This document shows, piece by piece, positions 1 through 64,000 of a stretch of 64,000 bases of DNA (position 1 is its first letter; every line of letters begins with the position of its first letter). The DNA is taken from positions 55,080,395 through 55,144,394 of the forward strand of contig NC_088912.1 in NCBI RefSeq assembly GCF_963576675.1, written 5' to 3'. Origin of the DNA: Euphorbia lathyris (lineage: Eukaryota > Streptophyta > Magnoliopsida > Malpighiales > Euphorbiaceae). A program made the translations under genes and the position numbers. The notes below the pieces were generated by a model. That model saw only the letters and a list, made by a program, of their open reading frames with translations. It was not told where the DNA came from and ran no database searches.

Positions 1-1854
1 CCTATGTGTATTGTTCTTTCGCCGTTCACGGCGAGTTCTTTTTGTTGGAGGCTCGTAGATTCCGCCTGCTATCACGTTTATCACCCCTTTCTTCTGCTTC
101 TTTTCTGGCCGTGTTTCTCCCTCATGCGGGAGCGTTGTTTTCTCATCAGCTGTATCTTTTTTTACAAATTGACTCAGCTTGCCTCTCTCGATCGGTTTTT
201 CTATTTCCTTCTTCAGTTCGTAGCAATCATCTGTGTCATGGCCATTCAACCTGTGGAACCTGCAATATTTGTTAGGATGTCGCCCCAAACTGGTTCGACC
301 TTTTACCTCGGGGAACCGCACATCCTTCTTCAGGGGGCTCTTTTCGATCCAAAGTAACACCTCTTGGCGAGTCGTGTTTAGTGGCGTGTGATATCCTCCA
401 CCTTGAAAGGGACGATCGCCTCTTCGAACAAAATTACTTTTGGACTGGGTCTGACGCCGACTGTCCGAAGTGGTTCTAGCGGCATCTCTTTCTCGCCGAG
501 TTTGGGCCCTATGTTCCCTGTTGACATCATCCACTTCCATGAATTCCTTTGCTATCTTCATGAGCTCGGCTACAGTGCGTGGTTTGTTACGGATGATTTC
601 TTCCCGCATGCTCCAATCTGTGGTTCCATCCGCTATGATGTTGCGAATACTCACGATATCCGGGTTCTGCAATCGCACCAGGATATCGTTAAAGGCGACA
701 ACAAATTCCCTTAGGGAATTATAGTTTCTCTGTTTGATCTCCTTCAGCCGCCTATCTGTCACATCTGCCGTTTTACAGCCCACGAACTTCGCACAGAAAT
801 CCCGACTATATTGTTGCCAATTGTGAATAGATTCTGCCGGTAAAGATCGAAACCAATCAGATGCCGCACCGCCCAAAGTTGTCGAGAATAACCTGCAAAT
901 TATGCTTTCGCTTGCCCCTGCAACATCCATTAACTCTCTGTAGTTCCTGACATGAGCCTCAGGGTCAGAATTTGGATCCCCATAGTATTTTGGTATGGCA
1001 GGTGCTTTGATTCTATGATCTGGAATGAATTCCCGCAACGAAGGGGCAAAAGGTGAATCGCTCTGGACCTCTGCTCTCGGCCTAGGCGAGTACCCCATTC
1101 GCTCCATCATGCTTCGTAATTGATCTTCTAAGTCAATATCGGGTATTCGCCGGACTTCTTCCATCCGCTGCTGGTGAATTCTGGGTGGCATCCACCCGCC
1201 CATCGGTGTTGAGACGTGTGCCTGTTGGGGGACTAACTGCTGTCCCGTTATAGGATCAAAGTTCCATGTGTGCTCCCGCCCAGGAGTCATCAACTCTGAA
1301 TGTCTGTGAGGAAAAGGTTCCACTTGCTGTTGCGGAAGAGTGCCTTGTACTCCTAGCAACGGTTGGGATGGCTGCCAGGTCGGATGTATCGTCGTAATGA
1401 GATCTGGGTGCAAGTAGTTGCTCGGGTGACTGTGTGGGTTTGTGCGACTACTCTGGCCCACTTGATTTGGCACCTGAGATGGCTGCGGAAGGACAGGTAT
1501 GACAGGAATAGTCGGTGATTGTGTTGAGATAACCACAGGTTCTTGAGGAGCAGCCGCCACGACGGTATTGTGTTCGGCGAGGGCCGTTAGTACATTAATC
1601 ATTCGATCTCCAGCTGCCTGGCTCATGTTCGAAGCCAAGACTTGTCCTGCCATCTGCACAAAATCACTATTGGACATTTCCATCTCAGCTTGCACTTGGA
1701 CTTCCAATAAGGGACTCAATTGTCCCGAAGGACCCGATGAGCTAGGCACCATAGGCTGTGCACTTGCAGGTTGCGAATTCGCAATCCGTGGTCCCCTGGA
1801 GTTCATACTGGTTGATCTAGTGGTAACGCCGGTCGTTCGTGATGGTTCTGACAT
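1..1854 (-). CDS. gag: Tat-lineage gag polyprotein, partial at window edge, no stop codon seen
   Basis: I read this frame by reverse-complementing; it is open for all 618 codons from ATG at 1852-1854 to the window edge. The first ~220 residues are Pro/Gln-rich. A retrotransposon capsid (Retrotrans_gag type) follows at about residues 270-420, with W-Q-Q-Y-S-R-D-F and a later LGGAASDWFRSL block typical of plant gypsy gag. Near residues 530-560 comes a zinc-knuckle-like Cys/His cluster (YCRFHRLNGH then TDDCYELK), followed by basic linkers. The product would package element RNA into virus-like particles. It shows no internal stop or frameshift, unlike every other retroelement gag or pol here. The family is clear; whether pol is intact is unknown. 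Confidence 0.85.
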   Translation of the reverse strand, partial: MSEPSRTTGVTTRSTSMNSRGPRIANSQPASAQPMVPSSSGPSGQLSPLLEVQVQAEMEMSNSDFVQMAGQVLASNMSQAAGDRMINVLTALAEHNTVVAAAPQEPVVISTQSPTIPVIPVLPQPSQVPNQVGQSSRTNPHSHPSNYLHPDLITTIHPTWQPSQPLLGVQGTLPQQQVEPFPHRHSELMTPGREHTWNFDPITGQQLVPQQAHVSTPMGGWMPPRIHQQRMEEVRRIPDIDLEDQLRSMMERMGYSPRPRAEVQSDSPFAPSLREFIPDHRIKAPAIPKYYGDPNSDPEAHVRNYRELMDVAGASESIICRLFSTTLGGAASDWFRSLPAESIHNWQQYSRDFCAKFVGCKTADVTDRRLKEIKQRNYNSLREFVVAFNDILVRLQNPDIVSIRNIIADGTTDWSMREEIIRNKPRTVAELMKIAKEFMEVDDVNREHRAQTRRERDAARTTSDSRRQTQSKSNFVRRGDRPFQGGGYHTPLNTTRQEVLLWIEKSPLKKDVRFPEVKGRTSLGRHPNKYCRFHRLNGHDTDDCYELKKEIEKPIERGKLSQFVKKDTADEKTTLPHEGETRPEKKQKKGVINVIAGGIYEPPTKRTRRERRKNNTHR

Positions 1855-1912
1855 GTTCTTCGTGTACCTTTAACCAAATGTTGGTAAAAAAGGTCCACCT
1901 TCACCGCACCAA

Positions 1913-2381
1913 TGATAACTTGCTGGATCCGTTTTGATGTTCTTTGTCGGAGTTACCTGCAAAACAAAACCGGAGACAGGATCTCCGGGAAAACTCTCCG
2001 ATGATCAAGTCAGTTTTTGTAAGGATGAGTCTATAATTTAGCAATAGTTCTGTGGGGAAAAAAAGTATCAACGTACCTCCTCCCTTATTCTTAAGGCCTT
2101 TTATAGGTATTTTTTGGGTAACCGCCGAGGGCGGTTACTCCTTAGTGGGCCACGTTCTGAGGGCGGTTCCCCCTTTTTAGGCCATGTCCCTTTCGTGGTT
2201 TTCATGGCAACGAACGTGGTTCTGAGTGGGAGTCTTGTCGCTCCGTTTAGGAATTAGGGGCGGTTTACTCACTGCGCCCGCTTCCTTCATTCGGGTCCCG
2301 TCCAATCTTAGCCCATGGAGCTTTAATATGGGCTGGGCTTGCGAAATGAGTATAACCCGTTTTGGACTTCGCGGGTTATCA
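1913..2381 (-). repeat. 5' LTR of Tat-1 (469 bp)
   Basis: Begins TGATAACC and ends GTTATCA in the minus sense; the start of gag lies 59 bp downstream. Length is close to the 476-bp LTRs of Tat-2. It contains a perfect 21-nt inverted repeat at 2118-2138 (GTAACCGCC, GAG spacer, GGCGGTTAC) and further GGGCGGTT repeats. Confidence 0.85.
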
Positions 2382-2555
2382 ACTTTAAATAAACTTAGGG
2401 ATTTCCTTTTATTTGACTTGTTTAGTTCTTTAAAGGAGGTTGCCTTCATACAGTTATAAAACCATATCTTATTAAAACAAATGACATAAAGAACAATTCA
2501 TTTATATTAGGTTTATATCCTGGAACAATTGTCTATAGGACACTAAACCCCAACA
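2382..2555 (-). repeat. Angela-like copia LTR fragment (outer tip)
   Basis: Nearly identical to the right-hand ends of both LTRs of the element at 27737-37590 (compare 29762-29935 and 37417-37590), ending in the same ...AACCCCAACA. Because it is followed by Sirevirus sequence rather than by the polypurine tract found after 29935, it must be the outer right end of a copia element whose body lies left of the window. Tat-1 is inserted in it. Confidence 0.85.
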
Positions 2556-2659
2556 AGCATCACATATATAAAGGCAGTTTGGATAAAAGATGCTTATATA
2601 TATATATAGATAGTCAGCTCATCAAAGATAGAACATGCCAGATACATAATTACAAGTCT

Positions 2660-5600
2660 CAAACTAAGTCTAGTTCTAGATCTATTTCTTGATATTGGCT
2701 TGAACTTGGTTGGATTTGGCTTTGGGCTTGGTTTTTCTTTGTTGCTGACTTTGGTTGCCCGGAACAGGAATAGCAGAAGTTGAGCCAGGAGGCTTCTGCT
2801 GAGTTTGACGTTGAGTTCCGTCAGCTAGCTGCTTAGCTTGATCTTTCTCCCTCGTTTTGCCAGCATCATTAGAGGGAAGGGGAGGAGCAAAGAATTGACC
2901 CTATTGAACAGCACGAGTTAAGATGGTGGAATAATGTTACATGTGGCTCGTACTATCTTTAAGACCCTTAAAGACCTGCATGCCATCAGCCATACTTGAA
3001 GAGGGGATTTTGATGTGTGCGCTGAGCATACTGAGTAAAAACTCGAGAGATTTCCCTATCCAAGTAATGGAGTCCGTCATTCGTGCATAGGATTGATAGT
3101 ACATCCTGAGTAGTGAAGAATCATACGAATGACGCTGAGCATTGATGTGCCGAACATGCGCAAGCGTTGTCCGGGTGAAGTGAAGTATGTCATTGGTCTT
3201 CGCTTGGTCAGTGTCCATTTCCTCTTTGCTCAGGTTGAGTGGGTGAATGAATTCCCCAATATGTTCAATGGAGCATTGGCAAGTGGAGGAGATAAGCTCA
3301 CGGGCTCCGGTTAGCTCGGCGGTCAGCTGTGTGAAGTGCTGAGTGACTTCAGCAGAAGTTGCCGATGATGAGTTCACAGCAGATAGGGCATTGATTTTCC
3401 CTTCGATGGAGTCCATGTGATTCACCATCATTAACTGAAGTTCCGCCAGCCTGACCATGAATTCCTGCTTGGGCTGCTGAGAGACCAAGGAGGTCATAAC
3501 ACTCATCAGCTCCTTAAGACCTTTGAGTTCGGTCAAAAGTTGCATGACGGATGAAAATTGAGTAGACTCAGCAGGAGCGGTCCCAACAGTATCGACTTGA
3601 GATTGATCTATAGCTTGAAGAAGCAAATGAGCTGAGTTGATGATCCTTCGGCCTGACTCAGAGGCATTAAGGAAGTTGTAAGAATCATCATCAGTCTGGT
3701 TCTGCGTAGTCTCAATGGCCGTTTTCTGGTTAGCAGCAGGTGGAGAATTTTGAAGCTGCCCAGAAGTAGAAGTGCCAGCTTGATCAGTTGCTGCACTTTT
3801 GTTTTTGAGTCTAGCAGCAGGAGCTGACTGGCTTTCTAACTACTCAGTAGAGGAAGGAAGTGGTTGCTTAGCAGTATTATTAACCTGCTCAGGGTCAATC
3901 TGAAGTTGAGTTGGAATCTGAGGTTGAGGCAACTCAGAGCTGTCTTTAGCAGGTGGATTTTCCTTTGCTAACTCAGTGTGTTGCTGGAACTTCGAGCACT
4001 TGCTCAGTGGAAGGTGGATCAGAGGTGTCGGCAGAAGTTTGACCCTTAGAGACTTTAGGGTCGGCTTGTTCCTCAACTTGAGAAATAGAGGCTTGTTTTT
4101 GCTTGACTTGATTAGGAGTGGGTTCAGTGATGTCAGTGAAGAATTGGAGTTGAAGTCCTATTAAGTCAGTGATGGGGTCCCTCAGCGGAGATTCATCCAA
4201 CAAGTCTATGACGTTGGGCTTTTCTCTTAAACCGCTTTTCCGTACTGCCCTTTTTAGTTTTGGTTTGAGGAGAAGGGTCAGCAGCAAAAAATTCTGAGGA
4301 CTCAGAAGAGAGGTCAAGTTCAAGATCAGCATAAAGGTTCTCCACAACCTTGTCCTTCACTGGAGACTCAGCTCCTTGCTTATCAGCTTGCCCAGCAGCA
4401 GCTGTGTTGCTTGGCTCAACAGAACCCATCTTATCAGCTTGAGGCTGTTTGGCAGTCCAGCCTTGCTCTTCCTCCTGAGGAGTCTTTTCCAGGTCAATCT
4501 CTTGAGCTCGCAGGAAGTGAGAATCCTTGGTGATGACAATGTCAAGGGGGGCAGCTTCCAAAGGTGTCATCCTAGAGGTCTTCTTCCTCTTTAGGGGTTG
4601 CTCAAGAGTCTCCTCACTTTCTTCTTCAGGGTCAGCTCTTTCCTTCCTTTTCTCAGCTAACTCTGCCTTCTTCTGCACTGACTCAGCATGTACAGTTTTC
4701 TTTTCACCAACCACCACCCTGAGCTTCTTCACAGTCTTGTTAATATCCTTGGCTAGTGGGGTTGAGGATTGGTCAGCTTTTCTTTTTCTTTCCTACCTAG
4801 TTCGCCCAGCCGGTGCTTCCTTGACCACAGCTTTCTTCCCTTTCTTTGATAGCTCAACAGTTGTCTCTTCAACCATAGCATCCTCAGCAGGTGCCTATTC
4901 AACCATGGGTTCCTTACCATTCTTAGGTTTGATGGGAAGGCTGTGAGCTAAGCCGAACAAAATTCCTGAGGTGATCTTAGTGCCTTCTACGTCAATTTCC
5001 CCCTTCAAGCTGACCTGGTGATCCTGAAGGATTTTTGTGATGAGAGAGCCCATCCTGAGGATCCCAGTGCTACATTGAAAGCCCCAATGAGGAAGACGGG
5101 CATGTTGAGCGGCTTGTAGGTCAGCATGTGCCAGATAAAGCACTGCTCAAAGTTTGATGCTGAGGAGGAGGAGTTGACCTTGGGAAAAAGAAAGTTGGTC
5201 AGGATGTAGTGAGCTTGTTTTTTAGGCTGACCCATACTAGTACTGGAGATTTCACCTTTGTGATTTTTGGGTTTATAGAATTCGACATTGTTGTCAACCC
5301 GTTTGTAGTCATTTGTGCATCGCAGTTCAGCACCTTCTGCCTTAAGTTTTAGCAGGATAGAAAGATACGAGGGGGTGATGGTGATCTCCTTGTTCTTAAC
5401 CTTGGTGACCAAGTAGTCATCGTCGTCCTCAGCGACCTGTAGGTTCGCATAGAATTCCTTTACGAGCTGAGGATAAGTAGTTCCAGGGAGAGAGAAGAGG
5501 GCAGTCCACCCATTCTTCATAATCCAGTCACAAAAGGGTTTTTCTTCTTTGATAAAGCTTCCGGAAAACCATCGAGAATGGTAGACATTGAGGCCTTTTA

Positions 5601-5868
5601 TGCTGTTGAAAACCTGGAAAAACTTCCTTTCCTTGGGTTTCTTATTTTTCTTTTCCTTCTTCTTCTTCGACGGAGTTGTTTGGTTAGTGTTAGGGTTTTC
5701 ACTGAGGATGCTAACCTCGGGCATTGGTTGGTCAAGCCGACCATGGGTCTGTTCCTGAGACTCTGAGGAAGTCTCGTGACATTCCTGCTCAGCATTAGAT
5801 GGAGGATTAATGTCGGAGCGGTTATCGTTGTATTGCTCACCAGACATATTCTGGGAATCGTTCGACAT
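2660..5868 (-). pseudogene. Sirevirus env-like ORF, frameshifted
   Basis: Extra ORF downstream of RNase H, in the place of the env-like gene of Sireviruses. The first 287 residues (5868-5005) are open: an acidic, polar N-terminus, a Lys-rich block (KKKKEKKNKKPKERK) near residue 70, then a globular stretch with FCDWIMKNGW and PLNMPVFLIGAFNVA. The rest is scattered over three frames (about 4946-4895, 4732-4193, 4347-3840, 3796-2937) and is charged, repetitive and partly coiled-coil-like (MQLLTELKGLKELMSVM at about 3540-3440). No convincing signal peptide or membrane anchor was seen, so an envelope role is not shown. The same protein type recurs at 61480-63270. Confidence 0.7.
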
Positions 5869-6379
5869 GGTGTTCTTGAGGATTTTTGAGAGAGTTAGGA
5901 GATTAGGGAATTGAGAGAGAGAGATCGAGTGCGAAATGTTTCAAGCGTAAAGAGGAGTTTGTGGGAATTCGTCCACTATTTATAGCCGGTGCGTGTTGAT
6001 CTGATATGTCAGAATGGCGGTTCGATTTTGAATCAATCAACGACATTTAATTCTGACATTAATGACACATTCGGCGCATGAGTTTCTAATCATTACACTT
6101 ACGTCATCCTAGGTGTCTATATAAATGCGCGTGCAAGTATTCTACTCAGCATCTAAAATTCTAAACGTTTGGTGTTTAGCGTAGAAGGGGTTCTTAGCAT
6201 GTGTAGTAACTCAGCTTTTAGTAATCACTCAATATTATAGCAATTCAGCAAGTAGTGATTTTATAGCATTCATATCTACTCAGCATATGATAGTTACTCA
6301 ACATGTAATAATCACTCGGCATGATATAATCACTCAACATACTCAGAATTTTATTGAAGAGGATTAGACATACCGATAG

Positions 6380-6757
6380 CTTCCCTTAGTATGTTGAACT
6401 GCTCACGAGCCAATGGCTTCGTGAATATCTGCAAGCTGTTCACCTATTGGAACATAGGTCAGCTTGATCTCACCCTTGAGTACATAATCTCTGATGAAGT
6501 GATGCCTTATGCTGACATGCTTCATCCTGCTGTGTTGGATTGGATTTTTAGATAAGTCAATGGCACTTTTGTTGTCACATTTGACTTCAATTGTTTTGGT
6601 TTGAACTCCATAATCATTCAGTTGTTGCTTGATCCATAGCACTTGTGCAACACAGCTTCCAGCAGCAATGTACTCAGCTTCAGTTGTTGACAGGGCAACT
6701 GACGACTGCTTTTTACTGAACCAAGACACTAGACAGCTTCCAAGGAAATGACATCCT
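6380..6757 (-). pseudogene. Sirevirus RNase H, C-terminal part separated by Tat-2
   Basis: Minus-strand reading shows the copia RNase H motifs SWFSKKQSSVALSTTEAEY, CDNKSAIDLSKNP and RHHFIRDYV. It continues in frame from the RT/RNase H segment ending at 12605 on the other side of Tat-2. The ATG at 6814-6816 is in the Tat LTR and is not a real start. Confidence 0.85.
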
Positions 6758-7233
6758 TGATAACATCGGGATATTATCGCAAGGACCAAAAGAGATAATC
6801 GCCTCAAGTATGCCACGTGGCATAGGAAGCCGCCCGGTGGATCCCCCTGGGTTAGCTCTAAGAGATCCGCTGGCGGATCTCTATGGCGAATCTCTCCATT
6901 TACCTAAGTAACGGCTAACCGTCAACTCGGCCATAATGATCATTAAATGAATCATTAATAGTCTTAACCCGCCAGGTTAAGAGTAACTTGTAACCGCCAT
7001 TAAATGAGCATTAATGGAGACTCTCTAGTTACCTAGAAGTTACAAATCCATCAAACTATAAATAGCCTACGTCTAGGCTATCGAGGTATATATATTCTTA
7101 CTCTTCGCTAAGCTTTGTCCATACAGTTTATTCTCCATATTTGTTACTGACTTTAGCATCGGAGTGTCCCCGGCCGATCCCAACGGCGCCTCGCAGGGAC
7201 GTGATCCGATCAGAAATTTCTCCAGTGTTATCA
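6758..7233 (+). repeat. 5' LTR of Tat-2
   Basis: Starts TGATAACATCGGG and ends CAGTGTTATCA; 476 bp. TATA box TATAAATA at 7057-7064. A near-perfect 22-nt palindrome AGAGATCCGC-TG-GCGGATCTCT lies at 6861-6882 in U3. Confidence 0.95.
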
Positions 7234-7253
7234 ATTGGTGCGGTGAAGGTGGA
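7234..7253 (+). other. Putative primer-binding region of Tat-2
   Basis: Sequence directly after the 5' LTR (ATTGGTGCGGTGAAGGTGGA) is conserved in Tat-1 (reverse complement of about 1893-1912). Position and conservation suggest the PBS; I did not assign the tRNA. Confidence 0.55.
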
Positions 7254-7296
7254 ATCCTTGGTCAAATAAAGGATTTTTTGTTCACACTGAAACATC

Positions 7297-7668
7297 ATGA
7301 CGAAGGAAAGACGAAATTCCTCCTCTGAGATTAAATCACTGATAATTACACCGCCAAGTGCTGGTCGCACAGATACGACCACTCCTGAGAATTGTTATAA
7401 ATGTCACAAGGAAAATGGCTATGCGGATGCTCGCTGGAAGTTGACTCGAAAAACCAAACGACTTGGTGGACAAGGTAAATTGGATCGATTTATCCAAATA
7501 GAAGCAAGAGAAGATGATAGACTCAAGGAGGACTCGACGAAAAGGAAGAGAAAAAACATAATTAACGTCATAGTTGGCGGACCTGGTTATCAGCCAACGG
7601 CAAAGAAGGCAAGGATGACCACCCTTGAGAGAATGTCATTAAACCGCCCTTTTTCAGATACAGGTTAG
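7297..7668 (+). pseudogene. gag: Tat-2 gag remnant (C-terminal linker only)
   Basis: 123 codons ending at TAG 7666-7668. It aligns with the C-terminal end of the Tat-1 gag: a KCHKENGYAD segment where the zinc knuckle should be, a KLDRFIQ stretch, and NIINVIVGGPGYQP matching INVIAGG. The whole capsid region present in Tat-1 is absent, so particle formation would need gag from another element. The reading frame resumes after the TAG in the protease ORF at 7705. Confidence 0.75.
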
Positions 7669-7704
7669 AAGATTGCACCCCATGCGGACGCACTGGTTGT
7701 CACC

Positions 7705-8121
7705 ATGAGGGTTGAAGGTTGGGAAATAAGGCGAGTAATGATTGATACGGGAAGTTCATGTAACATCATTACGCGAGGAGCATTCGCTAAACTCAAAATT
7801 GATCCTGTCCGGGTAGAACCAACTGTGGTCGATATTTTAGGAGTAACTGGTCATACCATTCAGACGAAAGGTCAGGTTACTTTGGACTGCGAGCTTACTG
7901 GGGATGATCAAGTTTGGAGAGAAGATTTGGAGTTTTCAATCTTAGATGGACAATTAGCTTACAATGTTATCCTTGGACGACCTTTTATCTCCGAAGTTGC
8001 AGCTCTTATCTCCATTCGCCATTTAACACTCTACATTCCCACGGTCAAGGGATGCATGATGGTCAAAGGTTGTCAAAAGGTAGACATATTCTGCATCCTT
8101 AATGATTCGCCCTCAATCTAA
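7705..8121 (+). CDS. Tat-2 aspartic protease segment
   Basis: 138 codons in the same frame as the gag remnant. It holds the retropepsin signature MIDTGSSCNII (residues about 12-22) and the downstream hydrophobic VILGRPF motif, both typical of plant gypsy proteases, which cleave the gag-pol polyprotein. It ends at TAA 8119-8121, while RT begins in another frame at about 8102. Whether this 20-nt overlap is a mutation or a programmed shift cannot be decided here. Confidence 0.8.
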   Translation: MRVEGWEIRRVMIDTGSSCNIITRGAFAKLKIDPVRVEPTVVDILGVTGHTIQTKGQVTLDCELTGDDQVWREDLEFSILDGQLAYNVILGRPFISEVAALISIRHLTLYIPTVKGCMMVKGCQKVDIFCILNDSPSI

Positions 8122-10306
8122 GGAGGAGGATGAGGAGGAACGCGTCACAATGGCTTTGGGGAAAACCGAAATGTACCCTGTGGCGGATGGGAAGCAGGTG
8201 CGGATAGCTAAAAGTCTACAAGGTGAGATCAGAGACGCAATCACCAAAGTACTTGGCGAAACTGAAGATGTTTTCGCGTGGAAGGATGAAGTACTCCCCG
8301 GGATTATCCCAGACGTGATCACCCATAAACTCAACATTGATAAAAACGCGGTTCCTGTGGCTCAGAAGAGGAGAAACCATGGTCCGGAGAGGCAAAAAGT
8401 GATTGAGGATGAAATCGCCAAGCTCCAAAAGGCGGATGCCATCGAGGAGGTGATGTATACCCAGTGGTTGGCGAACGTCGTACAAGTCAAGAAAGCTGGC
8501 GGGTCTTATCGTATGTGCATCGATTTCACAGATCTTAATAAAGCTTGCCCCAAAGATAATTATCCTCTACCGTGCATAGACATGCTTGTAGATGGAACTG
8601 CCAGTCACGCAATGTATTCCTTTACTGATGTAAAGTCTAGTTATCATCAAATCCCTATGGAGCCCTCGGATAGAATCAAGACCTCGTTCGTAACACATCA
8701 GGCCACTTATTGTTTCAAAGTTATGCCCTTCGGGCTCAAGAATGCGGGAGCTACCTATCAGAGGATGATGAACAAGATATTCGCGGACAATAAAAGTGGT
8801 AATTATTCCGTCTACGTAGATGACATGATCATTAAAAGCACGACGGCAGAAAGGCATGCAGAAGATATAAAGGAAGTACTGGGCGTACTGCGACACCACA
8901 ACATCAAGTTAAATCCCGAGAAATGCACTTTTGGAGCTACATATGGAAAAATTTTAGGATTCATGATCAGTGAAAAAGGAGTTAGCCCAAACCCTGACAA
9001 AGTCAAAGCAGTTCTTGAGATGCAAGCGCCCCGGAACATCAAGGAGGTACAACGCCTTAACGGGCGTATCATAGCCTTGGGCAGGTTTATTTCTTGCTCA
9101 GCCCGTAGATGTCAGCCTTTTTTCGAAGTTATCAAACAGCAAAAAGCATTCGAGTGGAATGAAGATTGTCAGAATGCCTTTGAAGGAATCAAGCGGTTCC
9201 TCACAGAACCACCTATGATGAGTCGACCTTTGAAGGGAGAAGATTTATACATGTATGTATCGGTCACGGATAAAGCCGTATGCACGGTCATGATACGGGA
9301 GGAGGATGGCCAACAGTTCCCAATTTATTACGTGAGCAAGGTTTTGAAAGATGCCGAAACCAGATATTCAAGACTAGATAAAATGGCACTGGCTGTTGTA
9401 ACCACGGCAATACGCCTTAGGCCATATTTTCAGGCGCATACAGTAATAGTTCGTACCAATATACCAATGAGAAAAGTATTGCAGAAGCCGGACACTTCGG
9501 GAAGGTTGATGGAATGGGCGATCCGCCTAGGCGAATTTGATGTAAGATATGAAAGCAGGTCATCATTGAAAAGTCAAGTCATGGCGGACTTCGTGAATGA
9601 ATTCACTGATGAGGGGATATCTCATCCCAAACCTCCGTCAGAAGAATGGTCGATGTATACCGACGGGGCTTCATCGGCGGAGGGAGCAGGGGTGGGAGTT
9701 GTGATCAAGGGTCCCCATTACATAAAATTGCGGTACGCAGCAAAATTAAATTTCCATGCCACTAATAATGCTGCTGAGTACGAGACCCTGATATTGGGTC
9801 TACGTATACTTCAAGAGATCACCCCGGAGCGGATCGTGATCTACAGCGATTCAAAACTAATGGTCAACCAAGTCATCAAGAATTACGAGGTAAAAGACGA
9901 GATCCTGGCCAAATATGTAGCAGAAGTCAAAAAATTGCTAGATAACCTTGAAGCTAAAGAAGCCGGATAGGAATTGGTTCACATACCAAGAGAATCCAAC
10001 ACAGAGGCGGATCAATTGGCCAAAATGGCTTCTTGTGAGGCAAACTGGGCGGATCCGGACTGTCCCTTCGAGGTAAAAATGGCCCCGGCATTTGTATCTG
10101 CAGAAGTAACCCTACTCACAACAGTGGAAGATGATTGGAGGACGGTTATCCGCCAATACTTACTAAATGGAACATTACCTGAAGATAAAGAAGAGTCGCG
10201 AAGGATAATCAGAAGGGCAGCTTATTTCTCCTTGATCAATGATGGTCTTTATAGAAAATCCTTTAGCCATCCTTGGCTGAAGTGCATTCTACCTGAGGAG
10301 GGATAG
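8102..10306 (+). pseudogene. pol: Tat-2 reverse transcriptase - RNase H - archaeal-type RNase H, one internal amber codon
   Basis: 622 codons open from 8102 to TAG 9968-9970, then the same frame continues to TAG 10304-10306. RT motifs: YRMCIDFTDLNKACPKD, FTDVKSSYHQI, MPFGLKNAGATYQR and the catalytic YVDDM at about 8816-8830. A first, degenerate RNase H (FEWNEDCQNAFEGIKRFL onward) is followed by an archaeal-type RNase H (MYTDGASSAEGAG... NNAAEYETLILGL... YSDSKLMVNQV), the Tat arrangement. After the amber at 9968 come HIPRESNTEADQLAKMAS and the linker to integrase. Amino-acid conservation continues across the stop. Confidence 0.9.
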
Positions 10307-11377
10307 CAAATCCTTAAGGAGCTACATGAGGGATCTTGTGGATCACACGAGGCATCCGCCACGATTTTGAAAAAATCCAGGTTAGCAGGTTTCTACTGGC
10401 CCACGGCCGAGTTAGACGCCTAGAGTTTGGTAGAATCTTGTCACAGTTGCCAGATTCATGCAAATGAGTCACACACCACCAAGCACATCCAAAAACCAAT
10501 CATAGAAGGCCATCCGTTCGCCCTCTGGGGAATAGACATTGTTGGCCCATTTCCTCCAACTCGCCGGCAAAAGAGGTATGTAATAGTGGCGGTGGACCAT
10601 TTCACCAAATGGGTGGAAGCCGAGGCTGTTTCCTCCATTACAGCGGAGCGAATAGTGGAGTTTGTTAGGGACAACATCGTGGGAAGATACGGCATTCCAC
10701 ATACTATTATCACCGACAACGGGACACAATTTAACTGTGGCAAATTCAAGGCTTTTTATGAGGGATTGGGCATCCTGAACAGATTCGCTTCCGTTTATTA
10801 TCCTCAGTCCAATGGAATGACCGAAGTAACCAACCGAACGATTGTAAAAGGGATAAAAAAGAGACTAGGAGAACACGACAAAAAATGGGCGGATCAGCTT
10901 ACGAGTGTTTTATGGGCCTATCGTACAACTCCTAGAACTGCTACAGGAGAAACGCCATTCGCCCTTTCTCATGGAGTGGAGGCCGTAATCCCAGTTGAAA
11001 TACAAGTCCCCAGTGATCGAGTGGCCTTTTATTGCGAAGAGGACAATGATAAACGGTTAAGGGACCGCCTAGATCGGGTTGAAGACCGTAGAAACCAATC
11101 CTATGTGCGCATGGCAGCGTATAAGCAGCGGATTGCCTCTTATCATGACAAAAATGTCAAGCTTGTGGATTTGAAGATGGGGGATCTGGTGCTTCGTAAA
11201 GCTGATAAAATCCAATCTCGAGAAGGCAAAGGCAAGTTAGGGATCAATTGGGTAGGTCCATACCAGATAGTGGAGAAGGTTGGACCAGCCACATTCAAAA
11301 TACAAGATACGGAGGGCAATACGCTACCACGCACATGGAATCTCCAAAATCTCCGCAAATACTTCGTCAGAAAATGA
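10307..11377 (+). pseudogene. Tat-2 integrase, N-terminal zinc finger broken by amber
   Basis: Integrase N-terminal HHCC zinc finger between 10307 and 10460 (LHEG, SHEA, then CHSC), interrupted by TAG 10421-10423. The open frame from 10427 (316 codons) holds the core with D-D-E motifs: GIDIVGPF, ITDNGTQF and a Glu in the region after YPQSNG. A C-terminal GDLVLRKADKIQ and GPYQIVEKVGPATF segment follows. There is no chromodomain, as expected for Tat. The enzyme would insert element cDNA into chromosomal DNA. Confidence 0.9.
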
Positions 11378-12128
11378 AGCACGCTCACGGTCTTGAGTAC
11401 TCTTTTTTCCTTTAGCAAGCTTTTTTTTTCCCATGTGGGTTTTCTTGTTAAACGGTTATCAAATGAAGCTCCTTTATAAAAGACCTATTCGCTGTAATAA
11501 GGTGTCTTTTCCATCAATAAACATGGTTGATCAACTTTATATCCTTTACTGTTGCAATTTCAGTATGTTACAAAGAGAACATCCCGAGTTCTCTACATTC
11601 ACAATAGATCCGCCACTAGGCGGATCATGGTCACCGATAGAGTTAAAACGATCCTTGGACGCAAGGTCTCTACACTCTCATATCCTTCCCAGAGAAGGAT
11701 TTATAAGTCCTGCAGGCGGATCATTTCACCTCAAAGATAGGTAACAAATTGAACCCTTGGGCAGCTTTACTTCCTCCAAGAAGGAATAGAACAACTTCAA
11801 AACCTTCACAAAGGTTCATATAATGGAGTATGGCTGGCCACCTACTCCAATCTTTAAGTAGAAACGGAAAAATAGGGTTATCCCCTTTCTTCTTCGCCCT
11901 CACTACTTGAGGATCCTCCTCCGCATTCATAGATTCGCCACCAGTAAAGATACCACCTAAGGGACAAAATCTAACGAACAGACAAAATCAAATCATTCGT
12001 CACAACTATGATGTCACTATACGTGTCGGCCATAAAAGAGTATCGAACAAAATGCTCACCGAAGCATAGAACGGCGCGCAGAAGTCCAAAAGCCCTGAAG
12101 GACTTTAAAAGCCTTTTGAGGGGGCTTC
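11378..12128 (+). other. Tat-2 3' untranslated region with polypurine tract
   Basis: No ORF resembling a protein. Contains an inverted repeat at 11607-11626 (GATCCGCC-ACTA-GGCGGATC) echoing the LTR palindrome. The polypurine tract (GAGGGGG) lies at 12118-12124, just before the 3' LTR. Confidence 0.7.
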
Positions 12129-12604
12129 TGATAACATCGGGATATTATCGCAAGGACCAAAAGAGATAATCGCCTCAAGTATGCCACGTGGCATAGGAAG
12201 CCGCCCGGTGGATCCCCCTGGGTTAGCTCTAAGAGATCCGCTGGCGGATCTCTATGGCGAATCTCTCCATTTACCTAAGTAACGGCTAACCGTCAACTCG
12301 GCCATAATGATCATTAAATGAATCATTAATAGTCTTAACCCGCCAGGTTAAGAGTAACTTGTAACCGCCATTAAATGAGCATTAATGGAGACTCTCTAGT
12401 TACCTAGAAGTTACAAATCCATCAAACTATAAATAGCCTACGTCTAGGCTATCGAGGTATATATATTCTTACTCTTCGCTAAGCTTTGTCCATACAGTTT
12501 ATTCTCCATATTTGTTACTGACTTTAGCATCGGAGTGTCCCCGGCCGATCCCAACGGCGCCTCACAGGGACGTGATCCGATCAGAAATTTCTCCAGTGTT
12601 ATCA
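12129..12604 (+). repeat. 3' LTR of Tat-2
   Basis: 476 bp, differing from the 5' LTR at one position in my comparison (CCTCACAGG here, CCTCGCAGG in the 5' copy). Followed by target duplication ATCCT 12605-12609. The 22-nt palindrome recurs at 12232-12253. Confidence 0.95.
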
Positions 12605-15490
12605 ATCCTCCTCAAGTGCTTTTCTGCTCAAGCTTGTCTCGTCCATAGTCAACATCAGTGTATCCAACGAGTGTGAAATCGTTCGTGTTGGGATACCATA
12701 AACCTGCATTCACTGAGCTTTGGAAATATCTAAGGATCCTTTTTACAGCTATGTAATGAGATTCCTTAGGGTCAGCTTGATATCTTGTGCAGTAACATAC
12801 TGAGTACTGTATATCTGGCCTACTTGCCGTTAGATAGAGTAGAGAGCCTATCATACCTTGATATAACTTGCTGTCTACTGACTTACCTTTTTCATCAGCA
12901 CAAAGTACAGTGTCAGTACCCATTGGGGTAGATATTGGCTTACAATTTTCCATATCAAATTTCTTCAATATCTCATTGGCATACTTAGTCTGACTAATGA
13001 AGATGCCATTCTTGCCTTGTTTGATTTGAAGTCCAAGGAAGAAGTTGAGTTCTCCCATCATTGACATTTCAAACTCAGTTTGCATTTGTTTGCTAAATTC
13101 CTTACACATAGACTCATTAGTAGCACCAAAAATAATATCATCTACATATATTTGTGCCAACGGGGTATCTTTACCCTTTTTCTTAATAATAAGGTTGTGT
13201 CAGCTTTTCCTCTAACATAGTTTCTGGTCAGCAGAAAGCTGGTCAGCCTTTCGTACCAAGCACGTGGTGCTTGCTTCAGGCCGTACAGAGCCTTTTTGAG
13301 TTTATAAACATGGTTTGGAAATTTTGGATCCTCAAACCCTGGAGGCTGACTAACATAAACCTCTTCGTTTATAACTCCATTAAAAAATGCACTTTTAACA
13401 TCCATTTGGAACAATTTAAAGTTCATAAAGCTAGCATACGCACACAATATTCTTATAGCCTCTAATCTAGCTACGGGTGCAAAAGTCTCACCATAGTCAA
13501 TACCTTCCTGCTGACTGTAACCTTGAGCTACAAGTCTGCAGGATAGGTGTTTCAACATTTTCTGCAGGATTGTATTGGTCAGCAAAGATAATTTCAGGTT
13601 CGTTCTTACCTTTGGTCAGCCCTTGAGGTTGTGACTCAATGGCTCCATTTTGGTCAGCGGAAGCTGAGCATGTGTCATCTTCGGTGGGCTGACTTGTTTT
13701 CCCTGCAGGGTCAGTTTCATTGAACTCAACATGTACAGACTCTTCTAAAACCTGAGTTCGTTTATTAAACACCCTATATGCTTTGCTGTTTGTTGAGTAC
13801 CCTAAGAAGATAGCTTCATCAGCTTTAGAATCAAACTTTAGCAAGGTTGCCTTTAGTATTTAAAATAAAACACTTGCAACCAAAGGCACGAAAATATCCA
13901 ATATTTGGTTTTCGTCCTTTCCAAAGTTCATAGGGGGTTTTCTTAAGTATAGGTCTGACTAGAGCCCTATTGAGTATATAGCAAGCTGTGTTGACAGCTT
14001 CACCCAGAAATACTTTGGAAGCCTATTCTCACTCAGCATTGTCCTAGCTATTTTAACTAAGGTTCTGTTCTTCCTTTCAACTACCCCATTTTGTTGAGGA
14101 GTTCTAGGAGCAGAAAAATTATGGTCAATGCCGCTGACTTCATAGAATTCATCAAATTGTTGATTTTTGAATTCTCCGCCATTATCACTTCGGATGTGAG
14201 CTAATTTTAGGTCTTTGTCATTTTCAAGTTTTCTAATCAGTGTTGAGAACATCTCAAAGGCTTCATCCTTGCTACTCAGCAGGATGACCCAAATATACCG
14301 AGATAAGTCATCTACAATGACCAAGGAAAATCTCTTACCACCCAAGCTCAGCGGCTGGACTGGTCCGAAAAGATCCAAGTGTAGTAACTCTAATGAGCGC
14401 TTGGTTGAGACTAAATTTTTACTTTGAAAAGACTTTTTGGTTTGTTTACCTTGCTGACAAGCATTACACAGTTGATCCTTCTCAAACATGAGTTTGGGTA
14501 ATCCCTCAACTAATTGCTTTCTTGCTAGTTTGGCTAGGAGGTCCATGCTTACATGACCAAGTCACCTATGCCATAGCCAGGAATTATTTTCCTTTGACAC
14601 TAAACATATAATTTTTGAAAACTTCTTTTCTAGGTTTAGCATGAAAACGTTTTCAACATGAGGGGCGGTTAAAATTAATTCATTTGTTTTTCCCTCGAGT
14701 ATCCTACACTCAGTGGCATCAAATAGAACCTTTCTACCGCTGTCACACCCAAGCTACGCTCAATAGGTTATATTTAAGACCCCTGACTAAGGCGACTGAC
14801 TCAATAGTAGGATTACCACCAATGGTACCTGAGCCTACTATCTTACCCTTTTTGTTGTCTCCAAAACTTACACTCCTCCTCATTTATGCATAAGTGTGAT
14901 GAACTGAGTTTCATCACCAGCCATATGCCTTGAGCATGCGCTGTCAATGTACCATAGCTTTGACTTCTCAACACATCTCAGGCTCACCTGCAATGTAACT
15001 AGTTATTTTTAAGTACCCAATTCTTTTTGGGTCCTCGTTTGTTAGAGTCAACAGGTGATGCATCATATTTAATTTTGTGACGGCATACATTTATAGTGTG
15101 GCCATCTTTCCCACAAAAGTCACAATAAACTACCCTTTGGGGGTATTTCCACTTTTGGTTAGAACGATTGTGCTAAGCATACCAGCATACCTTTGTGGTA
15201 TGTCCTTTCTTTCCGCAGAAGTCACATTGGACATTCTGCTGAGTATTCCACCTTCACTGACTGGTACCCGAGTACTCAGCTTTTGGATGGAACCTCTTCT
15301 TAGCCGATGTATTCAGCTGGTTCTGTATTGATGTGATATCCTTCCTCAGTTTCTTAGAATCTGATTGGACTTCAGAGACAAATCTATGCATGATTTTTAG
15401 ATTTTCATCTTGCCTAGTGTTGTCCTAAAGGAGATGTCGAAGGTCACTGAGTTTGACCTCCTCAATCTCATCACATCGCCTGCTGAGTGC
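12605..15490 (-). pseudogene. pol: Sirevirus pol: protease, integrase, reverse transcriptase (frameshifted)
   Basis: In minus order: a CDFCGKDGHTINVC knuckle near 15130-15080; a protease-type WYIDSACSRHMAGDE at about 14960-14900; an integrase with HLDLFGPVQ, RSDNGGEF and PQQNGVVERKNRT at 14400-14060; the linker MLKFDSKADEAIFLGYS (13844 on); [33 protein letters not shown] and [14 protein letters not shown] (13585-13142); then catalytic YVDD and the RNase H start (13160-12612). Segments lie in different frames at about 13500, 13150 and 13900, so the copy is not translatable as one polyprotein. RNase H continues at 6757 beyond Tat-2. Confidence 0.88.
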
Positions 15491-15492
15491 TC

Positions 15493-16586
15493 TTACTTTT
15501 TTATTACACTTTTTTTTATCAGTGTATAGAGATCACTCAGGGCATTAATCATTTCATTTCCGAGCAAGGGTAGAGATATTACCTCAGCTGTATGTTCCTC
15601 ATGATCAGATTCATTAGAGAGGTCAGCTTGCTTAGAGAGACAGTGGTCAGCAGATTCGTCAGCCATGAAACAGATGTTAGTTGACTCAGTGGCATCAGCT
15701 TCTGACGAGGTTGACTCATCACTATCACTCCACATGTGGCCACCATTGCCTTTCTGCTTCCTTTCTTGTCCCTCTTTAAGGTAGGACAACTTGATTTGAT
15801 GTGCCCGACTTGATGGCATTCAAAGCAAGTAACCTGCTTTGAGCTGTCCTTCTTGTGTCTGCTATCGCTAGACTCAGCTTTGTATTTATCGCTTCTTTTG
15901 AATGGACTTTTGCTGTTCTTATCATTTTTCCTGAACAGCTTCTTCATATTCCTAGTAAACGTGGCCATCTCCTCATCATCTGATGAGTCAGCTTCAGTTG
16001 AGTCGGCTTTCATGACAAGAGATTTTTGATTCTTGTCCTCGGTTTTTTCTTTAGCCTCAAAGTTTTTCATGGAAATCTCATGGGTCAATAGAGATCCGAT
16101 GAGCTCATCATATTTGTATGTGGTCAGGTCCTGAGCTTCTTCAACAACTGTCTTCTTAGCTTGCCAGCTTTTGGGGAGACTTCTCAAGATTTTCTTCACC
16201 TGTTCTTCTTTTGTGAAGTTCTTGCCGAGTATCTTAAGCTCATTTATGATGTTAGTGAATCTTGCATTCATCTCGGAGATGTCTTCATTATCATTCATCT
16301 CGAACAGCTCGTATAGCCGCATATGCTGATTCACTTTGGACTCATTGACCTTGCTAGTTCCTTCATAGGTCACTTCTAGCTTCTTCCAGATTTCTTGTGC
16401 TGACTCACAACCTGAAATCTTATTGTACTCTGCAGGATCTAACGCACAGTGAAGCATATTGATAGCCGAAGCATTATTTTGTAATTTCTTAAGGTCATCT
16501 TCTGACCACTTAGCCTCACTTTTGATAGTTTTTACACCATCAATGGTTTCATAGGGAACAAAGGGCCTTGGACTATAGCTAGCCAT
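15493..16586 (-). pseudogene. gag: Sirevirus gag, frameshift near its C-terminus
   Basis: ATG at 16584-16586; 335 codons open to 15579. An N-terminal copia gag (UBN2 type) runs from about residues 20 to 190: LKILGKNFTKEEQVKKILRS, SWQAKKTVVEEAQDL and YDELIGSLLTHEI. An acidic/basic linker and a CX2CX4HX4C knuckle (CFECHQVGHIKSSC) follow near residue 262. The frame that keeps the lineage-typical WSDSDEST segment is the one open from 15819 to 15493, so a frameshift lies around 15760-15800. Gag coats element RNA in virus-like particles. Confidence 0.85.
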
Positions 16587-16790
16587 GCACTCATATTTGT
16601 TGCCTGAATGAAGTTTTTCATTCTGTTCTTCTAAAATGTATAATTAAATCCAAAGAACAGAGGAGGCCGACTAATAGATAATCCCTCAGGGAGTATCTGG
16701 GTTCTCTGATTTCCTGGAAGGAAACGAGTGCTGTTCTCAGCCATTACAGGGATCAGCTCAAGATAGTTTTATCTTGAATAGTGAGCTACT

Positions 16791-16804
16791 GAGCTCTGAT
16801 ACCA
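16791..16804 (-). other. Primer-binding site, initiator-Met tRNA type
   Basis: Reads TGGTATCAGAGCTC on the minus strand, two bases from the LTR end. This is the standard copia PBS complementary to the 3' end of initiator methionine tRNA. Confidence 0.9.
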
Positions 16805-16806
16805 CT

Positions 16807-17098
16807 TGTTGGTCCCGTGTAACGTAGTAGGATTAGTTCCAATGGGGGGGGGGGGTTAGGAACTAATATAACTTTTTGCTTAATAATGCTGACTTAATTA
16901 AATGTTAGATATTTTAACTCAGCTTTAGGTCAGCAAGGCTGAGTGAGATGTAAGACAGCTTTAATCAGATACTGACTAGAGCTGTTTTAATATTGAGTTG
17001 GGAAATAACACTTTAAGTTAGTTTCCAACTCAGCACTCTGGTTACTCAGCGTTGACTTTTACAGATTATTTACTAAGAAATTTTAAGCAAGCAACACA

Positions 17099-17161
<63 letters not shown>

Positions 17162-18241
17162 AGAGAAAGGGTTAGAGATTACTCAGCAGACTTATCCTGG
17201 TTCGGCCTCACCGCCTACGTCCAGTCCCCAGAATTCTTTCGAGCTTTTTCAATCCTCTACTGAGCTCTTTAAAGGTAGAGCACAAACCTTTTACAATAGC
17301 AACTGAGTATGCAAGAGTACCGTCCTCTATTTGTCTACTCAATCCTATCTACCACTGAACACTATAACCGAGTATTCAGATTTTCTCTACCACTGAGTAC
17401 TATAACCGAGTACTCAGCTTCACTCTTCTAACCTTTTACAAATGATAAGAAATTGTTCTTAATACAACAAAGAATACTTTAGATGATAGAGTCAATCTAG
17501 ACTTCTACACAATCATTGGAATTGGGTGTAAGAGCTTGCTTTTTTTTCCAGACGGCTTCTATTTTGGATTATCACTTAGTAAAGATTTCGTTTGTCTGTA
17601 TATCTCTTGTATTTTTTTCGTGTAAGATCCAAGTGATGATTTGGCCTATTTATAACAATCTTTGTGTCTTCAATCATTTGAATTCTGATATAGCCATTGT
17701 ATGATAAACGGTCTTCTTCGTCATCACGTGGTCAGCTTCAGAGCTGCAAGCCAATCCTGTCTTCTGTTTTTACCAGACGCCAGGTTCGCCAGTTTCATCT
17801 TCTTGCGCCAGGTTTGTCTTCTTGCGCCAGGTTTGTCTTTTTGCCAAAAGTCAGACGGTCCATGCATCTCGAAAAGGTCTTTAAAACGGATTTCCAAGAC
17901 TTCTAATTTGTGTCAGACCTTGTCTGTCAAGTTGACGGATCATTGACACTGACTTGATTGTTACTCAGCTTGACTCAACGGCTTCGCCTTCAAGCTTTTC
18001 TGAAGAAGCCATTTCTTTCGTAAAACTGAGTTGCATTCCACTCAGCTTCCGCTGTGTGACTTCTTATGCTGACTTTGTTCTGTCTTTCTTTTATGGACTT
18101 TCAGTTCCTGTTCTCGTTAGTTAACTTACTCAACATTGAACAAACACATTAGTATAATTAAATCAAAGCACTTAAATTTAATTGTTTTAATCATGGGAAT
18201 AATTTTGTCAAATCAAAATCATGTGGAAAGGTGTTTCAACA
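16807..18241 (-). repeat. 5' LTR of the Sirevirus (1435 bp)
   Basis: TGTTGGTCCC at the left and GTGTTTCAACA at the right in plus orientation; adjoins the PBS. The same LTR family forms the solo LTR at 54618-56103 (opposite orientation) and the fragments at 60905 and 63943. It contains an 11- to 12-base G run near 16845 and an (AT)n tract at 17102-17159. Confidence 0.9.
17102..17159. repeat. (AT)n microsatellite inside Sirevirus LTR
   Basis: About 58 bp of uninterrupted AT dinucleotides. Confidence 0.98.
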
Positions 18242-18363
18242 TGCCATAAATAGATCACTAATGGGTCAGGCCCGTTTACTCCATTTATTCCTACATCTCC
18301 CACTCACATGTAACAGAAACATATTCTATCACTAAATCTCATTCATACTCACAAATAGTTCGT
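18242..18363 (-). mobile_element. Remnant of another copia element (internal 3' end, PPT, LTR tip)
   Basis: On the minus strand a GTGGGAGA purine tract is followed by TGTAGGAATAAATGG..., the usual arrangement of polypurine tract and LTR start in plant copia elements. It is cut by the Sirevirus LTR on the left and the Athila LTR on the right, so both landed in or beside it. Only 122 bp remain, so the family is not assigned. Confidence 0.5.
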
Positions 18364-19876
18364 TGATAGGGGTAAAAACCCCTATATTTAGGTACGGTTT
18401 AGTTTAAGTTTTTCTTCAATAAGCGAGCAATTCTCACATTTATATGTATGTGTGTGTGTTAATTAGATTTTGTATATGCTTTATTTACTTTTGTGGTTTA
18501 AGTTCGTTTTCTGATTGTTTTTGGGCAAATATTGCCAAACTAACACGTATGTTAGCTTTCAATTATTTATTATGGCTAAATGATCCACCAAAAGTCGCAC
18601 CAAACAGAGTTTTTACTCAAATCAAGCGATTGGTGGGCCAATTTAGCCTCGAAACTAATGTCATTTGGAGTTTACATGCGTGTGCAGGTCAAAACAGGAA
18701 CAAGTTTGGGCGAAAATCGCGTCTCAAGGACACCTAGTAGTCACGCGGAGCGTTTGGGCACATGTTGGTCGCCAAACTGGCCATTTTAGGCCAACTCGGC
18801 GAGCTGGCACTGCTAGTGCGGTGATCTGACACTTCGGCGAGCTGGCTCACCCAGCTCGGTGAGCTGGCGCTCAGGAATTAGTCTTTTGACTGATTCCTGG
18901 CCCCACGACACCACGACCGCGTCCCCATTTTCCCACCTGCAAAAGGAAATGAATTCAATCAGATTTGGGACTCAAAACCGCAACTATAAATAGAACCTTT
19001 TCAATGTAAATTAGATATCTTTCTCTTTTGTAAAAATCCTAGCTTCCCCCTTGAAGAATCCTCTTCATCCTCTCCATCTCCTCCATCATCCATTGAAGAA
19101 CATTTGAAGCTCCACTCCCCGAGGATTATTCAAGGTTCGCTCCTTAAGTCCTAGGAAGACGCCTGCAGTGGTAGACAGGTTCCCTGAAAGGGATTTTCTT
19201 ACTCTTTTACATATTGTTTATCTATTGATCCAGTCTATGAATCCTAGGCTTATTGTATCTCCGTGACAATTTTCTCCATCTTTAATGTTAATACAATTCT
19301 TGTTTTGTTCAATTGATTCATCTATGTTAATCTTTGTCTTACGCTTTGTTTGATTGGTTTAACTCATTCATAAATCCAAATATTTTGTTGGCACATATTG
19401 CGAGCTGAATCTGACCTAGTCAGAGCCTATAAAATTGATGACTTTATAGAAGATTAAGCCCAAATTTATGAGCCTTAGAGCTAGTTTTGGCCTTACAAGG
19501 GAATCACGAACTAGGAACCATAGAAGGATAAGTAGGGTTAATCGCCTCAAACATAAGTGACTTAGATTATGTTATTAATTGGTTGTCTAAACAGATTATA
19601 TTCATCATTATCGTATCATTCCATATCCCTTCGGGTAATTACATTATTGAAAGATCACTTAGGAGTAGAATAACTTAGATAGGAGTAGTTTAACTTAATC
19701 AAAACCAAGCTTAAACCCCCCAAAGCCTAGATAACACTAGAAACCGAGTAGCTCGATACTTGCAGGAGTAAATCCTATGGATTCGATACTTGGACTTGTC
19801 CAGATTATTACTTGATAACGACGGGGTACACTTATCCCATAGTGAGTCTACTGGACCAACATCTGTAGGCGCATCA
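18364..19876 (+). repeat. Athila 5' LTR (1513 bp)
   Basis: Begins TGATAGGGGTAAAAACCCCTA, the typical Athila-group LTR start with a short inverted repeat, and ends GCGCATCA just before the PBS. Confidence 0.85.
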
Positions 19877-19882
19877 AGTTTT

Positions 19883-19900
19883 TGGCGCCGTTGCTGGGGA
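19883..19900 (+). other. Athila primer-binding site, Asp-tRNA type
   Basis: TGGCGCCGTTGCTGGGGA is one base from the usual Athila PBS complementary to the 3' end of tRNA-Asp. Confidence 0.88.
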
Positions 19901-20085
19901 TTTATTTTCTCTGCAATATCGAACCAAAGGTCGAAGTTGTTAGTTTAGGCATTCATTCTGTTCATAATTTTTGCTTTTATACCTTTTATACTTGTTCATA
20001 TACAATTCTTTTATACATTATAAAAGTTGTAATATTGTGAATTCTGTACCTCTTACATTAGTAAATTTTATTTTTCATCACTATC

Positions 20086-20850
20086 ATGGATAACAGAATT
20101 CTAGAACCATCCATGACTGACTTTAACAAGAAAATGGATTTCCTTGTGGATTCTCTTAGCCGTAAAAACCCAACAAGGATGCCATTTTGTACACGATGTG
20201 GCCAGAATCACCACGGTGAGGTATGCCATGTTAACCAATTTATGCCTAGAGGTGAGAATGTAAGTTATTTGGGTAATCGTCAAAGGTATAATTTTGAACC
20301 CACAACTTACAACCATTACGATTGCGAAAACACTCAGTATCCGTTAGGGCCATGCATGTCACCCACGGATAATCTCTCTTACTTCCAGCCTAACTTTGAT
20401 TTTCATGGCAGGCAAACAGGGTATTCAGAGGAAATAATGGTTCTCTTAGAGGACATATCTACCCGACTTGCAGCCAATGAGGCGGTCTGCAGGGCCCAGA
20501 GTGAGCAAATTGCCATAATTAGACATGAAGAAAGGGAGTACCAGGAGGCGATCACCTCACAGGAGGAAATGGTTCAAGCCATCGCCTTGAGAAGTGGTAA
20601 GGAAGTTGACACACCCGTGCCACCCCAGTCACAAGTACAATTGTCACCTCAGGTAAGTAAGGAACCAGAAGTGGTAAGCAACCCCAGTCCTGTGTCTGAA
20701 AACTCAGCTCCTAAAGTAGCTGTACAAAAATTGGTTAGACCTTACATTCCAAAACTGCCATTCCCACAGAAACAGAAAAAGACTAACCTAGATAAGAAAT
20801 TTGCTAGATTTTTAGAAATCTTCAGTAGGCTAGAAATTAACATTCATTAA
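20086..20850 (+). pseudogene. gag: Athila gag, C-terminal part only
   Basis: 254 codons. An ATG leads directly into the Athila gag region after the capsid: a CTRCGQNHHGEVC zinc knuckle at residues 35-47, AIALRSGKE near 166, and the signature PKLPFPQKQKK...DKKFARFLEIF at the end. The capsid half expected upstream is missing. After the stop at 20848-20850 the family sequence continues in another frame (EEMPNYVKFLKDMLS, ALTEQCSAII) to about 21000. So there is an internal deletion upstream, a frameshift near 20845 and a 3' truncation. Confidence 0.8.
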
Positions 20851-21233
20851 TAGAAGCATTGGAGGAAATGCCGAATTATGTAAAATTTCTTAAAGACATG
20901 TTGTCCAAGAAAAAGAAGTTCGGGAAAAATGAAATAGTGGCATTGACAGAGCAATGCTCGGCCATAATCACTCACAAGTTACCCTCCAAACTGAACCCCA
21001 ACAACAACAACCGATAAAGGGAGAAAGAACAAACTGCTACAAATAAAGAAGAAACTACCAAATCTACCATAATAGATTAATAAAAAAATGTATTCAATAA
21101 AGAAAAAGTAAAACAAAGCAAATAAGGGTTTTATGTTCCGGCTAAAAGCTAGAAGAAAACATCAAAACCTAGAAGAAGAGAGTTTCTTAACTAGTAAAAT
21201 CGAATTAGTTAGTAAAATACAAGTCATTATGTA

Positions 21234-21409
21234 CAGTAAAATCTCTATATAGGAATATACTTGGGACCGAGCTATTTGTATAACAATTGAGATGTTATTA
21301 CTAAATAGAGTTTGGTAATAGAGGTTATTACCAAGTTGGGACCGAGTTTTTTTTATAACAAAATAAATGTTATTCCTATATAGATTATTCCTATACAGAG
21401 GTTTTACTG
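21234..21409. mobile_element. Emigrant-like MITE (pogo/mariner type), 176 bp
   Basis: Terminal inverted repeats CAGTAAAATCTCTATATAGG and its mirror, CCTATACAGAGGTTTTACTG, flanked by TA at 21232-21233 and 21410-21411. These match the CAGTAAAACCTCTAT ends known from Emigrant-type MITEs. TGGGACCGAG occurs near each end. No coding capacity. Confidence 0.88.
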
Positions 21410-21411
21410 TA

Positions 21412-22130
21412 CTAAGTTTTTTAAAAAGGTGTTGATATTCAACGAATATAACTCGCCACATGGCACTTAAGAGACCTGAATCAATTCGGGGGAAAAAAGA
21501 TGTGATGCCTTCTCAGTAAAGTAGAGCAGTACAACTACATATTAGGAACTTTGATTCAGAAAGTCTCACTAGACCTATCCAATTGTTACTATGATCACGC
21601 CCGATCATGAGAATCATATACGATGCACTTCATCCTATCAACAGTAGACACATGGCCCACCTCACTCATAAACTCATGATGTTTTTTATAGCCCGACATT
21701 AGTATAATAGAGTAAGCTCAACTCAAGGTACACAAGTTCATTGATTCTATTAAATTTACGTTACAACTTACATCATCCTTCAATCTTTTTATAAACTGAC
21801 TTTGGAACAATGGTCCCTTTTACAATTTTGTTATGGTAATCACATGTTTATAGATGTACTATCAAGATTGAAACACATGAATGTTTTAAAGTTTAGGGTT
21901 GTCCCTCCCCCTCCAACCAAACGCTCCGATTTACCATAAACCCACGTAATTTTCTTCTGAACTCCGAAAACCCTCTGTATTTCTCTAGACTCCTCTTTGT
22001 CACTGTATGTAGGGTTCCCATTTCTTATTCTCAAGATCCTGCCTTTCATATTCTCTTTTTCCTTTCACTCCTACAAACTTCTAAATCCCTCATTTGGGTT
22101 AGGGTTTCTTCTCCAACTCTGCACTTATCA
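21412..22130 (+). promoter_or_regulatory. CCT4 upstream region
   Basis: About 700 bp between the MITE and the CCT4 start. It has no gene. A TTAGGGTTT (telo-box, reverse of AAACCCTAA) at 22099-22107 lies 24 bp before the ATG, probably in the 5' UTR. Telo-boxes are common in plant genes of the translation and growth machinery. No clear TATA box could be assigned. Confidence 0.5.
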
Positions 22131-23732
22131 ATGGCGGCGCTGGCAGTCCCCCAACCTAGATCCTCTAAAACGGAGTCCTACGTTGACAACAAACGGAAGG
22201 AGGACATACGCCACGCCAACATCGTCGCTGCCCGTGCAGTGGCCGACGCTGTTCGTACCAGCCTTGGCCCAAAAGGTATGGACAAGATGATTTCAACGGC
22301 TAGTGGCGAGGTTATCATCACTAATGATGGCGCTACCATTCTTAATAAAATGGAGGTTCTTCAGCCCGCCGCAAAGATGCTCGTCGAACTCTCCAAGTCT
22401 CAGGACGCCGCCGCAGGTGACGGTACTACCACCGTCGTGGTCATTGCTGGGGCGCTTTTGAAACAATGTCTTTCCCTCCTGTCCAGTGGAATCCACCCTA
22501 CGGTAATCTCTGATTCTCTTCATAAGACATCTATTAAGGCTGTCGATGTGTTAACTGCCATGGCTGTACCTGTTGAGCTATCGGACCGTGAATCCCTAAT
22601 TAAATCTGCGAGTACTTCGTTGAACAGCAAAGTGGTAAGTCAGTATTCTACGTTGCTCGCTCCATTGGCTGTTGATGCGGTTCTCTCTGTAGTTGATCCT
22701 GCTAAGCCAGATTTAGTGGATCTTAGGGATATTAAAATAGTGAAGAAGCTAGGCGGAACTGTTGATGATACTGAGATGGTTAAAGGGTTGGTTTTTGATA
22801 AGAAAGTTAGTCATGCCGCAGGCGGTCCAACAAGAGTGGAGAATGCCAAGATTGCAGTGATTCAGTTCCAGATTTCACCTCCAAAGACTGATATAGAGCA
22901 GAGCATAGTGGTTTCTGATTACACTCAAATGGACAGGATTTTGAAGGAGGAAAGGAACTACATTTTGAGTATGATTAAGAAGATCAAAGCAACTGGGTGC
23001 AATGTATTGTTGATTCAGAAGAGCATCCTGAGAGATGCAGTGACTGACTTGTCCCTGCATTATTTGGCAAAAGCCAAGATTTTGGTGGTTAAGGATGTGG
23101 AGAGAGATGAGATTGAGTTCATTACCAAGACTTTGAATTGCTTGCCTATTTCAAATATTGAACATTTCAGAGAGGAGAAGCTGGGTCATGCTGATCTAGT
23201 GGAGGAGGTTTCTCTTGGAGATGGCAAGATTGTTAAGATAACTGGGATTAAGAATATGGGGAGGACTACTACTGTGCTTGTGCGTGGGTCGAATCAGTTG
23301 GTCCTTGATGAAGCGGATCGAAGCTTGCACGATGCGTTGTGTGTAGTTAGATGCTTAGTGAATAAAAGATTTTTGATTGCTGGAGGTGGGGCTCCAGAGA
23401 TTGAACTTTCAAGGCAGCTTGGGGCATGGGCAAAGGTGCTACATGGGATGGAAGCGTACTGTGTGAAGTCCTTTGCTGAAGCGCTAGAGGTGATACCGTA
23501 TACGTTGGCAGAGAATGCAGGTTTGAATCCGATTGGAATTGTGACTGAGCTGAGGAAGATGCATGGCGAAGGGGAAATCAACGCTGGCATCAATGTGAGG
23601 AAGGGACAGATTACAAATATCTTGGAGGAGAATGTGGTGCAGCCATTGCTTGTGAGTACAAGTGCAATAACACTTGCAACTGAGTGCGTGCGGATGATAT
23701 TGAAGATTGATGACATTGTCACTGTCAGGTAG
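22131..23732 (+). CDS. CCT4: T-complex protein 1 subunit delta (CCT4 chaperonin), intact single-exon gene
   Basis: 533 codons, uninterrupted, about the usual length of plant CCT delta. It is one of eight subunits of the cytosolic TRiC/CCT ring, which folds tubulin, actin and other proteins using ATP. Group II chaperonin motifs: [11 protein letters not shown] at 43-53, NDGATIL at 65-71, the catalytic GDGTTT with Asp97 at 96-101, and the C-terminal [10 protein letters not shown] nucleotide-contact segment. SESSION-independent features favour delta: the N-terminal [19 protein letters not shown] and SISTSLNSK-like [13 protein letters not shown] at about 166-178. The first ATG (22131) follows a leader with a telo-box and is in good context at +4 (G). 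No intron interrupts the CDS. It is the only intact host gene seen, isolated between retroelements. The family is certain; the delta assignment is by recognition. Confidence 0.96.
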
Positions 23733-24419
23733 TTTCAAATAGGAGAAGACATTTTTTTTTGTCTAAATGTGCTCTATGTCTGATAATCAGAACTGATATT
23801 TTATTTTCTTAGTAGTGGCTTATTGTTGAAGAATTTTTGCTGTGTCTTTGTTGCCCAATGTTTGTTTTGTGTGTGTAAACTTTGCCATTTATGGGAGATT
23901 TTCTTGCTTCCTCTTCTGTATTTTTTACAGATGATGACTATGTTTCAAGGCTAATGGAGTTTCATTTGCTAGTTTCATTTGGTATGATGCAGAAAGGAAC
24001 TGAAATACTCAATTTATATTGAAATGATCATAATCTCAAGAGTAGTTCTGTTGAAATTATGCTGAAATTAGAATAAGTTTTATCTAGTATTCCAACAATA
24101 AGGAGAAGTCTGGATTGACACCTTTAGCAGGATGATTAGTTTGACATGAATAGGCTAACGTCTTTCAATTCAATTATCAGACTGGTTGATTTTCTCATTG
24201 AATGGTGATAATTCTGCTCATTAGGGTTAATTAGAGCTTGTTACTGATTATCAGGAGTTCATTAAAACGTTGTGATACCTACAACAGCAATTGTCTAGCA
24301 TCCTTTGTCAACCTTATTGAAATACGTTTTTGTTAACTTGCACCATTAATCTGATATCAATCTATATATGATTTACTAAACTTTGCATTACCTTCTGCTG
24401 TATATGACATTTTGAAGCT
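23733..24419. other. CCT4 3' UTR and downstream DNA, no gene seen
   Basis: T-rich sequence after the stop codon is consistent with a 3' UTR; no ORF with recognisable protein and no clear transposon ends. Confidence 0.6.
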
Positions 24420-24639
24420 TTTAAGAGTGTAAATTTGTTGTCGTGTGGCGCAACGGTAAAACGTTGTTGTCGTGTGACCAGAGGTCACGGGTTCGAGTCT
24501 TAGGAGCGGTCTCTTGCCAATTAAATTGGCAAGGGAAGGCTTGCCCCCAATACACCCTTGTGGTGGGACCCCTCCCCGGACCCTTGCTCAGCGGGGACGC
24601 GTAATGCGACCGGGCCGCCCTTTAAGAGTGTAAATTTGT
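24420..24639 (+). mobile_element. tRNA-derived SINE (Au-like) with 19-bp target duplication
   Basis: SINE body 24439-24620. A tRNA-like head carries an internal polymerase III A box (TGGCGCAACGG, 24446-24456) and B box (GGTTCGAGTC, 24491-24500). It is followed by a GC-rich tail with CCCAATACACCCTTGTGGTGGG, recalling plant Au-type SINEs. Target duplication TTTAAGAGTGTAAATTTGT occurs at 24420-24438 and 24621-24639. It is strikingly GC-rich against its surroundings. The family name is by resemblance only. Confidence 0.92.
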
Positions 24640-27252
24640 ATCGAAATTTGATGATTTTATGTGAGATACTATTAGCATCTTGATGACTACTCTAAGGGCA
24701 TCTCCATGTCTTGACTGTGGTCTAATATACTTCTGCTGAGTTCATTATTTTCCTGTTAATTGTCCGTAGTTCTATCTTTGATGTATACATTTATATATGT
24801 GAAAATTTCATATGTTGTCCCAGACACACTTGATAACTGTTAGAGAAAATTTCTTCGATGTATATATTTATAAATTATATGTGTGCATTTAGTGTGCAGA
24901 GTCAAATGTATTGGAAATTGCTTTTGCTTCTCTAGGCCCTTGATGAATGAGGACTCTTTGTTTTGTGTAGATTGTGAAATCCCTAGTTTTGATTCTAACC
25001 TTTTGGGCCAGGCACTTTTATTAGTTGAAATGCAAATGCAGCTACTTTGGTTACTTCTTAGCTAAAAGTGGCTTGGAATCTTGACTTGTGGAGAATGGGA
25101 TCGTTTCTGTGTCTCAGTATGTCACATTCTGCGCGTTTGATTTTTGTTTCTCTTGAGCTTTTCATGAAGCCAATATACTAATATCCTATCTGGGACTTGG
25201 TCTCCCAATAAATTATTTTATTGATTATCCTTACTTTTTAATTGAAGGTTAATTGTTCTGTTCTGTTCTGGGGGATTCCTTTGTGTCTGGAGATCCTGCA
25301 TTTCTAAGTAGGGAGTGGTACTCTGTAGAATTCGTAAGGATATAGTATAGTGTGCATCAATTTTGTAATTTAAAAAAGATGTTATGTAGAGATAGATAAT
25401 ATTCTCTCTGAATTATAATTGGTTGGAGACTCAAGTCTTAAAATCAATCAGAGGAGGAAGGTTTTGAATAAATGAGTTTCTACTTTAAGCATTGTATGAT
25501 ATTATTGTAATTGTGGAATTAGTTGTCTAGTGTTTTCTTTAGAAGAAATGGTTGTCTCCAGTATTTAATTAGTTGTCCTATTGTCTAAAATCGGATTTTG
25601 GAAATTACTATGCCCTATTGTCAGTCATTGTTAGCCTTCAAAGATGTTGGAGATATATAATTGGCATGAATGAATTACTTCATTACCATAACAGCAACTA
25701 CAGGAGGACCTCCTTTCTGTTTGGAGCCACACCAAGCTAAGGTGCTTAGTCCTTTCTATCTAACCTATGATTTAATTTTGACTTATCCCTAACCAACTGA
25801 AGCCTTTTCCTTTCTGAAAATATTAAATAGACTTGTACAATCATATATTATTGATCTGCACCTCCTAAAAATTCATTTATAGAATCACCATTGCATTATT
25901 TATTTAGCAATTTAATTTGCAAAAATTAATATTGAAACGACAATGTTTTAACTATCCCTCTCTCTCTCAGTGACAACAGTTAATGTAACCTAACCTCCAA
26001 TTAATAGAGTAAGTCACACCCATCATCCATCAACTATAGAAAATGATGATCTCAATAAATTTTACTACATTGATTTTTGTTTTTTTGTTTTTTTTTAATC
26101 CATGTCACTATAAACTATGGACACATACATAATTTCTTCACACATCATTTCGTTATTTTAATGGAAGTATAATATACAATTCAAGTATTTTGATGTCATG
26201 AAATGAAGTTTAATTAAGAAACATGATGTTAGTAGCGTAATAATTCAGGACAATGATATAAGATCAAATTATTATTTCCTTTTGTTCTTTCTTTAACCAT
26301 AGGAGAGCAAAGCATAACAATATAATGTGTTACTTACTTATTACCCAACACATTACGTTTATTTTATCTCTTTTCTTTTATATTTTCTTTCAATTACTTG
26401 AAGGCCAACTATTATTCTTATAATTCTTCGTAACTTAGTTAATTGTGTATAGTATCTCGTGTGCATTTATCTCATTTAATCATAAAAATTGTTTTGTTTG
26501 TAATCACCAAAATCCTTAGATTATCAGAACCGACATCAAAGGACAAAAGAGAGTTTTCTTCTCTAAATTCCTCTTGGAATCCTACCGGAAGAAGTGTAAA
26601 ATGGAGTGGAAATAAAAGCCACATTTTATAACAAAAGTAAAGGAAAGACGGAACATCCAAATATATAGCCTCTTCAATATTTTCTATGCTTTGTATTATC
26701 TCCTAAAGATGCTCTTTCCCATTTGTTTATCTTCAGAATTGACTTCACACTTTCTGCTATTGTTTTTGTGTTTTCAATATGTATCTTTGCATCTCCTTCC
26801 GACTCTATAAACAAAATAAACATAAAAGGTCTTTATAGTTTTTGTATTTTTTAGTTTCAAAATACAAACCTTGAATTCAGAGTGAACAACTTCTGTAACC
26901 CTCATCCCGGTCACACTAAAAAAACACACAAATTCAAGTATTTATCATTATTAATCACAAACATCTAAGTAACTGATAAAGTCCCTTCATTTATTTTTGT
27001 CTATCAACAGTCATAATCAATGAACCAAGCCAACACTATTTAATCAATAACATTGAATTCAATCTAACCAATTCGTCCAACCACTAGTAAAATAAAATCC
27101 TAAATATGTTTATGAAAACGTGAATGGGAATGATATGCGGTGCTGACCAATCTGAATGCAGGATAAAACTAGAAATCTAGCAAGTAGGAGAACCTCTGAA
27201 CCTAGCCTGAAAAATGTGGCAAAGCGTGAGTTGCCTACTCAATAAACATAAT

Positions 27253-27320
<68 letters not shown>

Positions 27321-27731
27321 TAGTCTCCTACCCAGTAAACGTAATTTAATCAATCAATCATTAATAAATATAACCACAATAACTCAAACATGACACAATT
27401 TATTACCGATGATAACTCTAAGACTTATTACAGAGTTCTTTTTTTAGGGCCCAGTTGAACTTAAGTTAAATATGTCCAATGGTCTCATGGTTAAACAATT
27501 CATCAAAATAGCTATGCGTTATCGTCTACTCTTACAAGACATAGTACCAAGCTCGTCCCAAAATTAAATACCACCCTATCGTCTCATCTTTCAAGACAGG
27601 TGCTCGTGATCACAGTATTAATAAACCTTCAGACCATTGTACATATTCACTCAAGCTAGCAATTTACATTTTATGCTAACGGAATATCGTTTTCTCACCG
27701 TCTACCCAAAACACAGGCATAAGACAAAGTA
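24640..27731. other. Intergenic AT-rich DNA
   Basis: No ORF with protein-like composition and no recognised transposon ends. (AT)n tract near its right end. Short ORFs here look like chance. Confidence 0.6.
27259..27316. repeat. (TA)n microsatellite
   Basis: About 58 bp of TA dinucleotides. Confidence 0.98.
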
Positions 27732-27736
27732 CTCCT

Positions 27737-29935
27737 TGAAGGAAAATAGACTAACGTTTGGCAGCAGAAATATAAATTTTTTAACCTTTTTCCATTAAAC
27801 CAAGATCCATTAATCGTTATTTCATATAAAGAGGGGTAGAAGGAAATACCTTTTGATGAACTATCTACCGTTGCAAACGAAGTGCCCTCAACTCTTACTC
27901 CGAGTTCACGAGCACAAAACAAAACACAAGATAAAATCAAGTTAGAACTCAACCGTATAAAAGCAATCAAGAATAGATTGCCTCTAATTAATCAACACAA
28001 GATCAAGGAATAAGAGAAAAAGATGAAAATCAATTGAACGGAAGAAAGCGGTGGATGATCTCGTCCTCAACAAGGGGTGTCGAAATTCTCTCTCCAGGAA
28101 TACTAGGGTTGGCTGAAATTTGCTAATAGGAGGGGTATAAATAACCTCTTGTATCTAAACCCTAGTTAGATAGAATTAGGTTACTTAATAAGAGTTATAT
28201 TCTGAATAATACTCTTGTTATTATTATCTATAACTATATCTAAATATAAAGATAATATTAACTTATTTTAATAGGATAACAATTAGAAGTAATTTAATCA
28301 TAATAAACCTTCTAATTGAATTATCCTATAATTAATTTAATCCACAATTATAATCTAATTAAAATTGTTAAAATCAAATTAATTATTTATGTATTTTATA
28401 TACATAAAATCGCCTCCTATATACTGGGCCTTAGTGGACTCAATTGGGATTCCATCAATTAATTAACATCTGTTTCTCTTTTGGGCTCCAAGTCTTATGT
28501 GTGACCCATTATGTTCTTATTGCTTCTAGCCGTATACAACTATTAAATTAATTTTCTCAGAATTATATTTAATCTTTGTATAACGAAATGAGTACGCGAA
28601 CTGTGATTGGCAGATCCGAAACATTCCCCCAGAGCTATAAGAAGACATGTTGATTCCGTCGTTGACCTTTCCGTATTAGTTACAGTATAATTCGATCCTT
28701 CATCAACTACAACCTTGAACAGAATCTTATGACTATGGATAATGTCAAGTCACATATAGCGAGACGTTCGTTTTACTTGTACAGACCGAGTTAACTCCAA
28801 TTAGATAGGTTAAGTGAAATCTGCATTTCAATTCTTAAGCTATCACCTTGCAAGGATTTAGAGTTAAGTCTTCCACAAGCGATCCTTGGACGTATCTCCC
28901 ATTTATCAGGAGTGACAAATGCTCAATCCTATGTATAACTATCATGTAATTACTTCATGTGACACCCAACGTCTGCCGTTCACGCCCCAGAGTCATCTCT
29001 GTTATGGATCGTGTTACAACAGGATCAAAGCATCACATTCCATAATCCAGAATCACTAATTAACATTCCTTTGAGTCTTAGGATTACTTATACCTATTAA
29101 TACCAATGAGATGAACAAGTGACAAGGATAAATCTACCCATCCTGTTATCTCAAGTCGGGTCCCCAATCCTATGTATAACTATCTGCATTTCAATTCTTA
29201 AGCTATCACCTTGCAAGGATTTAGAGTTAAGTCTTCCACAAGCGATCCTTGGACGTATCTCCCATTTATCAGGAGTGACAAATGCTCAATCCTATGTATA
29301 ACTATCATGTAATTACTTCATGTGACACCCAACGTCTGCCGTTCACGCCCCAGAGTCATCTCTGTTATGGATCGTGTTACAACAGGATCAAAGCATCACA
29401 TTCCATAATCCAAAATCACTAATTAACATTCCTTTGAGTCTTAGGATTACTTATACCTATTAATACCAATGAGATGAACAAGTGACAAGGATAAATCTAC
29501 CCATCCTGTTATCTCAAGTCGGGTCCCCAATCCTAATGAACCCCTTTCATTGGATCCATGTAACTGTCCAGATATCTGCATATCTGAAGCTTGTGAGATC
29601 AGCTCTCTATCTTGACAGAAGACATTGTTACATGCAAGTCTCAATAGTGATATGTCAATCCCTATTCAAAACATATTACTTGACTTGGGGTGATTTTAAG
29701 TTTATTAGTTTATTATAATGTTTCATCTGACTTCATGCTTGTATGAACACTTTATAATCACTTTAAATAAACTTAGGGATTTCCTTTTATTAGACTTATT
29801 TAGTTCTTTAAAAGAGGTTGCCTTTATATATAGTTATAAAACCATATCTTATTAAAACAAATGACATAAAGAACAATTCATTTATATTAGGTTTATATCC
29901 TGGAACAATTGTCTATAGGACACTAAACCCCAACA
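27737..29935 (-). repeat. 3' LTR of Angela-like element, with internal duplication (2199 bp)
   Basis: Left LTR, 365 bp longer than its partner because of the tandem duplication 28819-29544. Ends ...CCCCAACA at 29935. Confidence 0.93.
28819..29544. repeat. 363-bp tandem duplication inside the 3' LTR
   Basis: Unit 1 about 28819-29181 and unit 2 about 29182-29544, nearly identical (ATCTGCATTTCAATTCTTAAGC... in both). The right LTR has only one copy (about 36837-37198). The motif AATCCTATGTATAACTATC, present within the unit, occurs at the junction and may have mediated the duplication. Confidence 0.93.
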
Positions 29936-29956
29936 TACTCCCACTTGGACTAAAGC
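29936..29956 (-). other. Polypurine tract of Angela-like element
   Basis: Minus-strand CCAAGTGGGAGTA immediately precedes the 3' LTR, the usual plant copia PPT. Confidence 0.75.
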
Positions 29957-32900
29957 CAATTGTTTCTACAACTTATCCCAATAGAACTTAAATGACGATC
30001 ATATACTTTCTGGGCTAAGGGCTTTGTCAACGGATCTGCAACGTTGTCCTCTGTAGGTACTCTTTCTATTCTCACATCTCCTCTTACAATAATCTCTCTT
30101 ACAAGGTGGTATCGCTTTAGGTAATGCTTGGATGCATTATGAGACCGTGGTTCCTTTTCTTGTGCAATGGCTCCATTGTTATCACAGTATAGAGTAATGG
30201 GATTCACAATGTCAGGCACCACACCAAGTTTGGTAATGAACTTCTTAATCCAAACTGCTTCCTTTGCTGCCTCCGCAGTAGCGATGTACTCAGACTCGGT
30301 TGTAGAGAAAGCCACGCTTCCCTGCTTGGAACTCTTCCAACTGACTGCGCCCCCATTCAAGATAAACAGGTATCCTGATTGGGATCTAAAATCGTTCTCA
30401 TTTGTGAGATGACTGGCATCTGAAAATCCTTCTATTTTCAGATCCCCTTCTCCGTACACTAGGAACATATCCTTAGTCCTTCTCAAGTACTTAAGAATGT
30501 TCTTGACGTCATTCCAATGCTCGTCACCCGGATTACCTTGATAAAGACTCGTTATGCTTAACGTGAACGCTACGTCAGGTCTAGTGCAAAGCATAGTATA
30601 CATAATCGAACCGATTGCGCTGGCATACAGAATTACAGCCATGCGTTTCTTATCATCTTCGGTTTTAGGACACTGATGATTGCTTAACTTTACCCCATGT
30701 ACCATGGGTAAGTTACCTCATTTCGATTCAAGCATGCTAAACCGCTTTAGCACCTTTTCAATGTATGTAGCCTGTGAAAGACCAAGCATTCTTCTTAATC
30801 TATCTCTGTAGATCTTTATACCAAGTATATAAGCTGCTTCACCAAGGTATTTCATGGAGAAGTTACCTGATAACCATACTTTCACCGACTGTAGTAGAGC
30901 TATGTCATTTCCCATTAGTATTACATCGTCCACATATAATATGAGAAATGCAACTGAGCTCCCACTTGCTTTCTTGTAAATACAAGCTTCTTCGCAATTT
31001 TGTTCGAAACCAAACTGTTTTATGGTTTTGTCAAAATGCTTGTTCCAGCTTCTAGATGATTGCTTGAGTCCATAAATGGATCTCTAAAGTTTGCAAACCT
31101 TGGTTGCATCCTTCGATGTGAAACCTTCAGGTTGCATCATATATACATCCTCAAGCAGGTTTCCGTTTAGGAAAGCTGTTTTCACATCCATTTGCTAAAT
31201 CTCGTAATCGTAGTGAGCGATAATAGCGAGCATTATTCTGATTGATTTGGACATGGCTACATGAGAGAAAGTTTCGTCATAATCAATTCATTGCTTCTGA
31301 CGATATCCTTTCGCTACTAACCTAGCTTTGTAGGTGCTAACCTTTCCATCCATGTCGGTCTTATTCTTGAAGATCCACCTGCACCCAATGGGTTTTATCC
31401 CTTCGGGTGGATCAACCAAAGTCCACACTTGGTTAGTGTACATGGAATCCATTTCAGAATTCATGGCCTCAAGCCATGCTTTAGAATCTAGACTGGTGAG
31501 AGCCTCTTCGTAGTTTTCAGGTTCGTCGTCTAACACGGGAACCTCATCATCATCTCCCACTAGAAAACCGTATCTAACTGGGAGTTCACGAACTCTTTAT
31601 GATCTACGAGTAGGTGGTGGCACTTCAGTCTAATCTAATGGGACTGCTTCGGGTTCCTCAACCGCCTCTTTGTTTCAGCTGGTGTTTCTTCTTCTTGAAC
31701 TTCATCAAGTTCAATCATGCTTCCCTTTTCTGTTTCTTCGAGAAACTCTTTCTCCAAGAAGGTTGCGTGCTTGGATACTATTACTTTCTGATCATCTGGA
31801 TGATAGAAGTAATATCCCATAGTTTCCTTAGGGTATCCAATGAAGAAACATTTATCAGATTTAGAATCTAGTTTATCTGACGCTACGCATTTGACAAATG
31901 CTGAACAACCCCATATTCTCATGAATGAGAAAGTAGGTTTCCTACCAATGAACAATTCATATGGTGTGGAACTGGCGGATTTAGTTGGTACTCGATTTAG
32001 GGTAAAGAGGGCAGTTTCTAAGGCATAGCCCCAGAATGCCTTTGGAAGTAATGCTATGCTCATCATAGATCGCACCATATCTAGTAAGGTACGGTTCCTC
32101 CTTTCGGATACACCATTGTGTTGTGGTGTATAAGGAGGTGTCCATTTTAAGCATATCCCACATTCAGTTAGATAATTCAGAAAATCATCTGAAAGATATT
32201 CACCACCTCGATCGGATCGAAGTATATTTATTTTCTTTCCTGTTTGATTTTCTACTTCATTATTGAAGCATTTGAATTTCTCAAAAGCTTCAGACTTGTG
32301 CTTCATCATATCTGGTATGGTCGTCTATGAAGCTTATGAAGTATCTGAATCCTCCTCTTGCTTGGACTGATATAGGACCACATACATCTGAATGTATTAA
32401 TCCTAGAGTGTCTGATACACGCTCACCTTTATTGCTAAAGGGTGTCTTTGTCATTTTACCTTTTAAACAGGCTTCACATGTTTCCAATGATTCACAATCA
32501 ATTGAATCTATAAGCCCATCTTGATGTAGCTTAAGCATGCGTATTTTGTTTATATGGCCTAAACGACAATGCCACAAGTAAGTTGAATTATCTAGCTTAT
32601 GTCTTTTGGTATCAATTGCGAATACAGAAATTTTATCGTCTAACACATAAATCCCATTTAATGATATTCCTGAAAAATAGAAAATCCCATCTCTATAAAA
32701 CTCGCAATGTTTGTTCTTTATTGAAATATGAAAGCCATCATCAACAAGACAGCTAATAGAAATAATGTTTCTAGACATCTCTGGAACATACCCAGAGGGA
32801 AAACTCAAAGCATAATCTCCAATCGCGAGGGCGACAACTCTTGCTCCATTTCCTACTCGCAAGTTTGTGCTTCCCTTCTTCAAATCCTTAGTCCGTCTGA

Positions 32901-33033
32901 GTCCCTGAATATTCATACAAATATGAGATCCACATCCGGTATCTAATACCCAAGATTCAGACTGTGAAATTGTATTTATTTCAATATAGAACATACTAGA
33001 TGTTGAAGTCTTGGATTTTCCCGTCTTCACCAC
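29950..33033 (-). pseudogene. pol: Angela-like pol: protease, integrase, RT, RNase H (multiple breaks)
   Basis: Minus order: protease WVLDTGCGSHIC (about 32950); GAG-pre-integrase region LWHCRLGHINKIRM and CEACLKGKMTKTPF; integrase SDVCGPI, then after a frameshift near 32300 RSDRGGEY and PQHNGVSERRNRT (to about 32080); RT GCRWIFKNKTD and KARLVAKGYRQ (31370-31288), QMDVKTAFLNG (near 31190), YGLKQSSRSW, catalytic YVDD (near 30930); RNase H WKSSKQGSVAFSTTESEY, YCDNNGAI and ADPLTKPL (30350-29990). In-frame stops fall near 31286, 31199, 31086 and 30718. Conserved residues beyond each show they are nonsense changes in a once-intact frame. Confidence 0.9.
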
Positions 33034-33778
33034 AAAAGTGACACTCTCCTTTGGACTTCTTCACTTCCATCCCCTTTGTTTCGGTGGGCGTGGCCCCCTT
33101 GCCCCTCTTGAGATAGATAGGATTGGGAGGGTTCCCTTTCCTCTTCTTTGATCCCTCAATAGCAAGGGCCAGTATTCCCTCGTTTTCCTTTATATTGGGC
33201 TCAACTATCTCGAGCATATTTGCAAGCTCTTCAAGAGAGGTTTGCAAGCCATTCACTTGGTAGTTCATGATGAACTGTGAATAACTCTTGGGGAGGGATT
33301 GAAGAAGTAAGTCTACACTTAGTTCATGATCCATCGCATCTCCAATACTAGAAATCTTGGTAATAAGGCCAATCATCTTGACACAATGTGTCATTACAGA
33401 TGTGCCCTCCTGCATCCTGCATCGATATAATTGCTTCGATATCTCGTAGCGTTCGCACCGAGTTTGATTCCCAAACAACTCTTTCAGGTGCACGACCATG
33501 GAATAGACATCCATCTCCTCATGTTGCCTTTTCAATTCTGGTGTCATCGATGCAAGTATGATGCATCCCACGTGATCATCATCAGCCTTATGCTTCCAGT
33601 AAGCATTGATCTTTTCGATGGGTGCATCACCAGCCGGGGTAGGGGGTATCGATGTATCAAGTACATATCCTATCTTATCGAACTTCAAAACGATTTTGAG
33701 GTTGCGATACCAGTCGGTGAAGTTTGAACCGTTCAACTTGTTATCGGTAAGTATATTTTGCAGATTGGTTTTAGTCAT
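32996..33778 (-). CDS. gag: Angela-like gag, truncated zinc knuckle
   Basis: 260 codons from ATG 33776-33778. Copia gag (UBN2-type) core: LNGSNFTDWYRNLKIVL near residue 14-30, ILASMTPELKRQHEEMD near 75-92, RYEISKQLYRCRMQEGTSV and LSVDLLLQSLPKSYSQF. The C-terminus is basic and the knuckle has only its first half (CHFCGEDGK) before diverging, so RNA binding by the knuckle is probably lost. The end overlaps the next pol frame (33033), showing a frameshift. Confidence 0.85.
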   Translation of the reverse strand: MTKTNLQNILTDNKLNGSNFTDWYRNLKIVLKFDKIGYVLDTSIPPTPAGDAPIEKINAYWKHKADDDHVGCIILASMTPELKRQHEEMDVYSMVVHLKELFGNQTRCERYEISKQLYRCRMQEGTSVMTHCVKMIGLITKISSIGDAMDHELSVDLLLQSLPKSYSQFIMNYQVNGLQTSLEELANMLEIVEPNIKENEGILALAIEGSKKRKGNPPNPIYLKRGKGATPTETKGMEVKKSKGECHFCGEDGKIQDFNI

Positions 33779-35258
33779 GATTTTAAGAGTGTTTTAATTT
33801 AACCTGAGAGTGAGAAAGAGTAAACATATGTTATTCATTTACCTTAACGTGTATCAATCTAAAATTATAGGTCTTTAATTTATTTTAAATTGCTCCCACT
33901 ATTTTGCCAAATTAATAGCCCTCCATATTAATTCGAAGAATTTCACAAATCCTTTAGTGAGCTAGGATCCTAACTCCTGGAATTTCACCTTGAGTTTACT
34001 CAACAAGCTAGTCTCATTTGTTAGGTAGATTCATACAATCAATCACATCAACAATGTGATTCCTAGGTTATTGGGTTACTAACCACATTAATAACTAATA
34101 TGCTATTCATATTAATCTCAACCATATTGCCCATTAGTTTATGACAACATGAGTTTACCCATCCAATTATCATAATCTAATTTAAGTATTACCCCATATT
34201 CATGAAAATGATTTTCGATAATTCAGGTGTTACCATAAGACCCCGAACTTGAGTTTACTCAACAACCCAAAGGCCCCCAGTACTTCCGGCTGAATTATAA
34301 TATTAGGGAGGGGCAACCGATTTTAATAACTTGCTTATTTACTTAACTTTTAATTAGTGAGGGATTTTTATTTTAAGTCTCATAATCTAACATAGTCTTG
34401 ATTTGCTTTAGCATACATCAGACACATACATTAGCGTTATGGACATATTATCTAAATTATTCCGTTGAGCCAGAAACGGAATAAAAGGCCAAACCTAGGG
34501 AAATACTAACTATTACATATTTCTCTTTAGGTCATCCGTCTTCTCCATGGCGCCTCGAAATTACATCAATATTAATTTCTATACTACTAAAGAAATTTTC
34601 AATTGACTTGAAGGGAATTAGATGAGATGAGAAATTACAATAGATAGTAGATGGGCAGGACACGCATGCCATATTTCAAAAATACCAAAAGACTAAATAG
34701 AGGGTCAAAATATGTCCATAACTCCAAACATACATAGACTCAATTAAATAAATTTAATTGGTTGATTACATAAAATATTTATGTAATATTTAGGTTAATC
34801 ACATTAACTTTCATCCAATTTTAATTCTATCAATTTCGTATCTTCTATATTTAATCTAATTAAAATGTAACAATTACATATTAGATTAATACAACTATAC
34901 AAAAGCCTTTTGTTATACATATCCTTGTTATTTTGTTTTAATTCATTTAACATCTTTGATTTACAAATAAGTAAAACAAATTTCCAAATAAATTCTTTTT
35001 TTCGATAATCAAAACAGAAAACTATTTATTTCTGAAACCTATATATATATATATATATAAATATATTTAAAACTGATTTTATTTTAAAAACAATTTTTAA
35101 AACAAATAGACACAACCTAGGCCGGACCCGTGAGGCCCGACCTAAATTGCTGCTGCCGTTTGGCAGCAGTTGCTGTCGCGAGGCATCAACCACGGACAAT
35201 AGTTCGGGTTGCTGCCTCGCGGCGCAACCCGGACTGCTGTTCGGTATATTTTTTTTAA

Positions 35259-35289
<31 letters not shown>

Positions 35290-35743
35290 TGTTTTAAACG
35301 GTTTTAAAACGATTTTCAGAAAATAAGAAAACCTTTTAAAGATTTTCTGTTTTATCTTTAGAATTAATAAAACTAACTTTTATCAATCTAATTATAAAAC
35401 TAATAGATTTTGTTATAATGATTATCAACCAAAATAGTTAGGAATATATGAATAATTAATTTTAATTAATAATTAATTAAAACTTATTTATCTTTAGAAT
35501 TAATTAATTACTACCCTTCCTGTTTCCCCTAGTTTCATCTCTCATCTTCTCTTAGAAGATAGGATTGGGGTTAGCTTCCCTAGGCTAATTCCTGGGTAGT
35601 TTGTTGTTTTTCGTTTTTCTTTTCCTTTTCTACCAAAAAAATTAATCAAAACAGTTTTGTTAATTAACCTAACAATAAATATTTATTCAATCTGATTGAA
35701 AAACCTTTTAATTTTCATATATGAAATAACGGATTTAACGCAG
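33779..35743 (-). other. Long 5' leader of the Angela-like element
   Basis: About 2 kb between PBS and gag without an ORF. It is AT-rich apart from a sharply GC-rich block at 35105-35250 that can form hairpins (GCTGCTGCC-GTTT-GGCAGCAG at about 35150-35170). AT-repeat arms flank it (35041-35060 and 35271-35290). Confidence 0.7.
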
Positions 35744-35755
35744 GCTCTGATACCA
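35744..35755 (-). other. PBS of Angela-like element, initiator-Met tRNA type
   Basis: TGGTATCAGAGC on the minus strand, adjoining the LTR end at 35757. Confidence 0.9.
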
Positions 35756-35756
35756 C

Positions 35757-37590
35757 TGAAGGAAAATAGGCTAACGTTTGGCAGCGGAAATATAAAAATT
35801 TTAATCTTTTTCCATTAAACCAAGATCCGTTAATCGTTATTTCATATAAAGAGGGATAGAAGGAAACACCTTTTGATGAACTATCTGCCGTTGCAAGCGA
35901 AGTGCCCTCAACTCTTACTCCGAGTTCACGAGCACAAAACAAAACATAAGATCAAATCAAGTTAGAACTCAACCGTATAAAAGCAATCAAGAATAGATTG
36001 CCTTTAATTAATCAACACAAGATCAAGGAATAAGAGAAAGAGATGAAAATCAATTGAACGGAAGGAAGCGGTGGATGATCTCGTCCTCAATAAGAGGTGT
36101 CGAAATTCTCTCTCCAGGAATACTAGGGCTGGCTGAAATTTGCTAATAGGAGGGGTATAAATAACCTCTTGTATCTAAACCCTAGTTAGATAAAATTAGG
36201 TTACTTAATAAGAGTTATATTCTGAATAATACTCTTGTTATTATTATCTATAACTATATCTAAATATAAAGATAATATTAACTTATTTTAATAGGATAAC
36301 AATTAGAAGTAATTTAATCATAATAAACCTTCTAATTGAATTATCCTATAATTAATTTAATCCACAATTATAATCTAATTAAAATTGTTAAAATCAAATT
36401 AATTATTTATGTATTTTATATACATAAAATCCCCCTATATACTGGGCCTTAGTGGACTCAGTTGGACTTCCATAAATTAATTAACATCTGTTTCTCTTTT
36501 GGGCTCCAAGTCTTATGTGTGACCCATTAGGTTCTTATTGCTTCTAGCCGTATACAACTATTAAATTAATTTTCTCAGAATTATATTTAATCTTTGTATA
36601 ACGGAATGAGTACACGAACTGTGATTGGCAGATCCGAAACATTCCCCCAGAGCTATAAGAAGACAGGTTGATTCCGTCGTTGACCTTTCCGTATTAGTTA
36701 CAGTATAATTCGATCATTCATCAACTACATCTTTGAACAGAATCTTATGACTACGGATAATGTCAAGTCACATATAGCGAGACGTTCGCTTTACTTGTAC
36801 AGGCCGAGTTAACTCCAATTAGATAGGTTAAGTGAAATCTGCATTTCAAGTCTTAAGCTATCACCTTGCAAGGATTTAGAGTTAAGTCTTCCACAAGCGA
36901 TCCTTGGACGTATCTCCCATTTATCAGGAGTGACAAATGCTCAATCCTATGTATAACTATCCTGCAATTACTTCCTGTGACACCTAACGTCTGCCGTTCA
37001 CACCCTAGAGTCATCTCTGTTATGGATCGTGTTACAACAGGATCAAAGCATCACATTCCATAATCCAAAATCACTAATTAACATTCCTTTGAGTCTTAGG
37101 ATTACTTATACCTATTAATACCAATGAGATGAACAGGTGACAAGGATAAATCTACCCATCCTGTTATCTCAAGTCGGGTCCCCAATCCTAATGAACCCCT
37201 TTCATTGGATCCATATAACTGTCCAGATATCTGCATATCTGAAGCTTGTGAGATCAGCTCTCTGTCTTGACAGAAGACATTATTACATGCAAGTCTCAAC
37301 AGTGATATGTCAATCCCTATTCAAAACATATTACTTGACTTGGGGTGGTTTTAAGTTTATTAGTTTATTATAATGTTTCGTCTCACTTCATGCTTGTATG
37401 AACACTTTATAATCACTTTAAATAAACTTAGGGATTTCCTTTTATTAGACTTATTTAGTTCTTTAAAAGAGGTTGCCTTTATATATAGTTATAAAACCAT
37501 ATCTTATTAAAACAAATGATATAAAGAACAATTCATTTATATTAGGTTTATATCATGGAACAATTGTCTATAGGACACTAAACCCCAACA
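35757..37590 (-). repeat. 5' LTR of Angela-like element (1834 bp)
   Basis: Matches the left LTR along its length except for the extra 363-bp unit. Followed by target duplication CTCCT at 37591-37595. Confidence 0.94.
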
Positions 37591-37595
37591 CTCCT

Positions 37596-38760
37596 AATTT
37601 ATAAAAAGGACCCATCTGCTTAATTCCCTTTTCACTCCAAGCAAGTCACTTTTAAAGTCAAAACTTGAATCAAACATAGTATACAAGTATTTCAATTAAA
37701 GCTAATAATACCAATAGACTCATGGTGAAATATTTGGAAAATAAACATACAATGCAGCACATGCCAACACAGTATTACACCAATTGCAATATATAACTAA
37801 TTAGGTTGAATAGATATATAAATACAAATAATCACGTTTAGCTTTCGTCCAAGGAGCTAATTAAATTATTCGGGTTCTAATTGAACATTCGCTGGCTCCC
37901 TAGAGTTTCACCGGAGCACGGTGGTCGACCGTCGGAAGTTCACCGGAGATGCCGGAATCGTGAACCGAGACTATCACGAGATAGCCAATGATTAGGGGAG
38001 TCCAAAAGTACACCCATTTCACAACTAAAACTGCCTAAAATATCGAGATCTAACACTTTTCTGGTGAAAAATACATACTCCGGCCACCACGCTTTTTGGT
38101 CAGAAAAATATCAATAGTGGTTTTAAAATCTTTCTCCCGAAACAAATAATTTAATGGTATGATTTTCGTTTCAAGACGTGGTCGAAGTAAGAAGTTACGA
38201 AAGAAATTGGATTAAAAGAGTAAAAGAAATCAAAACTGCAGACTCTCGAAAACGTTTGCTGCATAACTATATTTAAAAAAAAAAGAATGACTCCTCCGAT
38301 ATCAAAACTTATAATAATAATAATAATAATAAATATAAAATATAAAATAATGAAATAGGTTTAACTTAATAAAACAATTGAATAAATTTAATTTGTTTTA
38401 ATATTATAACTAAAATTTTATTTTACAAAATAAACTTTATAAAACTACGAATGTTACAACTTCAATTTTGTGGGCACATTCCCTTGATAGGTTTCCAATT
38501 TTCAAAATTTTCTTTCCATGGATGGAACAACTTGATTGATCCGAAATTGATACCAAAGAGAAGGTTAATATGAAAATCATAAGCAAAAACTAACATTTTA
38601 AATGGGTCCTGAACAAAAACCAACATTTTAGATTGATGAAAAAGCCAATGATATATAAAGCAATCTTATATTTGTTTCATAAATGATAGAATCCTTAATT
38701 GAATTTATTGTGATGTTATTGTAATTCCATCGTTTAAAGTCTTGGATCTTTAAGAATCAA
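37596..38760. other. Intergenic DNA between copia and Helitron
   Basis: No supported gene. A moderately GC-rich part at 37860-38120 has no good ORF; a (TAA)n run lies near 38310-38331. The insertion dinucleotide for the Helitron is at 38760. Confidence 0.6.
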
Positions 38761-38790
38761 CTAGAAGATACCCTCGCTCCGCTTTGGGGT
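38761..38790 (-). other. Helitron 3' terminus (CTAG with upstream hairpin)
   Basis: Plus strand A|CTAGAAGATACCCTCGCTCC, then GCTTTGGGGT. The outer pairs ACCC/GGGT of the hairpin remain; inner pairs are decayed. Confidence 0.7.
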
Positions 38791-39183
38791 TTTAAGAATT
38801 TCTCGAGATTAAGAGTTTATAGTAATAACTAAACAATACAAAATATTAGGACTGAATAAATTACAAAGTGCGAGGATTATTAGTTAATAATAATACAATA
38901 CAAAAACATTAGGAACGAATAAACTACAAAGTGCAAATGTGCAATGATAGCATAGGTTAAGAGGGATAATAATGTTTGAGTTGTAAATATGACATTACAT
39001 AAATATGAGTAGTAATACTATCAGCATAGGAAAAGCAAATGATTGCAAGAAGTTTAAAGGAATGCCAAGATGTTATTTCGACGATGAAGAAGTGCTCCTG
39101 TATACAAACCAAAGTTGGAAAATATAGTTAATTTAGTAAGCTAAAATTTGCAATAACATTTTTTTACGATAAATGAACAATAC

Positions 39184-41222
39184 TTACTCAGTGCGATGTT
39201 TCTTAGTTGTTCTTTCTCCAGATTTGTTTTCCATCACTGGAGGGTGCACTTCGAAATCCAGAACTTGTTTAGCAGACGGGGTAACGATATGGCGACTAAT
39301 AGGTGACGTTAAATGAGTTGATTGCTTCGAAACAGTGCTTGGTATTTCTTTTTTGGGAGTGAGTAAGGTGTCTGTGAAAATATACACAACTTTAAATGTT
39401 ATGTTCGACGGATCATCAAATATGTTGCTTATTTGGACCTGAAAGACATGTTCAGTCCCATAAATCTTTGTCATAGCAGGAGGAATTTCATGTCTTTCCT
39501 TGAAACTATTGGACAATGAGTTAGCTGGTATCCCAATTAAATCTGCAGCCATGTGTCCAAAAACCACAAAACTTGCAGAACCTGTGGCATCTTCAACAAT
39601 CAATCGGACTCTATACCTGAAATTATGTAAATGGCTAGTGTGTTATAATCTTAAGCATAGACATAATAGTGAACAAAGGTATAACTGAAAAATAGTTAAG
39701 TATTGTACCATGGTTGGGGGAGCTCTTCAATGAATGCACAACTTTTGCACCAAAGCTTGTCTTCAAAATTTTGGATGCTACTTTTACATCGTGGACATGC
39801 GCGGTACCACCAACCTTCGCTCGAATCAACTTCTTTAATTTTAGCCTTGCATGTGAATTTTATCCCCTAAAAAATGGTTAAATAATTTCATTTGCAAGGC
39901 GCACAATATAGCATGTGTTGAAAGTCTTAAAATTCATGCCTTGTCTGTATGTATATCAACTTCCAGTAATTCTGAAATTGTCCGCCTGTTTGATTCCTTC
40001 TCAGCTTCAATGTTAACTATTTGGGAGGAGGCTGGAGTAGTCTTATGCAAGACAAGATATGGTTTCCTAAGACTGGAACATACGATAAATAGTAAGAAAA
40101 TGGTGAAAAAATGCTTAAGATAATGTAGTAGGCCCATAAAGTTATAATTTAATGGACTAACCTTGAAGTAAATGAACTTATTTCAGGAATGGTCGGGTTG
40201 ACCTAGACTTTAGTGGCAGCCGAACTATTTAGTGCAATGTTGTCTGCATGGCATTTATTTATTTTTTAATAATCATCAAGGTGTACCACATTTGCAAAAT
40301 GAATATAAAATACATACTATTAAAAGGTTTAGCTGTCATTGATAAAACTGCAATGGCAACTGGTTTATCATGAGCCAGAGATAGTATGTGATCTTCAGGG
40401 AATGTGGTCGCTGCTTGTTGCCATAAAGTAACTTGCATTTCGACGCCACTGTTATTAAAAATGAAATATTTATAGAGCGAGGGAAAAAGTAAAAACATTA
40501 AACTTTGTGATAAGTTTGAATGTAAAAGACATACCTCGAGTTCTGTAGAAACACATCTCGTTTATCCTTGATCTGATCAAGTGCACGAATCTTTTCGAGG
40601 TTCCCAATCTTTGTAACTAAGCCGTACACGTCTAACATAAGGTGATAAATTTAAAAATGTTAAGACCCAAAATTAACAACGTATGAGACCATATTTACCA
40701 AATTGGAGCAAGAGGCGCGACATGTTAATGTTTCAAACTCACCAATGACATAGTCAATCAACCCACTGCGTTCACTTACTTCATCAAAAGTAAGGAAGTT
40801 GAACGTGTCATATGGAATTTCGATAGCTACATCTTCATCTTTTTTAATATATGTATTGTAAGGAAACCGAAGACGAAAAGAGTGAGTTGAAACACGATAA
40901 GTAGCTTGTGCTGACGCTATTGTAAACCCAAATATATAATAGACAGAACCTTCAACTAACTGCTTCCTAAACTTATCAGAAATCTCATTTGGAATGGTTG
41001 CTTGAATTGTAGTGCCCTAAAAAAGGCAGAGCATTGTTAAACACATATAATTTATATTGCTAGAGTTAAGAACCTTACGTCTTTGTCAATTAGGAGCAAG
41101 TCAAAGTTGAATATTTGTCTAGCTTTCCTTGGATTGATGAAATCCCAGCTTCTTGCTACACGAACTTGGATACGGATGTTCTTACTGTCCCTACCGATGT
41201 CTTTCAATGGGGTAAACGCCAT
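39184..41222 (-). pseudogene. Helitron RPA1-like single-strand DNA-binding protein, seven exons, one premature stop
   Basis: Exons inferred from GT/AG sites: 41079-41222, 40743-41016, 40535-40631, 40318-40448, 40162-40243, 39940-40072 (GC donor), 39710-39864 and 39184-39616. Exon 1 starts MAFTPLKDIGRDSKNIRI, an OB-fold typical of plant Helitron RPA. The exon at 39710-39864 encodes WWYRACPRCK...LWCKSCAF, the four-Cys zinc ribbon of the RPA70 C-terminal domain, followed by VEDATGSASFVVFG of the last OB fold. A TAG at 40203-40205 interrupts the fifth exon where the context suggests Tyr. RPA would bind displaced single strands during rolling-circle transposition. It lies 228 bp downstream of the helicase stop, the usual Helitron neighbour. 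Confidence 0.75.
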
Positions 41223-41450
41223 TGCCTTTGCTGGAAATAGAAAACATAAAGTGAAGTACCAATTGAGGAAATGATTCAATTTGGAAGCACTTTATACAAT
41301 AAACAAATAATAACAATTTGATCAATATCATTGTTAATGTTTCGCTTAATAAAGAACACTAAAAAAACTACATATTCACTTAATAAAGGACAATGAAAAG
41401 GGCTACCATTTACTTGGTTAGTTAGTGTAAATGTACAATAAAGTTTATGA

Positions 41451-44400
41451 TTAAAACAAAGATCTAAATATTTCATTGTATACTACATTTTTTGTTAAAC
41501 ATGATACATTTACATTGTCAATGTCTAGAGTACGTCCAATAGTTTCATACGACGTATGATGAACAACCACTTTAACATTTTCACTATTGGTTACCCGAGA
41601 TAGAGCAACATATAATTGCCCATAAGTGAATACAGGTTCATTCAAAAACAAACCTATACATTTCAAAGTTTGCCCCTGACATTTATTAATTGTCATGCTA
41701 TAACAAAGTTTTACCGGGAATTGTCTGCGTTGTAAAACAAAAGGGAGTTTTCTCTCAGAGTGATTTAGTGTTATGCGCGGTATGTAAACTCTATTCCCAA
41801 CAAAAGATCCTATCAAGATACTTGCCTCTATAACTCGATCACCTAGTTGTACAATAAATAATCTAGTTCCATTACAAAGACCAATTGCTGGATTGAGATT
41901 CCGCATTAGCATTATCGGAGTGTTTATTTTTAAAGAAAGTTCATGATGTGGGAAACTGTGAGGGTTGATTGAATTTAAAAATTCAACATGATATAAAGTC
42001 TCAAGTTCTTCTAAATTGATTGTTGTTTTGCACAGTGAGTCACAACTATAAAACGTGCGTGTAGTACCTGGTACCAACTGTAGCATATAGTCATTTATTT
42101 GTTTTGAAGTTTCATTCCTCGGTGTTACTATTGCCCTTTCTTGTAAATAGATAGGTAATGTATATTTATTTTCAAAATCGTTGTATGTTTCTGAAACAAC
42201 ATTCGAGACTGGATCACCGACTAACTGGGAAATAATTTTTTTGGGCAAGGTAATCCAATTGATTTCTGTGTCTATTGCACTGTTTGGAAGGCATTTGACT
42301 TGTCCGTCCCCCAAAGCCAATAACCACTGGCCAAAGGACTCATAATGTTCATGTTCAAAAATATTGTTGGTTTCATTTAACCTCATGTTTGTTTCTAAAG
42401 TGAAAACATTAAAATGCTTCCATAAATATGAATATGTTATAGATGCGTCAAGTATGTCCTCTTTCGAGCCATTTGGTATAACAGGTAAAATTTGTCGGAA
42501 GTCCCCACCCAAAACAATAGGTTTCCCACCGAAAGGCAGATCATTTACTTGAGCACCGGGTTCTTGTAATATGTCACGTAATGACCTGTCTAAAGACTCA
42601 AAACAAAAGCGGTGGCACATCAGGGCCTCATCCCAAATGATAAGAGAACATTCTTTGATTAAATAAGCAAGATTTGTTCCCTTTTTAATATTGCACGTGG
42701 AGCAGGATGACAGTTTGAGGGGAATTTTAAAGCGTGAATGAGCAGTACGTCCACCGGGTAGGAGGAGGGCAGCGAATCTAGAAGATGCAACGACTAACAC
42801 TATTTTATCTTCTGATCGTAGGCGTGATATGATGGTCTCGTATACATAGGTCTTTCCTGTTCCCCCATGACCATAAATAAAAAACAATTTAGGTAGGTTA
42901 TGCAAAACAGTTTCAATTACAGCATCGTAAACATGCCTCTGTTTTCTATTCAGAGAACTAACCATGGACTAGTATTTTAAGTTCAATTGCAACACATCAT
43001 AAGCCAACTCTTCCCGAATTAAATGATTAGTAGACATTGTGTCATTTGATGTTGAAGGCATGGGTAAGTTGTAGTCTGCAAGTGAGAAACCGTTGCGGTT
43101 GAAAATTTTCTCAAGCTCTATTAGAACAAAGTTTTTGACATGGGCAGCAACATGAAACATTGGAGGGAGATTTAGTTTTTTGCGAATATCATGTTGAATG
43201 TCTTCTGAAAAACTTGGCAAAAAGGCTTCAAGCAGTTTGTTTGGCTCTGTAACATTGCAGAAAATTATAATAACAACAAAGGGATTGCGCAATTGTTGCG
43301 AGGAACCTGTTATAGTCGCCTCTTTAAGTGCATCATGCCACTCTTTGTCATTTCCTAATAAGCCGTATGAATTGCAAGTTGCTTGGAAAGTTCGATGGAC
43401 CACACCATTTATGGTTCTAATGTCTTCGAAGCTCCGAACTCCTTTAACGAAATTTAGCAACATGTGTAAGTAATATAGTTCTCCTGAGCTTGGGTGTACG
43501 TATGCAATTCTACCCAAAGACATGCCTTTCTTTCATTCTAACCATTCCTTATTTTTTTGATCCCAAACCCACTGTGTAGGAAATTGCACATAGGTCAAGG
43601 CATGGGCACGCACATTACGATTATTCGTAGTCATCCATTCGGTTAGCATTGTTTTATGTGCTTGAGAGGCATTAAGTATATTATTCAAACTATTGTTCTC
43701 ATGATAAAGGACTACATTTTGATGTGGCAAATGAATGGTTAACCTTTCAATCGAAGGTTCTCTATGATGAATAGGAAATTCAAATAAGCGCCAACATGCT
43801 TCGGATGGGGAGATGTAGTGACAATCTAAATAGTTTCGTATTTCATCTCTTATAGCGTTAGTCTCCTCATTTGTGTTTGCCGCATTACATTGTTGTTTTT
43901 CAATCACCGCACGTACTCGGTCAGTTCCTTTTGTGATGTATTTGAATAGATATTTAACCATAGTTGAATAACAGCATGCCTCTATGTTTAAATGGGCTTG
44001 GTATCTGACTATTAAATCTCGATTGTGGGGAACAACATATCTATTATCTAAGTGCAAACCATTTTTTTCAAAGTGCACATCGTTGTCTCGTCTCTTGTAC
44101 GTAATGAACCCATGATCGTCAATAGAAGTCTGGGGCACAAATTGCTTCGGAAAATATTTGGAACATCTGTTATTTTTCATGCAAGGACACTTAGGGTTGA
44201 GGACACCGCAAGGACCGTGAATCATGTACTTTGTAACCAATTTGAAACCGACTGGGTCTGCTTTTGGGCAGGGTATTTCCGCACTTATGAAGGAATCAAT
44301 TTCTTGTGGCGTTAATTTTGTATGCTCGCGATTAAGCCAAATCAGACAATGTATATGCGGGAGGCCTCTTTTTTAAAATTCAACGGTATACAGAATATCA

Positions 44401-46256
44401 TTTGTTTTCCCAAAAAAATGTTTATTCTTTAAGTCGTTGATAAGACTGTCAACTTTCATTTTAAAAACGCGAGAAATAATATCTGGTCTATTTTCAGTTT
44501 TTAGATTGGGTGTTAATTTTAGAGTCTCAGATATTTCAGCCCATAACGGGTTACACGTGAATGTTATGAAGAAATTGGGATTTCCATAAAAACGACAAAT
44601 GGTCATAGCATCCTGGTAATGTTCTAACATATAGCGAGGACCTTCAGTATATGTTGAGGGTAGAATTATTTTTTTACCAATTTCAGCACCATCATGGTCA
44701 CCTTGAAAAAAAAGCGTCTTTAAGTCCAAAATATATTTCAGAACGTAAAGTTGTTTGATTACGTCGTAGGAAATCTAGACGTGCTTGTTCAACGCAAGAG
44801 TACACATCAACTATGTACTGTTGAAATAAACGACCTGATTTGAAGAGTGTACTCTTTCCAACATTGCTAGTATATAATTGATAAGCATAATATTCATGCA
44901 TAGTCATAAAGTTTCTTTTTAATTTTTTTCCTGAAGGTGAATCAGAATACGGTATATTCTCCATGTATCCATCTTCTCCACGGGGAAACAAAAGTGGATA
45001 TTGTAAGGCCATCAAACTGGGATGCAGAATGTGTATTCTTTTTAAGTTATTGCTTTTTGTCTCAACAATTAGGTCTCTTGTTATATCATAATGTTCGAAG
45101 TCACCAACTACTAAACTTGCAATTTCACTCACTAACGGAAGTTCATATTGCTTTGTATCTGTCCCTCGTATTCCAAGCAAACACAGTTTTAAAGGTGTTA
45201 TTTCATTTTCACGATATCGGTCACGAACCATGCGAAATGCCTTCGCTAGAGCATTATGTTCGTCAAACATTTTTATTAGATTACCAACTATGTTTGCATC
45301 AATCACTGTTTCAGACGTTGGATTAGAAAAATGGGCAAGCCTGTGTTGTAATTCATGGGCACAATCGTAGACGTATAACTGAGCAAACTTAGGGGTTTCA
45401 TTTAGAGATGGGAGTAGAGAACCAATCAAATGGTGATTCTGGCCGCATACTCTAAAAACATATGGTCCATTTGTTTTATTAATGGCATTATCTACCTTAG
45501 CTCCAATTGAGGTAAACGAAAATGTGGAATTGTAGATACGTATGTTGTCCATAAATTTTGCATATTTTGAATTAGAGAAATTATTTAAAAGTGATTCAAG
45601 GTACGGGGGAGGGGGAAGTCGAGGGCTTAATTTAATTAAGCCTTTTTTGCAGCATCTGTTGAAATCTGGAACTGGGCGTGTTGCTGTGAATTTTATTGCT
45701 TCTTCCCTCCAAAAAGGAGCACCACAAAAAGGACATAGGCATGAAGCACTCCCCATATTTGATATCTCTATATCTGAATTGTAATAAAGATAGATATGTA
45801 TTAGTTTTTTTTAGGGTGTAAGGGCTAAGAAATAGGCAATCTTAATAACAGTATGGAGGACTAACATTTAATGTAATCTGTACTTGTGTATAGATGGTAG
45901 ATGGAAGGATCAATTTCGATCGGGACAGATATTGGCTGGTGTTGAAAAGCATATGCTGAAGATGTCGCTACATCGAGTATTGGGGAAGAATTCATTAAGC
46001 ATGTATTTGTAGTTGTACGATAAAAATCTCTCTCTGTTAAACAAATCCTTTTGGATGGGCTAGCTTTGAAACGTGTGTTGTTTAAGGATCGTTTGTTGTT
46101 GTAATCCTCTGCCAAATTATAACGATTTAATCTAAAAAGTACTAAAAAAATATAGAGTTCAAACTCACGATGAGGTGAAAAAATACCAAAGTTGATTTGG
46201 ATAGGAACATCGCTTAAAGTTCCATCTTCGAGTGAGGAATTGGAGATTGACGACAT
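41451..46256 (-). pseudogene. Helitron Rep/helicase, broken by one frameshift and three nonsense changes
   Basis: N-terminal exon(s) 46256-45861 with a likely intron up to 45770. Then a Cys-rich finger (CLCPFCGAPFW, 45740), Rep HUH motif GLPHIHCLIWL (about 44365-44330), a Cys-rich NPKCPCMKNNRCSKYF, and Tyr motif MVKYLFKYITKG (about 43960). The PIF1-type helicase follows from 42965: Walker A GHGGTGKT, Walker B LIIWDEA, and a C-terminal YVALSRVTNSENV. Breaks: a slip in a T8 run at about 44702-44709; TAA at 44373-44375 (likely Gln), TGA at 43533-43535 (likely Arg) and TAG near 42968-42980 (likely Gln). All three nonsense codons fit C-to-T. Rep nicks and joins DNA and the helicase unwinds it in rolling-circle transposition. 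Confidence 0.85.
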
Positions 46257-46427
46257 TTGCGGGCACTAAAAGCGATATTTGTTAAGAAAGATATAAAAGC
46301 CAAAAAAATATATTTTTATATATAAATTGCATATGAAAAAGACATACTATATAAAAGGCGGTTAAGCTTTAGATTAAGTAGTTAACCAAAATAATAAGCT
46401 AAACATAAAAACATTCTAGTAGGTGGT

Positions 46428-46886
46428 TTAAAATAAAGCATTTATCCTATCCACTATGAGACGAATACGCGACATAAGATGCAAAGCTTCAATAATTTTT
46501 TCCATGAGTGAAGAGCAGGCTGTTAGGATTTCTCCATATGGGATTAAAATGCTTGACTGGTAAGCATGAAATTGTTGTTGATATTCAACCCGTGCTTTTT
46601 CCGCTTCATTGTAATTTAAATCAACAATAACTATACCATGTAGTCGTTGTAAGGACCTCAGAGCTGCACAACATGCCTCTTTTTTTGCATCCTTTAGGTC
46701 GACATCACTAATTCCGCAGATATTTAATGGGTGTTCATGATGTCTTTCATCTCGATACGTGTAATAGACGCGGCAAGTATAAAGTCCAGGTTGATTCATT
46801 TCATATTCAATCCTTGGCTCAGAAGAACCTAATTGGGAAAGGGTGTAACGAAGGACAACTTCGTACGAAATAACGATGGTTGGCAT
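46428..46886 (-). CDS. dsRNA-binding-motif-like protein A (152 aa), intact
   Basis: Unrecognised gene with a family signature. Residues 1-20 form a helix (MPTIVISYEVVLRYTLSQLG). Then PRIEYEM (24-30), YTCRVYYTY (36-44) and LNICG (54-58) read as three beta strands, and KDAKKEACCAALRSLQ (65-80) as a second helix. That is the order and spacing of a double-stranded-RNA-binding motif, including the conserved P..Y, G, KxAKxxAA and AL positions. HGIVIVDLNYNE follows, then an amphipathic C-terminal helix (112-151). It starts 172 bp upstream of the Helitron Rep start on the same strand, so it may be Helitron cargo or a Helitron-encoded accessory gene. RNA binding is inferred from pattern only. Confidence 0.7.
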   Translation of the reverse strand: MPTIVISYEVVLRYTLSQLGSSEPRIEYEMNQPGLYTCRVYYTYRDERHHEHPLNICGISDVDLKDAKKEACCAALRSLQRLHGIVIVDLNYNEAEKARVEYQQQFHAYQSSILIPYGEILTACSSLMEKIIEALHLMSRIRLIVDRINALF

Positions 46887-47070
46887 CTATAAAAAGAATG
46901 GACACCCATTACAATTGATTATTAAAAAAATTCTATAAAATTGTAAGCAATGTTGATTATCTTAACAAACTATTCAAGTTTAAGATATAAATAGTATAAT
47001 ATTGGTTGTTTTAAGTTTTTAATTAGTGTCACAATATTTTCCCCAAAACAAACATGACCTTATATTGTAA

Positions 47071-47455
47071 AAAAAAATATTTTGTTTATAAACTAAAACA
47101 TTTTCAAGGATATTATTGTATAAAGTCAAGCTTTTCTTGAAAATTTAATTTTGTCAACTATTTACTTATACTATATTACAATATACATGATTGAAATTCA
47201 TTTGATAGATGATTGGAGTAAAGGTGATTTGTGTCTGCTTTGTTTCAGGAACCAAATGTCTTGCATCTTTTATATTGTTAAAAAAATTATTTATTTATAA
47301 AAATTACAGCATTTTCAATGGCTTTGTATAAATCTAAACTTTTCTCCAAAATTTAATTTTATCAACTACTTACCTATATTATATCACAATATACATGATT
47401 GAAATTCATTTGATCGATGCTTGGAGTAAATGTGATTTGTCTACTTTGTTTCAAA
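47071..47455. repeat. Two-unit direct repeat, about 186-205 bp offset
   Basis: Units about 47071-47250 and 47276-47455 share TTTATAAA...ACATTTTCAA and the block ACAATATACATGATTGAAATTCATTTGAT, with scattered differences. Non-coding. Confidence 0.75.
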
Positions 47456-47513
47456 AATCAAATCACAGTTTTCTTATCTTCAGTTATCAATGATGAATAT
47501 GAAATCTTTTATT

Positions 47514-48331
47514 GATAAGGTACCAAAATAGGTCTAAGGTTTTTGAGAAAGTACCAATTTAGGCTCAATGTTCAAAATAGCACCAATATAGGCTTAACGT
47601 TTACAACATAGCATCAATTTAGGCCTCACATACAAAATAGCACCAATATAGTTTTAACGTTTACAAAATAATACGAATTTAAGCTTAACGTTTTACAAAA
47701 TATATACAATTTAAGCTAAACGTCATCATTAAATTAATCATATTATATTCTTTCCCTATTAATGTTATATGTTATCTTTTTATTTAGTTCTATATTCTTA
47801 TTTATTATAATACAATTAATTAGTTTTCTTGCCCATTAAAACATTATATTTGTTTTTCATCAACCATTCCATGACTCCTAAATTCTATGACTTATGTAAT
47901 ATATTCAAACTAAAAGTAATTGAACATCCACAATATTTTGAACACTAATCATTTATGAAAAACGAATATAAGGTTTTAATGGGCAAGAAAACTAATTAAT
48001 TTTATTATAATAAATAAGAAAGTAGAACTAAATAAAAAGATAACATATAAAGTTAATAGGAAAAGAATATAATATGGTTAATTTAATTGTGACGTTTAGC
48101 TTAAATTTGATATATTTTGTAAACGTTAAGCTTAAATTCGTATTATTTTATAAACGTTAAGCGTATATTGGTGCTATTTTGTACGTGATGCCTAAATTGA
48201 TGTTATATTGTAAACGTTAAGCCTAAATTGATATTATGCTGTAAACGTTAAGCCTATATTGGTGCTATTTTGAACGTTGAGCCTAAATTGGTACTTTCCC
48301 AAAAACCTTACACCTATTTTGGTACCTTATC
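47514..48331. mobile_element. Fold-back inverted-repeat element, 818 bp
   Basis: Ends GATAAGGTACCAAAATAG and CTATTTTGGTACCTTATC. Left arm about 47514-47866 and right arm about 47953-48331 are inverted copies of each other. Each arm is built of short repeats of the type ACCAATATAGGCTTAACGTTTACAA. A spacer of about 85 bp separates them. No ORF. No clear target duplication could be fixed. A shorter relative lies at 57976-58293. Confidence 0.85.
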
Positions 48332-49610
48332 CCTTTATTTTATTCATAGATTTTTAATGGTTAAATAGTCAATTGATTATGAGAAATTGCTTTAACAACA
48401 GAAAAAAAAGAGTATGAGAAGAAAAAATAATAATTACAAAAGAAGATTAATGTTCATAGTTTATTTTTGTAAAAAAAACTTGAGAACTAAAAAAAATATT
48501 TATAGGAAAAAGATGAAATTCGGAAAAAAAATAGTAATATTTTTAAAAAAAATATTAGTGTATTTTTTACATTATAAAATTGTGTATATTTTAATTTCTG
48601 CATGTTTAGTTTTAATTTTTTTTTGTTAATATAGAACCAAAACCATGTATAAAATTAAATGTTTTACTTTTAGTAGATATCTTTTCTTCAAAACTTTAGT
48701 GTAACATATTTAACCTTTGAGTATTTATTTTTTTATTTTATTAAATATTTGCTTATCAAATAAGTTAAAATTACTTTTGAAGTATATAATATAAATTTAG
48801 AATATAGATAAAATTAATAATGATTCATTAACCAAATATTATGTTAAAAGATATGTTGACTTAAAAGATAAAGATTTATTTAAGACAAAAACATTAAAAA
48901 AAACCAAACACAGAAACAATAAACGTTAAATCAATTTTCTATAGAATATTATTTTTTCTATAAATTGTAAAATCAGTTAATTATGAATTAAATCATTCGA
49001 GTAGTGGTAAAGTTCTCTTCACTGGACTTCAAGAGATTTTTTTTTATTTTACTTGCTTATTTGGATTTTTGTGAAAGATTAAAAATATGTTCCATCTAAC
49101 TTAGGTTTGAATTACTTACTTTACCAAAAAAATATATATTTGGTTGATTTTTTCTAACGTACCATTAAATCTTAAATGAATATATAATGGAGGAGCTTTC
49201 ATAGTTAACTATTATAAAAAATTAATATTTAATTAATATGGAGAGATGCCAATGTTGTAGGCAATTTAGAAGGAATATCTGTGTTATGTATATATATATA
49301 TATATAAATTTAAACAATGATTTTAATCAAACTTGATAGGGGAAAGGAATGGCTAAGAAATTGATAAATTATAATTAATTTGTCCAATAAAATGGTGAAG
49401 CTTTTTAGCGGTGAAAGATTTATATAAAAATGGATTCTATAAAAATACTAAAAAGCGAGCAAATGGAAGTTGTTTTGATGTTTAGTGGATTTATCTAATC
49501 ACATCTATGTTATATGCAAATAATTTAGTGAACACAAAACATAATTATTCACTATTTTCCTAAAAGCTTAGTACAGTAGTGGACGGAGGTTAGTAGAAAA
49601 CAATTACAAA
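48332..49610. other. AT-rich DNA between fold-back element and ORF B
   Basis: No supported gene; very A/T-rich with a TA run at about 49287-49306. A 71-codon Lys/Phe-rich ORF at 48414-48629 looks like a product of base composition. Confidence 0.55.
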
Positions 49611-50072
49611 CTAAATAATATTATTTATTCTACTAACTATTTTCTCTATGCGAGACATTAGACGAACAATAAAGTCAATTTTTTTCTTGAGAGATGTACA
49701 GGCGGATAACAAAGTCACATGAGGATCTAGGACAGATGTTTTGTACTCACGCAGTTGTTCACGATATGTTAAACGAAGGGTTTCCAGTTTGTTATGATTG
49801 AAGTCAATTATTTCAATACCATATAATTGTTGGAGAGATTTCAGAATAGCGTAGCATGCTTTTTTTTTTTTGCTTCATTTGAGCTTTCAGAATTCGAGCA
49901 AAAAAAAATCAAAAATATGTTCATCGTTTTTCTTATCTCGATAGACATAGAAAACACGACAACAGTAATGATTTGGATGATTATGTTCAGTTTCAATCCT
50001 TGGCGGAGGTAGTTCAAGTTGTATAAGAGTGAAGCGTAATAAAGCCTCAAAGGAAATAACGATTGATGGCAT
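49611..50072 (-). pseudogene. dsRNA-binding-motif-like protein B, two homopolymer frameshifts
   Basis: Closest relative of ORF A. It starts MPSIVISFEALLRFTLIQL, then LPPPRIETEHNH and YCCRVFYVYRDKKNDEH. The frame is lost in a run of nine A/T at about 49899-49908 and again in a 12-base T run at 49860-49871 (A run on the coding strand). Beyond it, conserved residues resume: ACYAILKSLQQLYGIEIIDF, a helix, and the end LMSRIEKIVSRINNII before TAG 49611-49613, matching A's LMSRIRLIVDRINALF. Both breaks are in homopolymers, so sequencing or assembly error, slippage or true decay are all possible. Confidence 0.7.
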
Positions 50073-50599
50073 CTCGTTTGTAAAACTACATTAAAACAAA
50101 ATTAGTTAGTTAATTTATATAGAAATATGCAAAGGTGACAAAACAAGTCTTCAGTTTTATATGGACGAAATATTCTTTATATAGAATAGCAAAAAATAAA
50201 ATTTAAATTCAATATTTAATTGTCTGATGATCATTAGAATTTAAGCATTTTTTGTGTGTGTTTTAGGTGCAGGAGCATTTGAAGAAGGTAGTAGAGGATG
50301 ATTATAGTCTTAGGAATATAAAACTCAGGGAATGCAACTTCTTAATTTTATATACATTTGTTTCCTATATAATAAAGGTTGTGATAAAATACTAATGCAT
50401 AAGACATGAGTTTTAGTGATTGTCTTGTGTATAAGTCAAAATTAAAGTCTCTAAAAAAAGAGATTCAGTCAAATATGTAGTAAAATAAATCAAATGCGCA
50501 GTTGCAACTGTGTACTAAATTAATCAACATTCTTATTCCATAAAAAAAAGACATAATACATGCGACAATAGATTTTTTTAAAATTGACGGGATACAAAG

Positions 50600-51051
50600 C
50601 TATAGATCAGTAGAAAACTCATCCAAATCAAAACCACCAAATAGTGAACTTATAGAATGGAGGACTTGTAAAACGCGTTCATATATATGTTTTAACATCG
50701 TGTATTTACGATCAAGCACGGCTATTGACTCAGCCCCTGTCACTTGGGCCAAGGCGAGCATTTTTTTCTTTTCTTCAATTTCTATGATTTCTTCAGAGCT
50801 GAAGTCATTAAATTTATATCGTATAAAGGCATCAAATATTCAAATGCACGCTGAACAGCCGAGTTTCTAGCATCGTCAGAAACCGGCGAGCTACATCCGT
50901 AAATATCTACGGATGCATTATCAGAATGGTCATTTTTTGAAGAAGGAATCGTAATGCAACAGCAATAGTAACCGGTATCGATTTCACGATTCATTTTCTC
51001 TTTATAAGGAGGCAATTCCATGTGGGAAAAAAAATTCCCGGAGCAAAGCAT
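50600..51051 (-). pseudogene. dsRNA-binding-motif-like protein C, diverged, one frameshift
   Basis: ATG 51049-51051. Residues MELPPYKEKMNREIDTGYY, then CCCITIPSS, VDIYGCSSP and SDDARNSAVQRAFEYLMPLYDI align in order with strands 1-3 and helix 2 of A and B. One base appears missing near 50806 (a TT where TTT would keep frame). The other frame continues FNDFSSEEIIEIEEKKKML and a C-terminal helix to TAG at 50600-50602. Same strand and order as A and B, which suggests an old tandem array. Similarity to A is weaker than B's, so membership is inferred from architecture. Confidence 0.55.
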
Positions 51052-51551
51052 GGAGAGGTATCTTTATAAGAACCATCTGTAAATGTTATTTAGAAAGTGT
51101 AGTTACCTAGTTAGGAAGGATTCAAATTTAATAAGGTAGAAGAAACAATTTATATTTTTTCATTTAATGTTTTATGAAAATTGTATTATGTTACTAAAAG
51201 CAAGATTTAACCAAAAGTGTACCTTACAATCGTGATCCCGGTGGAATAGAAGCTGAAAACACACGATGAAGTAAATTAGCCAAAATACAAATTTAAATGC
51301 ATATAAAAAATTATACTACATAAGTACAAATCTAGTAGAGAATTAATAGAAACTTACAATTGGACATGAGACAAATTACAACACACAATCACTTTGATTG
51401 AATAGATGTAGAAATGGTGAAAAAGGTGGTAAAAGGTTTATGTTTGGTGTTTTCACTCTTAATTGAATATAGAAAACAAAACATAGAAAAGAAGTGTGTT
51501 TATGTAAGATTTGGTGATAATGGCATATATTTATAGGAAAAAAAATTGTAA

Positions 51552-51790
51552 CACAAAGTGTATATAAAAAGAACTTTGAAGTGGAAATGTGGTTTTAGTT
51601 TTAATTAAGTTATGGAAAAGTGGGAAAAGTGGTTTATGTTTTAATTAAGAAATGTGTATGCACAAACAATTTAAAGTGGAAAAGTGGTTTTAGTTTTAAT
51701 TAAGTGGAAAAGTGGTTTAGAAAACAAATTTATGAAATGTCTATGCACAAAGAATTAGAAGTGGAAAAGTGGTTTTAGTTTGAAATATGA
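51552..51790. repeat. Irregular direct repeats GTGGAAAAGTGGTTTTAGTTTTAATTAAG
   Basis: Four to five imperfect copies of a unit with core AAGTGGAAAAGTGGTTTTAG over about 240 bp, some with TATGCACAAA spacers. Non-coding. Confidence 0.75.
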
Positions 51791-52099
51791 AAGTGAAAAA
51801 ATGGAGAAAATGGTGTCTAAAACTAATTGATTTCATTTTTAATGGAATGACTAAGGTATTAGAAAGTGAGAAAGTTGTTTTAATTGGAATTATGTTTAAG
51901 TGTTATAGTGTATGCATGAGGTAAAAATGGAATATGTTTAAGTGTTATATTGTATGGGTGGGGTATGAAAAGTATTTAGTAAACTAATAATGTTGAATAT
52001 CATTACCAAAATGTCACATTTTATATATAAGGAGTACTAATTTTTATAACTAATAGTATTGAATAGGAATAAAATGGATTATAACTAAATTGCATATAT

Positions 52100-54258
52100 T
52101 AATAGGAGCTTTACAAAATGGTAAAAATATTTTGAGTTTCTATGTAATTTAAAGAAAGTAATACAAAGTTTACATTTTTTATATTTTATTTAATTTCTTA
52201 CTTGATATAATGTATAATAGGAGAAATAAATTTAAGAATTTGATTTTTTGGATAGACTACAAAAAGAATGGAAAAGTAATTTCAATTGAGATTACAATGG
52301 TTTGAGTTTTGTTATATAGAAACAAAGATAAAGAAAAAAACATGATATTTGGTTTACAAATATATTTTTCTTTACTGGATAGATAAAGGGTTAAAGCATC
52401 TCCAAGAGACTCTTAGTGAGCTCTCTAAAAATAATATAAATAATTGACTCTTAGTGATTTAAGAGTGGTTAAGATATATCATCTCCAACAATGCTCCTTA
52501 TATTCACTTCTTATTTATTATTTTATTATTAAGATTATTCTTTATTGTTACTTTACCAATAGTGTGAGGAGAGAGACACAACAATAATAAATTATTGATA
52601 AAAAAATGAAGCAAATTCATAAAATAAAATTAAATTTTCTAATAAGATAAAGTGAGCATAATTAAATGTTATATTGTAGGCTTAAATCACTATGTGACAC
52701 TCAAACTATCTAAAAGAAAATTGATTTGGCTCATAATCTATTATTTGGTCATATTTTGCCAGTATTATGTTTTTTTTGTGAAATTTCACACAATTTGGCT
52801 GGGGACTTAATAAAATTGTTAGCATGTAAAAGATAAATTTTCATTTTGCTCATGATCTATTACTTAGTCACATTTGGCCCGTAACCAATTTTAACTGGTG
52901 AAATTCCGCATGATTCAGATAAGAACTTAATAAAATTGTTATCATACAAACATGTGATGATATTTTGACACTTAAAATCCATAAATTTTAATTTAGAGAT
53001 TTGTTTTCTATTTTTTTTTCTTTTTTAATCTACTTAGATATGGATAAGAGGTAAAAAAAATAGTAAAGGTTGTTTGAATTTAAAATAAAACTAAAATGTA
53101 CAGCCAAAGAGCTAAAAATGACAAAAGTGGAATAAGTTGTTATTCATAATAAATGTAAATTGAAAATTTTGATTATTAGATATAATATAAATTATTTTTA
53201 ATTTATGTATCACTTTTAGTACACCTAAATGTAAAAGTAATTTAAAAATTATTAGTAAATGGTTAATGTATATATAAGAAGTTGAACAGAGTATAACTTT
53301 ATACTACGATCTAAATAAATATAGTGTTTTAAAAAAACTTGTAATGAATTAATAGAAAAGACTAATTTTAGTTTATGTTTGTTAAAATACAAAGATTAAT
53401 TATAGTTTAAGTAAAAATAAAAGATTAATAAATTATTCATCCAAAATCGCAGGTGACTTTAAGCACAAAATCATAGTTTAATTGAATTATGTTATGATAT
53501 AAAATTCATTTGTTAGAAGAAAAAAAATATTTTATTTTTTCATTTGAAATATCAATTTAATAAAAAAAATTGATTTGTAAATGTGAATTTGATTAAAATA
53601 AAATTGAATTAGAATCTATTGAAAAGCTTAAAAGATGAAAGGATTTAAAATGTTGGTTGTCTAAACAATCAGTATGTATTTTTAGATATATTTTTAGTAT
53701 GTATTTTTAGATATATTTTTTGATAGAATTTAATTGGTATATAAAACTGTTAGTTGTCTAAATAATCAGTATGTATTTTTGGATAGAATTCAATTGGTGT
53801 TTTTCATTGTCTTTGACCTGTAGCAGTTTTATTCTTAATTTATATGGTGCCTCCTAACAAAATATCTAATTTTAAACAATACGTGTTAATATACATCTTG
53901 ATTTATTGTTACATAAACAAACAATAATAGGTTAGTAGTGGATCATTTTAATCACTCCATATTTCTTGCATTTCTATCACTTTATCTGCTAACATTAAAA
54001 TAAAAACACCAAAATCAACAAACTTTTAATAGATTAATCCAACAATTACACAATATGTCTCCCCAATTATGGACTCTACTGAAGCCACATAATCAAACAT
54101 ATTCTATTCAAAGAATAGACCATGCTGAACTTGTAGAAAGTAAAAGAACTATAACAATAGTTGGACAGGAATATGGTGAACATGTGCACAAACCCAAAAC
54201 AAATATCAGAAGCACAAAATTAGAATAAAAAGCAGCAGTTGTCTACTCCATGCCAAAG
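52100..54258. other. AT-rich intergenic DNA right of the Helitron
   Basis: No supported gene. It contains a two-unit repeat (52723-52955) and a stretch at 52395-52500 (GCATCTCCAAGAGACTCTTAG) resembling MITE-type sequence, without identifiable matching ends. Confidence 0.5.
52723..52955. repeat. Diverged two-unit tandem repeat of about 120 bp
   Basis: Units share GCTCATAATCTATTA(T/C)TT(G)GTCA, GTGAAATTTC/CGCA and ACTTAATAAAATTGTTA at corresponding places. Confidence 0.6.
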
Positions 54259-56754
54259 TCACTGGTCACCTACACATAGCAATGGGCGCTTTCGCTTACG
54301 CGGTTTCCTACGGAGGAAAGAAACATGTATTAGCTTAACAAAACCAGGAAAAATGAAAAAGAACAATTACAAATTAATAGACAACGTACCAACGCAGTAA
54401 TAGATCCTCTGTAGATAGGCGTTTGTAAGCATTGCTAAAGGTATTCGAAATCCTAACCAATTTAGTCTTGCTACATTGGATTTTAAGTAATTTATGCTTC
54501 AGACATGAAATCTGTGACTTCAGTTTTACTGTTTCTCCACTATCAGTAAGCATATTTCCCTTTTTCGACTTCACATGTCCCTTACTCGTGGAAGAGCATG
54601 CGCCCAAAGGAGGCACATGTTAAAACACCTTTCCAACATGATTTTGATTTGACAAAATTATTTAAGTTAATCCATGATTAAGACAATTAAATTTAAGTGC
54701 TTTGATTTAATTGTACTAATGCGTTTGTTCAATGTTAAGTATAAAAATATTTATAAGAACAGGAATCAAATTAAGACAGAACGTAGTCAGCATGATAACA
54801 TAGCACGGGCTGAGTAAAGAATGACTCAGTACAAAAGAAGGAAAGTCTTCTTTAGGACCAAAGCTTACAGAACGAAGCTGACCGCAGAAGCTGAGTGAAA
54901 AGCAACTCAGCATAAAAGAAGAAAAGTCTTCTTTGGAACTATATCTTGCAGAACGAAGCTGACCGTGGAAGCTGAGTGAAAGGCAACTCAGTATCGGAAT
55001 TGGCAACAATCAAAGACAACGGCTATCAAAGTCACGTTGAATGATTTTAAGACAGCACCAATGATCCGTTTGCTAAAAGACAAGATCCGACAACTGTCTG
55101 CACTAATAATAGAAACCTTGGAATTACGCAAAGGTTTAATTTCGAGATGCATGGGTCAAATGTCCGCTGACTAAATGACGAAACCTGCACTACAAGACAA
55201 ACCTGCGAGAAGAAGACAAGCCTGGCGCCTGCCGAATTCAGACGACAGGATTGGCCTACAAATCTGAAGCTGACCAGAACATGTCGCAAGAAAAAGCCGT
55301 TTGAATCCAATGGAAAATTCCGGATTCAAATCATTGTATCTTCAGATTACAATTATAAAAGGACAAGTACACTTCTTGGATCCTTAGCCGAAATACAAGT
55401 GAAAAAGAGCATACATACAAAGCACATCAAAACAAGAAAAAGATCTTACACCAAATTTCTATCTCTGTGGAAAAGCTAGTTTGATTTTGTAATCATCTAA
55501 AGTCTTCTTTGTCTGAAAAAGAACAAGTTTGTATCAATTGTAAAATTGAGAGAGTGGTGCTGAGTACTCGGTTTTAAGTACTCAGCGGTAGAGAAATCTA
55601 GGTGTTTGGTTATAGCACTTAGTAGGAGTTGAGTAGACGAATAGAGAAAGGTACTCTTGTATATTCAACTGTTTTGTAAACGGGTTGTGCTCTACCTTTA
55701 AAGAGCTCAGTATTGGATTGAAAAAGCCCGGAGGGATTCTAAGGACTGGACGTAGACGGAGAGGCCGAACCAAGATAAGTCGTGCTGAGTAATTTCTAAC
55801 TCTCTCTCAATATATATTTGTATGTGTTACTTGCTATATTTACTCAGTATATAAATTGTTTAAACTGACACTGAGTAAATCAGAGTGCTGAGTTGGAAGC
55901 TGACCACAAAAGTGTCATTTCCCAACTCGCAAGTAAAACAGTTCTAGTCAGTATCTGACTAAAGCCGTCTTACGCCTCACTCGGCCGTGCTGACCAAAAC
56001 TGAGTTGTGAAACTTAAAGAATTATATTAAGTCAACATAATTAAAATGAAAAAGTTATATTAGTTCCTAACCCCCCCTTGGAACTAATCACACGGGACCA
56101 ACAGCACATCTATCAACTTGAGATTTCCCTTAGTTGTAGAAGATCCTGCACCCGAGAGAGGTGTATCTGCATGACCTTCTAAAAGGAGTAAAGGATCCAA
56201 ATCACTTTCAATGGACTTTGCTGCTTGAGATTGGATGGCCCACCAAGCATGTACATCTCGAAAAGGGCAACTGTTTGGGCCATTTGAACCATATGTGGAT
56301 CATCTTCTAAGGGGTTAAAGCCAGAGGTAGGGGCAACTTCAGGTTCAGGAATTGGATCAAAACAAAACATATCTTGGACATCAAAAGGTTCCTCAGGAGG
56401 TTCTGGATCAGCCAGTTGTAATGTGGGTAGAGCATTAGCTTGCCAAGATTTATACTGGCATAACTCATGGTAGTTCACATCTACAACCGTCAAATTATTA
56501 ACAACAATAAGATGACGGATCAGATCCAATGCAGCTAAGTGTTTTGCTGTTGCAGCGTTAGTTGAACTCATAGCAGTGAATCTTCGTACAACGTCATTAC
56601 CATTTGAGTCCAATGTAGTCAATGTCAATGTGAGTGTGCAGATAAACTCATTTGCTACAGGATCAGAAGTTTCAGTGCAGCGTGGAAGCGGCAAGCCAAG
56701 CGGGAACAGAAACACTGGAAGCAAGTCAGCAAAAGGTAGGGTAATAGTAAACAT
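54259..56754 (-). pseudogene. dsRNA-binding-motif-like gene D, split by a solo LTR; nuclear-signal-like last exon
   Basis: Exon 56754-56109 begins MFTITLPFADLLPVFLF. It aligns with A: LPLPRCTETS, strand ICTLTLTLTTL, helix AATAKHLAALDLIRHL and LTVVDVNYHELCQY (A has IVIVDLNYNE). A one-base loss near 56226 shifts frame; the other frame then runs through a Ser/Thr linker to the solo LTR (54618-56103). The frame resumes cleanly at 54617 with a Lys/Ser-rich segment and a helix (LKSQISCLKHKLLKIQ). It meets a GT donor after 54390; an AG acceptor at 54308 opens a last exon 54307-54259 encoding KPRKRKRPLLCVGDQ and TGA, in the right phase. TCTTGCAG before 56754 may be a 5' UTR acceptor. KPRKRKR resembles a nuclear localisation signal. 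Role inferred only from fold pattern. Confidence 0.65.
54618..56103 (+). mobile_element. Solo Sirevirus LTR (1486 bp) inserted in gene D
   Basis: Starts TGTTAAAACACC and ends CGGGACCAACA, the same LTR family as 16807-18241 in opposite orientation. Target duplication GCACA at 54613-54617 and 56104-56108. No internal retrotransposon sequence, so it arose by LTR-LTR recombination after a full insertion. Confidence 0.93.
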
Positions 56755-57975
56755 TTTCCTGCAAGACAAAAAAAAAACAAAAATTTTAAGTTAAAACACC
56801 ACCATGTATAATATAGGAAAAAAGTTAACCAAAAAAACATTAGTAAAAAAATGCATAAACAAAAAAGGACACCATCAGAAAAAGAAAAGAAAAAAGAAGT
56901 TAAAAACCAATTGTTTGATTATTAATCTAGAAAAGAGAAAGCACAAAAATGTTTAAAAGATGACAGACTTTGAGGAAAACAGGAACAATAACCTGTAAAA
57001 AAGATAAAGAACCAGGCTAAAAGTAGAAGAAAGTGAAAAAGTACAGAACCAGTTTAACAAATAAACTGAAAAAAGAACTGCAATCTAACCTTCTAGGGAA
57101 AACAAAGTATAAAGTACCTTGTAAGTTATCAGAGAAAAGCCTTTAAATGTAACAGATGAAAGTGGCTTGTGAAAGGTAATATGCATTTCTTTGCAGGAAG
57201 AGTGGTGCAAAAGTAAAACAAATTAACATTTATAGGCAGTAAAAGGTGGCTATTAAAGTGACTACATTAAATACCTGACAGGCATTAAAAATGGTAGATA
57301 AATATTTGTTTACTGTTTCAGATAAGGGGGGGGGTCAAAAATTGGCTAAAAAAGACTTAAAGAGCCAAGTATTATATGCAAATTCCATTAAAAGTGGAAG
57401 TTGCATTTATTGAAGTAAGGATAAAGAAAGATTGGCTAATAAATAATGACCTCATGTGGCGGCTGTACAGACCTGTAAAGAATAATGTGTCAGTACAGAA
57501 AATCCATTGTGTAGTCTCCAACTATATAAAATACAATCTAACAAATTAATATCATTTATTATATTAATCATATATATCCAAAAGAGATATTCTAATAGGG
57601 AAAATTCCAAAACCTCCAAATCATTTGCTAACTCAAATTAAAAGTGAGAATCTGGAAAAATAAACAAAAATTGAAACCCCAAAAATTGAAAAAAAAAAAA
57701 AAAAAAAAAACATAAAATGCATTAAAAAGTCATATGTTACATGTAGATTTAGTATTAGGAGTATACGCATAACAAAAGAATGTCCAACATATGCTAACAT
57801 AAGAAATTAACTAACCAATTTCTGTTCATTAGAATAATTGCTGACGTCCAATGTTTTTTTACATGGAAAATCACTAAACTGTTAAGTAATGGATTTGCTC
57901 TTCTCATGAACAAAAATATAACTATGCCAATAAAAAAATTAAATAAAATAAATAGCCAATAATAAGTCATAGCTT
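56755..57975. other. Region upstream of gene D
   Basis: A-rich; may hold the promoter and 5' UTR intron of gene D. A 20-plus A run lies at about 57689-57710. No other gene seen. Confidence 0.5.
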
Positions 57976-58293
57976 ATAAGGTACCAAAATAAGCTTATGA
58001 TTGTTAGGGAAAAATCAATTTAGGTTCCACATACAAAAGGGCATCAATATAGGTCTAGTTTCAATTTAGACCTCAATAATGGATTGGACATGTTAATCCT
58101 ATTACTCTGTTATTTCTCCCTCCACGGACAATTGACAGAACTTAATGGAGTAATATCATTGACGTGTCTCGTTCCGATGGCGAGGCCTAAATTGTTACTT
58201 TTTTTAATCGTCAAGTCTATATTGGTACTATTTTGTATGTAGAGCCTAAATTGATACTTTCTCAAAAAACATAAGCCTATTTTAATCCCTTAT
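57976..58293. mobile_element. Short relative of the fold-back element (318 bp)
   Basis: Ends ATAAGGTACCAAAATAAGC and a degenerate mirror (CCTATTTTAATCCCTTAT). Inner repeats CATCAATATAGGTCTA and AAGTCTATATTGGTACTA are inverted, as in 47514-48331. The unrelated middle (58085-58180) is different. Confidence 0.75.
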
Positions 58294-58499
58294 CCCTTCA
58301 ATATTTAGAAAACAAAATTAAAATCAAATTCAATCTTCCATCAATCTCATCCCAATAAAAACATACCTAGTTAAAGAATTGAGTGGCCAATTGTGCCAGG
58401 TATGTGGGGATGAGATTAAGATTTGATATATAGCCACTTATTAATCAATAAAAATTGACTTCAATTAGCACAAATCCAATTCAAAATTCAACTTCTTCA

Positions 58500-59345
58500 A
58501 AAAGGACAAAACAAATCGATGCGATGTACAGGTTTTTGACCATTTTTCCTTCAATGAAGAATGAAAAAATATATGATGCTCACTGTCCAGTTTATACTAA
58601 ACATAAATAAAATGTATGTCAGAACATGTAAAAAGGACACCAGATTAATGATACTGATTTTTTTCCTCAGAAATTACAAAATGAAAGTCTAAAGAATTCA
58701 AAACAAATTTATGAAGGTAAGAGAAGCCAAGATACCTTTACATGGGTACTTGGGAAGGCAGAGGTACGGAGAGTTTCCCGAGTTTCATCAACCATTTTAC
58801 ATTTTGGTATGCTTAATATGAAGGCTGCTTGATCAGCAGTGGCAGCCATAGATATTACCATCGCAGATATAGTTAAAATCACTGATTTATAAACCATAGA
58901 GGTACGGAGAGTTTCCTGAGTTTCGCTCAATTAGTAGACTGTTCTCCCGTAACATATCGATGCGATGTACATGTTTTTTGACCACTTTTCCTGCAATGAA
59001 GAATGAAAAAAATATATGATGATCACTGTCCAGTTTATACTAAAAATAAATAAAATGCATGTCAGAACATGTAAAAAGGACACCAGATTAATGATACTAA
59101 TTTTTTCTTCAGAAATTACAAAATGAAAGTCTAAAGAATTCAAAACAAATTTATGAAGGTGAGAGAAGCCAAGATACCTTTACATGGGTACTTGGGAAGG
59201 CAGAGGTACAGAGAGTTTCCTGAGTTTCATCAACCATTTTACGTTTTGCTATGCTTAATATGAAGGCTGCTTGATCAGCAGTGGCAGCCGTAGATGTTAC
59301 CATCACAGATACAGTTAAAATCAATGATTTACAAACCATAACACT
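58500..59345. repeat. Tandem duplication of about 450 bp including an exon-like segment
   Basis: 58515-58900 and 58963-59340 share CGATGCGATGTACA, CACTGTCCAGTTTATACTAAA, TTTATGAAGGT(A/G)AGAGAAGCC and the coding-like block that follows. Differences are scattered, so the duplication is not recent. Confidence 0.8.
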
Positions 59346-59470
59346 GTTTTCTTCTGCTTGACCATCAGTAAGACCATCATACAATTCTGATATCAAGCTC
59401 AAAAATTCTGCACATAATTCATAGTTCTTCTCCTTCCCACGTTTTGTCCCCAAATTGTTTAGTTCTACAG
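59160..59470 (-). pseudogene. Host-gene exon fragment, unidentified
   Basis: Minus strand reads GTKRGKEKNYELCAEFLSLISELYDG, then MVCKSLILTVSVMVTSTAATADQAAFILSIAKRKMVDETQ and PSTHVKV before a GTATCTT splice-donor-like site at about 59178. Composition is protein-like, and the last part is repeated at 58709-58930 with changes that keep the frame largely open. I do not recognise the family. It is probably part of an exon of a larger, displaced host gene. Confidence 0.4.
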
Positions 59471-60098
59471 TTTACATACCTGATAACAAAAATAGAGGGG
59501 AAAAAATGATCTTCAAAGGAAAGAGAGTGTTACATCATTAAGTAATCAACCCAAAAGACTAAAATGATTAATACTACATCAATTGAATAATCATGAATTA
59601 AAACATTGTACTTGACAAATTTCAAATTGAGCATCTATAGGCAAGCACGGGTTGAGTAGAGCTCCGATTCTCAAAACCAATATTAGAACTGTTTGCCTTT
59701 CTTTACTTCTTTTCAGTTTCACTCTATACAAACTTAATATTTTCTAGATATAACCAGTGAAACAGAGAAGAAGGGGGAACAAATTCAGGATTTTTGACCT
59801 AATTCAAAAGCAAAGAGAAAAGGAAATGGAAGATCTGAATAATACCAGATATTTCAATAACGAAGCAACCAACTCACAGATCTGTGTATTTCAGTCCTAG
59901 AAAATGGTTCGAGTTTTACAATCAATGAGGAAAGACCTGCGAAATAGCATAAATTAAAAAGTTGATCAACATATTTGTAAAAAAAGAGGGAAGAGGTACT
60001 GAAAATGAGCGAGGAGCAACTGAAAATGAAATCTGAAAAAAAAAATCATACTTGAACATAGATCAACGTTCTTCTGCCAGGGAAAGAGGAATGAGAGA

Positions 60099-60377
60099 AT
60101 GCAATCGGGAATCATCGAACAGGTTGATAGGTTGGCTTCTGAAACTAAAACTATAGTAGGACACAACTTAGACCCTACTCCATGGCACATTTTTCCACCC
60201 AAACCCTTCAACGAACAAGCACGCCATGGTCGAGCTTACACGATTATTCAATGTTCATATCTTACGTGTACCACCTCCTCCCAGCAACTTCCTTCTCGTA
60301 TATCCTCCCAAAACTCTCAAACCAATGCTCATTGCCTCGATTTTTTCTGGTTCATCCATCGCGATCTAAAACCCTAG
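60099..60377 (+). CDS. Possible protein or exon fragment, unidentified (92 aa)
   Basis: MQSGIIEQVDRLASETKTIV... then TPWHIFPPKPFNEQARHGRAYTII and QCSYLTCT have protein-like composition and codon structure, unlike chance ORFs nearby. The end (from about residue 60) looks less convincing. No domain recognised; it may be a retrocopied or duplicated exon. Confidence 0.35.
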   Translation: MQSGIIEQVDRLASETKTIVGHNLDPTPWHIFPPKPFNEQARHGRAYTIIQCSYLTCTTSSQQLPSRISSQNSQTNAHCLDFFWFIHRDLKP

Positions 60378-60904
60378 GCCCAATCTAGTGTAACCATGGA
60401 GCATTTAATGGAGGCGAAGAATTTTGCTGCTTTTCGTGTTGTTTGTTCCGACCGGTAGATCGCAGTTTGAAGTTGAGAGAGTAGATGATAGAGGAGATGG
60501 GAAATACAGCGGTGGAAGATGAATAGGTAGGCAGAAGATGACAAAGGGAACCCTATGGGAAAACCGCAATGACCAAAATAACCCCATGTGAAAAGACTAA
60601 AAGCAGCTTTGTAGTACGACGCCGTTTTGGAGTGAGGTGTAAGGAGCTGAAAGGTGTACAGGAGAGAATGGCGGAAAGACCATAAAGGGCCTCAAGGGTA
60701 TGATGAAAAGACCGAAAAAACCAGAAAAAGATGAAGGAATAAAATAAAAGAGGGGTGTAATTGGAAAAATTTGGAAAAGTATACCAATTTTACTGTTGGA
60801 TTGCTTCACTTTTAAAGTCTTTAAATAAATTTTAGTTAAAGAAAAGAATGAATGAAGTGAGAATCTTACAATCAGAAATCTCAAAGACAACTACGACAGT
60901 ATGT

Positions 60905-61173
60905 GTTGGTCTCTTATGAGGTAGGATTAGTTCCAAAGAGGTGAATGAAATTATTGGTTAATTTTAACTTTTTTTCAAATTTGCTCACTTGACGTGTTTC
61001 TATTTGCTAAGCACAGAGGAAAAATTCAAAGTCAGAATCAAGTTCAGATTAGTGACAAATATAGTCTACTGAGCTTGGTTCTGATTTGGAAGAGTGCGTT
61101 CCAACATGTTATTGATTGGACAGAGCTTTTGATGAAACAATGTTTAGTGTTCATGTGATAAACAGTCAGAACC

Positions 61174-61215
<42 letters not shown>

Positions 61216-61410
61216 GTATAATATAAGTGTTAGAGCATAAATAATCAGAAACAGTAAAGACAGAGTTAGAGAATAGTTACTCAGTAGATTTATACTGGTT
61301 CAGCATCTAGCCTACGTCTAGTCCTCAGAATACCTTCTTATGAGCTTTAATCCACTAACGCACTCTTTCACGGGTAGAGCACAAACCTTTACATAATAGC
61401 CAGAGCCTTT
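60905..61410 (-). repeat. Sirevirus LTR fragment
   Basis: Aligns with the first ~500 positions of the Sirevirus LTR (plus orientation), including the block GCCTACGTC(T/C)AGTCC and GGTAGAGCACAAACC. Similarity is lost after about 61410. Contains (GT)n at 61182-61212. Confidence 0.8.
61182..61212. repeat. (GT)n microsatellite
   Basis: About 31 bp of GT dinucleotides within the LTR fragment. Confidence 0.95.
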
Positions 61411-61479
61411 GTAAAGTACATTCCTTTATAGATGGCAAAGGTCTTCTGGTCCAAGGTTTCTATGGTAGTTCTGTTGATT

Positions 61480-63270
61480 GTCAAAAGCCGAATGGATTCA
61501 GTAAGTTGATCAACAACATAAGTTGGTGCTGTCCCAATTTACCGATGGACCTTAATCAGCTCAGAGTTCATCTGCTGGAATTGAGAAGATAGTCTTTCAG
61601 AGAAGTCTTCAACAGATGGCACATTGGTTGGAAGAGCTCGAATTTTGGCTTCAAGAAGATCCATGTGCTGAATAATCATGAGTTGGATTGCTGCCATTCA
61701 ATTAGCAAAGCTGTGAGAGCATTGTTGAGAGACCAAAGCAGCTATTGTGTTGAGGAGAGATTTGATGCTGGACATCTTATTCAACAACTGCATTGTCTCG
61801 CTGACAGAATTTGACTCAACAGAAGGAGCAGAGGTTGAGGAGGCAGAAGCATGCGACTTAGCCATATTAGCTACGAAAGCAAAGGTAGCTTCCAATATCT
61901 TCTTCCCTTCAGAAGTTCATTCAGAAATGAAGGAGAAGAGGCTTGCTGTTGGAGGTTGGCAGCAGTTGGTGGGATCTGGATTGGGCCAGCGCCCGTCTCA
62001 GAGGCTGGTGCCGTAGCCTGTTTTGTCGGTATGGATGAGGAAGGTAGTGGAATTTGAGGAGTGGTATCCAAACCAGAAACATGAGCCTCATTTTTGTCAG
62101 AAGCTTGCTCAGAAGGATGAGAAGTATTTTGAGCAGAGGTAGGGATTTTAGAGTTTGTGCCCAAGTTGGGTTCATAGTAGGCTTGTTCCCCAGAGTTAGG
62201 AATAGAGGCTTGATTTTCCATGTGTGGCTCATCAGCCAGGTTGTCATCATTTTGGCAAGAGGGGAAAAGTATTTCTATAGAATCAGGATCAAGTGCAGAG
62301 TCTTGATCGGAGGAGGTTTCCTTAGCAAAGCTGACCTTGAGCTTGTCACTCTTCTTTTTAAACCTCATTGTGGGCTTAGCCTTTTTGGGTTCGGAAGGTG
62401 GATTTTGGGCTAGCTCAGAGGTATTAAGAGTAGATGATGTCGGAGGAGGAGGAGTTGTCTGCCTTGTGCCGCAAAATGAAGGTACGTTATGCAATTATGA
62501 AGGGAAAATGATATCGACCCAATTGAGCTGGTTGTTTGGCCTAGAAGTGTCACCGATAAAGGCATTAGGAAGTTTAGCCTTGCTTAAATTGAGCATCTTT
62601 TTCAGAGCTGCAGCCTCTTCTGTAGGTATTTCTCCCTCAGTAGGAGTTTCAGCATGCTTCTTCCCATTCCCTTTGTCCTTAGAGTTTGCTGGAGTTGCTT
62701 CAGGAACAATAATTCTCAAAAGGGCAGCACTGAGGGGCTTGAGCCTGACTGTTGTGGGTTTCTTGTTGAGGGGATATTCCTCAGATGAGATCTCAGAGCC
62801 AGTTCTTTTGGAGGGCTTTAGAGATTTGGAAGTTCTGGTCGACTTTTGCTCAGCAGCCTTGTGTTTGACTGTAGTGGGTTTCTTGTTGAGTGGCTGTTCC
62901 TCAGATGAAATCTCAGAGGCAGTTCTTTTGGAGGGCATTGGATATTTGGAATTTTTGGTCGACTTTTGTTCAGTAGCCTTGCGTTTTCTCCCTTTTCCTT
63001 TCTGCTTGTGTACAACAAAATCTTCTTCTTCTATAGCACATTCAACAGGTTTTTGTACCTTGCTATCTATTAAGCCATTTAGCACATCTATAGTAATTTC
63101 ACTTCCAGAAACTGAATCCTTTACACCAAATTTGATTTCGTAATTTCTAAGGATTTACGTGATGAGGGAAGGGAGCCAAGAACGTACTGCACAGAGCACC
63201 TTTGAAGAGCTCCAATCAAGAAGACTGGAAGATTCAGAGGCTTATTTTCTGGCATTAATGTAGTGATTGC
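61480..63270 (-). pseudogene. Sirevirus env-like ORF, N-terminally deleted, with internal tandem repeat
   Basis: Reads leftwards from about 63270 (KPLNLPVFLIGAL, matching KPLNMPVFLIGAF of the copy at 5868-2660). The frame open at 63085-62495 is Lys/Ser-rich with two adjacent copies of a ~38-residue unit (each has SKRT-SEISSEE-PLNKKPTTV). A stop follows, then a Pro/Ser/Gln-rich frame 62494-61871 and SETMQLLNKMSSIKSLLNT (61800) matching MQLLTELKGLKELMS of the first copy. About 200 N-terminal residues are absent. No membrane segment is evident. Confidence 0.7.
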
Positions 63271-63429
63271 GCATGTGTTTTAGCCAATATTAATGATGAA
63301 GGTGACATCATCCTAGTCACTAAGTTAACTACGCGTGCTAACCCTAGATGATGTGGTATGTTATTTAGAGGAGACACATATCATATAGGCAAGTTATCAT
63401 TTAGAGGTATGCATATAACTCAGAGCTAT

Positions 63430-63942
63430 TGAAGAGGATTGAACATACTTATCGATTCTCTCAGAGCACAAAATTGTTCTCGTGCCAGAGGCTTAGTGAA
63501 GATATCAGCAAGTTGTTCTTCAAAGGGTATATAGATCAATTTAATTTCTCCCTTAAGTATATGCTCCTTGATGAAGTGATGTCTTATTTGACATGTTTCA
63601 TCTTGCTATGCTAGATTGGATACTAGGATAGATCAATAGCAATTTTGTTGTCACACATGACATCAATAGTCTTTGTCTTTAATCCAAAATCTTCTAGCTG
63701 CTGCTTGATCTAGAGGACTTGGGCAACACAGCTTCCAGCAGTAATGTACTCAGCTTCTGTGGTTGACAATGCTATAGAGGATTGCTTCTTGCTGAACCAA
63801 GATACTAAGCTGCTTCTGAGAAAGTGACATCCTCCATAAGTACTTTTTCTTTCAAGCTTATCTCATCCGTAGTCAGCATCCATGTATCCCAGAAGAGTGA
63901 ACTCAGATGTATTGGGATACCATAAACATGTATTCACAGAAC
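63430..63942 (-). pseudogene. Sirevirus RNase H fragment
   Basis: Reverse complement matches the first Sirevirus across 6380-6757 plus 12610-12720 (for example the block giving SWFSKKQSS and the tRNA-independent WYPNT segment). Frame is broken. It ends abruptly at the LTR start at 63943. Confidence 0.75.
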
Positions 63943-64000
63943 CTTGTTGGTCCCTTATAACGTAACAAATTAGTTCCAAGGGGGGATAGGAACTATTTAA
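63943..64000 (-). repeat. Start of another Sirevirus LTR, cut by window edge
   Basis: TGTTGGTCCCTTATAACG... followed by TTAGTTCCAAGGGGGG, the start of the same LTR family as 16807 and 60905. Orientation minus; the rest is outside. Confidence 0.8.

Follow-up and report, generated by a model that had tools for sequence, protein, structure and literature searches.

Does a plant Helitron carry genes beyond those for which these elements are known, namely RepHel, RPA and captured gene fragments? The question is raised by a stretch of 64,000 nucleotides of Euphorbia lathyris (the window), which covers 55080395-55144394 of contig C3 in an assembly of 1.02 Gb. Four minus-strand genes, A to D, had been predicted from the letters alone to share the architecture of the double-stranded RNA-binding motif (dsRBM) and to lie beside, and probably inside, a Helitron. 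Read along the minus strand, the order is D, C, B, A, RepHel (46256-41451) and RPA. The features are listed below; copies of the element are named by contig (C2, C5, C6) and loci found by genome search are numbered with L.

54259-56754, minus strand: gene D, predicted dsRBM-fold domain and a further exon, broken by a frame change and an insert
54618-56103, no strand assigned: LTR-like insert in D, about 1.5 kb, without counterpart in the C6 copy
50600-51076, minus strand: gene C, assigned to the C-type paralogs since it is colinear with L012, with two or more frame shifts
49611-50072, minus strand: gene B, a paralog of the B-type that two indels have disrupted
47514-48331, no strand assigned: foldback element between A and B with long inverted arms, missing from the C2 and C5 copies
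46428-46886, minus strand: gene A, intact ORF of 152 codons, predicted dsRBM-fold and C-terminal helical region, on the B-type side of the tree
45861-46256, minus strand: N-terminal leader ORF of RepHel, which adjoins Rep also in L009, L010, L014 and L016
41451-45756, minus strand: RepHel (Helitron_like_N, PIF1 helicase), broken by one frameshift and three internal stops
39187-41231, minus strand: RPA-like gene of several exons, whose 139-aa ORF on its own misses the Pfam cut-off
38761-38798, minus strand: Helitron 3' end, a short inverted repeat followed by CTAG; homology to the C6 copy stops at 38761

RepHel was recognised by matches to Helitron_like_N (1.2e-34) and PIF1 (1e-87) on adjoining pieces and is colinear with plant RepHel. 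On the minus strand, the 3' end at 38761 reads ...AAAGCGGAGCGAGGGTATCTTCTAG. A CTRR 3' end was found at 38761 and in the C6 copy, and also in four other elements, and the hairpin is short and weak; the scan demanded a T after CTRR and, therefore, the T flanks prove nothing, the flank of the C6 copy, found by alignment, being a G. Neither a pattern scan nor a comparison of copies revealed a clean or shared 5' end, for which TC within an AT target would be expected. Past the 3' end, a repeat at 36002-37590 is also present in L010 and L014.

Gene A is intact and, as predicted, lies upstream of Rep in the same direction; 171 bp separate its end from the first Rep ORF, which starts with an ATG at 46256. 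Splice-acceptor-like sequence was seen by eye just before gene A (46886) and just before the first Rep ORF (46256-46263), so a single transcript may use either of the two as an exon. The limits predicted for gene C had to be corrected, since it starts at 51076 and not at 51051; its end is at 50600. Gene B is a single open frame from 50072 to 49614 apart from two TGA codons, which fall within a short frame-shifted stretch flanked by homopolymer runs (two compensating indels), and an open homolog is present in the C5 copy. Since homopolymer runs are found at the breaks of B (49850-49930) and at the first break of C (50985-51060), either mutation or assembly error may have caused them. The first coding exon of D spans 56754-56182 and the last one ends at 54259; the C6 copy of D has the letters of the annotated E. 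lathyris protein P0006. Sequence related to the LTR-like insert in D recurs in L010, L011, L013, L025, L030, L031 and L033, and a 442-bp tandem duplication is located upstream of D at 58510-59340, with more matches to it in the C6 stretch (L029).

That the four genes beside the Helitron are related was confirmed by pairwise homology and by genome copies. A and B are 48% identical (BLASTP E 9e-48); BLASTP also connected A with D (E 9e-5) and B with C (E 5e-7), B and D were connected by phmmer (1e-6) with a chance match only in BLASTP, and no BLASTP match was found for A-C or C-D. Of 2000 shuffles, none attained the alignment score of A-B, A-D, B-C or B-D; 7 did so for A-C and 21 for C-D. Because the latter two comparisons are weak alone, it is B and the genome copies that tie C to A and D. 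Judged by sequence, the homology of A and B is beyond doubt, and D and C are joined to them mainly via B and by profile.

Further copies bear on whether these genes belong to the element. The C2 copy is colinear with 42770-51084 of the window, with gaps and an insert, and the C5 copy with 43054-52033, cut by insertions; both hold A, B and C sequence and, therefore, these three genes occur with RepHel in independent copies. Together with the shared 3' ends, these RepHel-colinear copies bear out the predicted location beside and inside the Helitron for A, B and C. The C6 copy matches 38761-40286, 40276-46600, 52957-54618 and 56104 to about 60839; it ends exactly at the 3' end of the element, at 38761, and includes D, which favours D as part of the mobile unit. 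Among the copies seen, D is shared with this one only (the genome-wide matches were to A), and on the other side of D homology is gradually lost at about 60839, with no recognisable Helitron end there. D may, therefore, be a gene that was captured or that neighbours the element.

The search of the genome with A gave 40 matches, which were merged into 31 loci, A and B of the window counting as one. A Rep match was present within 12 kb of 22 of these, always on the same strand (22/22), downstream of the A match in 19 loci and upstream in 3; one of the 22, on C3 at 60.68 Mb, owes its place to a short piece of Rep at a distance of 11.85 kb, and in L017 the Rep match is 10.9 kb downstream. The chance expectation is 0.19% per site for 76 Rep loci if evenly placed, the list of Rep loci being a lower bound with 115 of 175 candidates scored. 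From 20 A loci, 9.9 kb of surrounding sequence was fetched, and Rep or RPA was contained in 17 of them, in all 17 in the same orientation as A. Of the nine loci outside the 22, L023, L024 and L027 possess RPA together with a Helitron 3' end, a partial Rep is present in L022, and L011 and L012 are pieces of the window-colinear C5 copy, the Rep part of which is in L010, approximately 100 kb off. Altogether, 27 of the 31 loci (the 22, these four and the C5 pieces) fit Helitrons, and in four no Helitron gene was found (one on C8, with no Rep in 4 kb, and three unfetched ones, of which two are on C1 and the third is on C7). Homologs never found near Helitrons, the outcome that would have spoken against the original prediction, did not occur. 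Seen from the Rep side, with a 54% identity split and a 12 kb radius that were both set after the lists were seen, an A match was within 12 kb in 22 of the 42 Rep loci listed with at least 54% identity and in none of the 34 listed below. The latter make up a second Rep group and, thus, a natural control set; the 20 of 42 without an A match within 12 kb speak against a reading as accessory genes.

Four elements on C1, C2 and C5 (L021, L023, L024 and L026) contain an A-like gene between RPA and a window-like Helitron 3' end (CTAG). The distance from its stop codon to the 3' end is 148-179 bp in the three open copies, L024 being broken, and homology between the four stops at the CTAG, within 1 to 22 bases, with unlike flanks.

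In a profile search of the 20 loci, the B-type gene proved to be preceded by a second gene in 11 (L009, L012, L013, L014, L015, L017, L018, L020, L022, L027 and L028); L021 and L026 hold a C-type gene upstream of Rep and the B-type gene after RPA, so that both are present in 13 of the 20 fetched loci. The seven loci that remain comprise three cut or deleted copies (L010, L011 and L016), two in which the B-type gene alone was seen (L019 and L025) and two, L023 and L024, that are unfetched upstream of Rep. In a tree of 22 sequences, without the broken B and C of the window and with six C-type rows, support was 0.97 for the C-type, 0.99 for D and 0.97 for the split to the B-type, which includes A and the 3' copies; in L009, L017, L018, L022, L027 and L028 the C-type was assigned by DNA colinearity with the C-type rows of the tree.

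In the comparison of dN/dS across copies that had been proposed, L014 was set against a related subfamily, the seven-copy L013 group, and the ratios were well below 1: seven B-type pairs had values of 0.24-0.34 and two C-type pairs had values of 0.20-0.21. One C-type pair, L012C-E26, points the other way with 0.43 at a dS of 1.5. For copies of recent origin (dS below 0.17) the values range widely, from 0.11 to 0.96, a spread that insertion would lead one to expect, and between clades the ratio is 0.67-0.85 near saturation. The table is limited to pairs of at least 80 codons with dS above 0.03 and below 1.5, the broken B and C of the window being left out. For A and B of the window, dN is 0.43 and dS about 2 (NG86, saturated), with a ratio of about 0.2 (LWL85 0.3) over 138 codons, the shifted stretch excluded. 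Because of the association with Rep, the shared 3' ends, the recurrence of two genes and these ratios, A, B and C look like selected Helitron accessory genes rather than host neighbours.

The predicted dsRBM-like fold was borne out by the domain model of D, by its dsRBD neighbours and by the family profile. The domain was modelled as alpha-beta-beta-beta-alpha (helix 8-16, strands 25-31, 36-48 and 54-65, helix 67-85) with a pLDDT of 76.8; of the structures that had been called for, that of A alone was poor (pLDDT 44.5), and the confident model is that of D, for which a place in the Helitron is less certain than for the other three. In VIA-align the neighbours of the D model were dsRBDs, 6 of 50 rows being something else by title. 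Foldseek's own ranking contained no PDB match with E below 0.001, with unrelated lipoproteins and SSBs mixed among the dsRBDs, which VIA-align told apart, and a search of viral structures gave no clear named relative. The best PDB profile matches were the whole chains of TRBP (E 0.005) and Loquacious (E 0.09) with the third dsRBD as best stretch, the E-values of the single stretches not being significant alone; hhalign values were weak with the B-type rows alone (25%) and with the C-type rows alone (8%). None of the proteins reached the cut-off of any Pfam model: D scored 12.9 bits against Dicer_dimer (cut-off 23.7), and the best dsrm match, that of the C-type protein of L014, was 12.9 bits (cut-off 23). 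Matches to Dodecin, ThiC-associated and Imm51 families were sub-threshold and were rejected. A alone matched no family in Pfam, PHROGs or PDB and nothing in the protein database; in the latter a four-row profile found two E. lathyris proteins among 954 candidates, a six-row profile of 315 columns gave no match, and none of 13 pattern matches in IMG/VR was a relative. No A-type domain was found inside 21 RepHel proteins from plants other than E. lathyris (the first profile gave a best E of 0.41, the later one 0.59); since this search covers domains within the protein and would miss separate upstream genes, it says little on the distribution outside E. lathyris. Taken together, we are confident that these are Helitron accessory genes with a dsRBM fold.

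What could such proteins do? Type-B dsRBDs of Dicer partners act via protein contacts, and the best explanation as a whole, which we consider evenly poised, is that a Helitron lineage carries accessory genes acting like them. In E. lathyris this lineage carries, beyond RepHel and RPA, accessory genes that are often a B-type (A, B) and a C-type (C) paralog, either both upstream of RepHel in tandem or apart, the B-type gene then lying between RPA and the 3' end. The degenerate dsRBM together with the C-terminal helical region would allow dimerisation, the dimers would dock on Dicer-like (DCL) or DRB proteins, or weakly on dsRNA, and less small RNA would then be made from Helitron transcripts. 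This suggests that E. lathyris Helitrons may interfere with the plant's silencing of them; that the accessory proteins do so is conceivable, if somewhat short of an even chance. A narrower picture is put forward tentatively, in which a conserved module of two genes encodes degenerate dsRBM proteins that form dimers and dock on DCL/DRB of the host, as a counterpart of viral silencing suppressors that is encoded by a transposon and acts on small-RNA production in plants.

The main rival is a role in transposition, with the proteins as dsRBM-fold partners of RepHel or RPA that bind the terminal hairpin or a DNA intermediate or dimerise with RepHel. We regard it as possible, though not probable: the genes adjoin RepHel or RPA on the same strand, and RPA, as described for plant Helitrons in the accessible text of PMC6431247, offers a precedent of an accessory protein that binds nucleic acid, but the best sequence and fold neighbours include dsRBDs of RNA silencing, and none of the 34 more distant Rep loci is near an A match, although distant homologs could be missed.

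Direct binding of dsRNA, as originally proposed, with Helitron transcripts shielded from Dicer, is unlikely. The fold is that of a dsRBM, and the start of helix 2 corresponds to KKxAK, the motif of RNA-binding type A dsRBDs, the third position of which is K or R in 21 of the 21 rows with a letter; gene A keeps two of the three lysines. However, the first position is basic in 0 of 20 rows and the second in 1 of 20 (22 rows in all, several near-identical), and no loop resembling the familiar GPxH was seen by eye in the 22-row alignment. With two lysines lost in nearly all rows and best matches that dock on Dicer, dsRNA binding is not supported in the form proposed; since one lysine is generally kept and the best matches are Dicer-docking dsRBDs, direct dsRNA binding by these predicted dsRBM-fold proteins is doubtful.

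Functionless captured pieces of host genes are a very improbable explanation. Capture of gene fragments is frequent in Helitrons according to the accessible text of PMC6431247, copies are often broken, and for D there is an annotated homolog as well as a 5' region that is shared over a long stretch, but the B-type and C-type genes are kept together in 13 of 20 loci, and the dN/dS of 0.20-0.34 between L014 and the L013 group argues against it. A host gene family with Helitrons nearby by chance, for which the four loci without a Helitron gene (three of them unfetched) and the sharing of D with C6, where the 5' side shows no Helitron end, could be quoted, is hardly credible in view of 22/22 same-strand association with Rep and of genes inside the shared 3' ends of four elements, and is contradicted for A, B and C by the RepHel-colinear copies, though conceivable for D alone.

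To come back to genes that would act like type-B dsRBDs, the proteins share the predicted fold with dsRBD3 of the Dicer partners TRBP and Loquacious, their best PDB profile matches, and with TRBP the eroded RNA-contact lysines, seen here in the alignment and known of TRBP. Unlike those domains, which are part of host multi-dsRBD proteins, a single short domain with a helical tail is found here on a transposon. The plant dsRBDs of DRB7.2 (dsRBD region 8z49; DRB4 complex 8igd), DCL3 and DCL4 had identities of 12-24% and were absent from the sequence matches. Viruses encode proteins acting on Dicer-dependent small-RNA production, and whether proteins of plant DNA transposons do the same is a question made testable here. 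To our knowledge, the VANC genes are the nearest known anti-silencing genes of plant transposons, and they are of a different kind. VANC of Arabidopsis VANDAL elements is likewise transposon-encoded, with anti-silencing as the role that is proposed here, but is described, in the accessible text, as a sequence-specific anti-silencing protein of VANDALs (PMC5735166, PMC10398659; compared by description). Plant Helitrons as portrayed in the accessible text of PMC6431247 have the same RepHel, RPA and CTRR 3' end, but a dsRBM-fold accessory gene goes unmentioned there, and no Helitron gene for a dsRBM-fold protein was found in the literature searched, subscription papers being mostly outside its reach. 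If true, the selected gene pair with a dsRBM fold would be a new accessory module of plant Helitrons. In Arabidopsis, as far as the accessible text of PMC12825306 goes, Helitrons are overrepresented among the transposon RNAs bound by DCL1, and DCL1 promotes 24-nt siRNAs that stem mostly from Helitron transcripts; a Helitron protein docked on DCL/DRB could lower these DCL1-dependent siRNAs, and the overrepresentation offers the obvious assay for a role in silencing.

Elsewhere in the window, an uninterrupted TCP-1 chaperonin ORF of 533 codons is located at 22131-23732 among retrotransposon ORFs.
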